Shown: piece after piece, positions 1 to 32,382 of the stretch
Layout: each line of letters starts with the position of its first letter
Position numbering within the stretch: the first letter of the stretch is position 1
Source: Lachnospiraceae bacterium
GTDB lineage: Bacteria > Bacillota > Clostridia > Lachnospirales > Lachnospiraceae
Length of the DNA stretch: 32,382 bases
Direction of reading: 5' to 3'
Assembly (NCBI GenBank): GCA_022510605.1
Contig: JAFLTB010000029.1
Location: forward strand, 1-32,382
Notes under the pieces: generated by a model
Told to the model about the DNA's origin: nothing
Databases searched by the model: none
What the model saw: only the letters and a program-made list of their open reading frames with translations
Made by a program: the position numbers and the translations under genes

Positions 1-110
1 ATCATTCGTGGAATATTGCATTAAACTGCGGATTCAAACCAACCTGGCTGGAAATTGGAGCACAAAATTGGAGTAGGGGGGTTCCTTTGGCCTTTTAGAT
101 ATACAAAAAT
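1..110. other. Left-edge stretch without an assigned gene
   Basis: No gene can be supported here. On the + strand one frame is open from the window edge (position 2) to a TAG at 74-76 and could be the last ~24 codons of a gene starting outside the window, but I recognise nothing in it. Confidence 0.2.
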
Positions 111-112
111 AC

Positions 113-153
113 AGAAAAAACGCCATTCAAATAGCGTTAATTAGGAACGCTAT
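113..153 (-). terminator. Minus-strand terminator with a competing upstream hairpin
   Basis: Read on the minus strand, 138-119 form a hairpin (AACGCTATT pairing with AATGGCGTT) followed by T residues, as expected for an intrinsic terminator of the gene at 181-1593. The segment 131-138 is also perfectly complementary, over 8 bases, to 146-153, which is transcribed first. The two pairings exclude each other, so the site has the geometry of an attenuator. Function beyond termination is inference. Confidence 0.55.
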
Positions 154-180
154 GTCCGCATCTCCATTCGAGTGGCTTGT

Positions 181-1593
181 TTATAGCACTGAGTCCTTCC
201 CTCCCCCACTTGCTCCCTGTGTAGTGTTCCCTGGGATGTCTTCATGACTTATTGCTAAACTTTGAAATATCTCTTCCAGAGTATTAAGGGAATCCAGCAT
301 CCGATTCAGTTCTTCTTTCATTGAACGAATTCTTGCAGAATCTATAGCGGTACCTTCACTAAGCTCTTCTTCTATTGATGACAACTTTTTTTCCATCATA
401 AAAAGTTCATTATTGATAAGAGGGAAAGCTTCCTCTGGTATTTGAGGAATTTTCGAAATTCGTGCTTTGCGTATTTCATCCCGTTGCTCATTTACCTTAG
501 CTCTTGTTTCCTCCGTCCATATATTCCCAGCAGTCATAGTCCTTTTGCGAAAAATATCCCTAATGGGCGTACTTAATATTTCTTCAGGGGTATTCACGCC
601 ACGCTGGGGGTGCGTATAACGTTTAATTTCTATATCTTCCATAAATTCAGGAGACACAGCTCCACCCTCATGCCTAAATGCCGGTTGACGACTTTCGTCC
701 TTGAGAAGATAGGTAGAACTCTTAGAATATACATATTTTACAGGGGACTCATTCTTGTCATCATGAGAAAACTCCATTAAAAAATATGCGCCATAATGTA
801 TGCCGCCTTTCGGGTGTATTTCTATAAAAAACCGGATTCCATATTGTTTGTATTCGTAAGTAACAGTTCCAGCAATATGGCTTATGGATGACTTGTGATT
901 CATTGTTATAAAGTCTTCACCAGAATTTATCCTCAATCCTAAAATTTGAAGGGACTCTAACAAATAATATCCAAATTGATCCGGAGTCATGGCAAAAATA
1001 CGTTCGACATCCGATTCATTTTTTTCCATTATTTTTTTCAAATCATTATAAAGACATTCAAATCTTTTTAGGTGAGCTTCTTTAGCCTGCGTACGCTGAT
1101 AAGCTGCCTCCACCAACTCTGAGATGTCGTTGAATTCGTAAGGATTATTGGGATTATTTTCTGTAATCATTCTTTTAACTGTTCTTTTTAATTGGTCAGC
1201 ATTCAAATCATTAGCAATAGCGTATTGCGTGACTTTATTCTGAATGTCTATTAGGACTTGTGAATTACCATTTTTACTTAAATATTTTTTATCTATTTTT
1301 TCTCCCCCCAATATTACGACCCTCTGGACAATTGCACCCGTTTTTCCAGCACCAATCTCATCTGCCTGGAGCTCCCTTTCAGGACTAATCGCCACCTGAT
1401 TCCCCTGGGTATATGCCAATGCATTCAGTCTTGCTGGCAGAGTCGAGTTGTAATGCACCCGCATATCGTCAAAAGGCAATCCTGTACTCTGTTCCATGCG
1501 TTCCTTTAATTGCATCGGAATTCCCGTATGATTCTCCCGCTGGGCAGAACGGTCTGAATTCTGCACGGCAGAATTTGTGCTTTCTCTTTCCAT
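181..1593 (-). CDS. DUF4157 (eCIS core)-like protein lacking the HExxH segment
   Basis: The N-terminal ~90 residues match the DUF4157/eCIS-core pattern: FDDMRVHYNS at 41-50, then NALAYTQGN and VAISP, and later the LQADEIGA segment followed by VQR. Members known to me have about 40-50 residues between ISP and the acidic LxxQADE segment, carrying a zinc-protease HELGHVVQQ motif. Here the two flanks are joined directly (around residue 71), so the protein cannot be a zinc protease. The remaining ~380 residues are unrecognised; 390-450 looks coiled coil, and the tail is Gly/Ser rich. The ATG at 1593 has no ribosome site at normal distance. A strong AAGGAGGGG (1627-1635) instead sits 6 nt before an in-frame ATA at 1620, which would add SEAAFQKK. 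The start codon may therefore have mutated. Intact reading frame, doubtful expression. Confidence 0.6.
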   Translation of the reverse strand: MERESTNSAVQNSDRSAQRENHTGIPMQLKERMEQSTGLPFDDMRVHYNSTLPARLNALAYTQGNQVAISPERELQADEIGAGKTGAIVQRVVILGGEKIDKKYLSKNGNSQVLIDIQNKVTQYAIANDLNADQLKRTVKRMITENNPNNPYEFNDISELVEAAYQRTQAKEAHLKRFECLYNDLKKIMEKNESDVERIFAMTPDQFGYYLLESLQILGLRINSGEDFITMNHKSSISHIAGTVTYEYKQYGIRFFIEIHPKGGIHYGAYFLMEFSHDDKNESPVKYVYSKSSTYLLKDESRQPAFRHEGGAVSPEFMEDIEIKRYTHPQRGVNTPEEILSTPIRDIFRKRTMTAGNIWTEETRAKVNEQRDEIRKARISKIPQIPEEAFPLINNELFMMEKKLSSIEEELSEGTAIDSARIRSMKEELNRMLDSLNTLEEIFQSLAISHEDIPGNTTQGASGGGKDSVL

Positions 1594-1626
1594 TTTCTTT
1601 TGGAATGCAGCTTCAGATATAGCAAT

Positions 1627-1635
1627 CCCCTCCTT
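1627..1635 (-). promoter_or_regulatory. Ribosome binding site pointing to a non-ATG start
   Basis: AAGGAGGGG on the minus strand lies 6 nt upstream of the in-frame codon ATA (1620-1618) and 33 nt upstream of the first ATG (1593). The spacing fits an ancestral ATG at 1620 changed to ATA. An ATT codon immediately after the site (1626-1624) is too close. Confidence 0.55.
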
Positions 1636-1684
1636 CTCTGCGTCTGATTATATTAGGGAACTATAATCAGAACTATAAACAAAT

Positions 1685-2122
1685 CAGGAAAAATTTGTAT
1701 TGTTTCGCAAGAAAAAGGGTATGACACAAGAGGGTCTGGCTGAGACGTTAAAAGTTTCCCGACAATCTGTCTCAAGATGGGAGATGGGTGCCGCCTTTCC
1801 CGAAACGGATAAGCTTATTAAGCTAAGTAAATTATTTGATTGCAGCATAGATTTTTTGCTGAATGACAGCATGCAGGAAGGCGGGCAAAACGATACGGAG
1901 CTTTCCATTAAGAATTGCTATAAGTTTATCTGTGAATGTGGCTCTTTTTTTGGCAACATCGGTGGATGACAAACCCAGGCTGAGACCTTTTGGAATGATT
2001 TATTCAAATGACGAATCACTGTTCATTGCTACCGATAAGCGGAAAAGTGTATCCTCTGCGTTAAGCTGACGGATGGTGTGTTGTTTTCGCATGGAACACG
2101 GTATGATATTGATTTCTACTGA
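1685..2122 (+). pseudogene. Broken XRE regulator / PNPOx-like protein
   Basis: The first ~60 codons read as an XRE helix-turn-helix (FRKKKGMTQEGLAETLKVSR, then SVSRWEMGAAFPETD, LFDCSIDFLLND). There is no ATG or ribosome site before it; only a TTG at 1700 is available. After the HTH the frame reads CYKFICECGSFF and then shifts in a T run near 1940-1947. The second frame continues LATSVDDKPRLRPFGMIYSN, a pyridoxamine-5'-phosphate-oxidase-like N-terminus, and stops at 2069. A third frame (2060-2122) gives KLTDGVLFSHGTRYDIDFY and a stop, which resembles the C-terminal end of small clostridial PNPOx-like proteins. The pattern is a missing start, one frameshift and an internal deletion. It could be one fusion gene or two adjacent remnants. 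Confidence 0.65.
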
Positions 2123-2177
2123 AAGTTGAAATTTGCTCATAATTCAAAAAACAGGTTATTTTTTCTGCCCATATACC

Positions 2178-2193
2178 GTGATATACTTATCAC
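2178..2193 (+). promoter_or_regulatory. Inverted-repeat operator over a probable -10 box
   Basis: GTGATA-TACT-TATCAC is a perfect 6-bp inverted repeat. Its centre covers TATACT, a good -10 hexamer, about 25 nt upstream of the XRE-methyltransferase start. XRE regulators often bind such palindromes over their own promoters, so autoregulation is a reasonable inference. Confidence 0.45.
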
Positions 2194-2211
2194 AGAAAGG
2201 ACGGTGACCTT

Positions 2212-3045
2212 ATGAGCAACATAATAGGGAAAAACATTTATGCCTTACGGAAAAAGCAGGGTCTTACTCAGGAAGAACTTGCGGGACTTGTAAATGTTTC
2301 GTTCCAGGCAGTGTCAAAGTGGGAAAATGGAAATTCCCTTCCGGAGATTTCCACTTTGCCGCTCCTGGCAAATGTACTGCACTGCAACATTGATTCGCTT
2401 CTTGGATATGCGGCGGAGCAGCAAAAAATTACGGATTATGAAGAACGCTATAAAGCGGCCGGATATTATTGGGGCATCCAGCCCTCGGGGATGTGCTATG
2501 AGGTGATGAAGCTCTGTCCTCCGATAAAGCCACTCCGTCTGCTGGATGTGGCTTGCGGGGAAGGGAAAAACGCCGTGTTTTTCGCAAGAAATGGGTACAG
2601 TGTGACAGCCTTTGACGCAGCCAATTCAGGACTTGAAAAAGCCAGAAAGCTGGCAGACCAGATGCAGGCAGAGGTGAATTTCTTTCAGGCAGATATGCTT
2701 GACTTCCGGCTTGACAGGGAATTTGACATAATCTTCTGTTCCGGGGCTTTGCACTATATACCGCCACAACTCAGAAAGGAAATCTTTGAAAATTATCAGA
2801 AGCACACCACCCCTGGCGGACTTCATGCGCTGAATGTCTTTGTGAGAAAATCCTTTGTAAAGGAGCTTTCCGATGAAAAAGACTTCCGATACAAATGGAT
2901 TTCCGGTGAGCTTTTTACTTACTATGCGGACTGGCTGATAACCTCCTGCCATGAGACTGTTTTTGACTGCATGAGCGGGGGCATACCACATAAGCATTGT
3001 ATGGATACCATGTATGCTGTAAAACAAACGGGGAGGATATCATGA
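2212..3045 (+). CDS. XRE helix-turn-helix / SAM methyltransferase fusion
   Basis: Residues 1-62 are an XRE-type HTH (LRKKQGLTQEELAGLVNVSF, then AVSKWENG). After a short link, residues ~80-235 form a class I methyltransferase with motif I LLDVACGEGKN (110-120), an acidic post-II site in VTAFDA, and FDIIFCSGALHYI as the later core strand, closest in feel to TehB/UbiE-like enzymes. The substrate is unknown; small molecules or antibiotics are possible, but this is inference. The start has AAAGGACGGTGACC upstream. The stop codon overlaps the purC start as ATGA, so the two genes are translationally coupled. An inverted repeat over its promoter suggests it represses itself and hence purC. Confidence 0.8.
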   Translation: MSNIIGKNIYALRKKQGLTQEELAGLVNVSFQAVSKWENGNSLPEISTLPLLANVLHCNIDSLLGYAAEQQKITDYEERYKAAGYYWGIQPSGMCYEVMKLCPPIKPLRLLDVACGEGKNAVFFARNGYSVTAFDAANSGLEKARKLADQMQAEVNFFQADMLDFRLDREFDIIFCSGALHYIPPQLRKEIFENYQKHTTPGGLHALNVFVRKSFVKELSDEKDFRYKWISGELFTYYADWLITSCHETVFDCMSGGIPHKHCMDTMYAVKQTGRIS

Positions 3046-3902
3046 AAAAAATACTTTCCGGCAAGGTCAGGGATGTTTATGAAATCAACGAAAAGGAACT
3101 TGTAATTGTTACGACTGACAGAATTTCCGCCTTTGATGTTATTTTGAAATCAACCATTAAGAATAAGGGCGTTGCCCTGAACCTCACATCGGCGTATTGG
3201 TTTGATTACACAAGTAAAATCATTCCCAATCACATGATTTCTACGAATCTTTCCGATATGCCAGACTTTTTTTCTAAAAATCCCGCCCGCTTTGACAAGC
3301 GCACGGTTCTGGTAAAGAAGTTAAATATGCTGCCCTATGAATTTATCGTAAGGGGCTATATGTTTGGCAGCATGTGGGAAGAATACAAGACCTCCGGCAC
3401 CTTCTGCGGTCAGAAGGTCGAGGGCGGATACACGCTGGCACAAAAGCTTGTAGAGCCTGTCATAACCCCATCTGTAAAAAATGACACCGGACATGATGAG
3501 TATATTTCTCTCGAAAGACTGCGAGCAGAGCTTGGGGCAGAGAAGACAGACACTATTTGCAATATCTGTCTAATGCTTTATAATATATGCTATAAGCAGG
3601 CTCTTAAAAATGGCATTATTATCGCCGATACAAAATTTGAATTTGGCTACGATGAGAAGGGGGCTCTTACTCTGGGGGATGAAATCTTTACTCCGGATTC
3701 CAGCAGATTTTGGGCGCTGTCTGATTATCAGGCAGGAGAGACGCCGAAGTCATATGACAAGCAGTTTGTCCGTGACTGGCTGGTTGAGCATAAGCTGAAG
3801 GGGGTAACTCCTGCTCCCGAGCTGCCCGAGGAAATCGTGAATGCCACAGCTGGCATTTATAAGGAGTGCTACAGGAGGATAACGGGGAGAGGGGAGTACT
3901 GA
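3042..3902 (+). CDS. purC: Phosphoribosylaminoimidazole-succinocarboxamide synthase, long form
   Basis: SAICAR synthetase joins CAIR and aspartate with ATP in purine synthesis. Family motifs are clear: GKVRDVY, TTDRISAFDVI, YEFIVRGYMFGSMWEEYK, DTKFEFG and LGDEIFTPDSSRFW. At 286 residues it belongs to the longer form of the enzyme rather than the ~235-residue form usual in clostridial pur operons. I place the start at 3042, not at the upstream in-frame ATG at 2997, because GGGGAGG lies 5 nt before it and it overlaps the preceding stop. No other pur gene is in the window, so purC has been separated from its pathway or is a second copy. Confidence 0.93.
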   Translation: MKKILSGKVRDVYEINEKELVIVTTDRISAFDVILKSTIKNKGVALNLTSAYWFDYTSKIIPNHMISTNLSDMPDFFSKNPARFDKRTVLVKKLNMLPYEFIVRGYMFGSMWEEYKTSGTFCGQKVEGGYTLAQKLVEPVITPSVKNDTGHDEYISLERLRAELGAEKTDTICNICLMLYNICYKQALKNGIIIADTKFEFGYDEKGALTLGDEIFTPDSSRFWALSDYQAGETPKSYDKQFVRDWLVEHKLKGVTPAPELPEEIVNATAGIYKECYRRITGRGEY

Positions 3903-3926
3903 ACAGGTGGAGGAGATATTGTAAAA

Positions 3927-4737
3927 ATGGATATAGAAAAGTGGATGGACACATTGCATTTGGGAAAACTGCTGGAAGAGCCGGTTAAAGTAGATGGCGG
4001 CTTGCTGCACAAAATGTACCGTGTTTCTACATCGAAGGACGTATTTGCTGTAAAAGTATTAAATCCGGAAATTATGAAACGGGCAGAGGCACTCTCAAAC
4101 ATGGTTAATTCAGAGAAGGCCGCCAGGGCATTTGCTCCACTGATTCCCGTGATTTCATCCCTTGAAATAGGTGGGAAACAGGTTCAAAAATGGGGAGAAT
4201 ATTACTATTTGGTGTTTCTGTGGATCGATGGGACACCCATTTTTCCGAGAGAAATCACACCACATCATTGTGAGGTAATAGGAGATATTTTGGGGAAAAT
4301 GCATCAGCGGGAGCTTTTGATTGAAGGTATCATTCCAGAAGAAGATTCTTTTGAAATGTATGACTGGGAAACGTATCTTCAGCGGATAAACGAGTTGGGA
4401 AGCAGCTGGTTATGTAAATCCATATCAGGAATTTCTGGAAGTGATAAATGATTGGGCCGATGATGGAATGGGAAAATTGAATAAAGAGAAATTTGATGCC
4501 CTGACCGGTGCCTATTGCCAATATATGGATATTAAGACAGTAATGTGGGATGAGGTCTTTGATGGGAGTTGCATAGGAATGCTTGGATGGCTGGAGTATA
4601 ATGTGAAACGTGCATTAGGAATAGAGGCATCGGATGAGGATGAACGCCATCTTGGTGAGAAGCAGGTAACCGGAACAATATGCGATTTGTATTCTTACCA
4701 GGCTAAGATTGAACAATTAAAGGAGTGGTTAGGATAG
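3927..4737 (+). pseudogene. Aminoglycoside phosphotransferase-like gene, catalytic core deleted
   Basis: The first frame (3927-4451) gives the N-lobe of an APH/choline-kinase-like enzyme: FAVKVLNPEIM with the nucleotide-binding lysine, then YYYLVFLWIDG and GDILGKMHQRELL. From about 4413 the homologous reading moves to another frame: EAAGYVNPYQEFLEVINDWA and on to MLGWLEYNVKRALGI, ending at 4737. The segment that should carry HxDxxxxN and the DW/DFE metal site is missing; the join falls exactly at the E following that DW. About 60-70 codons appear deleted, with a frame change, so the gene is dead. The stop is 9 nt from the convergent gene at 4747. Confidence 0.8.
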
Positions 4738-4746
4738 AGGATGTTA

Positions 4747-5142
4747 TCATTCGCTCTTATATATCGCAATAATCAATTGCTCCCCCTCTGTTAAAATCCT
4801 GCCATATAATGGTTCCTTTTCCAGCCATTTCAGAGAAGGACTGTCGGTATAAATGGCAGGATGGGTTGTATCAATGATGCCATCCTGAATCCTGGCGGTA
4901 TTTTCAATAAAAAGATGGCAGGGATTTCCTTCCGGGTCTGTTCCCTGTAAAATATATCTTGCAGACAGCAGTCCGGAACCATCGGACTCTATTTTTTGCG
5001 TGTCAACACCCCCGGGAAGAATCGTTCCCTGAAAGATATCGCTATCGCAATATCCATCAAAAAGTATCATGTTGATGGTAGTATTTTCGCTTTTAACAGT
5101 TAAGGTATCCGTAAGGTTAATATAAATACGCATAAGTTCCAT
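4747..5142 (-). CDS. DUF3237-like protein
   Basis: 131 residues, cytosolic, no signal peptide. The pattern fits DUF3237: an early FQGTILPGGVDTQKI segment, then LSARYILQGTD, an FIENTARI strand, TDSPSLKWLEKEPLYGRI, and a C-terminal IIAIYKSE strand. The family is a small beta barrel of unknown biochemical role. AGGGAGGA precedes the ATG at 5142 at good distance; an internal ATG at 5133 is less well placed. Convergent with the broken phosphotransferase, and apparently a single-gene unit. Confidence 0.6.
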   Translation of the reverse strand: MELMRIYINLTDTLTVKSENTTINMILFDGYCDSDIFQGTILPGGVDTQKIESDGSGLLSARYILQGTDPEGNPCHLFIENTARIQDGIIDTTHPAIYTDSPSLKWLEKEPLYGRILTEGEQLIIAIYKSE

Positions 5143-5373
5143 GAGTGAATCAATCCTCCCTGCTTAGTAAATCTTTATTACAAATATTAGCACATTTTGA
5201 GAGAAAAGCAATGATTTGGGACTATTTTCCCTTGATGGCACACCAGCCTTTTGCAAAAAAGAAGGCTTTTGACCGTTGGAAGTGTTTTTTGCAAAACCAC
5301 AAGAAATGAGAAGTTTACCAGGCTGGTTTTTTATATACTATACCTATAATTTTATTTGTAGGAGGTAATATGT
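5143..5373. other. Intergenic stretch with weak hairpin and promoter-like sequence
   Basis: Between divergent units. AGCCTT (5245-5250) pairs with AAGGCT (5262-5267), followed by only four T residues, so a terminator call is weak. ACCAGCC (5242-5248) and GGCTGGT (about 5322-5328) are inverted copies flanking the same area. A TATACT-like -10 near 5336-5341 probably served the AraC-like remnant downstream. Confidence 0.3.
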
Positions 5374-5557
5374 ATGAACAACTTGCAGTTAATTGAGAAC
5401 ATCTTATGTTACATGGATGAACACTTAGATGAAAACAGAAATCCCAAATTGATTATAAAAGTGTGCGGATTTTGAGTATTATGATGAAAGATGGGATTGT
5501 CAGTCAGAATCCGCACAGATGGATCTTTATATTCCAGTCAAAAAGTTAATAGGATAA
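5374..5557 (+). pseudogene. AraC-family regulator reduced to its two ends
   Basis: GGAGG (5361-5365) precedes an ATG at 5374. The frame reads MNNLQLIENILCYMDEHLDE, the usual opening helix of AraC/GyrI-like regulators, and stops at 5475. In the +1 frame, 5465-5557 reads DFEYYDERWDCQSESAQMDL, then YIPVKK, which is the usual end of a GyrI-like effector-binding domain. The whole DNA-binding domain and most of the effector domain (roughly 230 codons by family length) are gone. It retains its ribosome site but can only make a 33-residue peptide. Confidence 0.65.
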
Positions 5558-5583
5558 TATTTTGGATTTAGGAGGAATAGGCG

Positions 5584-6147
5584 ATGTTAGAAGATTACAG
5601 ATATGACAAGCCAACCATAACAACGGGCCGCCTTGTTTTACGGCCAATGCTGCCAGAAGATGCAGGAGATTTAAGGGAATGGTTTGGATTAGAAGAAGTA
5701 TATACTTATTGGGGAAGAAAAGCGACGTTGGGAGAGAAGGAGCCGGGAAAGTTATTTGCAAATCCGCGGCCATGGGTAAAAAAGAAACCTTCACTGGATT
5801 TTCGCTGGGCAGTTGTGTTAAAGGAAAATAATAAGGTAATAGGAGTGGTGGAAATTTTTGATATTGAAAATTGCAGAATGGGTGATGTGGCATACCGCTT
5901 CAATCCAAAGTATTGGAGGCAGGGGTTTGCAACAGAAAGTATGACGGCGGTAATTGAGTTTATTTTTAGCAAGACAGAAATGAAGCGGTTAAATGGGAGA
6001 GCCGATGTTCGGAATATTGCTTCTAACCGGGTTCTCGAAAAATGCGGTTTTATCAAAGAGGGAACAATACGGCAGGGCAAAATGGTACGGGTGTATTGTG
6101 ATTATAATGTGTATGGCCTGCTTGATGAGGATTATACTAAGAAATGA
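5584..6147 (+). CDS. GNAT N-acetyltransferase, RimJ/RimL type
   Basis: 187 residues with the RimJ/RimL-like GNAT layout: an N-terminal TGRLVLRPMLPEDAGDL strand-helix, a central WAVVLKENNKVIGVVEIFDI, the acetyl-CoA pyrophosphate loop YWRQGFATESM (the usual RGxGxA is here RQGFAT), and the C-terminal NIASNRVLEKCGFIKEGT. It should transfer acetyl from acetyl-CoA to an amine; whether the target is a protein N-terminus or a small molecule cannot be told. GGAGGAATAGGCG provides the ribosome site. It follows the dead AraC gene by 26 nt, so it may once have been regulated by it. Confidence 0.85.
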   Translation: MLEDYRYDKPTITTGRLVLRPMLPEDAGDLREWFGLEEVYTYWGRKATLGEKEPGKLFANPRPWVKKKPSLDFRWAVVLKENNKVIGVVEIFDIENCRMGDVAYRFNPKYWRQGFATESMTAVIEFIFSKTEMKRLNGRADVRNIASNRVLEKCGFIKEGTIRQGKMVRVYCDYNVYGLLDEDYTKK

Positions 6148-6281
6148 TTGTTGAAATGTAATGACAAACGCGTTACAATTATTGTGCAAGGAGATTTTGT
6201 CAAGATTGGGCATTCCAATGTAAACAGCAATACGGGAAGTTATTAGAATAACTGTTGGAAAGTTGTTGAGGTAATCAAATT

Positions 6282-6602
6282 ATGAAAACAGTAACAATGT
6301 GTGGAAGCATGAGATATGCGGAGCAAATGAAAGATATTGCCCTGCGTTTGGAAGTTATTCATGAATTTAATGTTTTGCAATGCGTCTACAATGAAAACGG
6401 AATGGAAATTTCAGATATAGACAGGCAGAAACTTAGTCGTTCACATGTGAACAAGATTGATTTATCGGACGCAATCTATGTTGTGGATATAGACGGATAT
6501 ATAGGTGAATCTGTAAAAAGTGAAATTGAATATGCAAGAAATAAACAAAAGGAGATTATTTATCATAGTGAATTTGATAGAAAAAAGAAAGAACGTAGTT
6601 AA
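6282..6602 (+). CDS. Nucleoside 2-deoxyribosyltransferase-like protein
   Basis: 106 residues. TVTMCGSMRYAEQMKDIA at the start matches the nucleotide-binding G-S-x-R-F turn of NDT-like proteins. KIDLSDAIYVVDIDGYIGES followed by SEIEYAR is the second signature, where the last Glu is in the place of the catalytic residue. Short forms of this family are common in Firmicutes and poorly characterised; they may cleave or transfer on nucleosides or merely bind nucleotides. GAGG lies about 11 nt before the ATG. A perfect small inverted repeat (AGTTAT/ATAACT near 6238-6254) sits in the leader. Confidence 0.75.
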   Translation: MKTVTMCGSMRYAEQMKDIALRLEVIHEFNVLQCVYNENGMEISDIDRQKLSRSHVNKIDLSDAIYVVDIDGYIGESVKSEIEYARNKQKEIIYHSEFDRKKKERS

Positions 6603-6639
6603 ATGTGGATAAGGATAATACGGTGATAAAAATTATTAA

Positions 6640-6672
6640 ATGTGAGCTGACATTGTGCGGCTCATATTTTTT
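6640..6672 (+). terminator. Intrinsic terminator
   Basis: ATGTGAGC (6640-6647) pairs with GCTCATAT (6660-6667) with one G-U pair, followed by a run of T. It ends the unit containing 6282-6602. Confidence 0.75.
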
Positions 6673-6774
6673 TATAAAAAAGTATGAGGTATATAACCCC
6701 CAGAATATTTGGTACACTATAGAGGGCGAATAAACAGGAGGATTGATAGATAAATTGGGACGTAGAGGTATTCA

Positions 6775-7401
6775 ATGATTTCTGCAAAGATAAAGAATAT
6801 AGATTTGAAATTTGAAACGGAATCGTCAATTTTTTCCCCGAATTTTATTGATACGGGTACTTTGGCGATGTTGTCTGTAATTGATTTTCTGCCAGGAGAT
6901 AAAGTGTTGGATTTAGGTTGCGGGTATGGTGTCGTAGGCATACTTGCCGGAAAACTTATTGGTGAAGAAAATATTATTATGTGTGATATTTCTGAACGAG
7001 CAGTAGAATATTCAAAGATAAATGCAGTACTTAACGGCCTGCCAGACATCCGTATTCGGTTAAGCGATGGATATAAAAATGTAGAAGAAAATAATTTTAC
7101 TCTGATATTGTCTAATCCGCCGTATCATGTGGACTTTTCTGTTCCTAAAAATTTTATTGAATTTGGATTTAGGAAACTGGCTATAGGCGGAAAAATGGTT
7201 ATGGTTACCAAAAGGCTTGACTGGTATAAAAATAAGTTGACTTCCATTTTTGGCGGTGTTAAAATGCAAGAAATTGAGGGGTATTATGTTTTGGTAGCAG
7301 AAAAACGCAGTCAGATTGTAAAAAAGAAAGAAAAATCGATAAGGCGTTTATCAAAAAAATTACAGCGGAAGCATAAATGCTCCAAAGCGAATCAGCAATA
7401 A
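6775..7401 (+). CDS. Class I methyltransferase, small-domain (RsmC-like) type
   Basis: 208 residues. Motif I is VLDLGCGYGVVGILAG (44-59), the acidic SAM site is IIMCDISERAVEYS, and SNPPYH (113-118) is the NPPY motif typical of N-methyltransferases acting on guanine or glutamine. The order and length resemble the C-terminal half of RsmC/RlmG 16S/23S rRNA guanine-N2 methyltransferases, so an RNA target is likely but not proven. The tail (residues ~178-208) is very basic, which would suit RNA binding. AGAGG lies 6 nt before the ATG; a stop just upstream excludes a longer in-frame start. Confidence 0.78.
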   Translation: MISAKIKNIDLKFETESSIFSPNFIDTGTLAMLSVIDFLPGDKVLDLGCGYGVVGILAGKLIGEENIIMCDISERAVEYSKINAVLNGLPDIRIRLSDGYKNVEENNFTLILSNPPYHVDFSVPKNFIEFGFRKLAIGGKMVMVTKRLDWYKNKLTSIFGGVKMQEIEGYYVLVAEKRSQIVKKKEKSIRRLSKKLQRKHKCSKANQQ

Positions 7402-7444
7402 CGAAGGATTATTTAACTGCTTTAGGCCGGAAGATAAAAAAATC

Positions 7445-7472
7445 TTTACAAATAAATAAATTATGCTATAAT
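7445..7472 (+). promoter_or_regulatory. Promoter of the T-box/metS unit
   Basis: TTTACA (7445-7450), a 16-nt spacer and a consensus TATAAT (7467-7472) lie just before the T-box leader. Confidence 0.75.
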
Positions 7473-7486
7473 CAAAAAACAAAGGC

Positions 7487-7775
7487 AATGAAGAGAAGAG
7501 TAAATCGTTAGATATGTCACAGAGAGCCTGGTTAGGTGTGAGCAGGTACAGAAGGAACGATTGAAGATGGTCTCGGAGCTGCGTACCGAAGCAATTGTGC
7601 CAAGGCTACGACGGGTGCACCCGTTACAGTGCCGGACTATTGATGAATCATTTCTCATTTGTAGTTGATAAGGCTTATGCTGTGAGGTATAAGTGAATTT
7701 AGGGTGGTAACACGAAGTCTTTTGGCTCTCGTCCCTGAAAAAGAAATTTTTCAGAGAGGAGGGCTTTTTGATTTT
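7487..7775 (+). promoter_or_regulatory. Methionine T-box leader with attenuator
   Basis: The conserved T-box sequence AGGGTGGTAACACG is at 7701-7714. Stem I elements precede it: AGAGAGCCTGG, GGTGTGAGCAGGTACAGAAGG, and then a GAAG-ATG-GTCTCGG segment where ATG (7567-7569) sits in the specifier position, fitting tRNA-Met. A further hairpin (ACGGGTG-CACCCGT) lies around 7610-7625. The attenuator hairpin spans about 7725-7772: GGCTCTCGTCCCTGAAAAA pairs imperfectly with TTTTTCAGAGAGGAGGGC and ends in TTTTT. Uncharged tRNA-Met binding should favour the antiterminator and allow metS transcription. Confidence 0.92.
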
Positions 7776-7784
7776 ATAGGAAAT

Positions 7785-7852
7785 TCCCCCTGCGCGGAGC
7801 GAAAAACGCTATGCGTTTTTCGGAGGGGCGCGTTTCTCAGTCGCCCCTTTTT
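7785..7852 (+). terminator. Second terminator-like hairpin between T-box and metS
   Basis: CGAAAAACGC (7800-7809) pairs perfectly with GCGTTTTTCG (7813-7822). It is followed by AGGGGCG (7824-7830) pairing with CGCCCCT (7842-7848) and TTTTT, a good intrinsic terminator in the leader itself. A CCCCC tract (about 7786-7790) could pair instead with the GGGG of the second hairpin, which would disable it. Whether this is a second control point or an inserted palindromic repeat is open. Confidence 0.55.
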
Positions 7853-7926
7853 GATGGAAAAATTACAGGTCATGTTTTTGATATGAAAGTTGTTGCCACA
7901 ATAAAATGAGAAATGAGGTTGAGAAA

Positions 7927-9567
7927 ATGAGAAATATTTTAATTGGAGGGGCCTGGCCCTATGCCAATGGTTCACTGCATATAGGGCATATTGCCGGACT
8001 TCTGCCGGGAGATGTGCTGGCGAGATACCATAGAGCCGTTGGAGATGAGGTATATTTTGTATCGGGAAGCGATTGTCATGGAACACCGGTTGCCATCCGG
8101 GCGAAGCAGGAACAGAGAACACCACAGGAAATTAGTGATTTCTATCACCGGGAATTTGTAGACTGTTTTCAGAAATTGGGTTTCAGCTATGATGTATATA
8201 CCAAAACATCGTCAGAGGAGCACAAAAGGTTTGTGCAGGCATTTCATAAAAAACTATACGAAAGCGCTTATGTATATGAAAAGGAAACACCGCAGGCCTA
8301 TTGTGAAACCTGCCATACATTTTTAGCAGACCGCTTTGTGTCAGGTAAATGCCCAAAATGTGGAGAGGATACCAGAGGCGATCAGTGTGATGTATGTGGT
8401 GCGGTATTAGAGCCTGAAATCCTGATAGAACCAGTCTGCGCCGTTTGTGGAAGGACGGTCAGTTTTAGAAAATCCTCCCATCTTTATATTGCTATATCCA
8501 AACTGGAACGGCAGCTGCGGGAGTTAGTGGAGGCACATCCTGAGTGGAGAAAAAATGCCATAGCCTTTACCGGAAAATATATAGACGAGGGACTGCGAGA
8601 CAGAGCGTTGACAAGGGACCTGGACTGGGGAATCCCTGTTCCATGGAAGGGGTATGAGGAAAAAAGCATTTATATCTGGGCGGAGAATGTATTGGGGTAT
8701 TTGTCTGCCAGTAAAACAGCCGCAGAAAAAAGAGGAACGGACTTCAGGGAGGTCTGGGGTAAAGATGCGAAACATTACTATGTGCACGGCAAAGATAACA
8801 TTCCTTTCCACACAATTATTTTGCCGGCCCTTTTGCTGGCAAATGGGGAGAGCTGGCATTTGCCGGATGCTATCGTATCCAGTGAGTACCTGACATTAGA
8901 GGGCAGAAAAATATCTACGAGCCAGAACTACGCAATCTGGGTCAGGGATATGCTGGAGCGCTACGATGCAGATTCCATCCGCTATTATTTCCTGGCAAAC
9001 GGACCGGAGAAAAAGGATGCGGACTTCTCCTGGAGGGAATATGTGAACAGTCACAATGGCGAACTGTTGGGAGCGTATGGAAACTTTATCAATCGCTCCC
9101 TGTCATTTATTCACAAATACTGGAATGGCATTGTGCCGGAGGGAACGGATAATCCGGGCATAAATGAACAGATAGAAAAGCTGTTTACAGCTACCGGACA
9201 AAAAATCGAAAGAGGGGCGTTGAAGGACGCCCTTGCCGGAGTATTTGAATTTGTGAGAGGGGCCAATAAATATTTTGACAGTGAACGTCCCTGGGTTACC
9301 AGGCTGGAAGATGAAAAAGCGTGTCAAAACACACTTTTTCAGTGCGTTCAGATCATTGCCAATCTGGCAGTGCTTTTGTATCCCTTTCTGCCATTTTCAT
9401 CTGAAAAGGTCTGCCGATGGCTGGGTATAGATAATCAGTGGAAAAAACATTCCATTCCAGCGGGGGAGCAGCTGCCGGAGATTGAGATTTTGTTCCAGCG
9501 AATTGATAAGAAGGTGATAGAGGAGGAGGTGGAGCGGCTGAATCCGGGGACTGCAAAGAAAGAATAA
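7927..9567 (+). CDS. metS: Methionyl-tRNA synthetase, short form with two zinc knuckles
   Basis: Class I synthetase that charges tRNA-Met with methionine. GGAWPYANGSLHIGH (7-21) contains the HIGH signature. Four CxxC pairs (126/129, 142/145, 154/157, 171/174) make the two-knuckle zinc domain. KISTS (328-332) stands in for KMSKS. The helical anticodon domain follows, and the C-terminal tRNA-binding (EMAP-like) domain of longer forms is absent, giving 546 residues. The ATG at 7927 follows GAGG at 8 nt; the ATG at 7906 is in frame but has no clear ribosome site. Controlled by the T-box upstream. The two-zinc form is distinct from the one-knuckle form of many Bacilli, so the genome may carry another metS. 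Confidence 0.95.
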   Translation: MRNILIGGAWPYANGSLHIGHIAGLLPGDVLARYHRAVGDEVYFVSGSDCHGTPVAIRAKQEQRTPQEISDFYHREFVDCFQKLGFSYDVYTKTSSEEHKRFVQAFHKKLYESAYVYEKETPQAYCETCHTFLADRFVSGKCPKCGEDTRGDQCDVCGAVLEPEILIEPVCAVCGRTVSFRKSSHLYIAISKLERQLRELVEAHPEWRKNAIAFTGKYIDEGLRDRALTRDLDWGIPVPWKGYEEKSIYIWAENVLGYLSASKTAAEKRGTDFREVWGKDAKHYYVHGKDNIPFHTIILPALLLANGESWHLPDAIVSSEYLTLEGRKISTSQNYAIWVRDMLERYDADSIRYYFLANGPEKKDADFSWREYVNSHNGELLGAYGNFINRSLSFIHKYWNGIVPEGTDNPGINEQIEKLFTATGQKIERGALKDALAGVFEFVRGANKYFDSERPWVTRLEDEKACQNTLFQCVQIIANLAVLLYPFLPFSSEKVCRWLGIDNQWKKHSIPAGEQLPEIEILFQRIDKKVIEEEVERLNPGTAKKE

Positions 9568-9603
9568 GATGTTTCAATAAGGGGGATAAAACGGAATAAG
9601 GGC
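9568..9603 (+). repeat. Left copy of direct repeat bounding the TIR operon
   Basis: Begins at the base after the metS stop and reads ATGTTTCAATAAGGGGGATA then AAACGGAATAAGGG. A near-identical copy (ATGTTTCAATAAGAGGATAT then AAACACGGAATAAGGG) starts right after the last stop of the TIR operon at 13565. The copies differ by a few substitutions and a 2-3-nt indel. Confidence 0.7.
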
Positions 9604-9632
9604 ACTTAAAAAACAAAGTGCCCTTATTTGGA
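9595..9632 (+). terminator. metS terminator
   Basis: AATAAGGGCACTT (9595-9607) and AAGTGCCCTTATT (9616-9628) form a perfect 13-bp stem with an A-rich loop, ending in TT. The A-rich arm also allows termination on the other strand. Its left arm overlaps the end of the direct repeat. Confidence 0.85.
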
Positions 9633-9843
9633 ATTCTTAATAATATAACCTTTGTGAAAATGGGGACGCCTTGGTGTATCACTTATAGATATGTACTGGA
9701 AGAATTAAAAGGAGTGGTTGGGGAATAAGGAAAGGGTAACAACTTGATTTTTGTAATAAACAGAGAAACAAATAAAAGATATTGATAATTTGTCCTTGTC
9801 ATGATAAAATATTCGTAAATAAAATTTGCAAGGGGGAAATGCA
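9633..9843 (+). promoter_or_regulatory. Leader and promoter of the TIR operon
   Basis: TTGATA (9782-9787), a 17-nt spacer and TAAAAT (9805-9810) form a good sigma-A promoter 33 nt before the TIR start. Upstream, 9633-9780 holds no gene. A short open frame ending at ~9727 (YVLEELKGVVGE) may be a fossil of a lost gene but is too short to assign. Confidence 0.6.
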
Positions 9844-10392
9844 ATGGCATATAAATATGATGTTGCAATTTCATATCAGAGTGAAATAGAAGAAAAAGCG
9901 GGCAAAATAGCAGATTATCTTAGAACGGAAAATCTTGAAATCTTTTTTGCGCCAGAAAGGCAGAAAGAAATTCTCTCTGAGAAGCTTCACGAAGTCTTGT
10001 ATGATATCTATAAAAATCAAACTTTTGTTAGATTATTACTTATTTCGGATGCTTATTTATCAAGCGAATGGACTCAATTGGAAAAACGAGTTTCATCAGG
10101 CGAGAACTATGATGATAGAAAAAGAAAGATTGTTGTTGATTATACAGAAAATCTTTCTTTGCCAAAGGAATTACGGGAGATTGTTTATATAAATGGAAAA
10201 GAAAAATATGAGGACGAAATTGCATCGTTAGTTGCATCTTATACAAAAAAACTCAAGGCAAATACAAAAATGGATGGTAGCGACAGTTATTTAGAACCAG
10301 AAAGAGACAAAAATATTATAATACAGAATAATTCTGGCATTATGATATCAGGTAGTGCCAGTGTTGGCAACATTAATTTTAACAGGGAATAA
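9844..10392 (+). CDS. TIR-domain protein with C-terminal RHIM-like motif
   Basis: 182 residues. Residues ~4-135 fit a TIR fold: YDVAISYQSE strand, ADYLRTENLEIFFAP, LLLISDAYLSSEWTQLEKRV. Glu80, four residues after Trp76, is in the place of the catalytic Glu of NAD-cleaving TIR domains such as SARM1. TIR enzymes in bacterial immunity degrade NAD or make cyclic-ADPR signals. After a polar linker the last ~25 residues read IIIQNNSGIMISGSASVGNI then NFNRE, without TIR homology, and closely resemble residues 65-89 of the next protein. The start is the ATG at 9844, with AGGGGG 7 nt upstream. First gene of a four-gene AT-rich operon. Substrate and trigger are inferred, not seen. Confidence 0.85.
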   Translation: MAYKYDVAISYQSEIEEKAGKIADYLRTENLEIFFAPERQKEILSEKLHEVLYDIYKNQTFVRLLLISDAYLSSEWTQLEKRVSSGENYDDRKRKIVVDYTENLSLPKELREIVYINGKEKYEDEIASLVASYTKKLKANTKMDGSDSYLEPERDKNIIIQNNSGIMISGSASVGNINFNRE

Positions 10393-10402
10393 ACGTATCG
10401 AC

Positions 10403-11905
10403 ATGGAAGAAAAAAGTATAAATTTGGAAAAAGATAATACAGAAAAATATTTGGAAAAAGAGAAAATGGAAGAACAACAAAGTAATGATGCTTCAGAAGA
10501 AGAGCAGGTATCCAAAAATGTAAATGAGCATTGGACAAATGTGATTGATTTGGGTAAGGATTGTGAGGAGCGGACTGTAATTATCAACCAATATAGAGAT
10601 GTTTATATGACAAATAATAGTGGAGTTATGGTGAAGGATAATGCAAGTGTCCAAGAAATTAATTTCTCGCAAGTATTAAATAAAAACTCAAAAGAATCTG
10701 AATGCACGGTAGTAGAAAATTCTGAACATTTAAGACAATGGATATTGCACAATTACTATACCATGGGTGTACCGTATTTAATATCTTGTGCAGTTTTTTA
10801 TAATATGCCGTATATGTGGATATGCGAGGCTGCAAAAGCATTATCTTTATTGTTATATTCAACAGAGAATAATGTTGAAAAGAGAATATTTAGTCAACAA
10901 GACATAAAGGAATTTGGCGCTGAGATATACAGGGCAGATATTAATACCGGTTCAGGAAAATCTAAAATGGATTTTGTAAGATTTTTAAAAAGTAGTTATC
11001 CAGATATAATAATGAAGTGTATATGGAATCAATTTCCAGAAATGAGAGAAGTCATCACGAATTGGTTAAAGAGGTGTATGCTTTTTAATAAAAAAATTAT
11101 GTTTCGCCGTGTGAATGATGTTTTAAGTATGTTGGCACAAGAGGATTATTATTATTTTGTTAATTATATAGTACAACAATTATATGATGAAAAAGATATT
11201 CATGCAGATATGGGCTTGACTAGAATTATATTATCATTGTATGAAGCAGAAAATCACAAAGAAAATTCGAAAAAATTGGTAAACCAATGGAGTGAGAGAA
11301 AAGAAGTACATCATTTACTGACAGTTATGCTTATATGTAATGAACGGGTGGAACAAAAAACTAATCTTAATAAAGCAATTCATAATTATCTTGATGGGTT
11401 ATTTCGCAGCATTTTGAGAAACAGAGAAAATGATTTTAGCAGGCGAATGTATGACTTCTTTGCAATCGGAATGAGAAACTTTACATTTTATCGGATTATT
11501 ATTGAAGAAATTTATGAATTTGCAAAATTGCAAAAGACACAAAAAGAGGCTGTAAAATTATTTTTGTTACTTTTTTCCTGTGATGTAACTTTGGCGAAAA
11601 TTACAAAAGAGGAAGCAATTTTTGTTAAATTAGTTTATAGTAACAGCGTAATTAGAACAAAATTATGTGAACTGTGGCGGATGGCTTGGAATAAGCATGC
11701 ATTTAGAGAAATCTTCTATTTAGAACTTGGAAGGTGTTTTGTGAACAGGGGAGACGATAGAGAGTGTGAAATAGAAAGGTTTATTGCTTCGGCTTTTTTT
11801 GAACTTGAGAGTGAATATAAAGAAGATTTAGAAATAAAAATAGTGCAGCAATGCAGGAGGCTTGATAAAAATGAGCAAATTTATAAAAAAGAAGGAAAGT
11901 TTTAG
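10403..11905 (+). CDS. Large helical protein sharing a motif with the TIR protein
   Basis: 500 residues, not recognised. Residues 1-45 are acidic and disordered-looking. Residues 56-90 contain DVYMTNNSGVMVKDNASVQE then INF, matching the C-terminal motif of the TIR protein in spacing and at the NNSG, M, ASV and INF positions. From ~105 to the end it is rich in helices with repeated aromatic/Leu patterns, like an alpha-solenoid or a STAND-type C-terminal region, but I see no proper Walker A/B. GSGKS at 183-187 lacks the upstream glycine. The ATG at 10403 starts 10 nt after the TIR stop with only a weak ribosome site, so coupling to TIR translation is likely. Its 3' end overlaps the next gene by 35 nt. 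A sensor or scaffold role is inference. Confidence 0.75.
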   Translation: MEEKSINLEKDNTEKYLEKEKMEEQQSNDASEEEQVSKNVNEHWTNVIDLGKDCEERTVIINQYRDVYMTNNSGVMVKDNASVQEINFSQVLNKNSKESECTVVENSEHLRQWILHNYYTMGVPYLISCAVFYNMPYMWICEAAKALSLLLYSTENNVEKRIFSQQDIKEFGAEIYRADINTGSGKSKMDFVRFLKSSYPDIIMKCIWNQFPEMREVITNWLKRCMLFNKKIMFRRVNDVLSMLAQEDYYYFVNYIVQQLYDEKDIHADMGLTRIILSLYEAENHKENSKKLVNQWSERKEVHHLLTVMLICNERVEQKTNLNKAIHNYLDGLFRSILRNRENDFSRRMYDFFAIGMRNFTFYRIIIEEIYEFAKLQKTQKEAVKLFLLLFSCDVTLAKITKEEAIFVKLVYSNSVIRTKLCELWRMAWNKHAFREIFYLELGRCFVNRGDDRECEIERFIASAFFELESEYKEDLEIKIVQQCRRLDKNEQIYKKEGKF

Positions 11906-12833
11906 ATATGGATTTTTAGACAAGGTGCCAGTGCCAGAACCGAATGAAGGCATTCTTTTGTATCGGGACGGAAATGGTGAAAATGGAAGCATTTTTATAG
12001 ATGCCATAACAAAACCATTTTCAGCTGATATACGGCGGGGAAAGTTTAATGTAAAAGTAACATTTGATTTGAGTGAAAAACAGGATAGTCAGCTTTTTAA
12101 AATAGCCATGTCTGAAGGAAATTTTTATTTTTATGTAAAAATAAAAATTTCCTATACATTAAAGAATGCGCGAGAGTATTATTTTAAAGATGATGCAGAA
12201 AGTGAAGGTGTCGTAAGAAACGATATAAAAGGAATAATGGATGAACAGGATGGGAAATGGAAATTGCATGAAATAAATGAACTAGAGAAAACGCTACAAA
12301 GAGAATTTGAAAAACTGCAGCAGACATATTATTGTTTACAGTTTAATGAAATTTTTGTTGAAGTGAAGCCAGATGAAGAGGCTGAAAAGTTAATAAAATC
12401 AGATAAGGAAAAAAGTATTGAAATATACACTGCGGGAAATAAAGCTGATATAGAAGTGGCAAAAAATTTTCACAAAGGAAGAGTCATGGAAAGTAGTTAT
12501 ACTTTACAAATGAAACAGTTAGACAGAATGGAACAACTTGCTAGAACCTTTGGCGAAGTAGCACCTGTAGTAGAGGAATATTTAGATGGAAAAATTGATG
12601 GTAGGGAACTGTATAAATACATAGATAATAAAAAAGAAAAAGATATTAATATTCTGGCAAGGGCACGTGAGGAAGATTGGTTGACTGACCAGAGTTTTAA
12701 TAGAAAATTAGAGGAAATAATGGGGCATGAAAAATTTGCGCAAGTGGAACCAGAAAGGAAAATAGAAGAAAAAAATAAATTTCAAATAGAAAAGAAGGAA
12801 GAACCTGCTTTAGAGGATGGAGATTTTGTATGA
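11871..12833 (+). CDS. SPFH/band-7-like protein with coiled coil
   Basis: 320 residues, no signal peptide or clear TM segment. It opens with FRYGFLDKVPVPEPNEGILL, like the entry to SPFH (stomatin/flotillin) domains. A beta-rich section follows (FNVKVTFDLSEKQDSQLFKI, then FYFYVKIKISYTL). After that come ELEKTLQREFEKL and FNEIFVEVKPDEEAEKLIKS, as in the SPFH core, then a long charged helix (~165-245) likely to be coiled coil. The last ~50 residues are Lys/Glu rich. SPFH proteins build membrane-associated oligomeric cages. The assignment rests on pattern and order only. CAGGAGG lies 10 nt before the ATG. Overlaps genes on both sides (35 nt before, ATGA after). Confidence 0.55.
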   Translation: MSKFIKKKESFRYGFLDKVPVPEPNEGILLYRDGNGENGSIFIDAITKPFSADIRRGKFNVKVTFDLSEKQDSQLFKIAMSEGNFYFYVKIKISYTLKNAREYYFKDDAESEGVVRNDIKGIMDEQDGKWKLHEINELEKTLQREFEKLQQTYYCLQFNEIFVEVKPDEEAEKLIKSDKEKSIEIYTAGNKADIEVAKNFHKGRVMESSYTLQMKQLDRMEQLARTFGEVAPVVEEYLDGKIDGRELYKYIDNKKEKDINILARAREEDWLTDQSFNRKLEEIMGHEKFAQVEPERKIEEKNKFQIEKKEEPALEDGDFV

Positions 12834-13564
12834 GTAAACTTTATTATGGCCTTTGGCAAGATTTATACACACTTCCATGGCCGGGACGTTTATTAATAGA
12901 ATTTCTGATCTTTTTACTTGCCGCATTTATTCTATGCAAAGTGGCAAGTAAGATATTTCAAATATTGAGATTGAAAAAGGTATTTGTAAAGATATCGGTA
13001 TTGATTGCAACAAAAGTTTTGTCCTGTGTAGGAAGAAATAGGGAATGGGCTCATAACTTGGATGAAAAGGTAATTGACTGGGGAAATAGGGTAATGAGTA
13101 GTCATTTTACCTTGAGTAGTAAACTGAAAAAGATTTTATGTATAAGTGTTGTTGTCGTATATGTATTGGCCATTCTGCCAGATATACCAATTAGTTACTA
13201 TTTTGATGAGCCTATAATTACCAAAATTTCAATGGTAAAAAACACTTTGGAAGTGTGGGAAAGTAAAATTTCCTTTGGGTACCTATCTTATGTGCCCGTA
13301 TTTACACAATCGGAGGAAGAAAAGATTTATATTCAGATAAAGAATCTGAAGAAGAAAATTATACTTTATAAAGAACCCTTAGATAAGTCAAAAAAAATAA
13401 GAAAAATAGAACAAAATGAGAAAATTCAATATCAGAATCAATACAAAAAAGTAGGAAAAGTATATTGGCTAAAAGTATCGCTCCCAGAGCAAAATGTCGA
13501 AGGGTGGATAAAAGGAACTACAATTCAGAAAAAACAATTAGAAACTCTTACAAAAGAAGAATAG
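12830..13564 (+). CDS. Two-TM protein with C-terminal SH3-like domain
   Basis: 244 residues. Two hydrophobic helices are at ~19-40 (LLIEFLIFLLAAFILCKVAS) and ~102-122 (KILCISVVVVYVLAILPDIP). Between them is a basic amphipathic stretch. After the second TM, residues ~170-232 (ILYKEPLDKSKKIRKIEQNE, then VYWLKVSLPEQNVEGWIKG) read as a bacterial SH3 fold, usually a peptidoglycan- or peptide-binding module. The two-TM topology puts both ends on the same side; which side is not certain. Its ATG overlaps the SPFH gene's stop as ATGA. As last gene of the TIR operon it could anchor the complex at the membrane. No close family is recognised. Confidence 0.65.
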   Translation: MSKLYYGLWQDLYTLPWPGRLLIEFLIFLLAAFILCKVASKIFQILRLKKVFVKISVLIATKVLSCVGRNREWAHNLDEKVIDWGNRVMSSHFTLSSKLKKILCISVVVVYVLAILPDIPISYYFDEPIITKISMVKNTLEVWESKISFGYLSYVPVFTQSEEEKIYIQIKNLKKKIILYKEPLDKSKKIRKIEQNEKIQYQNQYKKVGKVYWLKVSLPEQNVEGWIKGTTIQKKQLETLTKEE

Positions 13565-13601
13565 AATGTTTCAATAAGAGGATATAAACACGGAATAAGG
13601 G
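13565..13601 (+). repeat. Right copy of direct repeat bounding the TIR operon
   Basis: Starts immediately after the stop of the last operon gene and reads AATGTTTCAATAAGAGGATA then TAAACACGGAATAAGGG, matching 9568-9603 with few differences. The AT-rich operon lies exactly between the two copies. Confidence 0.7.
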
Positions 13602-13620
13602 GGAGAGTGGACTCTCCCCT
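13599..13620. terminator. Hairpin between the TIR operon and vanW
   Basis: GGGGAGAGT pairs with ACTCTCCCC around a GG loop. The stem reaches the stop codon of the convergent VanW gene. The T-tract is weak on both sides (TTATT on the minus strand). Probably shared by both transcripts. Confidence 0.55.
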
Positions 13621-14803
13621 AATCATATGTATCCTTCCCCAGAAAAATCGTCTTCACTTTCTTTCCATTTTTATATACATCCAGATAAGATTTTGCCTTT
13701 TTACTGGACAGTTTTTCTGCCCTTGGTTTATAGCGGTAGCCCTTCAAGGCATTGGCATAGGATGTAAGGTGGACGTTTAAGGTATTTCCCTTGGTTTTGG
13801 CTGAAATCAGGAGAGGATAATCCAGAGTGTTTTCCACCAGTAAATCCTTTCCACCCACAGAGAGAGCGGCGTCCAGTCCCAGAGGGGAGTAGCTTACCGG
13901 AATACTGTGCGGATAGCGTTTGGTGGGAATAATTCCCGCAAACAAAAAGGAAGCATAGGCGGTGGTAGATACCTGGCAGATACCTCCGCCTTCTGCCTGT
14001 ACCACCTTGCCCTTAAAAAAGGCACCGGATTTTTGATACGATTTTCCATCGGAATCATCGTATAAGACATTCAAAAACGATATGGATTCCCCAGGCAGCA
14101 GGAAACTGTTGTCAAGCCGGGAGGCGGCAATCTTAATGTTAGCACCTCGGGGATTGGTGGACACAAAGGAGGTGGAATAGCTGCTGATTACTGTATTGAC
14201 TTCTTTCAAATCTTCCGTAGTCCAGGCAGGCTCTACCGCGGAGGTTTTATAAGAAGCAGAATAATTATCTGTTGTCTTTTGGCTGAGATAGCTGGTAAGG
14301 TCGTTGTAGATGGATGTGGTGTCCAGAACATGCCCCGGTTTGGAGGCAGTGATTTTTCCATGGGAATTGATGCGTGCATTTTTAGCGGAAGTATCATAGG
14401 TGCTGGATAATTCTTTCATTATCTTTGTTACGGCATCTGCATCGGATTCAGACTGGACAAGGCTGTCAAGTTCTTCTTCCGATATGCTGCTGTCAGCATC
14501 AAAAAGAAGACTGGCAAGGGAGGATTCGTTGCCAAGCTCATAGGTTTTGTTTTCATATTCATAATATATGTGCTCCCCCAGTTCTGTCATGGTATAGACA
14601 TGGTTGTCGCCATCTATAGTAAGGGTGGCAGAGCGCTCCTGATAGCGGGCGGCTGTCTCTGCCAGAGAGTTTTGCAGTTTTTCAACGGCCTGCCGCCGGT
14701 CTCTGTCTGTGCGGTAACGGCTATACACCTGAAAGGCGCCGAAGACACCAGCGGCGGCCAGTACAGTAACTAAAACAATAAGAAGTTTTTTATATCGTTT
14801 CAT
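13619..14803 (-). CDS. VanW-family protein, membrane anchored
   Basis: 394 residues. A single N-terminal TM anchor (KKLLIVLVTVLAAAGVFGAF) is followed by an extracellular region. The VanW core is clear: NSFLLPGESISFLNVL, then SGAFFKGKVVQAEGGGICQV, STTAYASFLFAG and RYPHSIPVSYSPLGLDAALS. VanW proteins occur in some glycopeptide-resistance clusters and widely in Firmicutes, with unknown reaction. A peptidoglycan-binding 4-type domain may occupy residues ~70-190. No van genes are nearby, so this is the ordinary chromosomal form. The ribosome site is AAAGGA. Convergent with the TIR operon. Confidence 0.85.
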   Translation of the reverse strand: MKRYKKLLIVLVTVLAAAGVFGAFQVYSRYRTDRDRRQAVEKLQNSLAETAARYQERSATLTIDGDNHVYTMTELGEHIYYEYENKTYELGNESSLASLLFDADSSISEEELDSLVQSESDADAVTKIMKELSSTYDTSAKNARINSHGKITASKPGHVLDTTSIYNDLTSYLSQKTTDNYSASYKTSAVEPAWTTEDLKEVNTVISSYSTSFVSTNPRGANIKIAASRLDNSFLLPGESISFLNVLYDDSDGKSYQKSGAFFKGKVVQAEGGGICQVSTTAYASFLFAGIIPTKRYPHSIPVSYSPLGLDAALSVGGKDLLVENTLDYPLLISAKTKGNTLNVHLTSYANALKGYRYKPRAEKLSSKKAKSYLDVYKNGKKVKTIFLGKDTYD

Positions 14804-14998
14804 AACAGAATCCTTTCTTGTTTATGTATTCATTCATACGCATGAGCGGTGTGCGAGGTTTCGTTTCATATGCGTTTATTATAGCATGTGAAAGGAGAAA
14901 TTGCCACTGTTTCCTGTAAAATGGGTGCAAAAAGAAAATAAATGTGCTATAATAAAAAAACACGCAAACCTGATAAAAAAGAAAGGTGGTGAAGGGCG
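14804..14998. promoter_or_regulatory. Divergent promoters of vanW and the SCP2-like gene
   Basis: Two TATAAT boxes face outward in nearly mirror-image context: TTATTATAGCA around 14877-14886 for the minus-strand gene and GCTATAATAA around 14946-14955 for the plus-strand gene. The minus promoter has a weak TGGCAA -35 at 17 nt. Confidence 0.6.
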
Positions 14999-15316
14999 AT
15001 GACGTTTGAAGAAGTATTTCAAAAAGTAAAGGACATGTTTAAGGATACGGATGTGAGCCATATTACAGAACATTTGGCATATCAGTTTAATATTACAGGT
15101 GAAGGAGCCGGCATTTTTTATGTTGAGGTCAAAGAGGGCCAATTACATATTGAGCCCTATGAATATTACGACAGGGATGCTATTTTTATCTGCAAGGCAG
15201 ACACCCTGTTCAAAATTATTTCCGGCAAGACAGACCCGGTACTGGCCTTTACTCTTGGCAAATTAAAGGTAGAGGGAAGCATTGAGCAGGCATTGAAGCT
15301 GAAGGACTTTTTGTAG
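14999..15316 (+). CDS. SCP2 sterol-binding-like domain protein
   Basis: 105 residues, all one SCP2-like domain: ITEHLAYQFNITGEGAGIFY, then VEVKEGQLHIEPYEYYDRDA, IFICKADTLFKIISGKTDPV and LAFTLGKLKVEGSIEQALKL. These proteins bind hydrophobic ligands in a small alpha/beta pocket. In bacteria lacking sterols the ligand is unknown, perhaps fatty acyl or isoprenoid. Cytosolic. The ribosome site is GGTGGTGAAGGG. Confidence 0.85.
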   Translation: MTFEEVFQKVKDMFKDTDVSHITEHLAYQFNITGEGAGIFYVEVKEGQLHIEPYEYYDRDAIFICKADTLFKIISGKTDPVLAFTLGKLKVEGSIEQALKLKDFL

Positions 15317-15372
15317 GAGGAAGGAAGCTGAAAAGCATTCAGAAAAATGGATGAACTATAAGGGAGAAAACT

Positions 15373-15708
15373 ATGGTAAAGGTATATAACTCAGGCAGTT
15401 CACTGGAGACGCAGCAGATTCTGGACACGTTAAAGGAAAATCAAATACCTGCCTACAAAAAGGACATTGGTGCCGGCGGCTATATGGCCATTAGCACAGG
15501 GATGTCCATATCGGGGGCAGATATTTATGTGAGCGAGGAAAAAAGGCAGGAGGCAGAGGAGATTATTGCCGCCATCACAGGCAGTGCCTCCTTGGAATCC
15601 GAGTCTGCAGAGGAGGGGACAGGTAATGATTGGAAACGCCGTCTGTTTGCCTCTGTTATGTTAGTTATAATTTTGGCTGGGATAGTCACAGCGTTGTTTT
15701 TTACATGA
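15373..15708 (+). CDS. DUF2007 domain protein with C-terminal TM helix
   Basis: 111 residues. Residues 1-68 fit DUF2007 (MVKVYNSGSSLETQQILDTL, then AYKKDIGAGGYM, ADIYVSEEKRQEAEEIIA), a small ferredoxin-like fold of unknown role, sometimes called putative signal-transducing. After a Glu/Ser-rich linker a single TM helix (LFASVMLVIILAGIVTALFF) ends the chain, so it is tail anchored with the domain in the cytosol. Follows the SCP2-like gene by 56 nt and may be co-transcribed. Confidence 0.8.
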   Translation: MVKVYNSGSSLETQQILDTLKENQIPAYKKDIGAGGYMAISTGMSISGADIYVSEEKRQEAEEIIAAITGSASLESESAEEGTGNDWKRRLFASVMLVIILAGIVTALFFT

Positions 15709-15798
15709 AGATTTCCCGGCGACTGGCCGATATCCATAATAAGATACGAAACGGGTAAATGGAATTACCTGGACAGGGAAGCAGAAGGAGCTGGTCAT

Positions 15799-16470
15799 AT
15801 GGATATGACGATTCAGCAGGGGTTTGCCACGACAAACCAGAATTTTGACGCTATGATTTCCAGACAGAAGCGTGCGTCGATGTCTAAGGCAAAGGCAGCG
15901 AAAAATAAGAAAAAGAAGGCGCTGAGTTATAGTGCATGGGAAATATCTACCCAATTGATGCGTTCGAATAGTTCTGGTGGTGTTGCACAGATTCTGGTTC
16001 GGGCCAGGGGAAAAGTGCAGCAGATTGAGCGCTACAAGGCTACGGGGGAATACGACAGTGCCGAGATTCGTGCGGCGCTTGCCCATGCCAAGCGGATGGT
16101 AAAATGCGCCCAGAAGAAACTCCGTAATGTGAGAGCCGAAGAGGGAATGGACCAGAAGTGTAAGCAAGGTGGATTTTCAAAAAATATAAGTAAGGAAAAT
16201 GAAGTGAGAGAACTTCTACGGAAGGAACTGCAAAAAATACGTAAACGACATAGAAACGAAGAGCAGGGCGAGATACGGGCGGCAGAACTCCGTTATATAA
16301 AAGAAAAAATCCGGCATCAGGTGGAACAGCAGGAAAATTCCCTGCAACAGGGCATGTCCCTGCAACAGGATATGGGTGCAATGGGAGCAGGCGAGATGCC
16401 GGTAGAAGCAGTTACGGCTGCGGAAGGAATGGACTGTGGGGGAGCTACAGTCGTGGACGTATTGGTGTGA
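15799..16470 (+). CDS. Basic lineage-specific protein of unknown function
   Basis: 223 residues, not assigned to a named domain. The N-terminal half is strongly basic and conserved-looking (SKAKAAKNKKKKALSYSAWE, then LVRARGKVQQIERYKATGEY and EIRAALAHAKRMVKCAQKKL). I know this pattern from Lachnospiraceae hypothetical proteins. The middle is charged and helical, and the tail is Gln/Met/Gly rich. No signal peptide or TM helix. AAGGAG lies 8 nt before the ATG. The next gene starts 23 nt after its stop, so it may share a transcript with the xylanase. Confidence 0.6.
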   Translation: MDMTIQQGFATTNQNFDAMISRQKRASMSKAKAAKNKKKKALSYSAWEISTQLMRSNSSGGVAQILVRARGKVQQIERYKATGEYDSAEIRAALAHAKRMVKCAQKKLRNVRAEEGMDQKCKQGGFSKNISKENEVRELLRKELQKIRKRHRNEEQGEIRAAELRYIKEKIRHQVEQQENSLQQGMSLQQDMGAMGAGEMPVEAVTAAEGMDCGGATVVDVLV

Positions 16471-16493
16471 GAACCAGATGGAGGTATCAGAAT

Positions 16494-19226
16494 ATGAGAG
16501 GAAACACAGTAAAAAAAGGGATGGCGCTGTTATGCGCAATGAGTTTGCTGGTCAGCAGCTTTTTGGCACAGGCAGGGACGCCTGCGGTTCAGGCAAAAAA
16601 GAATAAACCGGTTCTGAGCAAAAAAAAGATTAGCATTGCTGTTGGCGAAACCACAAAAATTAAAGTAAAGAATGCCAAAGGCATGAAGATTAAGTGGAAA
16701 AGCAAGAACAAGAAAATAGCAACAGCGAAAAAGAGCGGTGAATACGCCGTGAAGATAAAGGCAAAAAAGGCAGGAAACACGAAAGTAACTGCGACGATAC
16801 GAAAAGGGAAGAAACGCTATACCTGCACATGCAAGGTAAATGTATCAACGGCTTCTACTGGAATCGGGAAAGAACCATCTGTCACTGGTACACCAGCGAC
16901 GTCGGGGACTAAAAATCCTTCTGTAGATTCGGGAGCGGGAGCATCGAACACGCCGGGTTCTGGAACGACGGCAACACCGACAGCTACGGCTACAGTTGCA
17001 GCCACAGCAACACCGACAGCTACGGTTACAGTTACAGCTACTGCTACAGCTGCAGCTACTGCTACGGCAACACCGACGGCCACCGCTACAGCTACAGCCA
17101 CTGTTCCTCCGGCGCCTACAGTTACGCCGACGCCGGTGGTTTCAGAAAACGCAGTGGAGGGTTCTACGGTAAAAAGTAAATCGGATAATGTGACTGCAAA
17201 GGTGGAAGGCGGAAAGGCCGTAACAGAATTTGCGAAAGCTGCCCAGTATAGCCAGGCAACGTATAATCTGGCGGCCCCGGTTCCACTCAGCAATGTGGAG
17301 AGCGTTCACTATTCTCTGACAGTGGAAGGAACACCGGATTCTGCCTGCTTTAAGTTGTATAATACAGCCGGTTCCGAACTGTCCAAGTTGACAAATTATA
17401 ATAAAAAGACTGGAGAATATAAGATAACTATTCCGGATGAGTTAAAGACAGAGACCGTTGGCGGCTATGCCATTATGACAAACAGTGATATAGAGGGAAC
17501 CCAGAATGCAGTGGTTACGTTGAACAGCCTCACCTTCACCTATTCGGGTGTGTCATCGGCTACGCCGGCGCCAACGAATCCTTCCAATCCAGAAGTGAAT
17601 GAGAATATTACACTTTCCGCTTCCAGCTTCCTGGCCTCAGCTGCTATAAATGGAACTCCGGCATACAATGCCGATGGCAGTGTGACCGTAACAGTGACAC
17701 AGGAATCTGGTGGCGGTGGGATTGCCTTTTACATGGATGCCTCTAAAGGAGCCATGGATTTGAGCAATTATAAGGAAGTGGTGTTCCGGGTATCTGCAAA
17801 TGCGGAAGCGCCGGCCTGCTTTAACTGGTATCAGAAACCAGAGTATTGGAATGGTGCCGCTGTTGCGCTGGGCTATAGTTCCTTTTCTACTACGGAAAAG
17901 ACCTATAGTTACAGTCTCAATGGAGTGACAGGCTGCTATGGCTTTGGTGTCAAATACAACACGTATGGTTCCGATGCGTCCAAAATACCGACGACAGTAA
18001 CCATTACCATTCACTCCATTACGTTGATAAAGGACACCAGAGACATTACGGATGCCACCACCAATTATTCCAAATTGTCAGAACTGGCGGCCCAGTACGG
18101 CTTTAAGATGGGTACAGTAATCAGCAACACTACTGTGAATGACAGTAAGTATAAGAACCTGATGAAATATCATTTTAACAGCCTCACGGCATCCAATGAG
18201 ATGAAAGCCTATTCCATGCTGGATCAGAATGGTTCCAAGTCGGCCTATAAAAATACCGATTCCATGCCGGTATTGAATTTTGGAAATGCGGACAAAATAA
18301 TGGAATTTGCCAAGGAGAATAATATACGGATACGTGGTCATGTGCTGGTATGGGATGCGGGTATGAGCGACTGGTTCTTCCGTGAGGGATATGATACCTC
18401 TAAGGACTATGCTTCCGGGGAGGTCATCAAGAAACGTTTGAAAAATTATATGGAGCAGGTTCTGACCCATTTTGAGGAGAAGTATCCGGGCATCATTTAT
18501 TGCTGGGATGTGGTAAATGAGGCAGTAGGAGACAGCTCCAGCGAATATGCGGCTGGCGATGCCCGTCATGTGAGGACTCTACGAAGCGGTGCAAAGAACA
18601 TGTTCTATGAGACCATTGGCAGGGAGTATGTGGAACTTTCCTTCCAGTATGCCCATGAAATCATAGAGAACTTGAAGCAGAGCAAACCGGATTTGGATAT
18701 TAAGCTGTTTTACAATGATTATAATACCTTTTACCAGGATAAGCGGGATGCGATTTGCGAACTGGTGAAATCCATTAATTCCTATCAGTCCGACGGTAAA
18801 GGAGGATATGTCAAACTGTGTGACGGCGTGGGTATGCAGAGCTATATTGGCGGTTTTGGAACCCAGAACGGCTGTATGAATGATGGCGACATTACCTTGG
18901 TAAAAAATGCCATTGAGAAATTTGCCGGTCTCGGAGTGGAAGTACAGGTGACAGAACTGGCGGTGAGAAATTATCAGAATGATGCGGCTACCTTGGCTAA
19001 ACATGCAGAGTTCTACAAAAAGTTGTTCCAGGTGTATAAGGAGGCAAACTCTGGTTCCCGTAAACCATTGACAGCGGTATGTATCTGGGGTATTGTGGAT
19101 GATCCGGATATGGACCCAACGGATTACAGTTATAAGATGAATGGAACCTGTTGCGGTCTCTTTGATGAAAACTATGGCGTAAAGCCAGCCTTTGTCAGTG
19201 TGCATGATTTGCTTTTAAGAGGATAG
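16494..19226 (+). CDS. Secreted modular GH10 endo-beta-1,4-xylanase
   Basis: 910 residues. Order: signal peptide (1-34, hydrophobic core ALLCAMSLLVSSFLA); lysine-rich Ig-like (Big_2-type) module ~38-117; Thr/Ala/Val/Pro low-complexity linker ~120-216; two beta-rich modules of ~130-140 residues (221-350, 371-512), probably carbohydrate binding but of no family I can name; GH10 catalytic domain ~525-910. WDVVNEAV carries the acid/base Glu676 and VQVTELAVR the nucleophile Glu821. TASNEMK and HVLVWD are further GH10 signatures. It should cleave the xylan backbone outside the cell, with the Ig-like module perhaps holding it in the wall. The start at 16494 is chosen over the GTG at 16467 because GGAGG lies 8 nt before it and the signal peptide begins there. 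Confidence 0.93.
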   Translation: MRGNTVKKGMALLCAMSLLVSSFLAQAGTPAVQAKKNKPVLSKKKISIAVGETTKIKVKNAKGMKIKWKSKNKKIATAKKSGEYAVKIKAKKAGNTKVTATIRKGKKRYTCTCKVNVSTASTGIGKEPSVTGTPATSGTKNPSVDSGAGASNTPGSGTTATPTATATVAATATPTATVTVTATATAAATATATPTATATATATVPPAPTVTPTPVVSENAVEGSTVKSKSDNVTAKVEGGKAVTEFAKAAQYSQATYNLAAPVPLSNVESVHYSLTVEGTPDSACFKLYNTAGSELSKLTNYNKKTGEYKITIPDELKTETVGGYAIMTNSDIEGTQNAVVTLNSLTFTYSGVSSATPAPTNPSNPEVNENITLSASSFLASAAINGTPAYNADGSVTVTVTQESGGGGIAFYMDASKGAMDLSNYKEVVFRVSANAEAPACFNWYQKPEYWNGAAVALGYSSFSTTEKTYSYSLNGVTGCYGFGVKYNTYGSDASKIPTTVTITIHSITLIKDTRDITDATTNYSKLSELAAQYGFKMGTVISNTTVNDSKYKNLMKYHFNSLTASNEMKAYSMLDQNGSKSAYKNTDSMPVLNFGNADKIMEFAKENNIRIRGHVLVWDAGMSDWFFREGYDTSKDYASGEVIKKRLKNYMEQVLTHFEEKYPGIIYCWDVVNEAVGDSSSEYAAGDARHVRTLRSGAKNMFYETIGREYVELSFQYAHEIIENLKQSKPDLDIKLFYNDYNTFYQDKRDAICELVKSINSYQSDGKGGYVKLCDGVGMQSYIGGFGTQNGCMNDGDITLVKNAIEKFAGLGVEVQVTELAVRNYQNDAATLAKHAEFYKKLFQVYKEANSGSRKPLTAVCIWGIVDDPDMDPTDYSYKMNGTCCGLFDENYGVKPAFVSVHDLLLRG
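16965..17130 (+). repeat. Low-complexity Thr/Ala codon repeat in the xylanase linker
   Basis: Tandem degenerate hexamers of the GCTACA/GCTACG type encode alternating Thr-Ala with Val and Pro (residues ~159-204). The tract should be prone to length change by slippage and to serve as a flexible spacer, possibly O-glycosylated. Confidence 0.7.
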
Positions 19227-19233
19227 TATATTA

Positions 19234-19334
19234 AAAACACGAGTTTTCCATCCAATCGACTCGAACCGGCAACGCGAGACGCTATTGCGTCCCGCATTAA
19301 GGTTCTCACTGATTGGATGGAAACTCGTTGTTTT
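19234..19334. repeat. Long nested hairpin A (xylanase terminator with inner element)
   Basis: The outer arms AAACACGAGTTTTCCATCC-AATC (ends 19257) and GATTGGATGGAAACTCGTTG (from 19311) pair over ~22 bp and end in TTTT, as a terminator for the GH10 gene. The 53-nt interior (19258-19310) reads GACTCGAACCGGCAACGC, then a small GACGC/GCGTC hairpin, then GCATTAAGGTTCTCACT. Its flanks recur in reverse orientation in hairpin B. Confidence 0.75.
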
Positions 19335-19424
19335 ATATCCTATTCCTCATTAAATAGCAAAAAAATTTGATGCAAAGTCAAAAAACTAAACTTGATTAGT
19401 GAGAGATAGAGTTACTGAACCCAG

Positions 19425-19494
19425 AAAAACCCACGAATCAGCGAGAACCTTAACGCGAAGCGTTGCCGGTTCGAGTCGATTCGTGGGCTTTTTT
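19425..19494. repeat. Long nested hairpin B (same inner element, inverted)
   Basis: The outer arms AACCCACGAATC (ends 19439) and GATTCGTGGG (from 19478) are followed by CTTTTTT. The 38-nt interior (19440-19477) reads AGCGAGAACCTTAACGC, GAA, GCGTTGCCGGTTCGAGTC. Its reverse complement matches the interior of hairpin A except for the extra ~15 nt there. It sits just past the end of the convergent carB gene and may terminate transcripts from either side. Confidence 0.75.
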
Positions 19495-19503
19495 CCGGCT
19501 TCA

Positions 19504-22500
19504 TCACTTATCGTGAATCTCACTGTGCAGCACTTGAAGGGATTTTATCTCTCCGCTGGTGTGGGATTTTACATAGTGGATGCCTTCTGCCGTGGCTTTG
19601 GCAGCGGCGACGGTGGTCATGTAAGGTATTTTTGCCTTGATGGCCGCTTTACGCAGGTAACTGTCATCGTGAACGCTGTCTTTTCCTACGGGTGAATTGA
19701 CAATTAACTGAATATCGCCGTTGGTAATCATATCCAGTATGTTTGGCCGACCCTCGTACAGTTTCTTGACTTTTTCAGCAGGGATGCCAGCCTCGTGAAT
19801 CAAATCGTATGTGCCGCCAGTGGCAATAATCTGGAAGCCATCCCCGGCAAAGGTTTTGGCAATATCTACAATCTCATCTTTATCCCGCTTATTGACGGAA
19901 ATCAGTACCGTTCCAGATAATGGAAGCTTGGACTGAATCGCCTCCTGAGCCTTGTAAAAGGCTTCGCCATAGGAGTGGGACAGTCCTAGTACCTCGCCAG
20001 TGGAGCGCATTTCCGGTCCCAGGACAGGGTCTACCTCCTGGAACATATTGAATGGGAAGGCCGCTTCCTTAACGCCGTAGTTAGGAATTTCCTGTTCTTT
20101 CAGTTCCAGAATCGGGGAAGGACGTCCTGTCAGTTCCGATGTAATAATGTCAGTGGCAAGAGGCACCATGCGGATATTGCAGACCTTCGATACCAGTGGC
20201 ACGGTACGGGAAGCTCTTGGATTGGCCTCCAGCACATATACCTTTCCGTTTTCAATGGCATACTGCATATTCATCAGACCGCGGACGTGCATTTCCTCCG
20301 CAATTTTTTTCGTGTACTCCTTGATGGTTGCCACATTTTCCGGGGAAATGTGGACGGAAGGAACGATGCAGGCTGAGTCGCCGGAATGGACGCCGGCCAG
20401 CTCAATATGCTCCATAACAGCCGGAACAAAGGCGCTGGTCCCATCACTGATGGCATCTGCTTCACATTCCATGGCATGATTCAGGAACCGGTCTATCAGA
20501 ATTGGGCGGTCTGGAGTAACACCCACTGCCGCATTCATGTATTCAGTCATGCTCTCGTCGTCGTAGACAACTTCCATGCCACGGCCGCCCAGTACATAAG
20601 AAGGACGTACCATAACAGGATAGCCAATGTTTTTGGCTATGGAAATGGCCTCCTCTACCGTGGTGGCCATGCCGGATTCCGGCATTGGAATTTCCAGTTT
20701 GTCCATCATGGCCCGGAACTGGTCGCGGTCTTCTGCCAGGTCAATGACAGAAGGAGAGGTGCCGAGAATTTTCACACCATTCTTTTCCAGTTCTGCCGCC
20801 AGATTCAGAGGTGTCTGTCCACCGAACTGGGCAATAACGCCCAGAGGTTTTTCTTTATTATAAATGCTCAGTACATCCTCCAGGGTCAGAGGCTCGAAAT
20901 ACAACTTATCCGAGGTGTCGTAATCCGTGGACACGGTCTCCGGGTTACAGTTGACAATAATGGTCTCAAAGCCCAGTTTTTTCAGAGCAATAGCGGCGTG
21001 AACACAGCAGTAATCAAACTCGATACCCTGACCGATGCGGTTCGGGCCCCCGCCTAAAATCATAATTTTCGGTTTATCTGTGGATACCGGATTTTTATCC
21101 GGCGCATTGTAGGTGGAGTAGTAGTAAGCACTGTCTTCTGTACCGCTGACGTGGACGCCTTCCCAGGCCTCCTCTACTCCCAGAGCAAGACGGCGTTTGC
21201 GGATATCCTCTTCCGGGATTTCCAGTAACTGGCTCAAATATTTATCGGAAAAACCATCTTTTTTAGCGGTTATTAACAGATCATCTGCTGGCAGGCTGCC
21301 CTGACAGGCAAGAAGGGCTTCCTCCTCCTCTACCAGTTCCTTCATCTGTTCAATGAAAAAGGCTTTTACCTTTGTGCGTTCGTGGATTTCCTCCACAGTT
21401 GCCCCTTTGCGCAGTGCCTCGTACATAATAAAGTGGCGTTCGCTGGAAGGAGTAATCAGAAGTTGGAGAAGCTGTTCCTTTGTCATGGTATCAAAATTTT
21501 TGGCGTGTCCCAGACCATAACGGCCGTTTTCCAGACTGCGGATGGCTTTCTGGAACGCCTCTTTATAGGTCTTGCCAATACTCATGACTTCACCCACGGC
21601 GCGCATCTGGGTTCCCAGTTTGTCCTCCACGCCTTTGAATTTCTCAAAAGCCCAGCGGGCAAATTTAATTACCACATAGTCTCCATCCGGCACATATTTA
21701 TCCAATGTACCGTATTTGCCGCAAGGGATGTCCTTTAAGGTCAGGCCTGTTGCCAGCATGGCAGATACCAGTGCAATAGGAAATCCGGTGGCTTTGGAAG
21801 CCAGGGCAGAAGAACGGGAAGTACGTGGATTAATTTCAATTACGATAATGCGGTCGCTGACCGGGTCATGGGCAAACTGCACGTTGGTGCCGCCAATTAC
21901 CTGCACGGATTCCACAATCTTGTACGCCTGCTCCTGTAATTTTTTCTGGCACTCCTCAGAAATGGTAAGCATAGGTGCGGAGCAGAAAGAATCACCGGTA
22001 TGTACGCCCATAGGGTCGATGTTTTCAATAAAGCATACGGTGATAATATTGTTGTCGGCGTCACGCACAACTTCCAGTTCCAGTTCCTCCCAGCCAAGAA
22101 TGGATTCTTCCACCAGAACCTGTCCCACGAGGCTGGCCTGTAATCCTCTGGCGCATACGGTTTTTAATTCTTCCTTATTATAAACCAGGCCGCCTCCGGC
22201 GCCGCCCATGGTATAGGCAGGACGGAGCACCACCGGGTAACCCAGGCGGTCAGCAATGGACAGCGCTTCTTCTACGCTGTAGGCTACTTCGCTGCGGGCC
22301 ATCTCAATTCCCAGTTTGTCCATGGTTTTTTTGAATTCAATTCGGTCTTCACCCCGCTCGATAGCGTCTACCTGAACACCGATAACTTTTACATTATACT
22401 TATCCAGAATTCCGGCTTTGTTCAGTTCGGAACATAAATTCAGCCCGGACTGGCCGCCGAGATTCGGCAGGAGTGCATCGGGCCGTTCCTTCTCAATAAT

Positions 22501-22728
22501 CTGCTCCAGCCGTTCTACGTTCAGGGGTTCAATATAGGTAACATCCGCCGTCTCCGGGTCGGTCATAATAGTTGCGGGATTGGAATTCACCAGTACAATT
22601 TCATATCCCAGCTTGCGCAGTGCCTTGCAGGCCTGGGTACCGGAATAGTCAAACTCACAGGCCTGTCCGATGACAATGGGACCGGAGCCGATAATCAATA
22701 CCTTGTGAATGTCTGTCCTTTTTGGCAT
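19504..22728 (-). CDS. carB: Carbamoyl-phosphate synthase large subunit
   Basis: 1074 residues, full length for CarB. With CarA it makes carbamoyl phosphate from glutamine-derived ammonia, bicarbonate and two ATP for pyrimidine and arginine synthesis. Both duplicated halves are present: IGSGPIVIGQACEFDYSGTQ at the start, and GGGPNRIGQGIEFDYCCVHA opening the second half. ATP-grasp signatures are EINPRTSRSSALASKATGFP and LEANPRASRTVPLVSKVCNI. The C-terminal ~140 residues are the MGS-like allosteric domain (GTYDLIHEAGIPAEKVKKL). AAAGGAGGG precedes the ATG. No carA is adjacent: the next gene upstream is divergent. Confidence 0.97.
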   Translation of the reverse strand: MPKRTDIHKVLIIGSGPIVIGQACEFDYSGTQACKALRKLGYEIVLVNSNPATIMTDPETADVTYIEPLNVERLEQIIEKERPDALLPNLGGQSGLNLCSELNKAGILDKYNVKVIGVQVDAIERGEDRIEFKKTMDKLGIEMARSEVAYSVEEALSIADRLGYPVVLRPAYTMGGAGGGLVYNKEELKTVCARGLQASLVGQVLVEESILGWEELELEVVRDADNNIITVCFIENIDPMGVHTGDSFCSAPMLTISEECQKKLQEQAYKIVESVQVIGGTNVQFAHDPVSDRIIVIEINPRTSRSSALASKATGFPIALVSAMLATGLTLKDIPCGKYGTLDKYVPDGDYVVIKFARWAFEKFKGVEDKLGTQMRAVGEVMSIGKTYKEAFQKAIRSLENGRYGLGHAKNFDTMTKEQLLQLLITPSSERHFIMYEALRKGATVEEIHERTKVKAFFIEQMKELVEEEEALLACQGSLPADDLLITAKKDGFSDKYLSQLLEIPEEDIRKRRLALGVEEAWEGVHVSGTEDSAYYYSTYNAPDKNPVSTDKPKIMILGGGPNRIGQGIEFDYCCVHAAIALKKLGFETIIVNCNPETVSTDYDTSDKLYFEPLTLEDVLSIYNKEKPLGVIAQFGGQTPLNLAAELEKNGVKILGTSPSVIDLAEDRDQFRAMMDKLEIPMPESGMATTVEEAISIAKNIGYPVMVRPSYVLGGRGMEVVYDDESMTEYMNAAVGVTPDRPILIDRFLNHAMECEADAISDGTSAFVPAVMEHIELAGVHSGDSACIVPSVHISPENVATIKEYTKKIAEEMHVRGLMNMQYAIENGKVYVLEANPRASRTVPLVSKVCNIRMVPLATDIITSELTGRPSPILELKEQEIPNYGVKEAAFPFNMFQEVDPVLGPEMRSTGEVLGLSHSYGEAFYKAQEAIQSKLPLSGTVLISVNKRDKDEIVDIAKTFAGDGFQIIATGGTYDLIHEAGIPAEKVKKLYEGRPNILDMITNGDIQLIVNSPVGKDSVHDDSYLRKAAIKAKIPYMTTVAAAKATAEGIHYVKSHTSGEIKSLQVLHSEIHDK

Positions 22729-22855
22729 AAGAAAATACCCTCCTTTGTTTTCTGTCCTCTTATAATTCCCTATGTTATATTATATAGAAAATAGGAAAAA
22801 CCACAAGGGATTTTTGAAGATTTTCAAAAATATAAATTAACAAATAAAAAAGGTG

Positions 22856-22882
22856 ATTTTAACAAAATATATTTGTTAAAAT
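22856..22882 (+). promoter_or_regulatory. Perfect palindrome upstream of the AlbA_2-type gene
   Basis: ATTTTAACAAA and TTTGTTAAAAT are perfect 11-bp arms around ATATA. It ends 8 nt before a -35-like TTGCAA (22891-22896), which lies 17 nt from TAGCAT (22914-22919). Typical of a regulator site; the binder is unknown. Confidence 0.6.
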
Positions 22883-22965
22883 AAAACTATTTGCAAATTT
22901 TAAACAAGTATGTTAGCATAAAAGCAACAAAGTTAGTAAAATTTTTTCGGTTGGGAGGAATGTAT

Positions 22966-24531
22966 ATGCTGATAGAAGAATTAGTAGAATTGGTAAAGCG
23001 GATTCAGGACCAGCAGGCGGAAGCCCAGGTTATAGAGGTAAAAGCTGCCCATAGAGGCTGTCCGGCAAGATTATACGATACCTTGTCGGGGTTTGCGAAT
23101 CAGGACGCCGGGGGAACGATTGTGTTTGGCTTGGAGGAAGAAAGTGGCTTTGCCTGTACGGGAGTATATGATTTACAGGATTTGCAAAAAAAAGTCACGG
23201 AACAGTGCAACCAGATGGAGCCTCCAGTGAGAGGTCTCTTTACGTTTACCAAGTTTCAGGGAAAATCGGTGGCAGCAGTGGAAATTCCGGCAGTGGATGT
23301 GGCGGAGAGACCCTGCTACTACCGGGGGAAGGGAAAAGTAAAGGGTTCTTATATCCGGGTGGGGGATGCGGATTTGCCTATGACGGATTATGAGATATAC
23401 AGCTATGAGGCGTTTCGCCGCCACGTCCGTGACGATGAGCGGGAGGTGGAGCGTGCCCGGATAGAGCTGTTGGACAGAGACAGACTGGAAGAATATCTCC
23501 GGGGGAGAAAAAAAGAACGACCGCAGTTTGCCAGAATGCCAAAAAAAATGATGTATGAAATGTTAAATATTACCAAGAATGGAATACCGACACTGGCGGC
23601 GCTGATAAATTTTGGTATTTATCCTCAGGGGCTTTATCCGCAGTATGGTATCACGGCCATAGCAGTTTCCGGCTATGAGATTGGAGAGGTGGATAAGGAC
23701 GACGCCCGTTTTCTGGACAATAAGCGGATTGAGGGGACGCTGGATGAAATGGTGGAGGAGGCAGTCGCCTTCTGCAAAAGGAACATGAAGGTAAAAACCA
23801 TTATTCAGCCGGATACAGGCAGACGGGCAGATAAGACGGAGTACCCGGTCAATGCGATTCGGGAAGCGGTACTGAATGCGCTGATTCACAGGGATTACAG
23901 TGTGCATACAGAGGGGACTCCGATACAGTTGAATCTGTTCCGGGACCGCCTGGAACTCCACAGTCCGGGAACTTTATATGGAAGAATGACAGTGGAGCAG
24001 CTGGGAGTGGCCCGGCCAGACCTTCGCAATCCGGCACTGGCGGTAATGGCGGAGAGCCTGACCGGGGCAGAGAACCGTTATTCCGGGATTCCCACCATAC
24101 GCCGGGAGATGGCGAAGTTCGGACTGCCAGCTCCCCGGTTTGAGAATCGGCGTAATGAATTTGTCGTAACCCTGTATAATGAAATTTACAGTGATGATAA
24201 TTTCAGGCGAGATGTGGTATATACGGAAAGTTATCCGGTATATAGTGAGGTGCGTGAACCGGCTCTGGTTTATATGGGTGCGGCGCCTGGCAGCATACTT
24301 CGTCCGGTTCCGCCTGTATATCCGGCAGTTCGGAAAGATCCGGTGCAGAGTATACTGGAGTTTTGCCGTGAACCAAAATCCAGGGGGGAGATAGCAGCCA
24401 TGCTTGGCATCAAGACAAATTTTTACGTTATGGAAAAATATGTGGCGCCCCTTGTGGCAGAACACCGGCTGGCCCTTACCATACCCGAAAAACCAAAAAG
24501 CAAGTTTCAGCGGTATTATACGGTGGAATAA
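22966..24531 (+). CDS. AlbA_2/Schlafen-like putative ATP-binding regulator
   Basis: 521 residues. The N-terminal ~125 residues fit the AlbA_2 (Schlafen-like) domain (VIEVKAAHRGCP, TLSGFANQDAGGTIVFGLEE, GSYIRVGDADLPMTDYEI). The middle to C-terminal part carries the GHKL-like ATP-binding pattern of this family: PVNAIREAVLNALIHRDYS with the conserved Asn, and RLELHSPGTLYGRMTVEQLG. The last ~65 residues look like a winged helix (SILEFCREPKSRGEIAAMLG). Such proteins are usually annotated as putative transcriptional regulators. GGGAGG lies 7 nt before ATG 22966, and in-frame starts further upstream lack a ribosome site. Possibly autoregulated through the palindrome at 22856-22882. Confidence 0.82.
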   Translation: MLIEELVELVKRIQDQQAEAQVIEVKAAHRGCPARLYDTLSGFANQDAGGTIVFGLEEESGFACTGVYDLQDLQKKVTEQCNQMEPPVRGLFTFTKFQGKSVAAVEIPAVDVAERPCYYRGKGKVKGSYIRVGDADLPMTDYEIYSYEAFRRHVRDDEREVERARIELLDRDRLEEYLRGRKKERPQFARMPKKMMYEMLNITKNGIPTLAALINFGIYPQGLYPQYGITAIAVSGYEIGEVDKDDARFLDNKRIEGTLDEMVEEAVAFCKRNMKVKTIIQPDTGRRADKTEYPVNAIREAVLNALIHRDYSVHTEGTPIQLNLFRDRLELHSPGTLYGRMTVEQLGVARPDLRNPALAVMAESLTGAENRYSGIPTIRREMAKFGLPAPRFENRRNEFVVTLYNEIYSDDNFRRDVVYTESYPVYSEVREPALVYMGAAPGSILRPVPPVYPAVRKDPVQSILEFCREPKSRGEIAAMLGIKTNFYVMEKYVAPLVAEHRLALTIPEKPKSKFQRYYTVE

Positions 24532-24545
24532 AAAGTATTTCCCCA

Positions 24546-24576
24546 TCCAAAAAGGGCCGGTAAAAAGCCGGCCCTT
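24546..24576 (-). terminator. Terminator of the coiled-coil gene
   Basis: AAGGGCCGG and CCGGCCCTT form a perfect 9-bp stem. On the minus strand it is followed by TTTTT. It may also stop transcription of the convergent plus-strand gene, though the plus side has no T-run. Confidence 0.85.
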
Positions 24577-24610
24577 CCCGCATGCTGAGATTAACTTTTC
24601 GGTTGTTCCT

Positions 24611-25390
24611 TTACATCTGTTTATCCACCATCAGTCCGATGGCATCCTCGTCAATGATATGCTGTTCTTCTATATATTTTTTCAACTCAACCCGGGTTTT
24701 TTCCTTATCTGTCTCAGAAGCAATCAATTCCTCTTCTCTCTTTTCTTCTTCGGATTTTCTCTTTGCCGCTTCCTCTTTCGTCGCCTCAAAGGTATTATCC
24801 ATATTCTCGCGTGCTTCCTCTGTTATGTCCTTCACAGCCTGCTTCAGAGCGTCGTCCATAATCTCTTCTGCAATCTTCTGTGTATCCACCATATCGTGAT
24901 ACTTGAGACGTTCCTGCTTGATTCCCTGAATCATGGCGGATTCATATTGTTTTTGCCGGTACAGGTTATCCCGGTTCGTAGGGTCCAGTTCATGCTGGCA
25001 CATGGCTTTTTTTGTCTCAAGGTCTGAGACAATCTGCTTATACTCCTCCGGGTAATCCTCCGGAGCGGTTTCTTCCGTAATGCCAAACTGCTCTTTATAG
25101 GAAGCAATGGACTCATCAATCTCTTTGATTTCCTTCAGGTTGTCTACAATTTGCTGGGACAATTCCTCCATATGAGCGGTTCTGTCCTTCAAATTCTTGT
25201 CGGTGGCGCTGTCTATTTTGAACTGATCTAAAATCTTTTTCATGGATTTTTTCTGCGCAGCAGCAATCCGGTTTCCCAGACTGTCGGTTTCCTGCGGATT
25301 CTTCGCCCCGGCATAGATTGTTTTTTGCGTCTTATGTGTGCCCGGCTGTGCCGGTTCAGTATAATTTGGATTAATAGTCAGGTTCATCAT
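24611..25390 (-). CDS. Coiled-coil protein of unknown function, Lachnospiraceae type
   Basis: 259 residues, cytosolic, highly charged. After an N-terminal NLTINPNYTEPAQPGT segment it is nearly all helix, with long coiled-coil runs (HMEELSQQIVDNLKEIKEID, AAKRKSEEEKREEELIASET). LKYHDMVDTQKIAEEIMDDA resembles a segment I recall from a family found in Lachnospiraceae; no function is known. I start it at 25390, where AAGGAGGAGGAC immediately precedes ATGATG. The longer frame from 25447 has no ribosome site. Single gene with its own terminator. Confidence 0.65.
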   Translation of the reverse strand: MMNLTINPNYTEPAQPGTHKTQKTIYAGAKNPQETDSLGNRIAAAQKKSMKKILDQFKIDSATDKNLKDRTAHMEELSQQIVDNLKEIKEIDESIASYKEQFGITEETAPEDYPEEYKQIVSDLETKKAMCQHELDPTNRDNLYRQKQYESAMIQGIKQERLKYHDMVDTQKIAEEIMDDALKQAVKDITEEARENMDNTFEATKEEAAKRKSEEEKREEELIASETDKEKTRVELKKYIEEQHIIDEDAIGLMVDKQM

Positions 25391-25628
25391 GTCCTCCTCC
25401 TTCCCTGTCTGAGGTGCAAATTTATTCCGTAAGGCATTATAAGACATTTCTATATTTATATATCGGAGGAAATTTGGCGAAAATTTAAGGGAAGATGGAA
25501 AACAACCGATATTATTTTCGCTATAATATTTTTTGTGAAATATGTTGTACCGGATGTTTGAATGGGTACTTATATAGTATAGAAAATATTTTTATATCAG
25601 AAGAAAACGAAAGGGAGGAGGGGAGACA
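25391..25628. other. Divergent intergenic region before the sigma-factor cluster
   Basis: AT-rich, with TATAAT at 25522-25527 and GTACC/GGTAC arms (about 25547-25573) before TATATAGTATAG. No gene is seen. The arms could be an autoregulatory promoter of the ECF sigma factor, but there is no consensus to compare with. Confidence 0.3.
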
Positions 25629-26186
25629 ATGGACGACGAGGAAATCTTTTGTCTTTTTTTTGACCGTTCGGAACAGGCGATTGCAGAGGTGGAGAAAAAG
25701 TACGGGAAGCTGTGCAGACAGATTGCTTTTCGCATATTAGGGAATGAAGAGGATGGGGAAGAGTGTATAAGCGACGTCTGTCTGGCGGCCTGGGACAGTA
25801 TTCCTCCTCTAAAGCCCAACTCCCTGCGGGCATGGTTATGCCAGACTACCCGGAATCTGGCTCTGAAGGCATGGCGTGATAATCATGCCAGGAAACGTTA
25901 TAGCGAATATACCCGGTCTTTGGACGAATTGAAGGAGTGTATTCCGGCAAGGGAGACTGTGGAGGAAGTTGTACTGGCGCAGGAACTGACAGAGCTTGTT
26001 GAAAAATTTCTGGAAACTCTGGATGCGGAAAAAAGAAATCTTTTCATGCGTCGGTACTGGCTGGCAGAATCCGTAAAGGAGATTGCTGCTTCCCGGGGTA
26101 TATCCCAGCGGAATGCTTCGATGCAGTTGCTGAGGATACGGAAAAAGTTGTATCAATATTTATTGGAACAGGGGGTGTCCCTATGA
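25629..26186 (+). CDS. ECF-type RNA polymerase sigma factor
   Basis: 185 residues, the usual ECF length. Region 2 spans ~20-80 (YGKLCRQIAFRILGNEEDGE, DVCLAAWDSIPPLKPNSLRA, WLCQTTRNLALKAWR). Region 4 spans ~125-180 (LDAEKRNLFMRRYWLAESVK, then EIAASRGISQRNASMQLLRI) with its helix-turn-helix. GGGAGGAGGGG lies before the ATG. The stop overlaps the start of the next gene as ATGA, which is typical for a sigma/anti-sigma pair. It probably directs an envelope-related regulon, including the gene at 27682. Confidence 0.9.
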   Translation: MDDEEIFCLFFDRSEQAIAEVEKKYGKLCRQIAFRILGNEEDGEECISDVCLAAWDSIPPLKPNSLRAWLCQTTRNLALKAWRDNHARKRYSEYTRSLDELKECIPARETVEEVVLAQELTELVEKFLETLDAEKRNLFMRRYWLAESVKEIAASRGISQRNASMQLLRIRKKLYQYLLEQGVSL

Positions 26187-27646
26187 AGGAAGAAATATTA
26201 TCTGAGGCAATTGGTAAGGTGGAGGAGCGGTTTGTTACGGAGATGCTTAACTTTGATGACAGAAAATACCGGCACAGGAGAAAATGGCGGCGTGTAACAA
26301 AGGCAGCAGCCTGTCTGCTGGTGGCAGGAGCAGCTCTGACGGCAGTCGTTGTGGGAGAAGGAAGTTATAGTCCTCCTACAGTAAAGTCAATGGAAAAGCA
26401 GGTAAAGGAAACTGTAGAGGATTTAAATCGGAAATTGGAATCGGGAGAACTTAAATGGGACACCATGACGCTGGTGCGTTCCGATATTGAACCGTATAAG
26501 GACTCTGAATACTATCGCAGATTAGTGGGGCTTGGTACAGAAGCCCTCCCCTATCTTTCAGAGGAGATAGAGAAAAATGAACTGCAGGGACTGATGGGGT
26601 ATCTGATGGCCTCAGCAGTAGAAGATATTTTACAGTGTGATTTGATGGCCATGACCGGAAAATCCTTTGCGCATCCCGAGGAATTCAGCCAGTTGTGGAA
26701 AAGTGAGAGAAATCAGGTATATGCCGACGTCCGAACGCTTATTCATGGGAATATGGAGACAGAAAAAAAGGAAAGAAAGCTGAAAAATTTTGGACTGCTT
26801 ATTTTGCCATATCTCTATAATGTGACAAACATGGAGCCGGGCTCCGGGCAGGAACCAGACCTGAAGTATTTGCCGGAGGAGATTCGGCCGTTCTGCCTTG
26901 CCTTTCTGGAGGAGCATCCGGTAACAGAGGCAGAATTACAGGCCATTAATAATTTGACCTATGCAGATACCAGGATTACAGAGGGGGAACTGCCTGGCTA
27001 TACCCAATATGCCGAATATACGGGGCTGCTTACGGATATGAATACATCTGCGGAAAAAAAGGAATTGTCGGTAAAACTGCTGGCGGATGAGGAGGGCAGG
27101 AGTGTGATTGCCCTGGTAAATGGCATTCAGGTGGAATTGCGGAAGAAGTCTGAGTTTCTTGCGTATTCCCACTGTGACATTACCACTGTGGACTGGGATG
27201 AAGATGGAATCCAGGAAATTTTAATGGTGTTCCGGGATGCCCGTGTCCTTGACCTGCGGCTGTTGAAACTGGGCGGGAATGGTAAGTGGAGAGTGCTCCG
27301 GCTTCCGGGGGGCTACCGTAACCGCAGTATAAATATGACAATGGTGCAGGATAAGGCGGTGGAGTCAGCGGCCATAAAGCCTGACTGGACAGATTTTGAA
27401 ATTCAGATTCCCCTTCAGAAAATAGATCCGTCCAATCGAAAGTGGCTGAAGCAGCAGGGGGAAATCAACGTACCACACGAAGAGGATTACAGGTTCAATC
27501 ATAAGAAAGGTACTCTTGAAATTTCCCATTTCCTAAGTATAGGAAAAGATGGGGAAGGTATCGGAGTGCTCTGGCAGGAGTTTAAGTTGAACAAGGAGGG
27601 AACAGCACTTCGATATGGAAAAACCGGTTACAGGGAGACTTCCTAA
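26183..27646 (+). CDS. Putative membrane anti-sigma factor with large outer region
   Basis: 487 residues. Residues 1-42 are cytosolic and basic near the membrane; the TM helix is ~43-61 (AAACLLVAGAALTAVVVGEG); the remaining ~425 residues are outside. That region has HEAT-like short helices at first (LGTEALPYLSEEIEKNELQG) and a beta-propeller- or FG-GAP-like strand later (CDITTVDWDEDGIQEILMVF). I do not see a zinc anti-sigma HxxxCxxC motif, so assignment as anti-sigma rests on ATGA overlap with the ECF gene and on topology. It could sense a wall or surface cue and hold the sigma factor. Confidence 0.65.
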   Translation: MKEEILSEAIGKVEERFVTEMLNFDDRKYRHRRKWRRVTKAAACLLVAGAALTAVVVGEGSYSPPTVKSMEKQVKETVEDLNRKLESGELKWDTMTLVRSDIEPYKDSEYYRRLVGLGTEALPYLSEEIEKNELQGLMGYLMASAVEDILQCDLMAMTGKSFAHPEEFSQLWKSERNQVYADVRTLIHGNMETEKKERKLKNFGLLILPYLYNVTNMEPGSGQEPDLKYLPEEIRPFCLAFLEEHPVTEAELQAINNLTYADTRITEGELPGYTQYAEYTGLLTDMNTSAEKKELSVKLLADEEGRSVIALVNGIQVELRKKSEFLAYSHCDITTVDWDEDGIQEILMVFRDARVLDLRLLKLGGNGKWRVLRLPGGYRNRSINMTMVQDKAVESAAIKPDWTDFEIQIPLQKIDPSNRKWLKQQGEINVPHEEDYRFNHKKGTLEISHFLSIGKDGEGIGVLWQEFKLNKEGTALRYGKTGYRETS

Positions 27647-27681
27647 GGCTGGTTTTCACAGTGACAGGATGCCTGCGTAAA

Positions 27682-28329
27682 ATGAAAGAAAAAGAACGTG
27701 GCGAGGACATGGAAAAAAGAGAACAGCGGCTGCTTGTGACGGCAGAGGGATGCCGTGCAGCAGTGGCTTTGCAGGCGAGGGAGAACACAGGTTATGGGCA
27801 GGGGCGGGAGGCCGCAGGGCGTGGACGGAAACAAGCAGAGGCAGGGGGATGGCAGGAAATTGTGCGAACCTCTGGCTGGATTGGGAGAAATGGCCTGGGC
27901 AAACAAAGAGAAGGTGACGGCAGAACACCGGTGGAGGGATTTTTTCTGTACGGCTTTGGTTTAAAGGAAAATCCGGGAACGGCCTTTCCTTATATACAGG
28001 TGGACGAGAGTTATTATCTGGTGGACGACCCGGACTCCCGGTATTACAATCAGTTAGTGAGCACGCGGGAAGTAAGTCAGGACTGGAGCTCAGCGGAGCA
28101 TATTGCGGAGATGGGAGCAGCTTACTCCTATGTCCTGGTGACAGATTATAATAAGGCAGGAATGCCGGGGCTTGGCTCCGGCATTTTTTTGCACTGTGAG
28201 GAGGGAAAGCCCACGGCAGGCTGCATCGCCGTGCCGGAACCAGCCATGAAAGAGATTATGAAGAAAATGCAGACAGACTGCCGGCTGGTCTGTGATAAGT
28301 GCTTTTTACACAAAAATACGAAAACCTAA
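27682..28329 (+). CDS. L,D-transpeptidase (YkuD)-family protein
   Basis: About 215 residues. The catalytic signature is HCEEGKPTAGCIAVPEPAM, with the Cys nucleophile after SGIFLH. Upstream are GWIGRNGLGKQREGDGRTPV and PYIQVDESYYLVDDPDSRYY, as in clostridial L,D-transpeptidase-like proteins. Such enzymes form 3-3 peptidoglycan crosslinks or attach proteins to the wall. No signal peptide or TM helix is visible in the N-terminal ~60 residues, which is odd for a wall enzyme. The start is uncertain: GTG 27661, ATG 27682 and ATG 27709 are all in frame, each with a poor ribosome site. It begins within ~40 nt of the anti-sigma stop, so it is probably in the same operon. Confidence 0.8.
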   Translation: MKEKERGEDMEKREQRLLVTAEGCRAAVALQARENTGYGQGREAAGRGRKQAEAGGWQEIVRTSGWIGRNGLGKQREGDGRTPVEGFFLYGFGLKENPGTAFPYIQVDESYYLVDDPDSRYYNQLVSTREVSQDWSSAEHIAEMGAAYSYVLVTDYNKAGMPGLGSGIFLHCEEGKPTAGCIAVPEPAMKEIMKKMQTDCRLVCDKCFLHKNTKT

Positions 28330-28341
28330 GTGATTTTCATA

Positions 28342-28370
28342 TTTACAATCCTACATTTTAATTATATAAT
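28342..28370 (+). promoter_or_regulatory. Sigma-A promoter of the CE4 gene
   Basis: TTTACA (28342-28347), a 17-nt spacer and consensus TATAAT (28365-28370), 82 nt before the start codon. Confidence 0.8.
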
Positions 28371-28451
28371 AGACATAAGCAAAATGCCATCAGGGGGAAG
28401 CCGCATGATGTGTGTAATACTTGCTTAAATATAATGATTGGAGGTTCAGAA

Positions 28452-30083
28452 ATGAAGAAACAAAGAAATGTACTGCTTAGTTTTGTGCTGATGCTGGCAC
28501 TGGTAGTGGGAATATCCGTGCCCTATGCGGATGCCGCCGGGAAGGTAAAATTGAGCAGTAAGAAAGTGACCGTGAAGGTTGGACAGAAAAAGACCATTAA
28601 GGTAAAGAACACAAAGAAAAAAGCGAAATGGACGATTAAGAAGGGTAAAAAGTACATTTCCCTGTCTAAAAAGAAAAAGACCAGCGTGGTGGTAAAGGGA
28701 AAGAAAGCTGGAAAAGCTGTTGTGACAGCAAAGATTGGCAAGAAAAAGTTGAACTGTGCAGTGACAGTAGAGGAAAAGGATGCAGAGAAAAAGGATGCAG
28801 AGAAAAAGGACAATACGCCAACACCGGCAACTTCTACGGATTCCGGGACAAAAGCGACGCCGACGCCGACGAACCCATCTACTTCGAATTCCCCGACGCC
28901 AACGCCGACGGGTTCGTCTCAGGACAAGGAGTTAGAGCCGGTTCAAAACATTGTTATTGATTTGACAGGACTTACGACTACCTTTACCTCATCGCCGGCT
29001 AAAATTGACTTTAGCAAACAGATTGAGAGCCGTTTTGATTTGAGCCTCTTTAGTCAGATGAAAGTGGGTTATGAACTGGTATTCGCGGATGATGACAAAT
29101 CGGATTTCAATGCGGGAAAAATCGGTATAGCCCAGACCGCGGGAACACTGGATGGTTATGATGATGGTGTGGCGCATAACCTTAATGCCATGACTGTGGG
29201 AAGTACAACAGGCACGATAAGTTTAAGTGGAAAAAGCGGCACGGTAGTGGGGATTAATATTCAGCCGATGAATGGGAAATACAATTGGCCGGATAAGCTT
29301 GTCAGTGTTACTATTACCAGCATTGAGTTCATTGCCAAAGCAGGTGCGGTATACCCGGACCCGGATGCACCGGTAGTGCCTACGCCTACGCCGGGACCGA
29401 CCTATGCACCAGAGAAATTTGTCTATGAGGGACTGAATACCAGTTGGATTGACCCTGAAAAGCCAATGGTGGCCTTTACCTTTGATGATGGCCCGGTAGG
29501 AAATACCGACACCGACACCAGTATGGTAATTCAGAAGGCATTGAAGAAATATAACGCCCATGCTACCTTCTTCTATATAGGAAGCCAGATTAACAGCGAT
29601 GCGAAGAAAGCAGAAATTCTTTCTGCCAAGGAAAATGGATTTGAAGTGGGTAACCACTCCTGGGGATGGAATTCCATGAGTTCGCTGAACGAGGAAGCTA
29701 TTAAAAAATCCATTGAAGATACCAATGCGGTGCTGAAAGAAATTACAGGATTCAACAATTTCATGTTCCGTGCACCGAACTTGTCAGTGAGTGCAGCCAT
29801 GCGGGGGTATATTCGTGCACCGTTTGCCAACTGTGCCGTAGACAGTAAGGACTGGATGGACAATCCAAAAACCACTACAGAACAGATTATTACCAATGTG
29901 AAAGCGGCAAAGGACGGTGATATTGTCCTGATGCACGAGACCCAGGCCAATACGGCAGCAGCTATCGAAACACTTTTACAATACTTCACTGATGCGGGAT
30001 TCCAGGTAGTATCGGTATCGGAGATGTTTGCCGCTAAAGGTAAAGATTTGATGACCGGAACCGTATATAGCAAATGCCAATAA
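28452..30083 (+). CDS. Secreted CE4 polysaccharide deacetylase with Ig-like module
   Basis: 543 residues. Signal peptide 1-29; very lysine-rich Ig-like (Big_2-type) module ~30-106; Asp/Lys then Thr/Pro linker ~107-160; beta-rich module ~163-298; Pro/Thr linker; NodB-type CE4 domain ~335-543. Motifs: TFDDGP (343-348), GNHSWGWNS (400-408), FRAPN (439-443), DSKDW (464-468), LMHE (493-496). The second metal His of the usual HxxxH is Trp406 here, and the usual HD near the end is HE. Likely substrates are acetylated xylan (given the similarly built GH10 enzyme) or wall glycans. GGAGG lies 7 nt before ATG 28452; the in-frame ATG at 28410 would spoil the signal peptide. Confidence 0.9.
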   Translation: MKKQRNVLLSFVLMLALVVGISVPYADAAGKVKLSSKKVTVKVGQKKTIKVKNTKKKAKWTIKKGKKYISLSKKKKTSVVVKGKKAGKAVVTAKIGKKKLNCAVTVEEKDAEKKDAEKKDNTPTPATSTDSGTKATPTPTNPSTSNSPTPTPTGSSQDKELEPVQNIVIDLTGLTTTFTSSPAKIDFSKQIESRFDLSLFSQMKVGYELVFADDDKSDFNAGKIGIAQTAGTLDGYDDGVAHNLNAMTVGSTTGTISLSGKSGTVVGINIQPMNGKYNWPDKLVSVTITSIEFIAKAGAVYPDPDAPVVPTPTPGPTYAPEKFVYEGLNTSWIDPEKPMVAFTFDDGPVGNTDTDTSMVIQKALKKYNAHATFFYIGSQINSDAKKAEILSAKENGFEVGNHSWGWNSMSSLNEEAIKKSIEDTNAVLKEITGFNNFMFRAPNLSVSAAMRGYIRAPFANCAVDSKDWMDNPKTTTEQIITNVKAAKDGDIVLMHETQANTAAAIETLLQYFTDAGFQVVSVSEMFAAKGKDLMTGTVYSKCQ

Positions 30084-30155
30084 GCGGCATTTATACAGAA
30101 TAACGAAAGCCATCATCCATCAGCCGGAACCATCGGCCCTGGATGGTGGCTTTTT
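30072..30155 (+). terminator. Tandem hairpins ending the CE4 gene
   Basis: AAATGCC (30072-30078) and GGCATTT (30086-30092) straddle the stop codon. A stronger hairpin follows, GCCATCATCCATCAGCC with GGCCCTGGATGGTGGC, ending in TTTTT (30151-30155). Confidence 0.8.
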
Positions 30156-30241
30156 GCGTATAGGAAGGCACCCTTTTGGGGCTTGATGTGACGGCAGGAT
30201 AGTGTTATACTGAAAAAAATAATTTATGCATGGAGGTAATC

Positions 30242-31087
30242 GTGACAGGACTTGTTTTAGAGGGCGGCACCTTTCGCCCGGTATTCAGTGCAGGGGTAAT
30301 GGATGCCCTGTTATCAGAAAATATTCTGCTCCCTTATTGCGTTGGTGTGTCAGCGGGCATTTCCAACGGGGTTTCCTATATTTCCAAGCAGCCCCAGAGA
30401 AATCTGGAGATTATGCAGAAATACCGTAATGACAAGCGGTATATGAGCCGAAGCAATCTTCGGAAGAATCGAAGCATTTTCGGGCTGGATTTTGTCTTTG
30501 ATGAAATTCCAAACAAGCTGGTTCCTTTTGATAAAGAGACCTTTTTTGCTTATGAGGGAACCTGCCTGGTGGGAGTCATCAATGCGGTTACCGGACAGGG
30601 TGAATATAAAAATGCGATGGAAATGGATGATAAATTCACCATGCTGCGTGCTACCTGTGCTCTGCCGATGTTTTTTCCGGCCATTGAACTGGATGGGAAT
30701 AAATATTTCGATGGCGGACTGGCAGATTCCATTCCGGTGAAAAAGGCACTGGAGGATGGGTGTGACAAGCTGTTGATTATACTGACCCAGCCCCGGGGCT
30801 ATATCAAACGGTATGGAAAGTATGACAAGATGGGAGCTCGTGTGCTGGGCCGCCGATATCCGGAAATCCGTCGTGCCATTAAGGAGCGTCCCGAGCGATA
30901 TAATGAGACCGTACGGTATTGTGAGAAACTGGCGAAGGAGGGAAAGGCCATGATTATCCGGCCAAACCATCTTTTGAACAGTTTTGAAAGTGATATACGG
31001 AAACTGGAAATGTCCTATTGGCATGGTTACCGTATGACCAAGGAGAAAATGAAACGAATCAAGCGTTTCCTGGAAATTGAGGCATAA
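30242..31087 (+). CDS. Patatin-like phospholipase
   Basis: 281 residues. The Ser-Asp dyad is in GVSAGIS (G-x-S-x-G) and FDGGLADSIPV (DGG). LVLEGGTFRPVFSAGVMDAL provides the oxyanion loop, slightly altered from GGGxRG. It should hydrolyse acyl esters of lipids; the bacterial RssA/YjjU-like members are mostly of unknown substrate. Cytosolic, no signal peptide. I take GTG 30242 as start because GGAGG (30231-30235) lies 6 nt before it. The ATG at 30230 contains that site and has none of its own. Confidence 0.88.
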   Translation: MTGLVLEGGTFRPVFSAGVMDALLSENILLPYCVGVSAGISNGVSYISKQPQRNLEIMQKYRNDKRYMSRSNLRKNRSIFGLDFVFDEIPNKLVPFDKETFFAYEGTCLVGVINAVTGQGEYKNAMEMDDKFTMLRATCALPMFFPAIELDGNKYFDGGLADSIPVKKALEDGCDKLLIILTQPRGYIKRYGKYDKMGARVLGRRYPEIRRAIKERPERYNETVRYCEKLAKEGKAMIIRPNHLLNSFESDIRKLEMSYWHGYRMTKEKMKRIKRFLEIEA

Positions 31088-31094
31088 ACTGGCC

Positions 31095-31137
31095 AGCCGC
31101 TCTTTGCTTTTTGGGTGATAAGAGCGGCTGATTTTTA
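31095..31137 (+). terminator. Terminator of the patatin gene
   Basis: AGCCGCTCTT (31095-31104) and AAGAGCGGCT (31120-31129) form a perfect 10-bp stem, followed by GATTTTTAG. Confidence 0.88.
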
Positions 31138-31174
31138 GTAGTACGCCTGGCGGGCGTATACTTTGATTTTTACT

Positions 31175-31187
31175 GCATGACACACAT
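31175..31187 (+). repeat. Short direct repeat at the 3' side of the integrase gene
   Basis: GCATGACACACAT. A 12-of-13 match (GCATGACACAAAT) lies at 32324-32336, upstream of the same gene. Could be integrase arm or core sites, or chance. Confidence 0.3.
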
Positions 31188-31195
31188 ATGACACA

Positions 31196-32245
31196 CTAAA
31201 TACAGTCAATGGCTTCCACCAGTTCTCCCACATCAAAGTGGGTGTATATGGTCTCGGTGATGTTTTGCCCCTTGTGTCCCACAATCTTTTTAATCAGTTT
31301 ATCATTGACTCCGGCCAATGTCAGCATGGTGATGCAGGTATGCCTGGTATCGTGGGGCCGATGCTCAAAATACAATTTTTCCATCATAGGTTTCCAGTAG
31401 GAATCATAAAAATTTCGATAGTGCAAATGATTGCCCCGACTGCTGCTAATCAGATAAGGGCAGTCATTTTTTTTATACCATGCCTGAAAAAAGGGCAGTA
31501 CCTTTTGGGAAATCGGCACATACCGAATGCCTGCGTTCGTTTTGGATTTTTCCACGAAAAACCATCGTTCTTCCAGATTCACATTTTCTTTTTTCAAATC
31601 CAGTAGTTCGCTGACACGGCATCCGCTGTAAATCAGCATTAAAATCACCGTGTAATAAACGTCCTGGTTTTTGTGCTTCCAAAGTTCATCCACTTCCTGC
31701 TGGCTGAAAGGCTGGCGGTGATAAGCGTTGGGATTGCGGTCCTTGTACTGCTGGATGTCCAGAAAGCGGGAATAGTCCTTTTCGCACAATTCGTTTTGCA
31801 TGGAATATTTATATAACTGGTTAAACAGCACTTTCAATTTTTTCAATGACGGGTAATTTTTCCCGCAGTTATCAATAATACGCTGCAGATGGACTCGCCG
31901 GATATCGCAAAAAGGCTTGTCGTACAGAGAATGGCAGACCCGGTATGCGGTGGTGTAGCCCTGCACATTTACCTCTGAAATTTTTGGAAAATGTTCGGAG
32001 GAAAACCGTTCGTAAACTTCTCGGAAGGTAATCTCTCTTCTTTTTAAATCGTAAGGATTCTGCCTGTAATTGGAGAGTGCAATGATACCTTCTTCTTTTG
32101 TCTCGAAATATCCAATAGTTGCGTACTGCTGATGTTTTTTCCCTGTTTCGTCAATGCGCCATCCGGTAGTTAGTCTTGCCCGGTATGGTCGCCTGCGATT
32201 ACCAGGTAATTTGGAAACATTTCCAAAACCATTTGGTAGACGCAT
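31196..32245 (-). CDS. int: Tyrosine recombinase, phage/ICE integrase type
   Basis: 349 residues. The N-terminal ~60 residues form an arm-binding-like domain (RPYRARLTTGWRIDETGKKH, then IGYFETKEEG). The SAM-like core-binding domain is ~70-165, and the catalytic domain is ~175-349. Catalytic residues: Arg in YSGCRVSELL, Lys in EKSKTNAG, HxxR in HDTRHT, His in VGHKG, Tyr in ETIYTHF. It excises and integrates an element. The gene points left, toward the patatin gene, so the element would continue right, beyond the window, or be bounded by sites near 31140-31190. AAAGGA precedes the ATG. Confidence 0.92.
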   Translation of the reverse strand: MRLPNGFGNVSKLPGNRRRPYRARLTTGWRIDETGKKHQQYATIGYFETKEEGIIALSNYRQNPYDLKRREITFREVYERFSSEHFPKISEVNVQGYTTAYRVCHSLYDKPFCDIRRVHLQRIIDNCGKNYPSLKKLKVLFNQLYKYSMQNELCEKDYSRFLDIQQYKDRNPNAYHRQPFSQQEVDELWKHKNQDVYYTVILMLIYSGCRVSELLDLKKENVNLEERWFFVEKSKTNAGIRYVPISQKVLPFFQAWYKKNDCPYLISSSRGNHLHYRNFYDSYWKPMMEKLYFEHRPHDTRHTCITMLTLAGVNDKLIKKIVGHKGQNITETIYTHFDVGELVEAIDCI

Positions 32246-32382
32246 AATATCAGTCCTTTCTTATGTTAGATAAAAAATATTTTACTATAGTTATGGATAA
32301 ATTTCAGAAAATTTATGCCACGGGCATGACACAAATGGCAAACCATGAGAAAAATCTGCTAATACCATCACCTACCTATAAG
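32246..32382. other. Upstream region of the integrase at the window edge
   Basis: AT-rich, no gene seen. It contains the second copy of the short direct repeat (32324-32336) and GCCACGGGC/ATGGCA elements that could be recombinase-binding sequence. Confidence 0.3.

Follow-up and report, generated by a model that had tools for sequence, protein, structure and literature searches.

The window, i.e., the whole 32,382-nt stretch of DNA analysed here, carries four tightly packed genes at 9844-13564, with one gap of 10 nt and overlaps of 35 and 4 nt, as an earlier note on this DNA had described. They follow the order TIR protein, alpha-solenoid protein (HEL), SPFH-fold protein, and two-TM protein whose tail is SH3-like. 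The features of the locus are as follows:

9555-9602, + strand: direct repeat, left copy (48-50 nt, imperfect), spanning the metS stop codon
9782-9810, + strand: promoter-like site, TTGATA-17-TAAAAT with a TG extension (10/12 match)
9844-10392, + strand: TIR-domain effector, 182 aa, with Trp76 and Glu80 kept (Pfam TIR_2 and alignment)
10403-11905, + strand: HEL, 500 aa (open reading frame and predicted structure)
11871-12833, + strand: SPFH-fold protein, 320 aa (predicted structure)
12830-13564, + strand: two-TM protein, 244 aa, with a basic inter-TM loop and a C-terminal SH3-like domain at residues 178-230 (Pfam and hydropathy)
13553-13601, + strand: direct repeat, right copy (48-50 nt, imperfect), extending across the TM-SH3 stop codon

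The operon is richer in AT than its flanks, as had been claimed, with a GC content of 0.31-0.32 (1-kb windows, 10001-13000) against 0.46 in metS (8001-9000) and 0.44 in the VanW-like gene (14001-15000). An AGGGGG ribosome-binding site was recognised by eye upstream of the TIR ATG. The "one clear promoter" reported earlier exists as a site, but the scan returned 24 matches in total, three of them at 10/12 including this one, while shuffles gave 19.3 +/- 4.6; because sites of this class are no more frequent than expected by chance, the promoter match alone provides no evidence. The identical gene order was found again in other genomes, and the operon is therefore more than a chance grouping.

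HEL was found in 11 loci, with the SPFH gene following it in all of them and the TM gene in ten, the remaining contig ending first. The gene set co-occurs outside this strain, in relatives whose records are titled Eubacterium, Roseburia, and Clostridia. The HEL surveys covered genome samples of 99, 397, 392, 37, 391, 38, and 398, plus one contig scan with TIR only. Co-occurrence in the 99 relatives was counted with single window proteins as queries; a diverged copy in one of these genomes was missed by all three single-protein searches and detected by profile only. Several of 15 low-identity TIR loci end less than 2 kb from the TIR gene, so partner genes could lie beyond the contig. The distribution is sporadic (3/397 family genomes), and the chromosomal sites differ. 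This sporadic distribution, the direct repeats flanking the operon, and the toxin-like effectors with partner genes would also fit a selfish addiction element or an inter-bacterial one, with a TIR toxin kept in check by HEL/SPFH. We consider such an element very improbable, given that the searches made of plasmids, phages, and viral contigs turned up no copy, that three conserved partners of 244-500 aa far exceed an antitoxin, and that locus L042 lacks a TIR gene yet retains HEL, SPFH, and the TM gene.

The TIR protein of the window matched Pfam TIR_2 above the cut-off (E 1.3e-9). Glu80 lies four residues past the motif Trp76, as previously pointed out, and the Glu is conserved in 8/8 family TIR proteins (seven aligned, plus L038 by eye). 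Compared with solved structures, the TIR profile gave weak matches, with bacterial TIR domains nearest (7uxr, 0.0038; the NAD(+) hydrolase AbTIR, 8g83, 0.043), and no housekeeping family was matched. The domain and the Glu at the catalytic position suggest that this protein is a putative NADase. We show that the first-gene slot is exchangeable: among the 11 HEL loci it is occupied by TIR in eight, a nucleoside phosphorylase in one (L036), a protein kinase in one (L037), and a protein with no family assigned in one.

Structure predictions were made for HEL and the SPFH-fold protein from 6-row alignments. In the HEL model, residues 1-99 are of low confidence and residues 107-497 form a HEAT/ARM-like alpha-solenoid that includes a beta-hairpin (173-194), in line with the earlier description of a helical protein. 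Pfam searches found no NTPase family in five of the 11 HEL proteins (those of the window, L036, L037, L038, and L042), and a strict Walker A motif was not found in 11/11; the GSGKS string in the window HEL lies at a hairpin turn and is not conserved in relatives. By sequence, HEL appears to be no recognisable NLR, and the system apparently holds neither an NLR nor an NTPase.

What is new here is a motif shared by the TIR protein and the helical protein, which links the two. About 18 residues are common to the C-terminus of the effector and the N-terminus of HEL, as located by local comparison with shuffles:

10327-10380, + strand: effector copy, TIR residues 162-179, NNSGIMISGSASVGNINF, C-terminus
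10613-10666, + strand: HEL copy, residues 71-88, NNSGVMVKDNASVQEINF, low-confidence N-terminal region

The effector/HEL match was recovered in 8/9 TIR or phosphorylase loci, each at no more than 10 of 2000 shuffles, with L014 being a weak ninth (84 of 2000); it was absent from the kinase locus L037 and from L042. At the phosphorylase locus, effector and HEL share their own matching version, different from that of the TIR loci. The interpretation in the earlier note had missed both this motif and the exchangeable effector slot, while its domain guesses, the co-occurrence, and the non-housekeeping nature of the TIR protein held. The duplicated tag has no confident predicted fold, although the HEL model places two short strands in it (75-77 and 81-83), and its layout resembles a RHIM-like peptide. 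A single BASS3 peptide, the only one compared, scored against the motif profile at a level reached by 1/500 decoys, while a PUASM peptide did not stand out (188/500 decoys as high). The BASS profiles reportedly originate from Dyrka 2020. Amyloid formation or prion-like templating by the tags may be envisaged.

The same immune module could also work without amyloid, with the tag acting as a finite beta-strand or hairpin pairing, i.e., an EAD-like homotypic adaptor, in a stoichiometric effector-HEL complex activated by conformational change or SPFH-driven clustering. The EAD principle as described (PMC7159879, PMC8195603) accommodates both the matching tags and the exchange of effectors, the BASS likeness is marginal, and an alignment indicates that tag length varies between loci. 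However, EADs in the literature are small and mostly alpha-helical domains, whereas the tag here has ~18 residues, lies where the model is of low confidence, and shows no more than short strands, and its RHIM-like layout also points away from such pairing, which we regard as rather unlikely.

The third protein was correctly called SPFH-like, through its fold and not through its sequence. Foldseek matched its model to stomatin (E 7.8e-6) and HflK/C (E 8.7e-6), with 22 matches at or below 1e-3, and VIA gave prohibitin, erlin, and HflK/C among the best rows. Pfam Band_7 was found only below the cut-off, in the SPFH proteins of L038 and L042, and not in six others scanned. None of the 11 SPFH proteins showed a hydrophobic segment at the hydropathy threshold applied. 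The assignment of a membrane protein with an SH3-like domain to the fourth gene was upheld: SH3_3 matched the window copy below the cut-off (0.0023) and the L014 copy above it, PG_binding_1 was found on the TM protein of one relative, and overall 4/9 copies scanned carried a wall-binding type domain, two of them above the Pfam cut-off.

SPFH scaffolds are best known from stomatins, prohibitins, and the vault shoulder, and SPFH proteins have been linked to membrane quality control. Together with the SH3 and peptidoglycan-binding domains of the TM protein and the kinase in first position at L037, this link is consistent with an envelope-stress or cell-fate system that is not antiphage, in which a wall-anchored SPFH platform monitors the envelope and the TIR, phosphorylase, and kinase outputs are signals, not death. 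The neighbour scan (PADLOC, 26 hand-picked proteins at 10 loci, 6 + 10 + 10, with L042 left out) bears on both sides, as most scanned neighbours are non-defence whereas 2/10 loci have strong defence neighbours; around the window operon itself, the scan gave nothing beyond a generic resemblance to methyltransferase/HTH proteins and a single marginal match. TIR and PNP belong to the typical effectors of immune systems, and the sporadic distribution at differing chromosomal sites speaks against a core stress response, which makes an envelope-stress system decidedly unlikely. No PADLOC model matches any of the four window proteins and no published description was found in the literature searched, which agrees with the claim of an undescribed gene set.

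A conserved core of HEL, SPFH, and TM genes is joined by a modular first gene, with matching tags at TIR and phosphorylase loci. We favour, with a probability of roughly 0.55, that the operon is a modular immune signalosome of the abortive-infection type, in which an SPFH/HEL platform recruits its effector by the tag. The TM protein would be tied to the cell wall via its SH3 or peptidoglycan-binding domain and, with the SPFH oligomer, would form a membrane platform carrying HEL. Upon an envelope or phage cue, HEL would cluster and its N-terminal motifs would form a beta-arch (amyloid-like) template; this template would capture the effector tails and pack the TIR domains together, switching on NAD+ cleavage and stopping the infected cell. 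This signalosome would be expected to deplete NAD, to defend against phage, and to sense the envelope. A bolder version, somewhat short of even odds, is a bacterial amyloid signalosome that works without an NLR: its SPFH/solenoid platform, anchored in wall and membrane, would sense envelope breach and pass a prion-like beta-template to interchangeable enzymatic effectors (TIR, nucleoside phosphorylase).

Whether signalling amyloids operate in bacterial pathways outside NLR is posed as an open question in a review (PMC7889193), and in the literature consulted bacterial amyloid signalling motifs were defined through NLR gene linkage. If true, the NLR-free signalosome would answer that question and would represent, at the bacterial membrane, an equivalent of the necrosome or inflammasome. 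With its four genes, 182-aa effector, and 18-residue tag, the operon is small and tractable, and it offers a natural TIR to phosphorylase swap with matched tags. The membrane platform suggests a route for reading a wall-level event, and the operon hints at a role of SPFH scaffolds in immune output.

The matching-tag layout is that of NLR-linked amyloid signalling, also known from fungal immunity, here apparently NLR-free. As in BASS NLR/effector pairs, some of which were detected via local alignment of neighbouring proteins (PMC7889193, PMC8086366), a short motif lies at the effector C-terminus and the N-terminus of the adjacent product, and TIR is among the effectors; unlike these pairs, which are described mainly from filamentous actinobacteria and cyanobacteria (PMC7889193), a HEAT/ARM-like solenoid replaces the NLR, and SPFH and TM genes are added. 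In fungal PNP_UDP/NLR pairs, the C-terminal amyloid tag of the nucleoside phosphorylase (PUASM) is matched by the receptor (PMC9815663), and the phosphorylase/HEL pair at L036 follows the same tag logic with HEL in place of the NLR. EAD-coupled MoxR-vWA, GAP1, and STAND systems join TIR, PNPase, kinase, and other effectors to a core by a duplicated adaptor (PMC7159879, PMC8195603); here too effectors would connect to a core through a duplicated tag, but this tag is short and probably of beta type, and the four window proteins gave no match to MoxR, vWA, GAP1/GTPase, or STAND. With HflK/C-FtsH, QmcA-YbbJ, stomatin, and prohibitin, the operon shares the SPFH fold and an adjoining membrane protein gene, while the N-terminal hydrophobic segment of classical membrane-anchored stomatin and HflK/C is missing and the partner carries a wall-binding type domain. 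Finally, a TIR or TIR-like NADase output, here putative, is shared with Thoeris, Swarozyc, described in a preprint as a supramolecular NADase complex (PMC13174449), and other TIR antiphage systems; PADLOC matched no Thoeris ThsA partner in the four window proteins, and the proposed trigger here would be the HEL tag instead of a nucleotide signal or phage portal.

The four open reading frames lie where the earlier note had placed them, with a 10 nt gap followed by overlaps of 35 and 4 nt, and they have the AT-rich composition that it described:

9844-10392, + strand: TIR protein (182 aa), the effector, i.e., the product of the first gene
10403-11905, + strand: HEL, an alpha-solenoid (helical) protein (500 aa)
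11871-12833, + strand: SPFH-like protein (320 aa)
12830-13564, + strand: TM, a two-TM protein with an SH3-like tail (244 aa)
9555-9602 and 13553-13601: imperfect direct repeat of 48-50 nt, spanning the stop codons of metS and the TM gene and bounding the operon

Only two other sites in the region match a promoter as well as the one proposed at 9782-9810, but such matches are equally common in shuffled sequence. Against Pfam, the window TIR protein matched TIR_2 (1.3e-9, over the family cut-off) and TM weakly matched SH3_3 (0.0023), with no family at a meaningful level for HEL or the SPFH-like protein; none of the four proteins matched a PADLOC model.

The surveys turned up HEL in 3 of 99 relatives, in 3 of 397 genomes of the family and in 3 of 392 of the order (the own genome being counted in every sample centred on it), in 2 of 37 genomes of another genus (the centre genome of that search counted) and in 2 of 391 genomes of the class. 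Among 38 genomes of one more family it occurred in the centre genome only, and among 398 genomes of the phylum in its own genome only. With 20 loci from a TIR-alignment scan of genome contigs added to the HEL surveys, we distinguish 11 loci: the window and, in other genomes, L010 to L015, L036, L037, L038 and L042. As the earlier note's reading predicted, partner genes accompany HEL outside this strain: the SPFH-like gene follows HEL in 11/11 loci and a TM gene is present in 10, L013 stopping within the SPFH gene and the TM gene of L042 being assigned by position and hydropathy only. Among the 99 relatives, the window SPFH protein retrieved the same three genomes as HEL and no others, and TM retrieved those three plus a 55-residue SH3-only match in another relative (G024). 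G086, which also belongs to this sample, holds a diverged copy that none of the three queries detected. Partner genes were present at all 5 of the 20 TIR loci with at least 45% identity and were not found (tblastn, 1e-2) in the DNA covered at the 15 with ≤34%, where some contigs end shortly past the TIR gene. The genes thus travel jointly and sporadically and, judging from neighbours read by eye, at different chromosomal sites. By eye, the operon in G017 is flanked by two duplicated gene pairs, leucine-rich and subtilisin-like (L005:325-831 and 10166-11164; 2630-4747 and 11227-13185).

The first gene is exchangeable, encoding a TIR protein in 8/11 loci, a nucleoside phosphorylase at L036 (PNP_UDP_1, 1.6e-8; PADLOC 'Effector, PN-superfamily', 1.9e-9, and PDC-M60C, 1.7e-11) and a protein kinase at L037 (Pkinase, 1.2e-19; PADLOC models mad6, MkoA and PD-T4-6). 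The Glu of W-x-x-x-E, which the earlier note had singled out, is conserved in 8/8 TIRs, including those of L010 and L038 with the Trp replaced. Against PDB, the TIR family profile aligned weakly to bacterial TIR domains (7uxr, 0.0038; 7uwg, 0.027; AbTIR 8g83, 0.043), below a top-ranked fimbrial chance match. Given the conserved Glu and these weak alignments, the TIR proteins likely have NADase activity.

Variant loci also differ beyond the effector. The distant version L042:3686-10108 comprises an unassigned leading gene with only weak TPR matches, whose start presumably resembles DUF3800, a HEL fused C-terminally to a DUF4145 domain (5.4e-6), an SPFH-like gene and a short TM protein. At L036:6779-7917, more than 1 kb separates HEL from SPFH and the TM protein lacks the outer domain; this locus is possibly a decayed copy. 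By eye, the SH3-like tails of TM proteins L014:9989-10777 and L010:6350-7168 are far more similar than the remainder, a pattern suggestive of an exchange of the outer domain.

Effector and HEL share a tag of about 18 residues, seen in the window at the TIR C-terminus (residues 162-179, NNSGIMISGSASVGNINF) and in the HEL N-terminal region (residues 71-88, NNSGVMVKDNASVQEINF), where it falls in a pLDDT <50 region of the model with two short strands (75-77 and 81-83). When the last 45 effector residues were scored against the first 130 of the own HEL, ≤10 of 2000 shuffles scored as high in 8/9 TIR or phosphorylase loci, a repeat run agreeing and the L010 and L013 alignments lying partly in a Lys/Glu-rich stretch beyond the motif; 84 of 2000 did so for L014. 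The L037 kinase/HEL and L042 pairs lack the tag (441 and 123 of 2000), and control pairs (HEL tail/SPFH head, SPFH tail/TM head) gave low counts in 2/20 (17 and 3 of 2000). Summed own-pair scores were reached by 0/100000 permutations over the nine loci and 54/100000 over seven closely related ones, a test that does not correct for shared ancestry. The own HEL was strictly the best partner in 6/9 rows, tied in L013 and was beaten in L012 and L014; the specificity of pairing thus shows mainly when distant versions are compared and less among close ones. Both partners have changed in the distant tag versions of L010 (TQIFIQNYNG and IQIFVQNANF) and L036 (phosphorylase ENMFVAQSVTIDGGISFG, HEL ENLFTVQNAIINGGISFG). 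The window tags share 35/54 nucleotides and, at shared residues, 6/11 codons, so that a fresh DNA duplication does not account for them.

PMC8086366 (section 13) gives VDLRDAKGVQVGDGNVQINRF as an effector-side tag of BASS3 (BASS, bacterial amyloid signalling sequence). Scored with a profile of the 14 close tags, 1/500 shuffles of this one peptide equalled the unshuffled peptide, compared with 105, 57 and 188 of 500 for archaeal, sigma and PUASM (fungal amyloid motif) peptides. Pairwise against BASS3, ≤10/1000 shuffles was reached by just 1/18 tags (L012 HEL), and a G-[VI]-x-x-G-D-[NG] layout occurs in the BASS3 peptide and many operon tags. These sequence comparisons are suggestive of a resemblance to BASS3, as distinct from a family assignment. 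At L017:7001-10047, L022:7001-10240 and L023:7001-9987 (Hyunsoonleella, Kordia, Bacteroidales), the C-terminal tag of a short TIR recurs at the N-terminus of the next protein. This protein, of 812-886 aa, matches nothing in Pfam at 0.01 and lacks a strict Walker A, so the pair may represent a further tag-coupled system in which a typical NLR is missing.

The window operon has metS on one side and a VanW-like gene on the other. Its bounding repeat scores 59, whereas 973 random placements gave at most 28; the arrangement is compatible with insertion or local recombination, but an empty site was not found. The MetRS (7906-9567, 553 aa) is of a sporadic type, with a 67% relative in only 1/8 same-genus genomes tested (G006, which also carries the usual type), and could be a second, drug-tolerant MetRS. 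A resistance role for the VanW-like protein (13619-14803) was rejected, its 52.9 bits falling far under the NCBIfam VanW cut-off of 365; matches of some strength occur in 38/39 genus genomes. PADLOC scans at 10 loci covered 26 neighbour proteins chosen by hand and identified a Gabija-type GajB helicase a few kb from the operon at L010 (3.9e-176), a type III methyltransferase adjoining it at L036 (5.9e-152), weak likeness to LmuA (L010) and QatA (L038) and, around the window operon, no more than matches of a generic kind (methyltransferase, HTH) plus a marginal one to PbeC (0.00097); at six further loci, 0/10 neighbours matched.

Our preferred model, one of putative phage defence, starts from what is observed: the gene set is conserved, effectors are exchanged, tags match, and the proteins include an SPFH fold and wall-type domains. 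TM and SPFH would assemble a wall-tied platform beneath the membrane, and HEL would sit on it in a physical complex. A cue would bring HEL into clusters, whose tags may template effector tags as amyloid, and TIR domains, once concentrated, would cleave NAD+, its loss stopping the cell. Consistent with the earlier note's claim of novelty, no description was found in the open-access papers examined on SPFH or amyloid with TIR or phage defence; where these papers name SPFH at all, it is in a reference list or in connection with a phage lipoprotein. Tag-coupled effectors are already known from NLRs (BASS, fungal motifs) and from EADs, the duplicated adaptors of other conflict systems. In contrast to these, the present operon has no recognisable NLR or NTPase and adds an SPFH and wall-anchored module.
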